Assembly (NCBI RefSeq): GCF_000582785.1
Contig: NZ_HG931173.1
Location: forward strand, 184,736-227,427
DNA: 42,692 nucleotides
Source: Candidatus Blastococcus massiliensis AP3
GTDB lineage: Bacteria > Actinomycetota > Actinomycetes > Mycobacteriales > Geodermatophilaceae
Reading direction: 5' to 3'
The position numbers and the translations under genes were made by a program. The notes beneath the pieces were generated by a model. That model had not been told where the DNA came from. It saw only the letters and a list, made by a program, of their open reading frames with translations, and searched no databases. Position 1 is the first letter of the stretch, and every line of letters begins with the position of its first letter. Positions 1-42,692 of this stretch are shown here, piece by piece.

Positions 1-157
1 CACCGGAGAGATCCGCGGCGACCGGCGGGAGCGGGACGCGGCGCCGGGCGGTGACCTCCGCCCAGGGCTGCCCGCCGGCCGACAGGGCCAGCGCACCGGC
101 GACCACGATCGCGAGGACGGCGGTCGTGAGCTCGCGCCGCGCGGAACCGCCGCTCAC
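1..157 (-). CDS. Trp biosynthesis-associated membrane protein (3' end outside window)
   Basis: Only the first 52 codons lie in the window. The GTG start overlaps the trpE stop in a GTGA arrangement, so the two are probably translationally coupled. The visible N-terminus has two Arg residues, then a hydrophobic helix (about residues 13-28) followed by GGQPW, which is how the actinobacterial Trp_oprn_chp/TIGR02234 family begins (recognised from memory of the family). That family is a small integral membrane protein regularly found just downstream of trpE; its function is not established. In actinobacteria trpC often follows, but this is beyond the edge. The call rests on the N-terminal pattern and the position after trpE. 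Confidence 0.75.
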   Translation of the reverse strand, partial: MSGGSARRELTTAVLAIVVAGALALSAGGQPWAEVTARRRVPLPPVAADLSG

Positions 158-1665
158 GGGAACTCCCGGAGCCCCTCCGCCGCGGCGATCGCCGAGAGCA
201 CCGCCCGCGCCTTGTGCCGCGTCTCGGCCTCCTCGGTGGCCGGGTCGCTGTCGGCGACGACGCCCGCACCCGCCTGCACGTAGGCGTGCCCGTCGTGCAG
301 CACGGCGGTGCGGATCGCGATGGCCATGTCCATGTCGCCGCTGGCGTCGACGTAGCCGACCGTGCCCGCGTACAGCGCTCGCCGGGTGGGCTCGAGCGAC
401 TCGATGATCTCCATGGCCCGCGGCTTCGGGGCGCCGGAGACGGTGCCCGCCGGGAAGGTGGCGTCGAAGACGTCGAGGGCGTCGTGCTCCGGGGCGACCT
501 CCCCGGAGACGGTCGACACCAGGTGCATGACGTGGCTGTAGTGCTCGACCCGCATGAAGTCCGGCACCTCGACCGAGCCGGGCAGGCAGACCCGCCCCAG
601 GTCGTTGCGGGCCAGGTCGACCAGCATCACGTGCTCGGCGCGCTCCTTGGGATCGCCGAGCAGCCCCTCCGCCAGCCGGGCGTCCTCCTCGGGGGTGGCT
701 CCGCGCGGGCGGGTGCCCGCGGGCGGGTGCACCACGGCCGAGGAGCCCGTCACCGTCACCAGCGCCTCGGGCGAGGAGCCGACGACGTCGAAGGGCGACT
801 CCCGCCCCTCGAAGCGCAGCAGGTACATGTACGGCGAGGGGTTGGTGGCCCGGAGAACCCGATAGAGGTCCAGGGCGTCGGCAGTCGTCGGCACCGCGAA
901 GCGCTGGGCGAGGACGACCTGGAAGGCGTCGCCGGCCCGGATGTGCTCGCGGATCCGCTCGACCCCCGCCTCGTACACCCCGGGCGCCATGTTGCTGGCG
1001 GCCGCCGGGACGACGGCCTCGTCCAGCACCGCGACGCCGGAGGGCACCGGCCGGGTGAGGTCCGTGGCCATCGCGTCGAGCCGGGCGACGGCGTCGTCGT
1101 AACCGTCGGGCCCCCCGCTCCCCCGTTCCCCGCCCACCACGTTGGCGATGAGCAGCACCGAGCCGTCGGCGTGGTCGAGCACGGCGAGGTCGGTGACCAG
1201 CATCATCGCGAGCTCGGGCATGCCGAGGTCGTCGCTGCTCGTCTCGGGGAGCCGCTCCAGGCGACGCACGACGTCGTACCCCAGGTAGCCGACCAGACCG
1301 CCGGTGAGCGGGGGCAGGCCGGGGGTGCGCGGCGAGCGCAGCCGGCGGGCCAGGGTGCGGACGGCGGCGAGCGGATCGGCCGGCAGGTCGTCGGTCAGGC
1401 CGGGGATCTCCTCCCCCAGCCACTGCGCGACCCCGCCGCGCTCGGTGAGGACGCCGGCGCTGCGGGCGCCCACGAAGCTGTAGCGGGCCCACCGCCGGCC
1501 CTGCTCGGCGGACTCGAGCAGCACGGTGCCGGGACGGTTGCCGGCCAGCTTGCGGTAGACGCCGACGGCGGTCTCGCTGTCGGCCAGGAGCTTGCGGACG
1601 ACGGGCACCATCGGCCGGTCGAAGGCGAACTGCTCGCGGCTGGGGGAAGCGACGCCGGGCCTCAT
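154..1665 (-). CDS. trpE: Anthranilate synthase component I
   Basis: Converts chorismate plus ammonia (from the TrpG glutaminase partner, not in this window) to anthranilate, the first committed step of tryptophan synthesis; cytosolic. The 503-residue length is normal. An N-terminal LLES element (about 49-52) corresponds to the tryptophan feedback-binding segment of the family. The C-terminal chorismate-binding domain carries GTRPRG, a DLARNDLG segment and [12 protein letters not shown] (from about residue 403), all hallmark motifs. The chosen ATG overlaps the hisI TGA by 3 bases; a longer upstream extension would run through hisI and is rejected. The gene order hisI-trpE matches the actinobacterial his/trp arrangement. 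Feedback inhibition by Trp is expected from the family, not shown here. Confidence 0.96.
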
Positions 1666-2057
1666 GCGCCCGTGCCCCCGTCCCCGTCGCGGGCACCCGG
1701 AACGGCCGGCAGCACGCGGTGGAAGCAGCTGCGCTCGCCGGTGTGGCAGGCGGGGCCCTCCTGGTCGACGAGCACCAGCAGCGCGTCGCCGTCGCAGTCC
1801 AGCCGGACCTCGCGGACCCACTGACGGTTCCCCGAGGTCTCGCCCTTGACCCAGTACTCCTGGCGGCTGCGCGACCAGTAGGTCCCGCGGCCCGTCGTCA
1901 GCGTGCGGCGCAGCGCCTCGTCGTCCATCCACGCGACGGTGAGCACCTCGCCGGTGTCGTGCTGCTGGACGACGGCGGCCACCAGGCCGGCCGGGTCGCG
2001 GCGGAGCAGCTCCGCGACCTCGGGGTCGAGCGCGGGCTCGGACGGGACAGCGGACAT
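1662..2057 (-). CDS. hisI: Phosphoribosyl-AMP cyclohydrolase
   Basis: Opens the adenine ring of phosphoribosyl-AMP in the third step of histidine synthesis; a cytosolic metalloenzyme. The 131-residue product has the diagnostic [17 protein letters not shown] segment (about residues 61-77), a DCDGDALL acidic metal-binding stretch and the C-terminal Cys pair in [12 protein letters not shown]. It is monofunctional: no HisE pyrophosphohydrolase domain follows, as is usual in actinobacteria, where hisE is a separate gene. The ATG at 2057 gives the normal length. Its stop overlaps the trpE start, suggesting coupling of the last his gene here with trpE. A CAGACT element 7 bases before the ATG may be a weak -10. 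Confidence 0.95.
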
Positions 2058-2083
2058 GCCCACCAGTCTGCCGTGCGGCCCGT

Positions 2084-2806
2084 TCAGGCCGGTGGGGCGG
2101 TGAACCAGTGCCGCGCCCTGGTGGTCAGCAGCAGCCCGAGGGCGACCGCCGGCCCGGCGAGGAAGAACAGCGAGAACGCCGCCAGCGCCCCCTCCCCGTT
2201 CTGACCGGGCAGGTCGCCGAGGACGTCGAGCAGGCGGCCGGCCCAGTACAGCGCGAGCAGAACCTGGACGATGTGCGCCCCCGCGAGCACCCGGTAGGAG
2301 GTGCTGGTGCGCTTGTTCAGGGCCAGCAGGCCTCCGGCGACCAGGAGGACGGCGGAGACCAGCTGGATGATCGCCAGGATCGTGCCCTCGGTCGCGAGCT
2401 GGCGCGCCGTCGCGGAGGTGTAGACGTCGGGCCGCCCGCTGGAGGCGATGTCCGCGATCGAGGCGAAGAACCAGACGTACAGGGAGGCGACGAGCACGAC
2501 GACCGCCTGCACGAAGGCGAGCACGGCGGCGGCGATGACCTGGCCCGGCGTCCGGACCACCGCGCGTGGCGGGCCCCACGGTGCTCCGTACGGACCGGCA
2601 CCCCACGCCGGCTGACCCCAGGGGGCCGGGGCGCCGTAGGGCTGCTGCCATCCGGGAGGCGGCCCACCGTACTGGGCCGGCGGGTACTGGGCCGGGTGCT
2701 GAGGCGGCGGGTACTGGGGCGGCGGGTACTGGGGCGGCGGTCCGGCGTACGGCTTGTCCGGGTCGGCCCAGGGGTCACGCCCCTGCCCCGGTGGCTGCTC
2801 CGTCAC
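2084..2806 (-). CDS. Proline-rich multi-pass membrane protein, function unknown
   Basis: A 240-residue protein with a cytosolic-looking N-terminal third rich in Pro, Gln, Tyr and Gly (short repeats of PPPQYP and PAQY, about residues 22-75), followed by about four hydrophobic helices (roughly 87-110, 140-165, 173-195, 205-228). This layout is common among actinobacterial small envelope proteins of unknown role. A GTG start gives MTEQPPGQG and sits 16 bases after the FAD dehydrogenase stop, on the same strand; the longer frame upstream overlaps that gene and is rejected. It lies between hisI and the FAD dehydrogenase, but nothing suggests a role in histidine synthesis. No named family recognised. 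Confidence 0.8.
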
Positions 2807-2822
2807 GGGACCCGTCGTCCGC

Positions 2823-4484
2823 TCACAGGGCCGCCGCGACGGCGCGGCCGGCCGTGCGGCCCGAGAAGAGGCACCCGCCCAGGAAGGTGCCCTCCAGCGA
2901 GCGGTACCCGTGCATGCCGCCGCCACCGAACCCGGCGACCTCGCCCGCGGCGTAGAGGCCCGGGAAGACGTCTCCGCCGGGGCGCAGCACCCGGCCGGAG
3001 AGGTCGGTCTCCAGCCCGCCCAGGGTCTTGCGCGTGATGATGTTCAGGCGGACGGCGATGAGCGGACCGGCCTCGGGGTCGAGGATGCGGTGCGGCTGGG
3101 CGACGCGGATCAGCTTGTCGCCCAGGTAGTTCCGGGCGCCGCGGATCGCGGTGATCTGCAGGTCCTTGGTGAACGGGTGGGCGATCTCCCGGTCCCGGGC
3201 GACGATCTCGCGCTCGAGCTGCGCGAGGTCCAGCGCGGGTGTGCCGCCGGTGATCCGGTTCATGCCGGCCACCAGCTCGGGCAGCGTGTCCGCGACGACG
3301 AAGTCCTCGCCCTTGTCGAGGAACGCCTGGACCGGGGCGGCGATGCCCGCGCGCGCCCGGTTGACCAGCAGTTTGACGTCCTTGCCGGTGAGGTCGGGGT
3401 TCTGCTCGGAACCGGAGAGCGCGAACTCCTTCTCGACGATCTTCTTCGTGGTGACGAACCAGGTGTGCTCGTACCCGGTGGTGCCGATGTGGGCGAGCGT
3501 GCCCAGGGTGTCGAAGCCCGGGAACAGCGGGACAGGCAAGCGCTGACCGGTCGCGTCGAACCACATCGAGGACGGGCCGGGGAGGATCCGGATCCCGTGC
3601 TGCGCCCAGACCGGCGAGTGGTTGGCGATGCCCTCGGTGTAGTGCCACATCCGGTCGTTGTTGACCACGCTGGCACCGGCCTCGGCCGTGGCCTCCAGCA
3701 TGTGCCCGTCGACGTGGGCGGGCACCCCCGACAGCAGCCGCTCCGGCGCCGGACCGAGCCGTGCCGGCCAGTTCCGGCGGACCATCTCGTGGTTGCCCCC
3801 GATGCCACCGGAGGTGACGACGACGGCCTGGGCCCGGATCTCGAAGTCCCCGACCTCGGTGCGGGAGCTCGCCTCGCCCCGGGCGACGTCGCTCGGTTCC
3901 AGCACGGCACCGCGCACGCCGGTCACCGCGCCGTCGGTCACGACGAGCTCGGACACCCGGTGGCGGAACCGCAGCTCGACCGTGCCGGCCTCGACACCGG
4001 CACGCACGCGGCGCACGAACGGCTCGACGATGCCCGGGCCGGTGCCCCAGACGATGTGGAAGCGCGGCACGGAGTTGCCGTGACCGGTGGCCGTGTACCC
4101 ACCCCGCTCGGCCCAGCCGACGACCGGGAAGAACCCGATGCCCTGTTCCTTGAGCCACGCCCGCTTCTCACCGGCGGCGAACTGCAGGTACGCCTCGGCC
4201 CACTGGCGCGGCCAGTGGTCCTCGGTGCGGTCGAAGGCAGCCGTGCCGAACCAGTCCTGGCGCGCCAGCTCCAGGGAGTCGTGCACCCGCAGCCGACGCT
4301 GCTCGGGCGAGTCGACGAGGAACAGCCCGCCGAAGGACCAGAACGCCTGCCCGCCCAGCGACGCCTCGGGCTCCTGGTCGACCAGCACGACCCGCTTGCC
4401 CGCGGAGGCCAGCTCGGCGGTGGCCACCAGCCCGGCGAGCCCCGCCCCCACGACGACGACGTCTGCCTCGGTGTTGTTCTCCAC
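2823..4484 (-). CDS. FAD-binding dehydrogenase (3-ketosteroid dehydrogenase/fumarate reductase-like flavoprotein)
   Basis: A 553-residue flavoprotein. The N-terminus has the dinucleotide-binding motif VVVGAGLAGL (about residues 9-18) with the acidic end of the second strand (VDQEPEAS), and the C-terminus has the second FAD contact YAAGEVAGFGGGGMHG followed by LEGTFLGGCLFSGRTAG. Length and both signatures match the actinobacterial FAD-binding dehydrogenase group (COG3573), related to KstD and fumarate reductase flavoproteins. The substrate is not known; a steroid substrate should not be assumed. No signal peptide. A GTG start is used; TAGCGT lies 7 bases upstream, suggesting leaderless transcription. 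The nearby secreted lipase is on the same strand but has its own spacing of 73 bases. Confidence 0.88.
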   Translation of the reverse strand: MENNTEADVVVVGAGLAGLVATAELASAGKRVVLVDQEPEASLGGQAFWSFGGLFLVDSPEQRRLRVHDSLELARQDWFGTAAFDRTEDHWPRQWAEAYLQFAAGEKRAWLKEQGIGFFPVVGWAERGGYTATGHGNSVPRFHIVWGTGPGIVEPFVRRVRAGVEAGTVELRFRHRVSELVVTDGAVTGVRGAVLEPSDVARGEASSRTEVGDFEIRAQAVVVTSGGIGGNHEMVRRNWPARLGPAPERLLSGVPAHVDGHMLEATAEAGASVVNNDRMWHYTEGIANHSPVWAQHGIRILPGPSSMWFDATGQRLPVPLFPGFDTLGTLAHIGTTGYEHTWFVTTKKIVEKEFALSGSEQNPDLTGKDVKLLVNRARAGIAAPVQAFLDKGEDFVVADTLPELVAGMNRITGGTPALDLAQLEREIVARDREIAHPFTKDLQITAIRGARNYLGDKLIRVAQPHRILDPEAGPLIAVRLNIITRKTLGGLETDLSGRVLRPGGDVFPGLYAAGEVAGFGGGGMHGYRSLEGTFLGGCLFSGRTAGRAVAAAL

Positions 4485-4491
4485 GATCGCG

Positions 4492-4497
4492 ACGCTA
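4492..4497 (-). promoter_or_regulatory. Probable -10 element of the FAD dehydrogenase gene
   Basis: On the minus strand the bases read TAGCGT, followed by 7 bases and the GTG start at 4484. The TANNNT hexamer placed 6-7 bases before the start codon is the layout of leaderless actinobacterial transcripts. No clear -35 was seen. Inference from position and motif only. Confidence 0.45.
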
Positions 4498-4557
4498 TCG
4501 GTCCACGGGCCTTCCGCGCCGCTGTCCCCGGCGCGACCCGCCCCGGACGGGTACCGG

Positions 4558-5412
4558 TCAGCCGAGGCAGCCGATGGGCTCCGCGGGATCCGCCGGGCCC
4601 TCCCGCTCGAACGCGTGCAGCACCCAACCGATCGCCTGCCGGTCCATCGGGATGAGGAGGTGCTCGGTGACCGCGAGCGGGCAGCGGTCCTGCAGCGTGA
4701 TGTTCGTGCTGCGCGCGTCGGGCGCCAGGAACGCCGAGGTGTAGGGCACGACGACCTGGTCGTAGCGGGTGGTGACCTGGGTGTAGTCGACGTCGCCCGG
4801 GGTCTCGTCCGGCGAGTTGAGCGCGGTCAGGAACTCCGAGCCCGCCCGCTGCTGGTCGCACGAGACGCACCACGGCGAGCTGCTGAAGCCGTCGTTGATC
4901 GTGGTGCCGTGGTTGGAGGGCACGAGCCCGACCAGGTCCTCCACCAGGCCGTCGCCGCCGAGGTTCTTGATCCAGTACCGGGGCATCATGCCGCCCTGCG
5001 AGTGCCCGACGATCTGGACCCGGGCCGCCCCGGTCGAGGCCAGCACCTGGTCGACGAACGCGTCGAGCTGGGCGGCGGACTCCTCGATCGGCCCGGTGCC
5101 CCGGTTGCCGTAGTCCAGCGAGTAGACGCAGTAGCCGTCCTGCTTCAGCGCCCAGGACAGGGGGTCGAGCAGCGACTTCGAGTCCCCGAACGTGCCGTGC
5201 ACGATCACGGCCGGGTGGGGGCGTTCCGCCGTCGGGAGGCAGGTCCAGTCGTTCGCGCCGGCCGGCGGCACGGGCCAGGTGAGCGAGGCACCCGACGTGC
5301 CCGACGACGCGGCGGGGGCCGTGGGCGCGGCGGCGGCCGTGCCACCGGTGAGGCAGACGACGGTCGCGACGACGGAGCTCACGAGCGCGGAACTGAGGAA
5401 GCGGCGGCGCAT
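4558..5412 (-). CDS. Secreted alpha/beta-hydrolase, esterase/triacylglycerol lipase-like
   Basis: A 284-residue exported hydrolase. The N-terminus MRRRFLSSAL resembles a Tat/Sec signal (RRRFL), followed by a hydrophobic core and an AAAA-P cleavage region near residue 28. The oxyanion strand is VIVHGTFG (about 70-76), the nucleophile elbow is GHSQGG with Ser138, a candidate acid lies in the DYTQVTTRYDQVVVP segment and a candidate His in EHLLIP. The pattern is that of actinobacterial class-2-type lipases. Several Cys residues suggest disulfides outside the cell. The ATG at 5412 is chosen because it puts the signal peptide at the very N-terminus; an upstream in-frame GTG at 5454 with GGGGTGAT before it would add 14 residues and cannot be excluded. 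Confidence 0.86.
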   Translation of the reverse strand: MRRRFLSSALVSSVVATVVCLTGGTAAAAPTAPAASSGTSGASLTWPVPPAGANDWTCLPTAERPHPAVIVHGTFGDSKSLLDPLSWALKQDGYCVYSLDYGNRGTGPIEESAAQLDAFVDQVLASTGAARVQIVGHSQGGMMPRYWIKNLGGDGLVEDLVGLVPSNHGTTINDGFSSSPWCVSCDQQRAGSEFLTALNSPDETPGDVDYTQVTTRYDQVVVPYTSAFLAPDARSTNITLQDRCPLAVTEHLLIPMDRQAIGWVLHAFEREGPADPAEPIGCLG

Positions 5413-5467
5413 GACAGACCAACGAGCCGGCAGCCACGAGGTGACGCACGCCACATCACCCCGGCGC

Positions 5468-5484
5468 TCGGGCTCCTAGCCCGA
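5468..5484 (-). terminator. Short hairpin at the end of the small membrane protein gene
   Basis: The bases form a perfect 7-bp stem (TCGGGCT / AGCCCGA) with a 3-base loop that contains the TAG stop of the preceding gene. It could slow or end transcription before the lipase gene. There is no U-run, so it is only a weak terminator candidate. Confidence 0.3.
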
Positions 5485-5892
5485 CGCCCGGCGCGCCGCG
5501 ACCCAGCCGCGCACGCGGGGCAGCGACGCGAGCACCGCGCTCAGCGCCGGGAGCAGGCCGGTCGCCAGCCCGAAGCCCGCGGCACCCTCGGCCCACCCGC
5601 CGAAGAGGGTGCCGCCGATGATGCCCAGCCCCAGCAGGGCTGCCGGCACGGTGACGACGAGCCAGGACCGGCCGAGCACGAGCAGCACCGCCCCCACGAG
5701 CAGGCCGAGGGACAGCGCCAGCGGCACGAGCAGCACCAGCCACTCCTGCCCCGACGGCCGGCCCTCCGAGAACGCGAACGCGACCAGGAAGAACAACCCC
5801 GGCGCGAGTGCGCTGAGCACCGCCAGGAGCGCGGCCAGCACGGCCGGGAGCGGCGGCCGGAGCGATGCTCCGCCGGGTGCGGGAGAACTCAC
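5476..5892 (-). CDS. Small multi-pass membrane protein, function unknown
   Basis: A 138-residue hydrophobic protein with about four membrane helices (roughly residues 14-40, 50-72, 76-97, 102-122) separated by short loops, starting from GTG (MSSPAPGG) and ending in a basic tail. It lies 22 bases after the stop of the ABC exporter subunit, on the same strand, so it may be transcribed with the exporter. No domain family recognised and no catalytic residues can be proposed. Amino acid composition (Ala, Leu, Val, Gly) is typical of small actinobacterial membrane proteins. Confidence 0.7.
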   Translation of the reverse strand: MSSPAPGGASLRPPLPAVLAALLAVLSALAPGLFFLVAFAFSEGRPSGQEWLVLLVPLALSLGLLVGAVLLVLGRSWLVVTVPAALLGLGIIGGTLFGGWAEGAAGFGLATGLLPALSAVLASLPRVRGWVAARRASG

Positions 5893-5914
5893 GCCGGGCA
5901 GCCTAGGGCCGCGG

Positions 5915-7747
5915 TCAGGACACCGGTTCCGGCTCGCCGGCCGAGGACCGGCGCCAGGAGGCGTGCAGCCGCGCGTAGGTGCCCTCGGCGTCGACCAGCT
6001 CGGCGTGCGAGCCCCGCTGCACCACGTGGCCGGCGTCGACGACGAGGATCTCGTCGGCCCGCTCGGCCGTGGAGAGGCGGTGGGCGATCGTCAGCGTCGT
6101 CCGTCCCGCGGTCAGGGTGTCCAGCGCCCGGGTCAGCCGCTGCTCGGTGGCCGGGTCGACGGCGCTGGTCGCCTCGTCGAGCACCAGCAGGTCGGGGTCC
6201 GCGACGTACGCGCGGGCCACCGCCACCAGCTGCCGCTCCCCCGCCGACAGCGAGTCGCCGCGCTGGCCGACGGCCGTGGCCACACCACGCTGCAGGCCCT
6301 GCACCCAGGCGGACAGCCCCAGCTCGTCGAAGGCGGCCGCGACCTCGTCGTCGGTCATCCCCGGCCGGCCGTAGCGCACGTTGTCGGCGACCGTGGCGTC
6401 GAAGAGGAACCCGTCCTGCGGCACCATCACCACTCGCTCCCGCAGGGAGTCGAAGGCGACGTCGGACAGCGGGACCCAGCCGGCGGCGTCGGAACCGAGC
6501 AGCACCTGACCCTCCACCGGGTCCATGAGCCGGGTGACCAGCTTGGCGAAGGTGGTCTTGCCCGAGCCGGTCTCGCCGACGATCGCCACCCGCCGGCGGG
6601 GCTCGATGGTGAGGTCGATGTCGTCGAGCGCCGCGCGGGCCCCCGGCGAGTAGCGGAACGTGACGTGCGCGAAGCGCACGCCGAGCACGCCCTCGGGCAG
6701 GTGCTGCACCCGGCCGGGGGTGGCGATGGCGGGGTCGCGCACGTCGGGCTCGGTGTCGAGGATGTCCAGCACGCGGCGGAACCCGGCGACGGCGTTCTGC
6801 GCCTCGTTGATCACCTCGCTCGCCATCTGGACCGGCGCGACGAAGAGCGTGACGAGGAAGAGGAACGCGATCAGCGTGCCGGCGGTGATGTCGCCGGCGA
6901 GCCCCAGGTAGACGCCGACGACGACGAGCGCGGCGTTGGCCAGGGCGGCGGCGAACTCGCCGCTGACGAACACCCCGACGGCCACCTTCTGGGCGTTCAC
7001 GGCGGCCCGGTAGTGCCGGTCGATCGCCGCGTCGATCCGCTCGGCGGTGCGCGCCCGGATGCCGTAGGCGCGGACGGTCGGGGCCCCGACGACGGTCTCG
7101 GCGACGGCGGCCAGCAGGTCACCCACCCGCTCCCGCACCGTTCCGTAGGCCACCGCCAGCTTCTGCGCGAACCAGCGGAGTGCGATGCCGAGCGGCACGA
7201 AGCAGAGCAGCACGACCAGCGTCAGCTGCCAGGAGTAGTACGCCATGACCACGGTCGCGACGGCGAGCTGCCCCAGGCTGACCAGGCCGATGACCCCGCC
7301 CCACTGCATGAACTGGGACAGCTGGTCGACGTCGGCGGTGACCCGCGAGACCAGCGACCCGCGCCGCTCGCCCTGCTGGTGGAGGACCGAGAGGTCGTGC
7401 ACGTGCCGGAAGGCCCGCACCCGGAGGTTCGCGAGCGCGGTCTCGGTCGTCTTGAACAGCCGCACGTTCATGCGGTAGACCGCCACGGCGGTGGCCAGCA
7501 CGACGAGCGCGCAGATGATCACGGCCCAGGTGACCAGGTCGAGGTCCGGTCCGCCGGCGGCGTCCAGCCCGCGGTCGATGACCTGCTGGACGGCGATGGG
7601 CACGGCGACCCGGCCGAGCGTGGCCAGGAGCGCGAGCAGGACCGTCACGGGCAGCCCGCGGCGGAACTCCGGCATCATCCGCAGACCGCGGCGCATCGTC
7701 TGCAGCGCGCCCTCGCGCCGGTCCTCGTCGGGCAGCGTGACGGTCAT
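5915..7747 (-). CDS. Heterodimeric ABC exporter, subunit with the canonical catalytic residues
   Basis: A 610-residue half-transporter: N-terminal six-helix exporter domain (about residues 30-320) and C-terminal ATPase. Walker A is GETGSGKT (401-408), Walker B ends in LLVLDE (Asp524, Glu525) and the switch His is in IAHRLS (His546), all canonical. Its own signature is LSAGE (500-504) rather than LSGGQ. Its ATG overlaps the stop of the upstream partner subunit (ATGA), so the two are made together. In heterodimeric exporters the catalytic Glu/His of one half pair with the LSGGQ of the other, and this pair fits that exactly. Substrate unknown; drug or lipid export, or siderophore-type import, are family possibilities that the sequence cannot separate. 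Confidence 0.92.
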   Translation of the reverse strand: MTVTLPDEDRREGALQTMRRGLRMMPEFRRGLPVTVLLALLATLGRVAVPIAVQQVIDRGLDAAGGPDLDLVTWAVIICALVVLATAVAVYRMNVRLFKTTETALANLRVRAFRHVHDLSVLHQQGERRGSLVSRVTADVDQLSQFMQWGGVIGLVSLGQLAVATVVMAYYSWQLTLVVLLCFVPLGIALRWFAQKLAVAYGTVRERVGDLLAAVAETVVGAPTVRAYGIRARTAERIDAAIDRHYRAAVNAQKVAVGVFVSGEFAAALANAALVVVGVYLGLAGDITAGTLIAFLFLVTLFVAPVQMASEVINEAQNAVAGFRRVLDILDTEPDVRDPAIATPGRVQHLPEGVLGVRFAHVTFRYSPGARAALDDIDLTIEPRRRVAIVGETGSGKTTFAKLVTRLMDPVEGQVLLGSDAAGWVPLSDVAFDSLRERVVMVPQDGFLFDATVADNVRYGRPGMTDDEVAAAFDELGLSAWVQGLQRGVATAVGQRGDSLSAGERQLVAVARAYVADPDLLVLDEATSAVDPATEQRLTRALDTLTAGRTTLTIAHRLSTAERADEILVVDAGHVVQRGSHAELVDAEGTYARLHASWRRSSAGEPEPVS

Positions 7748-9561
7748 GCCGGCACCCCCTCGGCCTGGGAGTAGGCGCGCACGAGCGCGACGTAGCCGGG
7801 CACCTCGGCGAGCAGTCGCTCGTGGCTGCCGCGGGCGACGGCGCGGCCCTGCTCGAACCAGACGACCTCGTCGGCCAGCGCGATGGTCGCCTGCCGGTAG
7901 GCCACCACGACGACCGTCGCCGGGGCCTCGCTGGCCCGCAGCGCGTCGAGGATCCGCGCCTCGACGGAGGGGTCGACGGCGCTGGTCGCGTCGTCGAGCA
8001 CCAGCAGCCGGGGCCGGCGGACGATGGCGCGGGCCAGGGCCAGACGCTGCCGCTGGCCGCCGGAGAGCGAGGCGCCGCGCTCGCCGACCCGGGTGTCGAG
8101 CCCGTCCGGCAGCGCGCTGATGAAGTCGTCGGCCGCCGCCACGCGCAGCGCCGTCCAGACCTCGTCGTCGCTGTACGGGGCGCCGAGGGTGATGTTGCCG
8201 CGCACCGTGTCGTCGAAGAGGAACGCCTGCTGGGCCACGAAGGCGGCCTGGTCGCTGACCTCCCCCTCGCGCAGCCGCCGCAGGTCCAGCCCGTCGAGGA
8301 GGACGGCGCCGTCGGCGGGGTCGACCAGCCGGACCAGCAACCCGGCGAGGGTGGACTTGCCCGAGCCGGTCGGCCCGACGACCGCGACGGTCCGTCCGGC
8401 GGGGACGTCGAAGGTCACGTCGTGCACGGTCGGCCGGTCGGTGCCCTCGAAGCTGTAGCCGACCGCCTGCAGGCCGAGTCCGGCACCGCCGTCGCCCGCG
8501 GCCGCGGGGTCCGGCCCGTAGGGCGTCTCGCCGGTGGCCTCCAGCACCGGGGTGACCCGGTCGTAGCCGGCCAGCGCGCGCGGCAGCTCGGCGAGCACCC
8601 ACCCGATGGCCCGGATGGGCAGCGCCAGGAGGGTGAACAGGTAGGCGATGGAGACCAGCTCGCCCACGTCGATGGCGCCGTCGACGACGCGGTGGGCGCC
8701 GACGAGCAGGACGGCGAGCGTGCCCAGGTTCGGCAGCGACTCGATCATCGGGTCGAACAGGCCGCGGACCCGGCCGACCGACACCAGCCCGTCGCGCAGC
8801 TCCTCGGCCCGCGCACCGAAGCGCTGCGTCTCGGAGTCCTCGCGGCCCAGGGTCTTGACCACCAGGGCGGCGTCGAAGCTCTCGTGGGCGATCTCGCTGA
8901 CCTCGGCACGGAGCTGCTGGGCGCGCTGCTGCCGAGGGCCCATCACCTGCGAGTAGAAGGCGTTGATCGCGAACACCAGCGGGAAGACGACCAGCCCGAT
9001 GAGCGCCAGCAGCGGGTCGGTCGCCACCATCGCGCCGCCGGTGATCAGGATGATGACGACCGCGCCGATCCCGAAGGGCAGCGGCGCGACGAAGAACCAG
9101 GCCGCCTCGACGTCGGAGTTGGCGTTGGACAGCAGCTGCCCGGTGGGGTGCCGCTGGTGCCAGGACAGCGGCAGCCGGAGGTACTGGCGGGTCACCTGGC
9201 GGCGGAGGTCGGCCTGCAGGCGGTACTGCATGATGCCGGCCAGCAGCCGCCGCCCGACGATGCCGATGATCCGCAGGATCGCGACGGCGACGATGGCGAC
9301 GACCGCCAGGGTGAGCGCGGCGCCGGACGTGTCGCCGTCCTCGAACGAGGGCAGCACCACGCGTTCGGTGATCCCGCCGATGACGTAGGCGCTGGCCACC
9401 GTCATCACCGCGAAGAGGGAGCTCGCCGTCAGCGCGAGCGAGAAGATGCCCGGCTGGCGCGCGATCGCGCGGCCGACGTGCCGGATCCCCCGCCGCACCA
9501 CGGCATCTCGACGGCGGCGCGGCACGGTTCTCCTCGGGGTCGTTCGGGGCGGCTCTCGCAT
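7744..9561 (-). CDS. Heterodimeric ABC exporter, subunit with a degenerate ATPase site
   Basis: A 605-residue half-transporter with an Arg-rich N-terminus, six-helix membrane domain (about 35-320) and C-terminal ATPase. Walker A GPTGSGKS (396-403) and the signature LSGGQ (499-503) are intact, but the catalytic Glu after Walker B is Asp (LLVLDD, 523-524) and the switch His is Tyr (AYRQ, Tyr545). This subunit therefore supplies the degenerate site, and its LSGGQ completes the active site of the partner encoded immediately downstream. The ATG at 9561 is the first plausible start after the divergent promoter region; a TAGCGT element lies at 9589-9594 on this strand. First gene of a probable two- or three-gene operon. 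Confidence 0.91.
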   Translation of the reverse strand: MREPPRTTPRRTVPRRRRDAVVRRGIRHVGRAIARQPGIFSLALTASSLFAVMTVASAYVIGGITERVVLPSFEDGDTSGAALTLAVVAIVAVAILRIIGIVGRRLLAGIMQYRLQADLRRQVTRQYLRLPLSWHQRHPTGQLLSNANSDVEAAWFFVAPLPFGIGAVVIILITGGAMVATDPLLALIGLVVFPLVFAINAFYSQVMGPRQQRAQQLRAEVSEIAHESFDAALVVKTLGREDSETQRFGARAEELRDGLVSVGRVRGLFDPMIESLPNLGTLAVLLVGAHRVVDGAIDVGELVSIAYLFTLLALPIRAIGWVLAELPRALAGYDRVTPVLEATGETPYGPDPAAAGDGGAGLGLQAVGYSFEGTDRPTVHDVTFDVPAGRTVAVVGPTGSGKSTLAGLLVRLVDPADGAVLLDGLDLRRLREGEVSDQAAFVAQQAFLFDDTVRGNITLGAPYSDDEVWTALRVAAADDFISALPDGLDTRVGERGASLSGGQRQRLALARAIVRRPRLLVLDDATSAVDPSVEARILDALRASEAPATVVVVAYRQATIALADEVVWFEQGRAVARGSHERLLAEVPGYVALVRAYSQAEGVPA

Positions 9562-9584
9562 CGTACGGGTGATGCGGGCGCGAA

Positions 9585-9599
9585 CCGAACGCTATTCGG
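9585..9599. promoter_or_regulatory. Inverted repeat in the divergent ABC exporter / TIGR03085 promoter region
   Basis: CCGAA-N5-TTCGG is a perfect 5-bp inverted repeat. It overlaps the TAGCGT hexamer (minus strand, 9589-9594) proposed as the -10 of the exporter operon, where a repressor could act. The palindrome is seen; an operator role is inference. Confidence 0.35.
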
Positions 9600-9624
9600 A
9601 TCTTTCCGGTCCCGGCGGGGCCGC

Positions 9625-9630
9625 TACGGT
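9625..9630 (+). promoter_or_regulatory. Probable -10 of the TIGR03085-type gene (leaderless)
   Basis: TACGGT is followed by exactly 6 bases and then the GTG start at 9637, so the transcript probably begins at or next to the start codon. No ribosome binding site is present between them. Confidence 0.5.
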
Positions 9631-9636
9631 CGGACC

Positions 9637-10248
9637 GTGACCGCTTCCTCCGCCGGTTCGCTCGCCGTCCTCGAGCGCCGCGCCCTCGCCGGCCTGCTCG
9701 CCGAGCTCGGGCCGGACGCCCCGACGTGCTGCGAGGGGTGGACGACCGCGCACCTGGCGGCACACCTCGTCGTGCGGGACCGGCGACCCGACGCGATGCC
9801 GGGCTACGCGCTGGAGATGCTGCCCGGGCTGGCGCGGCTGGGCGCCTGGGCACACCGCGTCGAAGACACGACCCGGGCGGGCTCGTCCTACGCCGACCTG
9901 GTCGAGCGGGTGCGCTGCGGTCCGCCCGCGTGGGCCCCGCTGTCCTGGCCCGGGCTCGACCGGCTGAACGTGCCCGAGTTCGCGATCCACCACGAGGACG
10001 TGCGGCGGGCGCAGCCGGGCTGGACGCCCCGGACCCTGCCGCCCGGCGCGCAGGACCAGCTGTGGGCCGGCGTCGGTCTGCACGCCCGGCGGGCGGCCGG
10101 CCGGCGCGGGCTGGTCCTGCGCCGCAGCGACGTCGACGGCGCCGAGAAGCGGTTCGGAGACGGCGGGCGCACGGTCACCGGCGAGCCGCTCGAACTGCTG
10201 CTCTGGGTGTCGGGCCGCCGCGACGTCGCCCGCGTGACCGTCAGCTGA
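9637..10248 (+). CDS. TIGR03085-type metal-binding DinB/mycothiol-isomerase-fold protein
   Basis: A 203-residue protein with the start of the DinB/MDMPI fold: CEGWTTAHLAAHLVVRDRRPDA (the W-T-x-x-x-L-x-x-H-L signature, about residues 33-52) and a second conserved His cluster IHHEDVRRAQPG (about 117-128). These are the features of the actinobacterial TIGR03085 family, related to mycothiol-dependent maleylpyruvate isomerases; the His residues probably bind a divalent metal. Reaction unknown. The GTG at 9637 is fixed by a TACGGT -10 six bases upstream and by the fold beginning soon after it; reading frame further upstream is antisense to the ABC exporter. Divergent from the exporter operon, with a shared 75-base control region. 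Confidence 0.82.
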   Translation: MTASSAGSLAVLERRALAGLLAELGPDAPTCCEGWTTAHLAAHLVVRDRRPDAMPGYALEMLPGLARLGAWAHRVEDTTRAGSSYADLVERVRCGPPAWAPLSWPGLDRLNVPEFAIHHEDVRRAQPGWTPRTLPPGAQDQLWAGVGLHARRAAGRRGLVLRRSDVDGAEKRFGDGGRTVTGEPLELLLWVSGRRDVARVTVS

Positions 10249-10304
10249 CGCCGGGGCGGGTGGACGCACGCGCGAACCTGCTCGTCCGGCGGACTGCCCG
10301 GCGC

Positions 10305-10310
10305 TACCGT
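10305..10310 (+). promoter_or_regulatory. Probable -10 of the 157-aa membrane protein gene (leaderless)
   Basis: TACCGT lies exactly 6 bases before the ATG at 10317, the same layout as at 9625 and 21882. It would give a leaderless transcript. No convincing -35 was seen. Confidence 0.48.
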
Positions 10311-10316
10311 GCCGCC

Positions 10317-10790
10317 ATGTCCGTCGCCGACCAGCGGTCCGTCACCACGTCGCAGGCCACACCTCGGCTGCCTGCCGTGCCACCCCCGCCGGCGCAGCAC
10401 GTCGCGCCCCCTCCGGCACCGCATCGACGCACGGGCCGTGACGGGAACCGGGCGCTCGCGATCGGGTTCGCCGTCGTCTGCCTGGCCGGCCCCTTCGTCG
10501 AGCCGATGCCGACCGGTGACATCCACATCCCGCTGTGGCAGATCCCGATCGAGCTCGCGACCTTCGCCTCGATCGTCGCCGCGACGATCGCTCTCTGGCG
10601 CGCCAGCCGGCATGCCCCGCGTCTGGTCCTGGCCGCGGGCGCCCTCCTGGCGGTCATGACGATGGTGTGCCCCCTCGCGGGACACACACCTGTGGGCTGG
10701 TGGACCTGGGTGCAGGCCGGGCTGTCGCTCGCGGTGATGGCCACGGGCGCCGCGCTGTACCGCCGCGGTCCGGCGACGCCTTCCGCCTGA
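10317..10790 (+). CDS. Small membrane protein with Pro-rich N-terminus, function unknown
   Basis: A 157-residue protein: a Pro/Ala/His-rich soluble N-terminus (about 1-45) and then four predicted membrane helices (roughly 46-64, 73-92, 98-115, 124-145) with short loops. The ATG at 10317 is chosen because a TACCGT -10 lies 6 bases upstream and because the frame further upstream overlaps the TIGR03085-type gene. The stop is 2 bases from the hisF stop on the opposite strand, so the two genes converge with no room for a terminator. No family recognised. Confidence 0.75.
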   Translation: MSVADQRSVTTSQATPRLPAVPPPPAQHVAPPPAPHRRTGRDGNRALAIGFAVVCLAGPFVEPMPTGDIHIPLWQIPIELATFASIVAATIALWRASRHAPRLVLAAGALLAVMTMVCPLAGHTPVGWWTWVQAGLSLAVMATGAALYRRGPATPSA

Positions 10791-10792
10791 GG

Positions 10793-11587
10793 TCAGCGCT
10801 CCGGGGTGTCGGCCCCGAGGCGCACGGGGATGCCGGCGGCGGCCAGTCCGGCCTTGACGTCGCCGACGCGCAGCTGACCGAAGTGGAAGACGCTCGCGGC
10901 CAGCACGGCGTCGGCGCCGGCCTCGACGGCCGGCGGGAAGTGCTCGACGGCGCCCGCTCCCCCGCTGGCGATCAGCGGCACGCGGACCTCCCGCCGCACC
11001 AGCCGGACCAGGTCGGTGTCGAAGCCCGCCTGGGTCCCGTCGGCGTCCATCGAGTTGAGCAGGATCTCCCCCACCCCGAGCTCCGCCGCTCGCACGCACC
11101 ACTCGACGGCGTCCCGCCCGGTGCCCCGGCGGCCGCCGTGCGTGGTGATCTCGAACCCGGAGTCGGTCCTGGCCCCGTCGCGGACCCGCCGGGCGTCGAG
11201 CGAGAGCACGAGCACCTGGCTGCCGAAGCGGTGCGCGATCTCGGCGATGAGCTCCGGCCGCGCGACGGCGGCGGTGTTGACGGCGACCTTGTCCGCGCCG
11301 GCGCGCAGCAGCTTGTCGACGTCGTCGACGCCACGCACTCCACCGCCCACCGTCAGCGGGATGAACACGCTCTCCGCGGTGCGGCGGACGACGTCGTAGG
11401 TGGTCTCGCGGTCGCCGGAGCTCGCGGTGATGTCCAGGAACGTCAGCTCGTCGGCCCCCTCGGCGTCGTAGACGCGGGCCATCTCCACCGGGTCGCCGGC
11501 GTCGCGCAGGTCGACGAAGTTGACACCCTTGACCACCCGGCCGGCGTCGACGTCGAGGCACGGGATCACCCGCACGGAGAGGCTCAT
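10793..11587 (-). CDS. hisF: Imidazole glycerol phosphate synthase, cyclase subunit
   Basis: With HisH forms the enzyme that converts PRFAR and glutamine-derived ammonia to imidazole glycerol phosphate and AICAR. The 264-residue TIM barrel starts [21 protein letters not shown] with the catalytic Asp of CLDV, has the phosphate-binding VGGGVR and ASGGAG loops and the second catalytic Asp in LSLDARR. Its ATG overlaps the stop of the RidA-like gene (ATGA), so it is probably translated from the hisA-ridA-hisF unit. Its partner hisH is about 5 kb upstream, separated by non-histidine genes, which is unusual compared with the tight hisH-hisA-hisF order in many actinobacteria. Confidence 0.97.
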
Positions 11588-11976
11588 GCCGGCACCCCGC
11601 GGACCGCGTCGGCCTCGATCTCCACGACCATCGCCGGGTCGATGAGCGCCGCCACCTGCACCATCGAGGTGGCGGGGCGGACGTCGCCGAAGAACTCGCC
11701 GTGCACCCGGCCCACCTCCTCCCAGCGCGAGATGTCGGTGACGAACATCCGGGTGCGGACGACGTCGGCCAGCGTGAAGCCGGCCCGTTCGAGGGACTGC
11801 TCGATGATGCTCAGCGCCTGGCGCGTCTGGGCGGCGGCGTCACCCGGGTGCGCCACCTCGCCGTCCACCATGGACGTCGTCCCGCTGACCCAGGCGGTGT
11901 CGCCCCGGACGACGACCCGGCTGTAGCCGACGACGGACTCCCACGGGCTCCCCGAGCCGAGCCGGACGACGCTCAC
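11584..11976 (-). CDS. RidA/YjgF-family protein
   Basis: A 130-residue protein with the RidA fold pattern: a SGTTSMVDG turn, the [17 protein letters not shown] helix and [17 protein letters not shown], ending [10 protein letters not shown]. Enzymatic RidA proteins hydrolyse reactive enamine/imine intermediates using an Arg near residue 105; here RTRMFVTD and [13 protein letters not shown] place the Arg differently, so activity is uncertain and it may belong to a non-archetypal Rid subfamily. It sits between hisA and hisF with 4-base overlaps on both sides (GTGA and ATGA), fixing its GTG start and indicating a tightly coupled operon. A link with histidine synthesis is suggested only by position. 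Confidence 0.88.
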
Positions 11977-12704
11977 GCGAGCTCCTCGGTGATCCGCAGC
12001 GCCTCCGGCAGCGTGAAGGCGCCGGCGTACAGCGCCTTGCCGACGATCGCGCCCTCGACGCCGACGGCGGTCAGCCCGGCCAGCGCGCGGATGTCGTCCA
12101 GCGAGCTGACCCCGCCCGAGGCGACGACCGGCCGCGGGGTCGCGGCGCAGACCTCGCGCAGCAGGTCGAGGTTCGGGCCCTGGAGCGTGCCGTCCTTGGT
12201 GATGTCGGTGACCACGTAGCGGGCGCAGCCCTCGGCGTCCAGCCGGGCGAGGGTCTCGTAGAGCTCGCCGCCCTCCTGGGTCCAGCCGCGGGCGGCCAGC
12301 CGGGTGCCGCGCACGTCCAGGCCGACGGCGATCCGGTCGCCGTGCTCGGCGATCGCCCGGGCGCACCACTCGGGCGACTCCAGCGCGGCGGTGCCCAGGT
12401 TCACCCGGCGGCAGCCGGTGGCCAGGGCGGCGGCCAGCGACTCGTCGTCGCGGATGCCGCCGGAGAGCTCGACGTCGACGTCGAGCTCGCCGACCACGCG
12501 GGCCAGCAGCTCGCGGTTGGAACCACGGCCGAAGGCGGCGTCGAGGTCGACCAGGTGCACCCACTCGGCGCCGTCCCGCTGCCACTGCAGCGCGGCCTCG
12601 AGCGGGTCGCCGTAGGAGGTCTCGCTGCCGGCCTCCCCCTGCACGAGACGGACGGCCTGGCCGTCGGCGACGTCGACGGCGGGGAGCAGCTGCAGCGTGG
12701 GCAC
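11973..12704 (-). CDS. hisA: Phosphoribosyl isomerase A (HisA, probably also TrpF activity)
   Basis: A 243-residue TIM barrel that isomerises ProFAR in histidine synthesis. In actinobacteria this enzyme (PriA) also performs the TrpF step of tryptophan synthesis because trpF is absent. Seen here: [19 protein letters not shown] with the catalytic Asp, the phosphate loops SGGIRD and [16 protein letters not shown] with the second catalytic Asp, and the RGW element after [10 protein letters not shown] that typifies PriA. Whether the dual role holds depends on the absence of trpF elsewhere in the genome. The GTG start is followed 130 codons upstream by nothing coding; a TAGGCT -10 lies 7 bases before it. 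First gene of hisA-ridA-hisF. Confidence 0.95.
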
Positions 12705-12711
12705 GACGACC

Positions 12712-12717
12712 AGCCTA
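12712..12717 (-). promoter_or_regulatory. Probable -10 of hisA-ridA-hisF
   Basis: On the minus strand TAGGCT is followed by 7 bases and the hisA GTG at 12704. This gives the second his block its own leaderless promoter, facing away from the nitroreductase gene, which starts at 12755 and has CAGGCT six bases before its own GTG (12743-12748). Confidence 0.45.
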
Positions 12718-12754
12718 GGAGCGCGGCGCCCGGAGCCTGCGGCAGGCTGTCGGC

Positions 12755-13354
12755 GTGGAGTTCGCAGAGGTGGTCCGCCGCCGCCGCATGGTCCGGGACT
12801 ACGACGCCGAGAGACCGGTGCCGCCCGAGGTTCGGGAGCGGCTGCTGGAGCACGCGGTCCGCGCGCCGTCGGCGGGGTTCAGCCAGGGCTGGGCGTTCCT
12901 GGTCCTGGAGAGCGGCGAGGAGCGGGACCGCTTCTGGACCGCCACGACGGATGGGGGCACCCCCGACGCCTGGCTGACCCGGATGCGACGGGCGCCCCTG
13001 CTGATCGTGCCGTTCTCGAACAAGCAGGCCTATCTCGACCGGTACGCCGAGCCGGACAAGGGCTGGACCGACCGGGACGAGAGCCGCTGGCCGGTCCCCT
13101 ACTGGGACGTCGACGCCGGCATGGCCTCGCTGCTGATCCTGCTGACCGCCGTCGACGAGGGGCTGGGCGCCTGCTTCTTCGGCGTCCCGCCGGACAAGGT
13201 GGCCGGGCTGCGCGAGGCCTTCGGCGTCCCCGAGGAGTACCGGCCCGTGGGCTGCCTCTCGCTCGGCTACCCCGGGGACGGCGACCGCCGCTCCCCCTCC
13301 CTGCGCCGCGGCCGTCGCCCGCTCGACGAGGTCGTGCACCGCGGTCGGTGGTGA
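12755..13354 (+). CDS. Nitroreductase-family FMN oxidoreductase
   Basis: A 199-residue protein with the classic nitroreductase N-terminus: [19 protein letters not shown] (FMN phosphate-binding Arg residues) and [14 protein letters not shown] (about 29-42), and the C-terminal [14 protein letters not shown] with [16 protein letters not shown]. Such enzymes use NAD(P)H and FMN to reduce nitro groups, quinones or iodinated/enone substrates; the substrate here is unknown. A GTG start is used, with a CAGGCT element 6 bases upstream (one mismatch to TANNNT). Divergent from hisA with 50 bases between starts. The following small gene begins 22 bases after its stop and may be cotranscribed. Confidence 0.9.
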
Positions 13355-13376
13355 CCCGCGCCCCCAGGGTCGGCGG

Positions 13377-13655
13377 GTGACCGACGAGCTGTGGCGCCCC
13401 CACGACCGCATGGCCGACGAGTTCCTCGCCCACCCCGAGGACGGTGCCTACGCACGGTCCTGCTTCGACCGCGTCCTGGAGAGCGACGCCTGGTCGTCGC
13501 TGCCCACCGGCCTGAACGAGGTGCGCTACTGGCCGGAGCCGCTGTCGAATCCGTGCGCGGCGGCCACGGATGCCGGCTTCGTCATCCAGCGCCTGGAGCA
13601 CGAGTTGCTCAGCCGTCCGGGGTTCCTCGCCCTGCGGCTGCTCGCGCCGGCCTGA
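13377..13655 (+). CDS. Hypothetical protein, 92 aa
   Basis: A short acidic, soluble protein (starts MTDELWRPHDRMADEF, ends LALRLLAPA) with no membrane helix and no motif I recognise. Codon use looks like the neighbours, with strong G/C at third positions. GTG start 22 bases after the nitroreductase stop, same strand; its stop is 5 bases from the stop of the convergent M28-like peptidase. A real gene is likely because the frame fills the space between two well-defined genes. Function cannot be assigned. Confidence 0.65.
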   Translation: MTDELWRPHDRMADEFLAHPEDGAYARSCFDRVLESDAWSSLPTGLNEVRYWPEPLSNPCAAATDAGFVIQRLEHELLSRPGFLALRLLAPA

Positions 13656-13660
13656 CCGGT

Positions 13661-15994
13661 TCAGCCGAGGGACGTCGTCCCCGAGACCAGCACGAGGTCC
13701 GAGCCCGGTGTCCCCGCCGCACCGACGCCGTCGGGCCGCGGCTGCAGACCGGGCAGGCCGGCGAGCCCGGTGCTGCCGTCCACGACCCGGAGCGACACGG
13801 GACCGCCGCCTTCGACGCTGAAGGACGCCTCCAGGCCGTCGGCCGGCGGCGCGTGGAAGGTGATCTCCAGGGAGCTCCCGCCCAGCGCCTCCTCCGGGAC
13901 TCCGCGGCCCGCGACCCGCGCGCGGGCGACCGTGCCGCCCCCGGTGTCCAGGTCGAGGACGACGAGCCGGACGCCCGGGCGCTGCGGCGTCACCCGCACA
14001 GTGATCTCGCGGCGGCCCCCCACCACGGCGTCGGCCAGCGTCTCCACGCGGGCTCGTGGAAGGGCGGCCGGTTCGGCGGTGCCGAAGGCCACCTCGCCGT
14101 CCCCCAGGGAGGGGAAGTCGACGGGCAGGTCGCCGCGGGCGCTGAGGTGCCCGCCGGTCCAGTCGCCCGGGAGCGCCTCGGTGCTGACCCACCAGGCCTG
14201 CTGCCGGTCGCCGTCCAGTGCGTACGCGAGGTGGCTGGGAACGGGGGAAGCGGGGCCGAACCGGTCGACCTGCAGGCCGGCGAGCACGCACACCCCCGCC
14301 AGGGCCGCGGCGGCGAGGGGGACGGCAGCCGCGCGGCTCCGCGGGCCTCCGTCGTCGTCCGGGAACAGCAGCTCGAGGGCCGGGAGCAGCGCGAGGGCGA
14401 GCAGGGTGACGGCGAGCGCCGGCACGGCGGCCGAGGCGAGGCCGACGACCGGGAAGGAGAGCGCGACGGCGGGGGCGAGCACGACCACCGAGACCCCTCC
14501 GGCGAACAGCACGGCGGCGATCCGGACGCCGGCCTCGGTGGTCATGCAGCAGATCGCGACCGCGGCCGCACCGGCGAGCGCGGGCAGGGCGGCCAGGTGC
14601 GCGGCCCCGGGCGCGACCACCGCCAGCACCCCGGCGCCCAGCGCCGGCCAGACCAGCCCGCCCACGGCGAGCACCGTGTCGCCGAACCGGTCGCGCAGCA
14701 GCGCGTACCAGGCGAGCACCACGGCGAGGACCAGGGCGACCGCCGCCAGCCGGTACCACCCGGGCCGCCAGGGGTCGATCAGCTCGGCGTATCCGGGGCG
14801 GACGGCGACCAGCAGCGACCACAGCGCGGAGACGGCGAGGGGCCCGAGGACCAACGGCACCGCCGCCCACGCGGTGGCCGCTGTCCGCCGTCCCCAGCTC
14901 AGCCCCTGCCGGCCGACGAACCACACGAGGCCGCCGACGCCCAGCAGCGCGGCGGCCGCCAGGGGCCGGTCCAGCGACCCGGACCAGCTGACGGGTTCGC
15001 CGAGGACCGGGAGGACGGTCGGGTCGCCGTCGGAGGCGGCGGGCGCGGCCAGTTCCCGCAGGTCCCGGTCGCCCAGTGCCCTCGCCATGGCCAGCGTGCC
15101 GTCGCCCAGCGCCTGGAGCGTGGCCCGGTCGAACCGGTCGGGCACGTCCTGGGGCGTGTGGGTCCCGGTCGACCCGTCCAGAGAGGCTGCGCCCAGCCCG
15201 GTGAAGCGACCGTCCCCGAGCAGCACGTCGACACCGCGGTCGTCGTCCAGCGCGCGGTGGAGTTCCATGCTGCCGCTGCTGACCACGAGCGACGGCGCCA
15301 CCTCGGCCAGGACGGCCAGGTCCGCGTCGCGCGGGGACGTCCCGAGGAGGACCGCCGGCCCGGCGCCGCCGCGGGGGTCGACGGCGAGGACGACGCCGCC
15401 CTCCTGGGCGAGCGGGTGCGATGCGGCGAACGCCTCGACACCGCACCGGCAGGCCTCGTCGGCGTCGGTCAGCACGACGACGACGTCGTTGCGCAGCGGC
15501 GGACCCGCGGTCAGCGCCCGCACCGACTCCAGGAGCGCCGCGACGCCCGCCGCGCCGGTCGCGCCGACGCCGGTCGCCGCGGAGTCGTGGTGGGCCAGGA
15601 GGAACAGCCGGCCGGTGGAGTCGGAGCCCGGGAGGACGCCGACGACGGTGCGGACCCGCGCCATCTCCGCCTCGCCGTCGGTGACGTGCCCGGTGCCGAC
15701 GGCGCTCTGGACGCGGGTGTCCAGTCCCAGCGCTGCGAGCGTGGCGACCAGGTCGTCGACCACCCGGGCACTCGCCTCGCTGCCGGGGACGTGCACCTCG
15801 GCGGCGGTCTTCCGCACCTGCTCGAAGGCGCGGGCGGCGCTGAACTCGGTCGCCGGTGCGTCGGCCGGTCGTGGTGCGGGCGGCCCGAGCGCAGCCACGC
15901 TCCAGACGCCGAGTCCGAGCAGGAGCGCGCCCAGCACGGCGCCTGCCCCACGGCTGGGCCGCCGGGGGCCGCGCGCGGTGCGTCCGGCAGGCAC
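13661..15994 (-). CDS. Membrane-anchored M28-like peptidase, probably with a defective metal site
   Basis: A 777-residue protein: one N-terminal helix (about 17-37), an M28 (Fxna/ERMP1-like) zinc-peptidase domain (about 50-330), seven to nine membrane helices (about 335-555) and an extracytoplasmic C-terminal beta-rich domain. Ligands that remain: HHDS (His135 or 136), Glu180 in TDADEA, Asp206 in VDPRGG, His279 in THTPQD. What is missing: the bridging Asp of the usual GAxD(D/N) loop, here GATGAAG (144-150) and one residue shorter, and the first Glu of the EE pair, here Asp179. The enzyme may be inactive or altered. A GTG start has AGGAGG five bases upstream, and TAGGGT (16031-16036) is a likely -10. 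It separates hisH from hisA. Confidence 0.85.
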   Translation of the reverse strand: MPAGRTARGPRRPSRGAGAVLGALLLGLGVWSVAALGPPAPRPADAPATEFSAARAFEQVRKTAAEVHVPGSEASARVVDDLVATLAALGLDTRVQSAVGTGHVTDGEAEMARVRTVVGVLPGSDSTGRLFLLAHHDSAATGVGATGAAGVAALLESVRALTAGPPLRNDVVVVLTDADEACRCGVEAFAASHPLAQEGGVVLAVDPRGGAGPAVLLGTSPRDADLAVLAEVAPSLVVSSGSMELHRALDDDRGVDVLLGDGRFTGLGAASLDGSTGTHTPQDVPDRFDRATLQALGDGTLAMARALGDRDLRELAAPAASDGDPTVLPVLGEPVSWSGSLDRPLAAAALLGVGGLVWFVGRQGLSWGRRTAATAWAAVPLVLGPLAVSALWSLLVAVRPGYAELIDPWRPGWYRLAAVALVLAVVLAWYALLRDRFGDTVLAVGGLVWPALGAGVLAVVAPGAAHLAALPALAGAAAVAICCMTTEAGVRIAAVLFAGGVSVVVLAPAVALSFPVVGLASAAVPALAVTLLALALLPALELLFPDDDGGPRSRAAAVPLAAAALAGVCVLAGLQVDRFGPASPVPSHLAYALDGDRQQAWWVSTEALPGDWTGGHLSARGDLPVDFPSLGDGEVAFGTAEPAALPRARVETLADAVVGGRREITVRVTPQRPGVRLVVLDLDTGGGTVARARVAGRGVPEEALGGSSLEITFHAPPADGLEASFSVEGGGPVSLRVVDGSTGLAGLPGLQPRPDGVGAAGTPGSDLVLVSGTTSLG

Positions 15995-16030
15995 GGCGCC
16001 CTCCTGGCTACGGGAAGGACGGACGCGGTC

Positions 16031-16036
16031 ACCCTA
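16031..16036 (-). promoter_or_regulatory. Probable -10 of the M28-like peptidase gene
   Basis: TAGGGT on the minus strand, about 36 bases before the GTG start at 15994, leaving a short leader that contains the AGGAGG ribosome binding site 5 bases before the start. It lies in the gap after the hisH stop. Confidence 0.35.
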
Positions 16037-16068
16037 GGTGGCGGCGCGCTGTTTTCCCGGGAGGCGCC

Positions 16069-16707
16069 TCAATTCAAACTGTTCAACCAGTTGGTGAGCA
16101 GCTGAGCGCCGGCGTCGCCGCTCTTCTCCGGGTGGAACTGGGTGGCCGACAGTGCCGCGTTCTCCACCCCGGCCACGAAGCGGTCGCCGTGCTCGGCCCA
16201 GGTGACCTTCGGCGGCGGCAGCGGGCTCGGCGCACCGCCCTGACCGAGCGGGAAGTCGCGGACGCCGTAGGAGTGCACGAAGTAGAAGCGCTCGTCCTCG
16301 ATGCCGTCGAAGAGCACGCTGCCCTTCGCCACGTCGACCTGGTTCCAGCCCATGTGCGGCAGGACGGGGGCCTGGAGCTGCTCGACGACGCCGGGCCACT
16401 CGCCGCAGCCTTCCGCGTCGTGCCCGTGCTCGACGCCGCGGTCGAACAGGATCTGCATGCCGACGCAGATGCCGAGCACCGGGCGCCCGCCGGCCAGGCG
16501 GCGGCCGATGATGCGCGGCCCGTCGACGGCCTTGAGGCCCTCCATGCATGCGGCGAAGGCGCCCACGCCCGGGACGACGAGCCCGTCGGCGTCCAGGGCC
16601 GTCTGCGCGTCGGAGGTGACCGTGACGTCGGCCCCCACCCGCGCGAGCGCGCGCTCGGCCGAGCGCAGATTGCCCGACCCGTAGTCGAGGACCGCCACCT
16701 TCTTCAC
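16069..16707 (-). CDS. hisH: Imidazole glycerol phosphate synthase, glutaminase subunit
   Basis: Class I glutamine amidotransferase that feeds ammonia to HisF. The 212-residue protein has the DYGSGNLRS start (residues 8-16), the nucleophile Cys81 in [15 protein letters not shown], and the catalytic His192/Glu194 in FHPEKSG. A GTG start with TAGCGT 7 bases upstream is chosen; the frame further upstream shows no HisH-like sequence. The gene stands alone: upstream is the inserted plus-strand DUF222-HNH gene and downstream the M28-like peptidase, so it needs its own promoter. Its coding end ([10 protein letters not shown]) uses unusually A/T-rich codons for this window, but the sequence is a normal HisH terminus. 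Confidence 0.96.
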
Positions 16708-16714
16708 GCCTGCC

Positions 16715-16720
16715 ACGCTA
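16715..16720 (-). promoter_or_regulatory. Probable -10 of hisH
   Basis: TAGCGT on the minus strand followed by 7 bases and the GTG of hisH. It would supply hisH with a promoter after its separation from hisB. The remaining part of the 285-base gap (16721-16980) shows no gene or repeat that I recognise. Confidence 0.45.
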
Positions 16721-16980
16721 CCGACCAGCGCACCGAGGGCCGCCGTGATTCCCGCCATGGGACGGGCGTCCGCTCCGCCCTTCCCGCGCGGTGCCATCGC
16801 TCGAGCGCCGGGCACCTCCTGCTGGCAGGGTCCCTCGCCCGATCCGGTCGCCGTCGTGGGCGCTGCCCTACCGGGCGCCTCCCCTCTCGCGCCCAACGCC
16901 CACCGCGTCAAGACCCCTGATGTATCTGTGGACAGGCTTCTGACCTGGGGATTCGCAGTGCCGGATGCCGCTTCCGGCGC

Positions 16981-16986
16981 TAGGAT
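16981..16986 (+). promoter_or_regulatory. Probable -10 of the DUF222-HNH gene (leaderless)
   Basis: TAGGAT is followed by exactly 6 bases and the ATG at 16993, the leaderless layout. The 6 bases are the left half of the LexA-type palindrome described separately. Confidence 0.55.
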
Positions 16987-17002
16987 TCGTACATGTGTTC
17001 GA
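16987..17002 (+). promoter_or_regulatory. LexA/SOS box overlapping the start codon of the DUF222-HNH gene
   Basis: The bases are TCGTAC-ATGT-GTTCGA. The actinobacterial/Gram-positive LexA operator consensus is TCGAAC-N4-GTTCGA, so this has one mismatch in 12 specified positions. It begins right after the TAGGAT -10 and covers the ATG, where LexA binding would block transcription initiation. Several 13E12-family genes of Mycobacterium tuberculosis are known to be under LexA control, which supports the reading. Confidence 0.7.
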
Positions 17003-18231
17003 CCGACTGCGCGACCCCTGTGGAGTGCCTGGAAGGTGCTCTGCAGGCGCTGGCCGGTCAGGACCTGAAGCCGTTGTTCGGGCCCGCGGTGCTGGAGCGG
17101 TGCGGGGCCCTGGTGGTTGCCCGGAACCGGCTGGGCGCCGAGGTGGCCCGCACCGTCCGTGAGGGTGAGCTGACCCAAGCGTCCGAGCACGACGGCGCGG
17201 CGTCGATGGGCGGCTGGCTGCGCGGGCACCACCGCCTGCCTCCTGGTGTCGCCAGCCGGCTGGTGCGCAACGGGCGGGCGCTGGAGCAGCTGCCGGTGCT
17301 GGCCGCAGCGGCTGCGGCCGGCGGGGTCAGCCCGGAGGCGGTGTCGGTGATCGCCCCGGTCGCCTCGGCGGAGAACGTGGCGGCGGCGGAGGCGCAGGGC
17401 GTGGAGCTGGCCGGGATCGATGCCGCCCTGACCAAGGTGGCGATCCTGCGGTCGCACTCGGAGCTGCGGCAGGTGGTCGCTCACTACCTGGCCCGCCTCG
17501 ACCCCGACGGCCCCGAACCGGACCCGACGGAGTGCCGCAGCCTCACCATCGGCCGTGACGGCAACGGGATGGTGGTCGGGCGGTTCGTGCTGGACGCGGT
17601 CGGCGGGGAGAAGCTGCAGGCCGCGATCGAGTCCATCCTGCAGGCCACCCGCCCCGCCGGTGACCTGCGCAGCCGCGCCCAGCAGGCCGGCGACGCGCTC
17701 GTGCAGCTGTGCGACAACGCTCTGGCGTCCGGGAACCTGCCGATCCTGCGGACCGTGAAGCCGCACGTGGTGGTGCGCCTGGACATCGACGACCTCGTCG
17801 ACCCGCACCCCGGCGCGGGTGCCGCCCGCACCGGGTTCGGCGGCATCATCTCCGCCGCCCGCGCCCGCTGGCTGGCCTGCGACGGCAACGTCAGCCGCGT
17901 CGTGTTCGGCCCCGACGGGCACCGCCTCGACCTCGGCCGCAGCCACAGGGTCGTGCCCCCCGCGCTGCGCAGAGCCGTGGAGCTGCGGGACGAGCACTGC
18001 GTGTTCGCCGGCTGCGACGCCCCGTCCTACTGGTGCGACGTCCACCATCTTCTGCACTGGATCGACGGCGGAGAGACGACGCTGGAGAATTCAGGCCTGC
18101 TGTGCGAACGGCACCACACCAAGGTCCACCACGGCTTCCAGATCGTGCGCGACACCGCCGGCCGATGGCACACCTACCGGCCCGACAGCACCGAGATCCA
18201 AATCTTCGAACCCTTCCTCGTCCCCGCCTGA
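16993..18231 (+). CDS. DUF222-HNH endonuclease (13E12 repeat family)
   Basis: A 412-residue protein with an N-terminal helical DUF222 region (about 20-300) and a C-terminal HNH nuclease domain: [10 protein letters not shown] (zinc-type Cys336 and Cys341), [12 protein letters not shown] (His351-352), Asn366 and [10 protein letters not shown] (His374-375). All HNH positions look intact, so it is probably an active, metal-dependent nuclease. The family is present in many diverged copies in actinobacterial genomes and in mycobacteria as the REP13E12 repeats; its role is not settled. It is transcribed against the his genes, between hisB and hisH, with its own -10 and SOS box at the start codon. 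It ends in a strong hairpin. Acquisition by insertion into an older his operon is inference. Confidence 0.92.
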
Positions 18232-18247
18232 CCGCAATCCCAGCCCC

Positions 18248-18280
18248 TGCGCGGCCACGCCTCCCCGGCGTCGCCGCGCA
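18248..18280. terminator. Hairpin between convergent genes, probable bidirectional terminator
   Basis: TGCGCGGC (18248-18255) pairs with GCCGCGCA (18273-18280); inside, ACGCC pairs with GGCGT around a 5-base TCCCC loop, leaving a single C-C mismatch, so 13 pairs in total. It lies 17 bases after the DUF222-HNH stop and 12 bases before the stop of the opposite gene. There is no U-run, as is common for actinobacterial terminators. Confidence 0.6.
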
Positions 18281-18291
18281 GCGGCATGCCT

Positions 18292-18528
18292 TCATTCGGC
18301 CGGACGTCCCGGGTCGGTCCACGGCAGGACCGTCAGCTCGGGCCACTCCCCCAGCCAGCGGGCCGCGTTGGTCTCGGCCACCTCCCGCGGTGCGAGCCGA
18401 CGATTCGGGCGCACGACCAGATCGAACAGGTCGTCGAAGCCGTGCGGCGCGTAGACCCGCGGCCGACCGGCGACGTCGACCGTGACGATGCGCAGGAACC
18501 GCTCCCCGTCGGCCGGTCGGCCGCTCAC
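18292..18528 (-). CDS. Short protein resembling the C-terminus of a nucleotidyltransferase-like family
   Basis: A 78-residue protein with VYAPHGFDDLFDLVVRPN (about residues 25-42) and AARWLGEWPELTVLPW (about 55-70). From memory this is the C-terminal pattern of PF06042-type nucleotidyltransferase-like proteins (about 180-190 residues), but the first half with the catalytic acidic residues is absent, and the DNA where it should be encoded holds another gene. The GTG start overlaps the stop of the 59-aa membrane protein (GTGA), so it looks like an expressed member of the his transcript, not random remnant. Either a truncated relic or a natural short form. The family match is a recollection and needs a profile search. 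Confidence 0.6.
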   Translation of the reverse strand: MSGRPADGERFLRIVTVDVAGRPRVYAPHGFDDLFDLVVRPNRRLAPREVAETNAARWLGEWPELTVLPWTDPGRPAE

Positions 18529-18704
18529 ACCAGGTACAGGACCCCGGCCGCGCTGGCCAGCAGAGCCGCCGCGAGCAGCACCACCGCGAAGGCGATCTGC
18601 GGCGCCGAGCGAGGCTCGCCGTCGTCCTGACCGGCCTGCCAGACGCTCCAGGTGCCACCCAGCAGAAAGCCGCCGAGCAGCAGCAGGACGAGACCGAAGG
18701 TCAT
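18525..18704 (-). CDS. 59-aa two-helix membrane protein in the his operon
   Basis: Translating the minus strand from the ATG at 18704 gives a 59-residue protein starting MTFGLVLLLLGGFLLGG and ending AAGVLYLV, with two hydrophobic helices (about 2-18 and 38-58) joined by a polar loop containing QAGQDDGEPRS. The reading frame is closed by TGA at 18525, which overlaps the GTG of the next gene. It starts 28 bases after the hisB stop. Small membrane proteins at this position are familiar from other actinobacterial his operons, as far as I recall. Function unknown. Confidence 0.75.
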   Translation of the reverse strand: MTFGLVLLLLGGFLLGGTWSVWQAGQDDGEPRSAPQIAFAVVLLAAALLASAAGVLYLV

Positions 18705-18732
18705 GCGGGGAACCGGAGCTCGGGCACGGCGG

Positions 18733-19341
18733 CTACAGCGCGCCCTTGGTCGAGGGCACGTCGGTGACCCGCGGGTCGATCGCCACCGCAGTGCGCAGCG
18801 CGCGGGCCAGCGCCTTGAACTGGCCCTCGACGATGTGGTGGGCGTCGCGGCCGGCGTAGAGCACCCGCACGTGCAGGCTGATCCGCGCGTTGAACGCGAA
18901 CGACTCGAGCACGTGCTTGGTGAGCGACGTCGGGTAGTCCGGCCCGATCATCGGCGTCATGTTCTCCGGCTCGGCGTGCACGAAGTACGGCCGGCCGGAC
19001 AGGTCGACGGCGGCCTGCGCCAGCACCTCGTCCATCGGGATCGTCGCGTCGCCGTAGCGCGTGATGCCGCGCTTGTCGCCCAGCGCCTGCGCGAACGCCT
19101 GCCCGAGCGCGATGGCGACGTCCTCGACGGTGTGGTGCGCGTCGATGTGCAGGTCACCGTCGGCCTGCACGGTGAGGTCGATCCCGCTGTGCTTGGACAG
19201 CGCGGTGAGCATGTGGTCGTAGAAGCCGACGCCCGTGCTGATCGAGCTCGTGCCGGTGCCGTCGAGGTCGAGCTCCACCACGAGCTTGGTCTCGCTGGTG
19301 GCGCGCTCCACCCGGGCGGTGCGGCGTGCAGGTGCGGTCAT
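18733..19341 (-). CDS. hisB: Imidazoleglycerol-phosphate dehydratase
   Basis: Monofunctional IGP dehydratase (202 residues), step six of histidine synthesis, a manganese enzyme that assembles as a 24-mer. The two internal metal-binding repeats are clear: [12 protein letters not shown] with [12 protein letters not shown], and [10 protein letters not shown] with [18 protein letters not shown]. There is no N-terminal phosphatase domain, so HolPase (HisN-type) must be elsewhere. Its ATG overlaps the hisC stop (ATGA), giving a coupled hisD-hisC-hisB unit. Confidence 0.97.
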
Positions 19342-20459
19342 GGTCGTGAGTCTCCCAGAGTGGTGCGCTGTTCCGGCGCGATCTCACCCAGCGCGGTGAG
19401 GAACGCGTCGGTCTCCGCTGCCGTGCCGGCGGTGACCCGGAGCCATCCCGGCAGTCCGACGTCGCGGACGAGCACCCCGCGATCGAGCAGCGCCTGCCAG
19501 GCCTTCGCCTGGTCGCCGAACCGCCCGAACAGGACGAAGTTCGCGTCGCTCGGCACGCTGGTCAGCCCGAGACCCGGCAGGGCGGCGACGATCCGGTCCC
19601 GCTGGGCGCGCACCTCGTCGACGGTCGCCAGCAGCGCCTCGGTGTGCGCCAGGGCGGCCCGTGCGGCTGCCTGGGTGAGCGAGCTCAGGTGGTAGGGCAA
19701 CCGGACCAGCTGCAGGGCGTCGACGACTGCGGGATCCGCGGCCAGGTAGCCCAGGCGCAGCCCGGCCATCCCGAATGCCTTGCTCATGGTGCGGCTGACG
19801 ATCAGGCGCGGGCGCCCGGGCAGCAGGGTCAGCGCCGACGGCGTCCCGGTCCGGGCGAACTCCGCGTACGCCTCGTCCACGACCACCACCCCGGCCGTCG
19901 CCGCGTACAGCTCCTCGATCGTCGCCAGCGGCACCGCGGTGCCGGTCGGGTTGTTCGGGCTGGTCACGAAGACGACGTCCGGCGCGACCTCGCGCACCTG
20001 CGCCACCGCGGCCGCCGCGTCGATGGTGAAGTCCTCGCGCCGGTGCCCGTCGACCCACCCCGTGCCGGTGCCGGCCGCGATGATCGGGTGCATCGAGTAC
20101 GACGGCGTGAAGCCCAGCGCCGTCCGCCCGGCACCGCCGAACGCCTGCAGGATCTGCTGCAGCACCTCGTTGGAGCCGTTCGCCGCCCACACCTGCGCCG
20201 GCTCCACGGTGGTCCCGGCGGACCCGGACAGGTAGGCGGCGAGGTCCGCGCGCAGCTCCCGGGCGTCGCGGTCGGGGTAGCGGTTGAGCTCCAGCGCCGC
20301 GTGCCCGAGCGCCGCGCCCAGGTCGGCGAGCAGCTCGTCGGGCAGCGGGTGCGGGTTCTCGTTGGTGTTCAGCCGGTGCGTCGCCGGCACCTGCGGCGCG
20401 CCGTAGGGCGTGCGGCCACGCAGCTCCGGCCGCAGCGGGAGCTCGTCCATCGAGGTCAC
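19338..20459 (-). CDS. hisC: Histidinol-phosphate aminotransferase
   Basis: PLP-dependent class I/II aminotransferase of histidine synthesis. The 373-residue product has the substrate-binding [20 protein letters not shown] (Asn and Pro contacts to PLP), VVDEAYAEF with the PLP Asp, the Schiff-base Lys in [17 protein letters not shown], and WLRVTAG with the carboxylate-binding Arg near the C-terminus. The GTG at 20459 is chosen because it overlaps the hisD stop (GTGA) like the other junctions in this locus; an ATG at 20450, three codons later, is also possible. No clear ribosome binding site before either, consistent with coupling to hisD. Confidence 0.96.
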
Positions 20460-21760
20460 GGGCGCTGCCGGATCCGGACCGCGGCAGCGTGCGCGGGCAG
20501 GTCCTCGGCCCCGGCGAGGGCGTCGATGTGCCCGGCGACCCCGGCCAGGGCCTGCTCGTCGTACTCGACGACGTGGATGCCGCGCAGGAACGACTGCACC
20601 GACAGTCCGCTGGAGAAGCGGGCGCAGCCGCCGGTCGGCAGGACGTGGTTGGAGCCGGCGCAGTAGTCGCCCAGCGAGACCGGCGACCAGGCGCCGACGA
20701 AGATCGCCCCGGCGTTGCGCACCCGCTGGGCCACCGCGCGGGCGTCCCGGGTCTGGATCTCCAGGTGCTCCGCGGCGTAGGCGTCGACGACGCGCAACCC
20801 AGCCTCGAGGTCGTCCACCAGGACGATCCCCGACTGGCTGCCGTCGAGTGCGGTGGTGATGCGGTCGGAGTGCTTGGTCGCCGTCACCTGCGCGGGCACG
20901 AGCGCCAGGACTGCGTCGGCCAGCGCCTCGCTGTCGGTCACCAGCACCGCACCCGCCAGCGGGTCGTGCTCGGCCTGGCTGATCAGGTCGGCGGCGACGT
21001 GGCCGGGGTCGGCCGTGTCGTCGGCCAGGATCGCCACCTCGGTGGGCCCGGCCTCGGAGTCGATGCCGATCAGACCGCGCAGCAGCCGCTTGGCGGCGGT
21101 GACGTAGACGTTCCCTGGTCCGGTCACCATGTCGACCGGCTCGCAGGAGCCCGCGCCGTAGCCGAAGACGGCCACGGCCTGCGCACCGCCGACGGCGTAG
21201 ACCTCGGTGATGCCCAGGAGCGCGCACGCCGCCAGGACACCCGGGTCGGGCAGCCCGCCGTGGTCCCGCTGGGGTGGCGAGGCGACGGCGATCGACTCGA
21301 CGCCGGCGATCTGAGCGGGCACCACGTTCATCACCACGCTGGACAGCAGCGGCGCCAGCCCGCCGGGCACGTACAGCCCGACCCGGCGCACCGGGACCCA
21401 GCGCTCCGTGACCAGTCCGCCGGGCACCACCTCGGTGGTGACGTCGGTGCGGCGCTGATCGGCGTGCACCTTCTGGACCCGGGCGATCGCCTCCTCCAGC
21501 GCCGCGCGCAGAGTCGGGTCGCACTCGGCCAGCGCTCGGTCCAGGGCCTCCTGCGGGACGGCGAAGTCCTCGTTGTCCACGCCGTCGAGGCGCGCGGTGA
21601 TCTCGCGGACCGCCTCCGCGCCGCGGATGCGCACGTCCTCGCAGAGTGGGCGCACCGTGGCCAGGACCGAGTCGATGTCGGTGGCGGCGCGCGGCAGGAG
21701 GCCGGCGAGCTCGCGGTTCCCCGGCAGCGCGGATCCGCGCAGGTCGATGCGGGCGAGCAC
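20456..21760 (-). CDS. hisD: Histidinol dehydrogenase
   Basis: Oxidises histidinol to histidine in two NAD-dependent steps; zinc enzyme. The 434-residue protein contains [16 protein letters not shown], the [14 protein letters not shown] nucleotide segment, [14 protein letters not shown], the zinc/catalytic [11 protein letters not shown] and AAEHLEIQ regions, and [10 protein letters not shown]. The GTG at 21760 (MLARIDLRG) is supported by GGAGG seven bases upstream. An in-frame ATG at 21802 would add 14 residues but lies within the 25-bp repeats and lacks a ribosome binding site. First gene of the his cluster on this strand. Confidence 0.97.
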
Positions 21761-21767
21761 GGGATGG

Positions 21768-21772
21768 CCTCC
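21768..21772 (-). promoter_or_regulatory. hisD ribosome binding site
   Basis: GGAGG on the minus strand, seven bases before the GTG at 21760. It is one of the few canonical sites in the his locus and decides the hisD start against the upstream ATG at 21802. Confidence 0.75.
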
Positions 21773-21775
21773 GGG

Positions 21776-21836
21776 ATGGTGGGCGGGTGGACGGCTCAGC
21801 ATGGTGGGCGGGTGGACGGCTCAGCATGGTGGACGG
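21776..21836. repeat. 25-bp tandem repeat in the hisD leader
   Basis: A 25-bp unit beginning ATGGTGGGCGGGTGG is present at 21776-21800 and again, identically, at 21801-21825, followed by a partial third copy (ATGGTGGACGG, 21826-21836). The array lies between the hisD ribosome binding site and the divergent promoter region. On the hisD strand each complete unit contains an ATG and, read from it, a short peptide with two adjacent His codons. The repeat is seen directly; any regulatory role is speculation. Confidence 0.9.
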
Positions 21837-21863
21837 CGGAGCGGTGGCGTGGAGCGGAGTTCC

Positions 21864-21869
21864 AGCGTA
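21864..21869 (-). promoter_or_regulatory. Possible -10 of the hisDCB operon
   Basis: TACGCT on the minus strand, in the 133-base gap between hisD and the divergent Lon-domain gene. Initiation about 7 bases downstream would give a leader of roughly 95 bases that carries the tandem repeats. Confidence 0.35.
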
Positions 21870-21881
21870 GCCAGCGGCCCG

Positions 21882-21887
21882 TAGGCT
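21882..21887 (+). promoter_or_regulatory. Probable -10 of the Lon-domain gene (leaderless)
   Basis: TAGGCT is followed by exactly 6 bases and the ATG at 21894. It lies back to back with the hisD promoter candidate, so the two promoters could interfere. Confidence 0.5.
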
Positions 21888-21893
21888 GCCGGG

Positions 21894-22742
21894 ATGGGTG
21901 AGCTGATCCCGCTGTTCCCGCTCGGGACTCCCCTGTTCCCCGGCGTCGTCCTCCCACTGCACGTCTTCGAGCCGCGCTACCGCCGCCTGGTGCTCGACCT
22001 GCTCGCGCTGCCCGAGGAGAGCGAGCGCCGCTTCTTCGGCGTCGTCGCCATCCGGCAGGGCTGGGAGGTGGAACGGATCGCGCCGGCCGAGGCCCTGTAC
22101 GACGTCGGCTGCACGGCCAGGCTGCAGCTGGTGCGGCCGCAGTCGGACGGGGGCTTCCGGGTGGTGACCGTGGGCGGCGAGCGCTTCCGGCTGCACGACG
22201 TGGTCGTCGGCGAGGACCCGCCCTACCTGCAGGGCGAGGTGGAGTGGCTCGCGGAGGAGGAGGCCGCCGAGGAGGCCGCGGGCGACGCCGAGGGCCTCGT
22301 CCTCCCGGGTACCGGCGCGCGACCCGCCGGGGACGACCCGGCGGGCGACGGCGCCTCCCCTCCCTGCGACGACGCGCTCGACGAGGTGGTCGCCGCGGTC
22401 GCCCGGGAGTCGCTGGCGCTGCTGACCGGCGGCGTGCAGCAGCTGTTCACCGACTACGTGGGCGAGGTGGCCGAGCTCGGCGCGGGCAGCGGCGGCGAGG
22501 ACGCCGAGCGCGCCGCGTTGCTCGGCGCGGTGGCCGACGATCCCGCGGGCCTGTCCTGGCTGGTCGCCTCCGCGGCACTGCTGACCACCGAGGACCGGCA
22601 GGCGCTGCTCGCCGAGTCGGCGACCCGCCGCCGGCTGGCCGCCGAGACGAGGCTGCTGCGACGGGAGCTCACCCTGCTCCGGGAGCTCGGAGCGGTGCCC
22701 GCCCCGCTGCAGCGGTTCGCCACCCCGATGACGGTCAACTAG
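21894..22742 (+). CDS. Lon substrate-binding (LON_N, PUA-like) domain protein
   Basis: A 282-residue protein beginning [29 protein letters not shown], the diagnostic start of the Lon N-terminal substrate-binding domain (about residues 4-120); there is no ATPase or protease domain, so it is a stand-alone LON_N protein as is common in actinobacteria. An acidic low-complexity insert (about 120-165, [14 protein letters not shown]) separates it from a helical C-terminal segment ending [20 protein letters not shown], where adaptor-type helices are usual. Likely soluble and a protein-binding module; its partners are unknown. Divergent from hisD; its stop is 7 bases from the stop of the convergent VOC gene. 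Confidence 0.9.
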
Positions 22743-22749
22743 CCGGGCG

Positions 22750-23157
22750 TCAGCCGGCGACCGCTCCGCGCGTCGCGGCGACCTCCGCCTCGCTGCGCAG
22801 GATGCAGAACTCGTTGCCCTCCGGATCGGCGAGCACGACCCAGCCGGTGCCGTCGGCGTTGCGGCGGTCGTCGAGTGTGGTCGCGCCGAGTTCCTGGAGA
22901 CGCGCGAACTCGTCGTCCCGGGAGCCCTCGCGCGGGCGCAGATCGAGGTGCACCCGGTTCTTCCCCTGCTTGGTCTCGGGGACCTCGATGAACAGCAGGC
23001 GGTGGTGCCCGTCGCGGGAGCTGATGAGGCACTCGTCGTCGCCGGGTTCGTTCGGGTCGTCCGGGTCTTCGACGTAGTCGAGCACGGCCTGCCACCAGCG
23101 TGACAGCGCCTGCGCATCGGAGCAGTCGATGCTGGTGTGTGACACGAAGGACGCCAT
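22750..23157 (-). CDS. VOC-family (glyoxalase/bleomycin-resistance fold) protein
   Basis: A 135-residue protein with the VOC pattern: [22 protein letters not shown] at the start, [10 protein letters not shown] in the middle and [20 protein letters not shown] near the end, i.e. two beta-alpha-beta-beta-beta units. Such proteins are usually metal-dependent isomerases, dioxygenases or drug-binding proteins. Of the expected metal ligands, His8, His69 and Glu113 appear present. Substrate unknown. ATG start with CACCAT six bases upstream. Separate from the membrane protein upstream by about 50 bases. Confidence 0.85.
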
Positions 23158-23209
23158 CGCCGGATGGTGGCACGACCCACCTGCCCGGGGGGCGCCGTCG
23201 GGGCCCGCG

Positions 23210-23896
23210 TCAGTGCCGAGCGGGCGGGGTCTCCACCAGCGGGGGCAGCACCGGCGCGTCCGCCGCCGGGGCGGGGCTCGCGTCGGAGTTGGCGTCGGGG
23301 ACTGGGACGGGGCGGCCGAGGCCGTCGTCGGCGTTGAGGATCACGCCGAGCAGGTAGACCAGCACCGCCACGAACGGCGCGACCGCGAGCGCCGCCGTGG
23401 ACCCGAGGTCGAGCCGGGTGGTGACCACGCCGCCCACCTCGGCGAGTTGGGCGTCGGTCGGTCCCTCGCCGAGCAGCACGCCGACCCACCAGGCGACGGC
23501 GCCGGCCAGCACCGTGCCCACGGCGAGCGTGACGACCAGGGTGACGCCGCGCGCCTTCCGCATCGCCCAGGCGGCCAGGCCGGCGAACAGCCCCAGCGTG
23601 GCGAGTACCAGCACGAAGACGCCGTCGTCGGCGATCAGCAGTTCGGCCGAGGGCACCCCGATCGGCGCCGGCCCATCCTCGGTAATGCGGAACTCGGCGC
23701 GCGGCGCGAGGGCCCACCAGATCACCCCGGCCGGAACCCCGGCGAGCGTCACGGCGAGCAGGAACCAGCCGGCCCGCGGCAGGTCCTCGCGGGTCTCCGC
23801 CCAGCCCCGCCAGTAGTCCGACGGAGCAGGCATGGGAGTTCCTGGAGCGCGACCACCGGGCGCTGCGGGAGGCGTGCTCACCGGCCCAGTGAACAT
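23210..23896 (-). CDS. Multi-pass membrane protein (possibly DUF2567-like)
   Basis: A membrane protein of 228 residues if read from the ATG at 23896, or 207 from the ATG at 23833. It has four predicted helices (about 42-62, 88-112, 116-142, 162-188 in the longer form), with an acidic extracytoplasmic loop ([23 protein letters not shown]) and a Pro/Ala-rich C-terminal tail. The [27 protein letters not shown] segment before the last helix recalls the actinobacterial DUF2567 group, but I am not certain. It lies 43 bases downstream of dnaE on the same strand and might be read through from it. The start is uncertain because neither ATG has a strong ribosome binding site. Confidence 0.75.
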
Positions 23897-23939
23897 CGGT
23901 CGCCCACGATGCGCTCGTCGCCCGTCGCCGGACCGCGTC

Positions 23940-26900
23940 TCACAGCAGCGCCACGCTGGTGGGGCCGAGCAGGGCCTTGATGTCGCCCATGAGCGCCGTG
24001 CTCGGACGGACCCGCAGCCCCTGGTCGAGCCGCAGCACGGTCTCCCGGCCGCCGTTGATCAGCTTGAGCTGCACCTCGGTCGTGCCGGGGTGGCTGCCCA
24101 GGACCTCGCGGAGCCGCTCCACGACCGGCGGGGTGCAGCGCGCGGCGGCCATCGACACGAGCACCGGCCCGCGCGGGCCGTCGGTGAGCTCGGGCAGCGT
24201 CACCTCGGAGCCGAACAGCGAGGGCTGGTCGTCGCGCCGGCTGATCCGCCCCTTGACCACCACGATCTGGTCGCGGACGACCTTCTCCGAGACCTCCGCC
24301 CAAGTCTTGGGGAAGAAGAGCACCTCGATGCCGGACTCGAGGTCCTCCAGCGTGGCGATCGCCCAGGGCGCGCCCTGCTTGTTGGTCCGCGGCGAGACCG
24401 CGGTGAGGATGCCGGCGATCGTGACGTTCGCGCCGTCCTCGACTCCCCCGGCGTTGATCTCGGCGATCGGGGTGTCGGCGTTCTGCGCCAGCACGTGCTC
24501 GACGCCGTGCAGGGGGTGGTCGGAGACGTAGAGGCCGAGCATGTCGCGCTCGAAGACCAGCCGCTCGCTCTTCGACCAGTCGGCCGTCGGGATGACGATG
24601 TCCAGCGCGCTGCCGAACGGGTCCTCGGCGGCCCCGTCGCCGTCACCGCCGAAGCTGCCGAACAGGTCGAACTGGCCCTCGGCCTCCTTGCGCTTGAGCC
24701 CCATCGCAGAATCCACGGCCTGCGCGTGGATGGCGACGATGCCCTGCCGCGAGTGACCGAGCGAGTCGAAGCCGCCGGCCTTGGCCAGGGACTCGATGAC
24801 CTTCTTGTTGCAGGCCACCGTGTCGATCTTCTTCATGAAGTCGGGGAAGTCCTTGAACGCCCCCTTCTCCTCGCGCGCCTTGACGATCGACTCGACGACG
24901 TTGTGCCCGACGTTGCGCACCGAGGCGAGCCCGAAGCGGATGTCGGTGCCGACGGCGGTGAAGTCCCACGACGACTCGTTGACGTCCGGCGGCAGCACCT
25001 TGATGCCCATCCGGCGGCACTCGGCCAGGTAGATCGGCCGCCGGTCCTTGTCGTCCTGGACGCTGGTGAGCAGGCCGGCCATGTACTCGGCCGGGTAGTT
25101 GGCCTTGAGGTAGGCCGTCCAGTAGGAGATCAGCCCGTAGGCCGCCGAGTGCGCCTTGTTGAACGCGTAGTCGGCGAACGGGACGAGGATGTCCCACAGC
25201 GTCTTGATCGCCGCGTCGGAGAAGCCGTTGGCCTTCATCCCGGCCTCGAAGCCGACGAACTCCGCGTCCAGGACCGACTTCTTCTTCTTGCCCATGGCGC
25301 GCCGCAGCAGGTCGGCCTTGCCGAGCGAGTACCCGGCGACCTTCTGCGCGATCGCCATGACCTGCTCCTGGTAGACGATCAGGCCGTAGGTCTGGCCGAG
25401 GATCTCCTCGAGCGGCTCGGCCAGCTCGGGGTGGATCGGCGTGATCTCCTGCTGGCCGTTCTTGCGCAGCGCGTAGTTGGTGTGCGAGTTCGCACCCATC
25501 GGCCCGGGGCGGTAGAGCGCGCCGACGGCGGAGATGTCCTCGAAGTTGTCCGGCCGCATGAGCCGCAGCAGAGAACGCATCGGGCCGCCGTCGAACTGGA
25601 AGACGCCGAGGGTGTCTCCCCGGCCCAGCAGCTCGTAGGTCGCCTTGTCGGTGAGGTCCTTGCTGATCTCGTCGAGGTCGACGGGCTCCTTGCCGTTGAG
25701 CACGATGTTGCGCAGCGCGTCGTCGAGGACGGTCAGGTTGCGCAGGCCCAGGAAGTCCATCTTGAGCAGCCCGAGCGTCTCGCAGGTCGGGTAGTCGAAC
25801 TGCGTGATCATCGCGCCGTCGGCCTCGCGGCGCATGAGCGGGATGCTGTCGATCAGCGGGTACCGGCCGATGATCACGCCGGCGGCGTGCACGCCCCACT
25901 GCCGCTTCAGGCCCTCGAGCTTGCGGGCCTGGTCGACGACCTCGGCGGCGCCGGGGTCGGACTCGTACCGCGCCCGGAACTCGGCGGCCTCCTTGTAGCG
26001 CGGGTGCGACGGGTCGAAGATCCCCGACAGCGGGATGTCCTTGCCCATCACGCCCGGGGGCATGAGCTTGGTCAGCTCGTCACCGACGGAATACGGCCGG
26101 TCGAGCACCCGGGCGGCGTCCTTGATCGCGGCCTTCGCCTTGATCGTCCCGTAGGTGACGATCTGGCTGACCCGCTCCTCGCCGTACTTCTCCGACACGT
26201 ACCGGATGACCTCGCCGCGGCGGCGGTCGTCGAAGTCGATGTCGACATCGGGCATCGAAACCCGCTCGGGGTTGAGGAACCGCTCGAAGATCAGCCCGTG
26301 CTGCAGCGGGTCGAGGTCGGTGATGCCCATGGCGAAGGCGGCCAGCGAGCCGGCCGCGGACCCACGGCCCGGGCCGACACGGATGCCGTTGTCCTTGGCC
26401 CAGTTGATGAAGTCGGCGACCACGAGGAAGTACCCCGGGAAGCCCATCTGGCAGATGATCCCGACCTCGTAGTCGGCCTGCTTGCGCACGTGGTCGGGGA
26501 TGCCGTTCGGGTACCGCTTGTGCAGCCCGCGCTCGACCTCCTTCACGAACCACGAGGTCTCGTCCTCCCCCGGCGGCAGCGGGAAGCGCGGCATGAGGTC
26601 GGCGCCCTCGGTGAAGCTGACCTCGCACTGCTCGGCGACCAGCAGCGTGTTGTCGCAGGCGACGGCCAGGTCACCGGGGAACAGCGCCCGCATCTCGGCG
26701 GCGCTCTTCAGGTAGTAGCCGTCGCCGTTGAACTTGAAGCGGTTGGGCTCGTTGAGCCGCGAGCCGGTCTGGATGCACAGCAGGGCGTCGTGGGCGGCGG
26801 CGTCCTCCTTGTGCGTGTAGTGCAGGTCGTTGGTGGCCAGCAGCGGGATGCCGAGGTCCTTGGCGATGGCCAGCAGCGCGGGGCGGGTCTTCTTCTCGAT

Positions 26901-27509
26901 GGCGAGCCCGTGGTCCATCAGTTCGGCGTAGAAGTTCTCCCGCCCGAAGATGTCCTGGAAGTCGGCCGCGGCCTGCTTGGCCTTGTCCTCCTTGCCGGCG
27001 CGCAGCCACATGTTCACCTCGCCCGAGGGGCAGCCGGTGGTGGCGATCAGACCCCTGCCGTAGCGCTCGAGCAGGTCGCGGTCGAAGCGCGGCTTGCGGT
27101 ACTGGCCCTCCAGGCTGGCCAGCGAGGAGATGCGGAAGAGGTTGTGCATCCCCTCGGTGGTGCGGGCCAGCAGCGTCATGTGGGTGTAGGCCGCCTTGCC
27201 CCTGTTGGAGCCGCCGTCGCCCTCCTCGTCGAGGAGCTTGTCGCCGAAGTCGAACGGGGCGCGGTCGAAGCGGGAGCCCGGGGTGTAGTAGCCCTCCATG
27301 CCGATGATCGGCTTCACCCCGGCCCCGGTGGCCTGCTTGTAGAAGTCGTAGGCGCCGAAGACGTTGCCGTGGTCGGTCATCGCCAGCGCCGGCATCCCCT
27401 GCTCGGCGGCCGCCTTCGTCACCTCGGGCAGCTTCGCCGCGCCGTCGAGCATCGAGTACTCGGTGTGCACGTGGAGGTGCGCGAAGGAATCGGACGACGT
27501 ACTGCTCAC
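23940..27509 (-). CDS. dnaE: DNA polymerase III alpha subunit (DnaE1 type)
   Basis: The replicative polymerase catalytic subunit, 1189 residues. The PHP domain begins FAHLHVHTEYSMLDG (9-23) with TDHGN (45-49) and the later TGCPSGE and NDLHY metal residues, so it is of the intact type that acts as proofreading exonuclease in M. tuberculosis DnaE1. The polymerase carries the GPGRGSAAGSL loop (379-389) and the catalytic PDVDIDFDD (420-428), then the KGAFKDFPDFM and helix-hairpin-helix NKKVIESLAKAGGFDSLG regions, an OB fold (ANVTIAGILTAV) and a C-terminal domain. A GTG start (MSSTSSDSF) follows AGGAG 11 bases upstream. Full-length and undamaged. 195 bases separate it from the next gene upstream. 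Confidence 0.98.
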   Translation of the reverse strand: MSSTSSDSFAHLHVHTEYSMLDGAAKLPEVTKAAAEQGMPALAMTDHGNVFGAYDFYKQATGAGVKPIIGMEGYYTPGSRFDRAPFDFGDKLLDEEGDGGSNRGKAAYTHMTLLARTTEGMHNLFRISSLASLEGQYRKPRFDRDLLERYGRGLIATTGCPSGEVNMWLRAGKEDKAKQAAADFQDIFGRENFYAELMDHGLAIEKKTRPALLAIAKDLGIPLLATNDLHYTHKEDAAAHDALLCIQTGSRLNEPNRFKFNGDGYYLKSAAEMRALFPGDLAVACDNTLLVAEQCEVSFTEGADLMPRFPLPPGEDETSWFVKEVERGLHKRYPNGIPDHVRKQADYEVGIICQMGFPGYFLVVADFINWAKDNGIRVGPGRGSAAGSLAAFAMGITDLDPLQHGLIFERFLNPERVSMPDVDIDFDDRRRGEVIRYVSEKYGEERVSQIVTYGTIKAKAAIKDAARVLDRPYSVGDELTKLMPPGVMGKDIPLSGIFDPSHPRYKEAAEFRARYESDPGAAEVVDQARKLEGLKRQWGVHAAGVIIGRYPLIDSIPLMRREADGAMITQFDYPTCETLGLLKMDFLGLRNLTVLDDALRNIVLNGKEPVDLDEISKDLTDKATYELLGRGDTLGVFQFDGGPMRSLLRLMRPDNFEDISAVGALYRPGPMGANSHTNYALRKNGQQEITPIHPELAEPLEEILGQTYGLIVYQEQVMAIAQKVAGYSLGKADLLRRAMGKKKKSVLDAEFVGFEAGMKANGFSDAAIKTLWDILVPFADYAFNKAHSAAYGLISYWTAYLKANYPAEYMAGLLTSVQDDKDRRPIYLAECRRMGIKVLPPDVNESSWDFTAVGTDIRFGLASVRNVGHNVVESIVKAREEKGAFKDFPDFMKKIDTVACNKKVIESLAKAGGFDSLGHSRQGIVAIHAQAVDSAMGLKRKEAEGQFDLFGSFGGDGDGAAEDPFGSALDIVIPTADWSKSERLVFERDMLGLYVSDHPLHGVEHVLAQNADTPIAEINAGGVEDGANVTIAGILTAVSPRTNKQGAPWAIATLEDLESGIEVLFFPKTWAEVSEKVVRDQIVVVKGRISRRDDQPSLFGSEVTLPELTDGPRGPVLVSMAAARCTPPVVERLREVLGSHPGTTEVQLKLINGGRETVLRLDQGLRVRPSTALMGDIKALLGPTSVALL

Positions 27510-27675
27510 GGGCGGTCGAGCTCCTCAACTGGTCGTGCCTGCCGGCCGGCGAGGACCGCGGCCTGCGACCGGCGGGGAAGACCGGTGGCGCGAGGGTGTG
27601 GGCGGGCCCTGCGGGGGTGCCTCGATCCTCGCACTGGAACGTGTCTACGCCGAGGGTCTGACAGGACGTGTCTGC

Positions 27676-27702
27676 TCACACCGGACCGATCAGTCACACC
27701 GG
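27676..27702. repeat. Direct repeat TCACACCGG in the dnaE upstream region
   Basis: TCACACCGG occurs at 27676-27684 and again at 27694-27702, 18 bases apart, in the 195-base gap between the GNAT gene and dnaE. The second copy runs up to the GNAT stop. Such spacing (about 1.7 helical turns) can be a protein-binding site, but nothing else supports that. The rest of the gap shows no gene. Confidence 0.5.
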
Positions 27703-27704
27703 GC

Positions 27705-28160
27705 TCAGGACAGCTCCCGCCGCATCGTGACGTGGGAGATGCCGGCCTCGAGGTATTCGTCCCCGACCGCGGTGTACCCGGCCCGCTCGTAGAACCGCCG
27801 GGCGGCGAGCTGCGCGTGCAGTTCGATCTCGGCGACCCCGCGCAGCGCGGCCTGACGGTGCAGTTCGTCGAGGACCGCGGCGCCGTGCCCGCGCCCGCGC
27901 ACCGACGCGTCCGCGGCCATCCGGCCGATGCCCGCGGTGCGCGAGCCGTCGTCCGGCAGGAGCAGCCGCCCGGTGGCGACGACGCGGCCGGCCGCCTCCC
28001 CGGAGAGGCCGCGGCTGAGCACGTGCACGGCGGTGGCGTCCCGGTCGTCCTGCTCGATCTCCGGCGGCACGCCCTGCTCGTGGACGAAGACCCGGGTCCG
28101 CAGTTCGACGATCTCGGGCCAGTCCTCGGGAGTGGCCAGGCGAGCGGTGGGACCGGTCAC
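27705..28160 (-). CDS. GNAT-family N-acetyltransferase
   Basis: A 151-residue protein with the GNAT core: the acetyl-CoA-binding loop in RMAADASVRGRGHGAAVLDEL (motif A, R-G-x-G-x-A form, about residues 85-105), and ARRFYERAGYTAVGDEYLEAGISHVTM at the end, the pattern of the ElaA/PhnO-like subgroup with VFVHEQGVPPEIEQDD near the start. The acceptor substrate is unknown. The GTG at 28160 overlaps the CPBP stop (GTGA), so the gene is translationally coupled to it; a second GTG one codon earlier is equally possible. Confidence 0.9.
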   Translation of the reverse strand: MTGPTARLATPEDWPEIVELRTRVFVHEQGVPPEIEQDDRDATAVHVLSRGLSGEAAGRVVATGRLLLPDDGSRTAGIGRMAADASVRGRGHGAAVLDELHRQAALRGVAEIELHAQLAARRFYERAGYTAVGDEYLEAGISHVTMRRELS

Positions 28161-28951
28161 CACGCCGGTCGTCCGGCGGGCAGCACGCGGGTCGGCACGA
28201 GGAGGAAGCGTAGGTCGATGGCCGCGTGCAGCAGGACGGGGAGCAGCAGCGACCCGGTGCCGACGTACAGCGCGGCCATCACGCCACCGAGCACGCCGGT
28301 GAGGACGACGCCGGCCCGGCCCTGGTAGGCGTGGGCCAGGCCGAAGGCCACGGCAGCGACGACCACCAGCACCCAGGAGGGCAGGTCGCCGGCGACGGCG
28401 GCCACCACGGCGAGGAAGAAGCCCCGGTAGAGCCACTCCTCGCAGACGCCGGCCGTGATCCCCACGACGGTGAACAGCCGGCGCTCCTCCGCCGTCCGCG
28501 GCAGCAGGGCCAGCGTGGCGTGGCCCGGCGGTTCCGCGTGCCGCCCCTCGCCGGGCCGGCGCACCGGCGCGGGGGCATCTACGAGGGCACCGCCGCGCAG
28601 GGCCCGGGTCGAGGCGACGACGAAGATCAGCACCAGGACGACGAGCAACCAGGTCAGCGGCCCGGGCCAGGACCGCGGCCACACCAGCCCGACCGCCGCG
28701 GCGTCGACACCGGGGGCGGACAGCCAGACGATCAGGGCGAGCAGCGCCAGACCCCACTCGAGCACGAGCAGCCGGCCGTAGAACGAGCGGCGGGCGCCCG
28801 GGTCGGTGCGCAGCCGGCCCTCGAAGCGGCGGTGCAGCACGTGCCCGGCCACGGGCTCGCCGACGACCAGGTAGACCGCGACGACGACCGCGGCGAAGGC
28901 CGCCGGGCCGAAGGCGTCCAGTGACGTCGGCAGCCCCGTCACGGCAGCCAC
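28157..28951 (-). CDS. CPBP-family intramembrane metalloprotease (Abi/CAAX-like)
   Basis: A 264-residue protein with about eight membrane helices and the CPBP motifs in order: GVCEEWLYRGFFLAV (EExxxR, motif 1, about residue 170), FGLAHAYQG (motif 2, about 203) and LLHAAIDL (motif 4, about 241). These supply the Glu, His and Asn/Asp ligands of the intramembrane glutamic/metalloprotease family, which in bacteria processes membrane proteins, bacteriocins or phage-defence factors. The substrate is unknown. GTG start 15 bases after the stop of the pseudouridine synthase; its own stop overlaps the GNAT start. Confidence 0.9.
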   Translation of the reverse strand: MAAVTGLPTSLDAFGPAAFAAVVVAVYLVVGEPVAGHVLHRRFEGRLRTDPGARRSFYGRLLVLEWGLALLALIVWLSAPGVDAAAVGLVWPRSWPGPLTWLLVVLVLIFVVASTRALRGGALVDAPAPVRRPGEGRHAEPPGHATLALLPRTAEERRLFTVVGITAGVCEEWLYRGFFLAVVAAVAGDLPSWVLVVVAAVAFGLAHAYQGRAGVVLTGVLGGVMAALYVGTGSLLLPVLLHAAIDLRFLLVPTRVLPAGRPAW

Positions 28952-28966
28952 GTCACAGCTGCCCCG

Positions 28967-29905
28967 TCATGCCTCGGCGCGCAGGAGGGCCAGCGCGCCG
29001 GCGAGGTCGGGCGGGTACTCGCTGGTGACCTCCACCCAGCTGCCGTCGGCCGGGTGGGGGAAGCCGAGCCGCATCGCGTGCAGCCACTGGCGGGAGACGC
29101 CCAGGCGGGCGGCGAGCGTCGGGTCGGCGCCGTACGTCGTGTCCCCGACGCACGGGTGCCGCAGGGCAGAGAAGTGCACCCGGATCTGGTGGGTGCGCCC
29201 CGTCTCCAGCCGGATGTCGACCAGGCTGGCCGCCGGGAAGGCCTCCATGACCTCGTAGTGGGTCACGGACGGGCGGCCGCCCTGGACCACCGCGAACCGC
29301 CAGTCGTGCCTGGGATGCCGGTCGATCGGCGCGTCGATGGTGCCGCGCGAGGGATCGGGGTGCCCCTGCACGAGGGCGTGGTAGCCCTTCTCGACGGTGC
29401 GCTCCTTGAACGCGGCCTTCAGCGCGGTGTAGGCGCGCTCGCTCTTGGCCACGACCATCACGCCGGTGGTCGCGGCGTCGAGGCGGTGCACCACCCCCTG
29501 GCGCTCGGCCGCGCCGGAGGTGGACACCCGGTAGCCGGCGGCGGCGAGCCCGCCGATGACGGTCGGCCCGTCCCAGCCGGGGCTCGGGTGGGCGGCCACC
29601 CCCACGGGCTTGTCCACCACGACGAGGTCGTCGTCGTCGTGCAGGATCGTCATGCCCTCGACCGGCCTGGGCGGCGCGGGTTCCCCCGGGGGTGCCGGCA
29701 GCTCGACCTCCAGCCAGCTGCCTCCGCTGACCCGGTCGCCCTTGCCGCGCACCCGGCCGTCGACGACGACGTTGCCGGCGTCGGCCACCTCGGCCGCCAC
29801 GGTGCGGGTCAGCCCGAACATGCGGGACAGCGCCTGGTCGACCCGCTGCCCCTCGAGGCCGTCGGGCACCGGGAGGGCGCGGTGCATGCCGGGAGTGCTC
29901 GTCAC
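28967..29905 (-). CDS. 23S rRNA pseudouridine synthase, RluD/RluA family
   Basis: A 312-residue enzyme with an N-terminal S4 RNA-binding domain ([32 protein letters not shown], about 20-52) and the RluA-type catalytic domain: [12 protein letters not shown], the catalytic Asp in [37 protein letters not shown], and [14 protein letters not shown]. The S4 domain and lspA neighbour favour an RluD-like protein. It makes pseudouridine in large-subunit rRNA, presumably at RluD sites (inference). The GTG at 29905 is used; CAGAAT lies 6 bases before it. ATG at 29887 is an alternative start. It follows lspA by 35 bases on the same strand, the usual lspA-rluD pairing. Confidence 0.93.
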
Positions 29906-29940
29906 GTCCCCATTCTGACCGTCTCTCCTCGAGAAGCGGT

Positions 29941-30498
29941 TCAGGCGGCCTCGGCGGGCTCCTCGTCGCCGGCCCGCGAGCCGTCGAAGTCGATGCCGCG
30001 CAGGGCCAGGCCGGCGCCGAGCACGCCGCCGCAGACGATCGCCGAGTCGGCGACGTTGAACACCGGCCACACCTCGCCGTCGGGACCGAACACCGACAGG
30101 AAGTCGACGACGCCACCGCGCAGGAAACCCGGCTCGCGGAAGATCCGGTCGATCAGGTTGCCGACCGCTCCCCCGAGCACCAGTCCGAGGGCCACCGCCC
30201 AGCCGGTCGAGAACAGCCGGCGGGCGGTGCGCACGATGACGGCGACGACGGCCAGCGCGACGACCGTGAACACGATCGTGAAGCCCTCGGCGAAGGAGAA
30301 CGCCGCGCCGGTGTTGCGCAGGTGGGTGAGGTAGAGCGCCCCGCCCAGCACGCGGATGTCCTCACCCCGCTCGACGGTGGCGACGACCACCAGCTTCGAG
30401 ACCAGGTCGAGGGCCAGCACGGCCGCGGCCAGCACCAGCAGGAGGCGGGTGCGCGGACGGGGCGCCGGTGCGCCCGCGGGGTCGGGCTGCTCGGTCAC
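29941..30498 (-). CDS. lspA: Lipoprotein signal peptidase (signal peptidase II)
   Basis: Cleaves the signal peptide of prolipoproteins after lipidation of the Cys; inner-membrane aspartic protease with four helices. The 185-residue protein contains the first helix ([17 protein letters not shown]), [20 protein letters not shown] with the catalytic Asp117 and [12 protein letters not shown] with catalytic Asp151. An Arg/Pro-rich N-terminus precedes the first helix, as in other actinobacteria. GTG start with TATCGT 7 bases upstream. Its product would mature the solute-binding lipoprotein encoded upstream. Acidic tail DEEPAEAA. Confidence 0.96.
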
Positions 30499-30505
30499 AC
30501 CGACG

Positions 30506-30511
30506 ACGATA
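30506..30511 (-). promoter_or_regulatory. Probable -10 of lspA-rluD
   Basis: TATCGT on the minus strand followed by 7 bases and the lspA GTG at 30498, i.e. a leaderless arrangement. It lies in the 61-base gap after the sugar-transport ATPase gene. Confidence 0.45.
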
Positions 30512-30559
30512 GCCGCGCCGCCCCGACACCCCCCGGCGGCGCCAACCCCGCGCCCCGTC

Positions 30560-31810
30560 CTACGCCGCCCCGACCGACGACTCGCGTACCTGCTCCAGCT
30601 GCTCCTCCCGGTCCTGGGTGGCCATCCGGGTGAGCTCGGCACCGGCCTCCGCGTCCCGGGTGAGGTTCTCGCCGGACTCCGGATCGAAGACGTGCACCTT
30701 CCGGCTGTCCAGCCAGAACTCCGCCTCGCGACCTTCCCGGATCCGGCTGGTGGCGTCGATCGAGACGATCGCCTGGGTGCGCAGCTCCTCGGCGTCGAGC
30801 TCGCGGGACAGGTCCCGCAGCTGCTTCTGGATCGACTCGGGTGCCTCGTAGGGGATGTAGGCGAACTGCGAGTCGCCCAGCCACTCGGTGACGTCGACCC
30901 GCGCCCGGAAGATCGAGCCGACCGGGCGCTTGGCCTCGTCGACCAGCGAGGCGTCCTCGAAGTACTCCGGCCGGATGCCGACCAGCAGCAGGTCGTGCCC
31001 GGCGACAGCGGCGGCCCGCTTCTCGTCGAGCTCGATGTCGCCGAAGGGGGTCTTGAGCCGGTTGCCCTCGGGCGTGGCCGGCAGGAAGTTCATCGGCGGG
31101 GAGCCGATGAACCCCGCGACGAACAGGTTGACCGGCTGCTCGTAGAGCTCCCGCGGCGAGGCGACCTGCTGGATCTTGCCCTTGCGCAGCACGCAGACCC
31201 GGTCGCCGAGGGTCATGGCCTCGGTCTGGTCATGGGTGACGTAGACGGTGGTGATGCCCAGCCGGCGCTGCAGCCGGGAGATCTCGGTGCGCATCTGGCC
31301 GCGCAGCTTGGCGTCGAGGTTGGACAGCGGCTCGTCGAAGAGGAACGCCTCGGCCTGCCGGACGATGGCGCGGCCCATGGCCACGCGCTGGCGCTGACCA
31401 CCGGAGAGGTTGGCCGGCTTGCGCTCGAGGTGGTCCTTGAGCTCCAGGACGTCGGACGCCTCGGTGACGCGGCGGCGCACCTCGTCGTCGGGCATCTTGG
31501 CCAGCCGCAGCGGGAACGCGATGTTCTCGAAGACGGTCATGTGCGGGTACAGGGCGTAGTTCTGGAAGACCATCGACAGGTTGCGGTCGCGGGGGGCGAG
31601 GTCGTTGACCTTCTTGCCGCCGATGACCATGTCGCCGCTGGTGATGTCCTCCAGCCCGACGATCATCCGGAGCAGCGTCGACTTCCCGCACCCGGAGGGC
31701 CCGACCAGGATCATGAACTCGCCGTCGGCGATGTCCAGGCTGACGTCGTTCACCGCCGGGAACCCGTCTCCGTACTGCTTGACGATGTTCTTCATCTCGA
31801 TGGAGGCCAT
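30560..31810 (-). CDS. Carbohydrate ABC importer ATPase (MsmK/UgpC/SugC type)
   Basis: A 416-residue ATPase that powers the adjacent importer. Walker A GPSGCGKS (37-44), Q-loop VFQNYALYPHMTV, signature LSGGQ (135-139), Walker B FLFDEP (157-161) and the switch HDQTEAM are all canonical. The C-terminal part (about 235-380) is the TOBE/MalK-like regulatory domain with GFIGSPPMNFLPA and VGIRPEYFEDA. An acidic, coiled tail extends beyond the usual length of about 370, ending SVGAA. ATG at 31810 with GAGGGG nine bases upstream. It is the last gene of the operon and is separated from the permease by 115 bases containing three 21-bp repeats. Confidence 0.94.
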   Translation of the reverse strand: MASIEMKNIVKQYGDGFPAVNDVSLDIADGEFMILVGPSGCGKSTLLRMIVGLEDITSGDMVIGGKKVNDLAPRDRNLSMVFQNYALYPHMTVFENIAFPLRLAKMPDDEVRRRVTEASDVLELKDHLERKPANLSGGQRQRVAMGRAIVRQAEAFLFDEPLSNLDAKLRGQMRTEISRLQRRLGITTVYVTHDQTEAMTLGDRVCVLRKGKIQQVASPRELYEQPVNLFVAGFIGSPPMNFLPATPEGNRLKTPFGDIELDEKRAAAVAGHDLLLVGIRPEYFEDASLVDEAKRPVGSIFRARVDVTEWLGDSQFAYIPYEAPESIQKQLRDLSRELDAEELRTQAIVSIDATSRIREGREAEFWLDSRKVHVFDPESGENLTRDAEAGAELTRMATQDREEQLEQVRESSVGAA

Positions 31811-31839
31811 CAGGAGTCCCCTCGCTGGGTGGGTGGGGT

Positions 31840-31910
31840 GGTGGGGAGCGGCAAGGACGTGGTGGGGAGCGGCAAGGACGTGGTGGGGAGCGGCAAGGAC
31901 GTGGTGGGAA
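31840..31910. repeat. 21-bp tandem repeat between permease and ATPase genes
   Basis: A 21-bp unit (GGTGGGGAGC then GGCAAGGACGT) occurs three times without change at 31840-31860, 31861-31881 and 31882-31902, followed by a broken fourth copy (GGTGGGAAGG, 31903-31912). It fills most of the 115 bases between the two genes of the sugar importer. On the coding strand the unit reads ACGTCCTTGCCGCTCCCCACC. The repeats are seen; a function is not known. Confidence 0.92.
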
Positions 31911-31925
31911 GGAGCGTCACGGGGG

Positions 31926-32759
31926 TCATCCCTTGACCGCGCCGTTGGTGAGGCCGGCGACGATGCGCCGCTGGAAGAGCAGGACCAGGACGACGACGGG
32001 GATCGTGACGATGACCGCGGCGGCCGCGATCGCGCCGGTCGGCTCGACGAACTGGGACTCGCCGGAGAACAGACCGATCGCCGCGGGCACCGGCCGGGCG
32101 CGGTCGGTCGAGGTCAGGGAGATGCCGTAGAGGAAGTCGTTCCACGCGATGAAGAAGGCGATGATCGCGGTGGTGAACACCCCGGGCGCGGCCAGCGGCA
32201 CGATCACCTTGCGGAAGGCCTGCCACGTGGTCGCGCCGTCGACCTGAGCGGCCTGCTCCATCTCCCACGGGATCTCGCGGAAGAACGCCGACATGGTCCA
32301 GATCGAGATCGGCAGGGTGAGCGACAGGTACGGGATGATCAGGCCCGGCCAGGTGTCGTACAGGCCGATGTTGCGCCACAGGTTGAACAGCGGGGTGACG
32401 ATCGAGATGATCGGGAAGATCGCCACGATCAGCGCCGTGGAGAGGATCACCTTCTTGCCCGGGAAGTCCAGTCGGGCGATCGCGTAGGCCGCGAACATCG
32501 CCAGCAGGCACGAGATCGCGGTGGCGATCAGGCAGATCGCGAACGAGTTGCGCAGCGCCGGCAGGAACAGGTCACTGGCCCCACCGGTGAGGATCAGCTC
32601 GTAGTTCTCCCACGACACCGCAGACGGCAGGAAGCCGCCGGTGTTGAGGTCGCTGGGCGCCTTGAACGACAGCGAGACGATCCACGCGATGGGGAACAGG
32701 CAGTAGACGATGATCAGCGCGCCGCCGACCCACCACCAGGTCTTCTCCCGCCGGGACAT
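31926..32759 (-). CDS. Carbohydrate ABC importer permease (MalG/SugB type)
   Basis: A 277-residue permease with six membrane helices (about 9-30, 72-97, 105-130, 138-160, 185-207, 243-265). The EAA loop EQAAQVDGATTWQAFRKV (about 160-177) couples it to the ATPase and RNSFAIC marks the second helix, typical of the second permease in CUT1 carbohydrate importers. Its ATG overlaps the stop of the first permease by one base. Works as heterodimer with the upstream permease. Confidence 0.93.
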   Translation of the reverse strand: MSRREKTWWWVGGALIIVYCLFPIAWIVSLSFKAPSDLNTGGFLPSAVSWENYELILTGGASDLFLPALRNSFAICLIATAISCLLAMFAAYAIARLDFPGKKVILSTALIVAIFPIISIVTPLFNLWRNIGLYDTWPGLIIPYLSLTLPISIWTMSAFFREIPWEMEQAAQVDGATTWQAFRKVIVPLAAPGVFTTAIIAFFIAWNDFLYGISLTSTDRARPVPAAIGLFSGESQFVEPTGAIAAAAVIVTIPVVVLVLLFQRRIVAGLTNGAVKG

Positions 32760-33721
32760 CAGCCCTCACCCCTCGCCTGTGACAGGTCGACCTTGAAGCC
32801 CTTGATGAAGATCATCGCGATGACGATCACCGAGAGGAACAGCAGCACCGACAGCGCCGAGCCCAGGCCGATCTCGAGGCGGGAGATGGTCTGCCGGTAG
32901 GCCAGGAACGACACCGACTCGGTGCCGTTGGCGCCCGCGGTCATCACGAAGATGCTGTCGAAGATCCGGAACGCGTCCAGCGTGCGGAACAGCAGGGCGA
33001 CCATGATCGCCGCCTTCATGTTCGGCAGCGTCACCCTCCACAGCCGCTGCCACCACGTGGCGCCGTCTACCTTGGCGGCCTCCTGCAGCACCTCGGGCAC
33101 CTGGGCCAGGCCGGCCAGCAGGAGCAGCGAGATGAACGGGGTGGTCTTCCAGATCTCCGCGAGGCAGATGACGAAGATCGACGTCCCGAAGTCACCGAAC
33201 CAGTCGGTGTCGGTGCCGACGCCGGGAATCCAGGCGAACCACGAGTTCACGAACCCGGTGTTGATGTCGAAGGCGAACTGCCAGGCGTAGGCCGACACCA
33301 CGGTGATCACCGCGTACGGGATGAGGATCGCCGCCCGGGCGATGGGCCGGATCGTGCTGAGCGCCTTCGCCATCACCATCGCCAGCGCGAACCCGAGCAC
33401 CAGCTCGACGAGCACGGTGATGAAGGTGATCAGCGCCGTCACCCAGAGGGACTGCCACCAGAGCGGGTCGCTGAGGATGACCCCGTAGTTCTGCAGCCCG
33501 ACGAACGACCGGTTGTCCGGGTCGGTGAGCCGGTAGGAGAACAACGACTCGTAGGTCGCCTGCAGGATCGGATAGGCGGTGACCGCGAGCATCACCAGGA
33601 AGGCCGGCCCGGCCAGCAACCAGCCGAGCTTGCGCTCGCTCTTGGCCCGGTCGCTGGTCGTCGCGTCCGGCGCCGACTTGGGCGCGGTCTTCTTGGTCGG
33701 CGGAAGCGTCGTCGTACTCAC
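32759..33721 (-). CDS. Carbohydrate ABC importer permease (MalF/SugA type)
   Basis: A 320-residue permease: a Thr/Lys/Ala-rich cytosolic N-terminus (about 1-30), then six helices. The EAA loop EAAKVDGATWWQRLWRV (about 228-244) and an extended periplasmic segment FDINTGFVNSWFAWIPG fit the first permease of CUT1 importers. The GTG at 33721 overlaps the binding-protein stop (GTGA), so the two genes are coupled. Forms the channel with the downstream permease. Confidence 0.93.
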   Translation of the reverse strand: MSTTTLPPTKKTAPKSAPDATTSDRAKSERKLGWLLAGPAFLVMLAVTAYPILQATYESLFSYRLTDPDNRSFVGLQNYGVILSDPLWWQSLWVTALITFITVLVELVLGFALAMVMAKALSTIRPIARAAILIPYAVITVVSAYAWQFAFDINTGFVNSWFAWIPGVGTDTDWFGDFGTSIFVICLAEIWKTTPFISLLLLAGLAQVPEVLQEAAKVDGATWWQRLWRVTLPNMKAAIMVALLFRTLDAFRIFDSIFVMTAGANGTESVSFLAYRQTISRLEIGLGSALSVLLFLSVIVIAMIFIKGFKVDLSQARGEG

Positions 33722-35076
33722 AGCAGCTGCTCCCCTCGCAGCACGGCGGCGATGAGCTCGGCCGCCTGCGGACCCGTCTCGCCCGGCTGCACCGAGCCCG
33801 GCGGGTGGTACTCGCGCTGGAGGCCTCCGGTGACCTCGTTGTAGTAGGCGGTCTGCGGCCGCGGGGCGGCCTGCTCGAGGGACTGCCGGATGGTGTCGGC
33901 CATCGGGAACTCCTCGATGACCTCGGGGTCGTCGAACACCGCGGCCGAGGACGCCGGGTTGCCCTCGTTGATCATGTAGTACGCCTGGTTCTCGTCCGTG
34001 GTGATGCACTCGGCGGCCTCGTAGGCGAAGTCGACGTTCTCCGAGTACGCGCCGACCCCCAGGTCGATGCCACCCAGCGGCGGAGCGCTGGGCTCCCCCT
34101 CGACGACCGACGGCCACAGCGTCCAGCCGTAGTCGTCCAGGACCGCCTGGTCGAGGGTGCCGCCCTCCACGCCGGACACGGCCTGGGCGTAGACGAACGG
34201 CCAGTTGACCATGAAGCCGCCGCGCTCCCCCTCGAACTCCGCGGCCGACGCCGACTCGTTCTCGGTGGAGAACGCGGCGCCGGCCTGACCGGAGTCGGCG
34301 ACCATGCGCATGACCTCGGCGGCCGCCACGGCCGCCTCAGAGTCCAGCCCCAGCTCCAGGTTCTGGGGGTCCTCCGCGTTGCCCTCGATGACCGAGCCGC
34401 CGGCGGACTCGATGAGCGAGTTGAACCACACCGTCAGGGACTCCGCCCGGATGCCCTGCACGCCGAGGTCGACGTCCTGCTCCTGGGCGGCGGTGACGAT
34501 CTGCTCCCAGGTGACCGGCTGCTCCATGTCGAGCCCGGCGGCCTCGGCGACCGACTTGCGGTACCAGAGCAGCTGCGTGTTGCCCCAGAAGGGGACGGCG
34601 ACGAGCTCCTCCTCCCACGTCGCGCCCTCGATGGCGCTCTGGACGACGCCCTCGGTGACCCGCTCGGCGACGTCCTCGGGCACCGGGGCGAGGAAGCCGG
34701 CCTGCGCGAACTCCGGGACGTAGATCGGGTCGAGGCTCATCAGGTCGATCGAGGAGTCCTTGGCCGCCAGCCGGCGCACCAGCTGCTCGCGCTGGGAGGA
34801 GGCGTCCCGGGGCAGGATCGCGGTGTCGATCCGGTAGCGGCCGTCGGCCTCCTCGGTGCAGCGCTTCGCGAGCTCGACCTGGCCCCCGTTGTCCGGGTTG
34901 TAGTACCAGGTGAGCGTCGGCGTCCCCCCGTCGTCGCCCCCGCAGGCGGCCAGCGTGCCGGCCGCGACCAGCACGGCGGCGGCGCCGGCCAGCCCCCGTC
35001 GGTGCGGCCTGCGCCGGGCGCGCACGGGCGTCCTCCGGCGCTCGTCGGATCGGGACTGGCCTCGAGCCATGGGCAT
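33718..35076 (-). CDS. Solute-binding lipoprotein of a carbohydrate ABC importer
   Basis: A 452-residue extracytoplasmic binding protein. The long Arg-rich N-terminus is followed by a hydrophobic segment and the lipobox LAAC with Cys45, so it is lipid-anchored after processing by LspA. The mature part starts GGDDGGTPTLTWYYNPDNGG and carries the periplasmic-binding fold (extracellular solute-binding family 1) with AVPFWGNTQLLWYRK and WEQIVTAAQE. The sugar is not known; trehalose- or maltose-like substrates are family possibilities. ATG at 35076 with GGAGG nine bases upstream; an ATG at 35070 is also possible. First gene of the binding protein-permease-permease-ATPase unit, with a good sigma-A promoter upstream. 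Confidence 0.93.
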   Translation of the reverse strand: MPMARGQSRSDERRRTPVRARRRPHRRGLAGAAAVLVAAGTLAACGGDDGGTPTLTWYYNPDNGGQVELAKRCTEEADGRYRIDTAILPRDASSQREQLVRRLAAKDSSIDLMSLDPIYVPEFAQAGFLAPVPEDVAERVTEGVVQSAIEGATWEEELVAVPFWGNTQLLWYRKSVAEAAGLDMEQPVTWEQIVTAAQEQDVDLGVQGIRAESLTVWFNSLIESAGGSVIEGNAEDPQNLELGLDSEAAVAAAEVMRMVADSGQAGAAFSTENESASAAEFEGERGGFMVNWPFVYAQAVSGVEGGTLDQAVLDDYGWTLWPSVVEGEPSAPPLGGIDLGVGAYSENVDFAYEAAECITTDENQAYYMINEGNPASSAAVFDDPEVIEEFPMADTIRQSLEQAAPRPQTAYYNEVTGGLQREYHPPGSVQPGETGPQAAELIAAVLRGEQLL

Positions 35077-35128
35077 CGGTCATCGCCTCCGTCGGCGCGC
35101 CTCGAGCTGATCAACAAGCGCCGTCTGG

Positions 35129-35157
35129 AGCGTGGTGCAGGCCACATTCGGTGTCAA
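35129..35157 (-). promoter_or_regulatory. Sigma-A-type promoter of the sugar importer operon
   Basis: On the minus strand TTGACA (35152-35157) is followed by 17 bases and CACGCT (35129-35134), the clearest -35/-10 pair in the window; the spacer is exactly 17. The ATTCG sequence occurs on the plus strand at 35146-35150 and 35157-35161, 11 bases apart and overlapping the -35 region, where a regulator could bind (inference). Confidence 0.6.
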
Positions 35158-35232
35158 TTCGAACCGGGACCGGACCGCGGCGCCGTGACCTCGCCGAGAC
35201 CCGGGCCCCTCCGCCGGGCGGCGACGGCGGGG

Positions 35233-36468
35233 TCAGCGGCGGCCCCGGCCGGCGATGACCGACGGGGTGGTGACCTCCGCGGGTGTCCGCGGAAGCACGT
35301 GGGCGAAGTAGGACTCGGCCGCCTCCGCCGTCCCGACGTCGCTCTGCGCCTGCTCGGACAGGAACCAGCGGTGCTCCAGGACCTCGTGGAACACCTCGGC
35401 CGGAGCGAGCCGGCCGGCGAGGTCGGCGGGGATCGCATCCACCACCAGCTGGTAGACCTCCGCGTGCCACCGGTGCGCGGCGTAGGACTCCGGCACCGGC
35501 CCCCCGGTCTGCTGCTCCAGGTAGGCCCGGAAGGCTCGGATGTCGTTGAGCAGCCGCTGCGCCTGGCGCTCGTGCACCTCCAGGCCCGTCAGCCGGAACA
35601 GCTCCCGCCGGTTCTGCCCGGGCTCCGAGACCCGGGTGTCGACGCGCAGGCGGGCGCCCTCGTCCGAGGTGATGATCTCGACCTCGCCCACGTCGAACCC
35701 CAGCTCGTTGAGCCGCCGGAGCCGCTCGGCGACGCGGTACTGCTGCTCCTCGGGCGAGAAGGTCTGCTCGTGCGTGACCTCCTCCCAGAGCGACTCGTAG
35801 CGGGGCGGCAGGCTGTCCGCCACGTCGATGGGGTCGATCCCCTCGGGCAGCAGCCCGCCGAAGCGGAGGTCGAGCAGTTCCGCGCCGACCCGCTCACGGG
35901 CGAGGTCGACGTCGTGGTTGCGCTGGCCGGGCGACAGGGACGGGTAGCGCTCCACGGTCTCGGCGTCGACGAGGTAGGCGGCGAGCGTGCCGGCGTCGAG
36001 CCGGAAAAGGGTGTTGGACAGCGAGCAGTCCCCCCAGAAGACACCCGCCAGGTGCAGCCGGACGAGCAGCACCACCATCGTGTCGAGCAGTTGCTCGGCG
36101 GAGTGCTCGCCCTGTGGCCGGGAGAACAGCCAGCGGTAGGACATGGAGTACTCGAGGTACCGGGTGACCAGGATCGCCTCCTGGTCGCCGGGGCGGTCCA
36201 CGCAGATGCCGAGCACGTTGACCGCCGGCAGCCCCTCTTCCTCGAACTGGGCGAGCAGCGCGTACTCGTGGCGCGCCAGCCGCTCGCCGATCTCCTTGAG
36301 CGCGTAGACGTGCCCGCCGGTGGCGACGAACCGGACGACGTGCCGGGAGATGCCCCGCTGCGGCACGTCCAGCAGGATCGCCGGATCCCACTGCTCGAGC
36401 GGCTGGTCCCAGGGGAGGCTGAGCAGGCCGGCCGCCTCGGTGGCCGGCGGCCGGAAGAGGTAGCGCAT
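35233..36468 (-). CDS. DUF4032 protein with a kinase-like N-terminal domain
   Basis: A 411-residue protein with the traits of a small protein-kinase-like fold in its first half: a VYALKEI strand with Lys58, HLAGVFWGDCSLSNTLF with His139, Asp147 and Asn152 (the HxD...N catalytic loop), and VDAET with Asp168 in the metal-binding position. The second half (about 200-370) is the DUF4032 region. It could be a small-molecule or sugar kinase, but the reaction is not known. ATG start with GGAGGAGG a few bases upstream and TACCAT (36503-36508) as candidate -10. It lies 156 bases upstream of the importer operon on the same strand, which hints at a role in handling the imported sugar. Confidence 0.86.
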   Translation of the reverse strand: MRYLFRPPATEAAGLLSLPWDQPLEQWDPAILLDVPQRGISRHVVRFVATGGHVYALKEIGERLARHEYALLAQFEEEGLPAVNVLGICVDRPGDQEAILVTRYLEYSMSYRWLFSRPQGEHSAEQLLDTMVVLLVRLHLAGVFWGDCSLSNTLFRLDAGTLAAYLVDAETVERYPSLSPGQRNHDVDLARERVGAELLDLRFGGLLPEGIDPIDVADSLPPRYESLWEEVTHEQTFSPEEQQYRVAERLRRLNELGFDVGEVEIITSDEGARLRVDTRVSEPGQNRRELFRLTGLEVHERQAQRLLNDIRAFRAYLEQQTGGPVPESYAAHRWHAEVYQLVVDAIPADLAGRLAPAEVFHEVLEHRWFLSEQAQSDVGTAEAAESYFAHVLPRTPAEVTTPSVIAGRGRR

Positions 36469-36502
36469 ACGGCCTCCTCCCAGGAACGTCGTCCTCTCGT
36501 CG

Positions 36503-36508
36503 ATGGTA
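36503..36508 (-). promoter_or_regulatory. Possible -10 of the DUF4032 gene
   Basis: TACCAT on the minus strand, giving a leader of about 30 bases that contains GGAGGAGG just before the ATG. No -35 was identified. The remaining 117-base gap holds nothing else that I recognise. Confidence 0.35.
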
Positions 36509-36585
36509 GGGGCAGCGGCGCCCGTCGGCCCTGCTGCAGGGGCCCGCCCCCGAGCCCGCGAGGGGTATGGCAGCAGGGGCCTCTG

Positions 36586-38097
36586 TCAATCCGCGCCGGT
36601 CGCCGTGCCCGCCTCACCGCGCCAGGACGCCAGCCGACCGGCGCGGCTGACCGCCCGCAGCCGACGCTCTGCCTCCCGCCGGGACCTCCGGGCGGAGACC
36701 AGCAGCGCCTGGTCGCCGCGCATGAGCCGGGTGTCGTCGTCGGGGACGAACGACCGTCCGCCGCGGACGATCAGCACCACCGCGGCGTCCTCGGGCAGGC
36801 GTAGCTCGGGGAGGTACACCCCGTGCAGCCGCGAGCCCTCGGGCACGGTCAGCTGCAGCAGTTCGGCGTCCAGCTCCTCCAGGGGCGCGGACTCGACGTC
36901 GATGTCGCGCGGGGTGACCGGCGCGGCGATCCCCAGCCGTCGCGTCACCAGCGGCAGCAACCCGCCCTGCACCACGGTGAACACGACCACGAGGACGAAC
37001 ACCGTGTCGAAGATCATCGCGGCGTCGGGCACCCGCCCGGTCAGCGGGAAGGTGGCCAGCACGATCGGTACCGCGCCGCGCAGGCCGGCCCACGAGACGA
37101 ACACCTGGTGCCGCAGCGGCCAGCGGAACCACACCAGGCTGGCCAGCACCGACAGCGGCCGGGCGACCAGCAGCAGGGCGGCCCCGACGAGCAGCGCGGG
37201 GAGCAGCGCATCGGGCAGCCGGCTCGGCGACACGAGCAGCCCCAGCAGCACGAACAGGCCGATCTGGGCCAGCGACGCCGTTCCCTCGGCGAAGCCGATG
37301 CTGGCCGAGCGGTGCGGCATCCGGACGTTGCCCAGGACGACCCCGCACAGGTAGACCGCGACGATCCCGGACGTGGCGCCGAGCGTGGCCACCGAGTAGG
37401 CGAGCACGCAGATGGCCAGCGTGGCCAGCGGGTAGAGACCCGCCACGGGCAGCGCGACCCGCCGCAGGACCCAGCCCCCGCCGAAGCCGATGGCCAGCCC
37501 GACGACGGCGCCCCCGGCGAGCTGCCCGACCACCTGGAGTGCCACGACGTACCAGGCGGCGGTCGCGTCCCCGTTGAGCTGACTGATCAGCGCCGCGGCG
37601 AGCAGGATGACCGGGGCGTCGTTGAGCCCGCTCTCCGCCTCGACGGCGGCCACCAGCCGGCGCGGCAGCGGCAGCCGCCGGAGCACGGCGAAGACCGCGG
37701 CCGCGTCGGTCGAGCCGATCACCGCCGCGAGCAGCAGGGCGAATCCCCACTCCAGGTCCAGCAGCCAGACGGCGAACGACGCGGTGACGACGACGCTGAC
37801 ACCCACGCCGACGGTGGCCAGGGTGACTCCCGGCCCCAGTGCGCGCCGCATGTCGTCCCACCTCGTGGTCAGCCCACCCTCGGCCAGGATGATCACGAGC
37901 GCGGCGATGCTGAGGTTGGCCGCCAGCTCGAAGTCCTCGAACTCGATGCCCAGGCCGCTCTCCCCCAGCGCGACGCCGAGCGCGAGGTAGAGGAGCAGGC
38001 TGGGCATGCCGAGCCGGTCGGCCAGGCGCAGGGCGACCGCGGCCACGAGCACGACGACGGCGCCGATGCCCAGCGCGAGGGTCACGGTGGTGCTCAC
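36586..38097 (-). CDS. CPA1 cation/proton antiporter with C-terminal RCK_C domain
   Basis: A 503-residue antiporter of the potassium/proton (NhaP2/CvrA) group. About 12-13 helices span residues 5-380, with LALGVALGESGLG early, the CPA1 EAESGLNDAPVI segment (about 155-166, the ND motif) and SWAGLRGAVPIVLATFPL later. The C-terminus (about 400-475) is an RCK_C/TrkA-C regulatory domain: VPEGSRLHGVYLPELRLPEDAAVV and MRGDQALLVS. It exports cations (K+ or Na+) in exchange for protons. GTG start at 38097 gives MSTTVTLALG; longer reading into the ileS leader is rejected. Divergent from ileS with 118 bases between starts. Confidence 0.92.
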   Translation of the reverse strand: MSTTVTLALGIGAVVVLVAAVALRLADRLGMPSLLLYLALGVALGESGLGIEFEDFELAANLSIAALVIILAEGGLTTRWDDMRRALGPGVTLATVGVGVSVVVTASFAVWLLDLEWGFALLLAAVIGSTDAAAVFAVLRRLPLPRRLVAAVEAESGLNDAPVILLAAALISQLNGDATAAWYVVALQVVGQLAGGAVVGLAIGFGGGWVLRRVALPVAGLYPLATLAICVLAYSVATLGATSGIVAVYLCGVVLGNVRMPHRSASIGFAEGTASLAQIGLFVLLGLLVSPSRLPDALLPALLVGAALLLVARPLSVLASLVWFRWPLRHQVFVSWAGLRGAVPIVLATFPLTGRVPDAAMIFDTVFVLVVVFTVVQGGLLPLVTRRLGIAAPVTPRDIDVESAPLEELDAELLQLTVPEGSRLHGVYLPELRLPEDAAVVLIVRGGRSFVPDDDTRLMRGDQALLVSARRSRREAERRLRAVSRAGRLASWRGEAGTATGAD

Positions 38098-38132
38098 CGG
38101 CCGCCGTCCCCCATGGGGGCAGTCTTCCGTAC

Positions 38133-38160
38133 GCCGGTGGGGACAGCGGTCCCCGCCGGT
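38133..38160. promoter_or_regulatory. 12-bp hairpin in the antiporter/ileS divergent region
   Basis: GCCGGTGGGGAC pairs with GTCCCCGCCGGT around an AGCG loop: ten Watson-Crick pairs and two G-U pairs, with no bulge. It lies 56-83 bases before the ileS start. Because actinobacterial ileS genes are often controlled by T-box leaders I looked for the T-box consensus and did not find it. The structure is clear; its role (leader element, terminator for the antisense strand, or none) is inference. Confidence 0.5.
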
Positions 38161-38215
38161 AGGCACGGGTCGGCCGCCGCAGAACCCGTTTGCCGGTTCG
38201 GGGAGAATGGACGAC

Positions 38216-41200
38216 GTGAGTTCACCCTCGGCCTCCGGCCCGTTCGCCGCGCTGCCCCCGCAGGTCGACCTGCCGGCCCTGGAGCAGCAGATCCTGGAGC
38301 GCTGGGAGGCCGACAAGGTTTTCGCCCGCAGCCTCGAGGGCTCGGCCGGCAAGCCGCAGTGGAACTTCTACGAGGGCCCGCCGACCGCCAACGGCCGGCC
38401 GGGCACGCACCACATCGAGGCGCGTGCGTTCAAGGACGTCTTCCCGCGCTTCAAGACGATGCAGGGCTGGCACGTGCCCCGGCGGGCCGGCTGGGACTGC
38501 CACGGCCTGCCCGTGGAGATCGCCGTGGAGCAGGAACTCGGTTTCGCGGGCAAGCCCGACATCGAGCGCTTCGGCATCGCCGAGTTCAACGCCAAGTGCC
38601 GGGAGTCGGTCGAGCGGCACGTCGACGCCTTCACCGGTCTGACCCGGCGCATGGGCTACTGGGTGGACATGTCCACGGCCTACTGGACGATGGACGCCGG
38701 CTACATCCAGAGCGTCTGGTGGTCGCTCAAGCAGATCTTCGACAAGGGCCTGCTGGTCGAGGACCACCGTGTCGCCCCGTACTGCCCCCGCTGCGGGACC
38801 GGCCTGTCCGACCACGAGGTGGCCCAGGGCTACGAGACGATCACCGACCCGTCGGTGTACGTGCGGATGCCGGTCACCAGCGGCGAGTGGGCCGGCCGGG
38901 CCGACCTGCTGATCTGGACGACGACGCCGTGGACGCTGCCCTCGAACACCGCGGTCGCGATGCACCCGGACGTCACCTACGTGGTCGCGAAGCGGGGCGG
39001 GGACACGCTCGTCGTCGCCGAGCCGCTGCTGGGCGCCGTGTTCGGGGACACCGACGACGTCGAGGTCCTGGCCCGCACCTCGGGCCGCGACTGGGAGCGG
39101 GTGCACTACCAGCGCCCGTTCGAGCTGGTCGAGTTCCCCGAGGGCCCCGACGGCCGGCCGGTCGACGCGCACTTCGTCGTCCTCGCCGACTACGTGACGA
39201 CCGAGGACGGCACCGGCCTGGTGCACCAGTCCCCCGCCTTCGGCGCCGACGACCTCGCCGTCTGCCGCGGGTACGGGCTGCCCGTGGTCGTCCCGATCGA
39301 CTCCACCGGCCACTTCCTGCCGGAGGTCCCGCTGGTCGGCGGGCACTTCTTCAAGGCCGCCGACCCGGCCCTGGTGGAGGACCTGAAGGCCCGCGGCGTC
39401 CTCTGGCGCGAGCAGCGCTACGAGCACAGCTATCCGCACTGCTGGCGCTGCCACACGCCGCTCATGTACTACGCGCAGCCGTCCTGGTACATCCGGACCA
39501 GCGCGATCAAGGACCAGCTGCTCGCCGAGAACGCGACGACCAACTGGTTCCCCGAGAACATCAAGAACGGCCGCTACGGCGACTGGCTGAACAACAACGT
39601 CGACTGGGCGCTGTCCCGGGACCGGTACTGGGGCACTCCGCTGCCGATCTGGCGCAACGACGCCGACCCGGGCCGGATGGTCGTCGTCGGCTCGCTGGCC
39701 GAGCTCTCGGAGCTGACCGGCCGCGACCTGTCCGACCTGGACCCGCACCGGCCGTTCATCGACGAGGTCACCTTCACCCTGCCCGGCGAGGAGGGCACCT
39801 TCCGCCGGGTGCCGCAGGTGATCGACGCCTGGTACGACTCGGGCTCGATGCCGTTCGCCCAGTGGGGCGCGCCGCACCGCAACCAGGAGCAGTTCGAGGC
39901 CGCCTACCCGGCGCAGTTCATCTGCGAGGCGATCGACCAGACCCGCGGCTGGTTCTACTCGCTGATGGCCGTCGGGACGCTCGTGTTCGAGCAGAGCTCC
40001 TACGAGAACGTGCTGTGCCTGGGCCACATCCTGGCCGAGGACGGCCGCAAGATGAGCAAGCACCTGGGCAACATCCTCGAGCCGATCCCGCTCATGGACC
40101 GGCACGGCGCCGACGCCGTGCGCTGGTTCATGCTCGCCGGCGGCTCGCCGTGGTCGGCCCGCCGGGTGGGGCACGAGACGCTGTCCGAGGTCGTCCGCAA
40201 GGTGCTGCTCACCTACTGGAACACCGCCAGCTTCTTCACCCTGTACGCCGAGGCGAACGGTTGGGGTGGGCCGGGTGGTGACGGAGCCTCCCCCGCTCCG
40301 CCGCGCACCGAGCGCTCGCTGCTGGACCGCTGGGCGCTGGCCCAGCTGGCCGCCGTGACCCGCGGCGTCACCGACGCCCTGGAGGACTTCGACACCCAGG
40401 GCGCCGGCAGGCTGCTCGCCGGCTTCGTCGACGACCTCTCCAACTGGTACGTGCGCCGTTCCCGGCGGCGGTTCTGGGACGGCGACCCGGCCGCGCTGGG
40501 GACGCTGCACGAGGTCCTCGACGCGCTCACCCGGCTGATGGCGCCCTTCACCCCGTTCGTCACCGAGGAGGTCTGGAGCCGGGCGGTGCTGCCCGGTCGC
40601 GAAGACGACGCACCGGACTCCGTGCACCTGGCCAGCTGGCCCACGGTCGACGAGGACGCCCGCGACGACGCGCTGGTGGCTCAGGTGGACCTGGTCCGCC
40701 GGCTGGTGGAACTCGGCCGCTCGGCGCGGACCTCGGGAAAGGCGCGCACACGGCAGCCGCTGGCCGCGGCCCTGATCTCCGCCCCGGGCTGGTCAGACCT
40801 GCCGACGGAACTGAAGACCGAGCTCGCCTACGAGCTCAACGTGGAGTCGACCACCGAGCTGGCAGCGGTGGGTCGCGCCCTGGTCGACGTGAGCGTGAAG
40901 GTCGACTTCCGCGCGGTTGGCCGGCGGCTGGGCAAGCAGGTGCAGGCGGTGGCCAAGGCGGTGGCCGCCACCGACGCCGCGGCACTTGTGGCGGACTACC
41001 GGGCCGGGACGGCGACCGTCGAGGTCGACGGCGCACCCGTCGCGCTGGAAGAGGGCGACCTGATCGTCACCGAGACCCCCCGCGAGGGCTGGACGGTGGC
41101 CAGCGCAGGCGGGCTGACCGTCGCACTGGATCTGACGCTCACCCCCGAGCTGGAGCGGGCCGGTGTGTTCCGCGAGGTCGTACGACTGGTGCAGGACGCC

Positions 41201-41398
41201 CGGAAGAGCGCTGGCCTCGAGGTCAGCGACCGGATCGAGCTCACCTGGTCGGCCGAGGGCAGAGTCGCCCAGGCGATCGAGGAGCACGCCGAGGCGCTGG
41301 CCGAGGAGGTTCTCGCGGTGCGGGTGCAGCGCGGAACCGGGGCCGGCGAGGGCGTCGAGGGCCCCGAGGGCTCCCGCTTCTGGGTCACCCGCGCCTGA
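38216..41398 (+). CDS. ileS: Isoleucyl-tRNA synthetase (long type) with a GTHH signature
   Basis: Charges tRNA-Ile with isoleucine; cytosolic. At 1060 residues it is of the long, eukaryote-like (IleS2) class. The class I HIGH signature is changed: PPTANGRPGTHH places G63-T-H-H66 where HIGH/HYGH is expected. The second signature is KMSKH (612-616), as usual. The editing (CP1) domain is present (about 190-430, with GTGLVHQSPAFGADD), and zinc-type Cys pairs occur in CPRCG and CWRCH. The tRNA-binding C-terminus and tail are complete. GTG at 38216 is chosen because GGGGAG lies ten bases before it; an in-frame ATG at 38207 is only one base after that site, but could be right. Stand-alone gene. Confidence 0.97.
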   Translation: MSSPSASGPFAALPPQVDLPALEQQILERWEADKVFARSLEGSAGKPQWNFYEGPPTANGRPGTHHIEARAFKDVFPRFKTMQGWHVPRRAGWDCHGLPVEIAVEQELGFAGKPDIERFGIAEFNAKCRESVERHVDAFTGLTRRMGYWVDMSTAYWTMDAGYIQSVWWSLKQIFDKGLLVEDHRVAPYCPRCGTGLSDHEVAQGYETITDPSVYVRMPVTSGEWAGRADLLIWTTTPWTLPSNTAVAMHPDVTYVVAKRGGDTLVVAEPLLGAVFGDTDDVEVLARTSGRDWERVHYQRPFELVEFPEGPDGRPVDAHFVVLADYVTTEDGTGLVHQSPAFGADDLAVCRGYGLPVVVPIDSTGHFLPEVPLVGGHFFKAADPALVEDLKARGVLWREQRYEHSYPHCWRCHTPLMYYAQPSWYIRTSAIKDQLLAENATTNWFPENIKNGRYGDWLNNNVDWALSRDRYWGTPLPIWRNDADPGRMVVVGSLAELSELTGRDLSDLDPHRPFIDEVTFTLPGEEGTFRRVPQVIDAWYDSGSMPFAQWGAPHRNQEQFEAAYPAQFICEAIDQTRGWFYSLMAVGTLVFEQSSYENVLCLGHILAEDGRKMSKHLGNILEPIPLMDRHGADAVRWFMLAGGSPWSARRVGHETLSEVVRKVLLTYWNTASFFTLYAEANGWGGPGGDGASPAPPRTERSLLDRWALAQLAAVTRGVTDALEDFDTQGAGRLLAGFVDDLSNWYVRRSRRRFWDGDPAALGTLHEVLDALTRLMAPFTPFVTEEVWSRAVLPGREDDAPDSVHLASWPTVDEDARDDALVAQVDLVRRLVELGRSARTSGKARTRQPLAAALISAPGWSDLPTELKTELAYELNVESTTELAAVGRALVDVSVKVDFRAVGRRLGKQVQAVAKAVAATDAAALVADYRAGTATVEVDGAPVALEEGDLIVTETPREGWTVASAGGLTVALDLTLTPELERAGVFREVVRLVQDARKSAGLEVSDRIELTWSAEGRVAQAIEEHAEALAEEVLAVRVQRGTGAGEGVEGPEGSRFWVTRA

Positions 41399-41422
41399 GC
41401 CCTCCGGACGGACCGGGGTCCT

Positions 41423-42094
41423 TCACCTCCGTGCGCGGGCCCGGTCGGCGATCGTCGCGTCGGGGCGGCAGATGCCGCAGGGCGTGAAGCCGTCGGTCTT
41501 CGCCTCGTCCAGCGGGATCGGGATCGTCTCCTGACCGGCCAGGTGGGGGCAGCCGCTGAGGTGGTACCGGGGGTGCTCGTCGACGACGAGCACCTCGTCC
41601 TTGAGGTCCACGACCAGCAGGAGGTCGGTCACCTCGACCTCCTCGACCGGGGGCTCTCCCCCGTCCGCCGAGGGCGTCGCGGCGGGTCCGTCGTCGGCCC
41701 GGGACGAGGCGGCCGTCGACGCCGCTGATCCGGTCGCTACTGCCTCGTCGGGAGCAGCGGCTCCCGCGTCGGCGGCCTCTGCCGGCTGGGCGGCAGCCAG
41801 ACCGGCGGCGGTGGCCCCGGTGGCCGTGGTCCCGGCGGCTGCGGCGGGCGCCTTCGTCGTCGCCGGCTTCGTCGTCGTGTTCGTCGTCGTCGCCTCGTCG
41901 GCCGACGCGGCCCGACCGGAGGCGGGAGCCTTCCCGGCGCTGGGGCTCATCCGCAGGCGTGCGACGACGAGCAGCACCGCTGCCACCACGCAGGCGCCGA
42001 CGCATGCCCAGTAGAAGGGCGTCTCGCCGGTCAGCACCCCGGCGACGAACAGCCCGAGCCCGACGAGCACCAACAGGCCGGCAGCCACGATCAC
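41423..42094 (-). CDS. Two-helix membrane protein with a C-terminal Cys/His motif
   Basis: A 223-residue protein: two N-terminal helices (about 2-22 and 27-47), a long Ala/Thr/Glu-rich linker (about 50-150) and a conserved-looking cytosolic end with HPRYHLSGCPHL (from His174) and GFTPCGICRPD (from Gly202). His178, Cys182, Cys206 and Cys209 are spaced like the zinc-binding Ada N-terminal type (Y-H-x3-C ... P-C-x2-C). A metal-binding tail tethered to the membrane is the best reading; function unknown. GTG start with TAGAGT 7 bases upstream. Convergent with ileS, 24 bases between stops. It lies downstream of divIVA, beyond that gene's terminator. Confidence 0.78.
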   Translation of the reverse strand: MIVAAGLLVLVGLGLFVAGVLTGETPFYWACVGACVVAAVLLVVARLRMSPSAGKAPASGRAASADEATTTNTTTKPATTKAPAAAAGTTATGATAAGLAAAQPAEAADAGAAAPDEAVATGSAASTAASSRADDGPAATPSADGGEPPVEEVEVTDLLLVVDLKDEVLVVDEHPRYHLSGCPHLAGQETIPIPLDEAKTDGFTPCGICRPDATIADRARARR

Positions 42095-42101
42095 GCTCCG
42101 G

Positions 42102-42107
42102 ACTCTA
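42102..42107 (-). promoter_or_regulatory. Probable -10 of the membrane Cys/His protein gene
   Basis: TAGAGT on the minus strand is followed by 7 bases and the GTG at 42094. Located downstream of the strong hairpin after divIVA, it would provide an independent, leaderless promoter. Confidence 0.42.
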
Positions 42108-42163
42108 GGGCCACCGCCGCCCGCTCGCGCCCGCCGACGCGGCGATCAGCGCCACCGGGACGC

Positions 42164-42200
42164 GACAGGGCCCCCGGACGCAGTGTCCGGGGGCCCTGTC
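42164..42200 (-). terminator. Perfect 16-bp hairpin terminator after divIVA
   Basis: GACAGGGCCCCCGGAC pairs perfectly with GTCCGGGGGCCCTGTC around a 5-base loop, beginning nine bases after the divIVA stop. There is no following U-run, in keeping with actinobacterial I-shaped terminators. It is the strongest hairpin in the window. Confidence 0.8.
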
Positions 42201-42209
42201 GGGTGGCTG

Positions 42210-42692
42210 TCAGGCCGTGGCGTGCTGGTTCTGCCGGGCGTTGGAGGCCGGCTCGGCCGATCCTCGGCTGTCCAGGTCGCGCAGGTTCGACTCGAGGAAC
42301 GACCGGAGGCGGGTGCGGTACTCGCGCTCCATCGTCCGGAGCTCCTCGATCTTGCGCTCGAGGCTGGAGCGCTTCTCCTCGAGGCTGCCCATGACCTCGA
42401 CGTGGCGCCGCTCGGCGTCCTGGTCGAGGGCGGCGGCCTTGGCGCGGGCCTCTCGCTCCATCGTCTCGGCACGCGTGCGGGCGTCACCGATCATCGAGTC
42501 CGCGCGGTGCTTGGCCTCGGCGACCATCTGCTCGCTCTTGGTGCGCGCCTCGGTCATCAGCCGCTCGCTGTTGGCCTTGGCCCCGCTGAGCATCTGCTCG
42601 GCCTGGGTCTTGGCCTCGTTGACGTAGCGGTCCGCGGTCTCGGTGGCGAGGGCCAGCATCCGGGAGGCCCGGGCGCTGTCGTCCTCGCGCGG
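42210..42692 (-). CDS. wag31: DivIVA/Wag31 cell-pole protein (5' part outside window)
   Basis: The last 160 residues of a coiled-coil protein. Heptad-rich sequence (SARASRMLALATETADRYV, then repeated EAKTQAEQM, EARTKSEQM, EARTRAETM segments) is followed by EVMGSLEEKRSSLERKIEEL and MEREYRTRLRSFLESNLRDL, the C-terminal signature of mycobacterial Wag31. In actinobacteria this essential protein organises polar growth and peptidoglycan synthesis. The membrane-binding N-terminal domain is beyond the edge, and no internal start is claimed: the frame is open to the window end. A perfect hairpin follows the stop. Divergence near the edge cannot be judged. Confidence 0.93.
   Translation of the reverse strand, partial: PREDDSARASRMLALATETADRYVNEAKTQAEQMLSGAKANSERLMTEARTKSEQMVAEAKHRADSMIGDARTRAETMEREARAKAAALDQDAERRHVEVMGSLEEKRSSLERKIEELRTMEREYRTRLRSFLESNLRDLDSRGSAEPASNARQNQHATA

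Follow-up and report, generated by a model that had tools for sequence, protein, structure and literature searches.

In the 42.7-kb window (the whole stretch of DNA analysed, 42,692 nucleotides), a gene for a predicted nuclease of the DUF222-HNH (13E12-like) kind stands between two genes of the opposite strand that we take to be hisH and hisB. The features discussed here are as follows.

16069..16719, minus strand: presumed hisH, divergent neighbour given as context, present in each of the 23 genomes of the genus
16907..16912, plus strand: GTCAAG, near the left edge of a conserved promoter module
16927..16935, plus strand: TGTGGACAG, conserved element; on the other strand, 28 of 44 promoters fit YYGTCCACA in this position
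16940..16954, plus strand: CTGACCTGGGGATTC, conserved element, possible activator or self-recognition site
16981..16986, plus strand: −10 element TAGGAT, fitting TANNNT, a pattern that 43 of 44 distinct promoters share in this position
16987..17002, plus strand: LexA-type operator TCGTAC-ATGT-GTTCGA (TCGTACATGTGTTCGA), lying over both the start codon and the predicted transcription start
16993..18231, plus strand: DUF222-HNH (13E12-like) predicted nuclease of 412 aa, predicted to be leaderless
18733..19341, minus strand: presumed hisB, convergent neighbour given as context

A direct read of the sequence confirmed what a preliminary description had claimed for the start of this gene, namely TAGGAT and then a LexA-type palindrome with one mismatch placed on the ATG. 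No gap separates TAGGAT (16981–16986) from TCGTACATGTGTTCGA (16987–17002), which differs at one position from the LexA box TCGAAC-N4-GTTCGA, and the ATG at 16993 lies within the operator and opens a frame of 412 aa that stops at 18231. As also proposed, the operator bases encode the first residues M-C-S-T, the frame beginning with MCSTDC. The placement within the his locus held, as the gene has hisH on one side and the hisB side on the other. The focal gene is, however, on the plus strand and the his genes are on the minus strand, which puts it outside the his transcript.

TCGTACATGTGTTCGA is the only site in the window with at most one mismatch to the LexA box. Five sites have at most two, against a mean of 1.18 in shuffled sequences, 1 of 100 of which reached five. 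The exact string TANNNT plus TCGTACATGTGTTCGA was present in 14 of the 97 genomes searched (this one counted) and its reversed control in none, and two paralogs in the same genome carry the same layout, all of which argues against a chance origin. The promoter itself has the layout taken to mark leaderless genes, a TANNNT 6–7 nt ahead of the RTG and no Shine-Dalgarno leader, and leaderless transcription is predicted, the −10 element being defined as in PMC3898074. A canonical −35 was searched for at this promoter and none was found.

The focal protein matched DUF222 (PF02720) with an E value of 3.6e-34 and 118.9 bits, above the cut-off of 24.4, and HNH (PF01844) with 20.1 bits, just under the cut-off of 21.4; a PHROG HNH profile matched at 4.5e-4. 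A search of NCBIfam gave no match up to E 0.1, and no credible solved structure of a homologue was found (best E 0.12). Across 24 aligned sequences, including the focal one, the invariant residues of the HNH region are C336, C341, C348, H351, H352, N366, C371, H374, H375, H379 and H380.

LexA-type boxes and PafBC-type promoters in the same genome

Twelve DUF222 genes were found in the genome, and the window gene forms a focal clade with two of them, paralogs whose proteins share 95 and 92% identity with its own. In all three, TAGGAT and TCGTACATGTGTTCGA on the ATG are identical. The scan of same-genome DUF222 genes suggested in the preliminary description yielded a box with at most one mismatch, upstream of or on the start, in 7/12 (on the ATG in three); with two mismatches allowed, the count was 8/12. 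Outside the focal clade, the box has one mismatch in four genes, two in one gene and three in two genes; in the remaining two (L007 and L009) even the best site has at least four, leaving 4/12 without a box within two mismatches.

The genome encodes one LexA-type DNA-binding domain, and three boxes precede its gene, each with TCGAAC as its left half-site. Besides lexA, three genes named by eye (recA, ruvC and one resembling dinB) have the same motif ahead of them, and it is credible as a predicted LexA site in this genome. Genome-wide, the box was counted 32 times and its reversed pattern 3 times, a lenient control for so CpG-rich a box. A number of these 32 matches fall within long, coding-looking frames.

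PafBC-dependent, RecA-independent promoters have been described as tTGTCRgtg-8 nt-TannnT (PMC5656591). The exact pattern TGTCRG-N10-TANNNT occurs at 6/12 of the DUF222 genes, all of them outside the focal clade, and a TGTCGT variant at the remaining three outside it. There were 25 matches genome-wide on both strands (reversed control, 2), including sites ahead of recA, polA and sbcD-like genes (named by eye). The pattern is thus found at sibling DUF222 genes, unlike the three focal-clade promoters, where it gave no match; PafBC control of the focal gene was rejected on that absence. In four sibling genes (L006, L010, L011 and L012) the −10 of the PafBC-type pattern lies inside the LexA-type box, and the two damage pathways would then converge on one stretch of DNA. 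The LexA box of L011 is degenerate, and the PafBC pattern of L012 is the TGTCGT variant.

Conservation among relatives and across the phylum

A profile built from the three focal-clade proteins retrieved 35 loci, mostly from Blastococcus and Modestobacter, of which 31 entered the promoter count; L080, L085, L087 and L088 were without a gene start. The palindrome proved to be conserved in these relatives, with a box of at most two mismatches at the promoter in 30 of the 31 loci and L082 as the sole exception. Translation starts in various places. Some relatives start inside the box, with ATG or GTG at offset 6, and two (L062 and L073) with a GTG at offset 8, in a different reading frame, as chosen by script. 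In other relatives the box is in place and the start lies 22–36 bases past its first base, often behind a leader with GGAGG. On a tree of 43 proteins, for which leader type was assigned by hand per row and broken or cut genes were excluded, in-box and leadered starts exchanged 4 times with the box retained.

We also aligned 44 distinct promoters on the operator; as they were chosen for having a box, its frequencies among them are not independent evidence. The right half GTTCGA is present in 39/44, while the left half is consistently off the LexA consensus (TCGTAC in 32/44). Ahead of the promoter, GTCAAG, TGTGGACA and CTGACCTGGGGATTC form a module of fixed spacing at 16907–16954. GTCAAG lies at the exact distance in 19/44 promoters and CAAG at −78 in 25/44, TGTGGAC lies within two bases of the same place in 31/44, and TGACCTG keeps its exact position in 34/44, the 15-mer CTGACCTGGGGATTC being found with at most three mismatches in 38/44. 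The reverse complement of TGTGGACAG, CTGTCCACA, presumably resembles a DnaA box; the one paired-box search made, a weak test of that reading, gave no match.

A pattern of the TGTGGAC element and CTGACCTGGGGATTC that did not include the box matched 46 times, in 21 of the 40 genomes, and its reversed control matched nowhere. In the 30 matching loci that were fetched, the box stood at 59–60 bases in 28 and the gene lay downstream in 27. The exceptions comprise L221 and L225, which are cut by contig ends, L226, with an apparently decayed box, and L209, with neither box nor gene on that strand. Within its own genome the module is confined to the three focal-clade members. We regard it as a candidate activator site, self-recognition site or both. 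Several matches (L204, L225, L226, L227, L221 and others) are no more than a few hundred bases away from a contig end. Assemblies are expected to break at near-identical repeats, and copy numbers in draft genomes may therefore be underestimates.

DUF222-HNH genes are multi-copy in many actinobacteria, with up to 30 strong matches per genome. Our survey covered 108 distinct DUF222 upstream regions of Actinomycetota and was not a random sample, as it combined best matches (up to 30 per search) with 60 hand-picked regions, 30 of them from family f8, on which the survey leans (38/108). Five regions were too short (L153, L172, L185, L188 and L200), L162 was a duplicate and L177 went unused. A LexA box with at most one mismatch was found in 45/108 regions (best of 179 scrambled half-sites, 4) and a PafBC-type promoter in 42/108 (best of 11 scrambled cores, 1). 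Both were present in 16/108 and either in 71/108, which suggests that much of the family answers to DNA damage, many of its genes apparently being under a PafBC-type promoter instead of, or in addition to, LexA. The 37/108 regions with neither count against this. Counted by family, 10 of the 20 sampled have the box and 14 have the box or the PafBC pattern. Box-poor families include f5 (1/12) and f2 (0/22), yet 12 of the 22 f2 regions carry the PafBC pattern.

An in-frame RTG inside a box of at most two mismatches was seen in 29 regions of six families, at offset 6 or 8 in 26 of them; the other three, at offset 4, are doubtful. Related actinobacterial genes thus often appear to share the operator-on-start arrangement, which the preliminary description had thought unusual, a view that its recurrence in six families and its legibility in a published LexA site (Rv3074, below) contradict. 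TANNNT ends 6 or 7 bases ahead of the RTG in 22 of the 26, and with offset-8 starts the −10 and the box have one base in common in 16/20. The geometry seems to be fixed by transcription, with the box sliding along it.

Regulation of the focal gene

The focal gene very probably encodes a leaderless nuclease of the 13E12 kind under SOS (LexA) control. This reading, which was that of the preliminary description, stood up to the sequence tests made of it at core SOS genes, in relatives and with scrambled half-sites. In the mechanism that we infer, RNA polymerase would read the TANNNT −10 element and initiate six bases beyond it, with the A of the ATG as the first base of a leaderless mRNA. Bound to TCGTAC-N4-GTTCGA, a LexA dimer would span the start site and the first codons and so block initiation directly. 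Upon DNA damage, RecA filaments would trigger self-cleavage of LexA and the nuclease would be made, such predicted nucleases probably being switched on in this way. As the mRNA would be leaderless, an operator over +1 must cover the start codon; the position of the operator is, in this mechanism, set by transcription and not by coding.

There is precedent in Mycobacterium tuberculosis, where the family bears the names REP13E12 or 13E12 (DUF222 with HNH; PMC10589994). The earlier claim that this family includes LexA-controlled members agrees with the HNH genes reported in the M. tuberculosis RecA/LexA response (PMC8151990, PMC4181829). The HNH homologues Rv3074 and Rv3776 are strongly induced by moxifloxacin, Rv3074 by 29-fold (PMC7911356), and LexA binds the Rv3074 site with a KD of 3.86 nM (PMC8607333, Table 1). 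As in the focal gene, the printed oligo, TATTC-TCGAACACATGTTCGA, has a TANNNT (TATTCT), a box and an ATG that opens a frame inside the box. That ATG, presumably the start of Rv3074, lies two bases further in (register 8), unlike the focal start (register 6). The operator-on-start layout would thus have a precedent that goes unremarked in the parts of PMC8607333 available to us. An SOS gene of M. tuberculosis translated from its transcription start has also been described (PMC2897130); it is a different gene, with the SOS-type control and the start at the 5' end of the transcript that are predicted for ours. With the REP13E12 genes the focal gene shares DUF222, a probable HNH region, multiple copies, a predicted link to LexA and signs of gene conversion, and differs from them in its clade's own upstream module, the TCGTAC variant of the box and start register 6.

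Could the palindrome have no regulatory role and result merely from conservation of the N-terminal coding sequence M-C-S-T? It does double as the code for the first residues, and M/V-C-S is seen again in the in-box relatives. However, the leadered relatives keep the box where it is non-coding and its spacers are free to vary, which largely refutes this idea, and L062 and L073 read through it in another frame if the GTG picked by script is right. Codon 2 is TGT in 16/16 in-box genes, a codon used for only 15 of the 138 other cysteines of these genes, although the 16 genes are related and the count is no independent test. The six bases ahead of the ATG are strongly conserved as well in the 44 aligned promoters. 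The leadered relatives and the rare codon make a strong case, and we rejected the by-product explanation as scarcely credible; judged from these comparisons, the constraint is on the DNA of the box and not on the protein. The left half-site TCGTAC, for its part, might be explained by another repressor with a similar site, ArsR-type or specific to the clade, in place of LexA. It is found in 32/44 promoters, off the LexA consensus and unlike the TCGAAC of the lexA boxes here, and the E. coli ArsR motif is close to the mycobacterial SOS box (PMC8151990). Against this, TCGTAC (32/44), TCGAAC (5/44) and TCGCAC (4/44) replace one another at this position among clade members, and TCGAAC is the left half both at lexA and at other DUF222 promoters of the same genome, which makes a different repressor very unlikely.

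A further alternative would add to LexA control of the gene and not replace it. We consider it quite possible, if somewhat short of probable, that the module from TGTGGAC to CTGACCTGGGGATTC serves as a binding site for an activator of its own or for the nuclease, compensating for a weak −35 as PafBC would elsewhere. Its elements keep their spacing in most of the 44 distinct promoters, the focal promoter has no −35 match, the module occurs in its own genome only with the focal clade, and box and PafBC pattern are paired at other DUF222 genes (16/108). On the other side, no factor could be assigned to the module, and the presumed DnaA-box resemblance had no match in the single paired-box search.

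Copies beside hisH and their evolution

Of the 23 genomes of the genus, 13 have a DUF222 gene beside hisH, which in some is frame-broken or cut by a contig end; one further contig ends just past the promoter, one locus holds only a remnant and 8 have none in the stretch fetched. All 14 hisH-adjacent promoters (13 with a gene, one contig-cut) carry TANNNT and a box with at most one mismatch. The 8 intact his-locus copies nevertheless need 8 changes on the tree, and a single clade was rejected (AU test, p 3.8e-49). Their nearest neighbour is a paralog from the same genome in 5/8 cases, a non-his copy of another genome in 3/8 and another his copy in 0/8. In 10/10 pairs, the likeness between paralogs is confined to a stretch that opens at about −84 or −60 relative to the operator and closes no more than ~100 bases from the stop codon. 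Such a pattern would be expected if fixed copies converted one another, or if a promoter-plus-gene cassette were copied time and again, and the frequent clustering of his-locus copies with same-genome paralogs points to concerted evolution. In M. tuberculosis, REP13E12 loci are among the most gene-converted, with 87 events (PMC13061034).

It is conceivable, though unlikely, that promoter module, LexA operator and nuclease gene together make up a selfish cassette that spreads by SOS-timed, homing-like gene conversion. Released from LexA, the nuclease would cut sister sites that lack the cassette or have diverged, perhaps at the module upstream of its gene, and the simultaneously induced RecA repair would copy the cassette across. 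If true, such conversion would keep the copies of one genome alike, and the clade's upstream module would be a candidate cis site for self-recognition.

To our knowledge, DUF222-HNH (13E12) genes have no established function; a damage response of the family would make that function testable. More generally, the layout suggests a rule for leaderless genes, that a repressor which has to sit over +1 also dictates the first codons. A literature search found no description of the phylum-wide pattern or of an operator on a DUF222 start codon. As far as our searches reach, the phylum-wide rule, the rigid clade-specific module, the DNA-level constraint on the box, the bounded promoter-plus-gene cassettes and the his-locus copies that are not one clade are new.

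Searches for mobile carriers gave no close match to the focal gene in phages (one partial match, 46% over 25%) or plasmids (five partial matches, under 30% identity), and carriage by either was set aside for want of close matches. PADLOC anti-phage defence profiles gave no match up to E 1, and among the 25 inverted-repeat pairs listed of 134 none was above 83% complementary. Homology to his loci that have no DUF222 gene ends near 16745 and resumes near 18319–18332, with roughly 100–160 bases unaligned.
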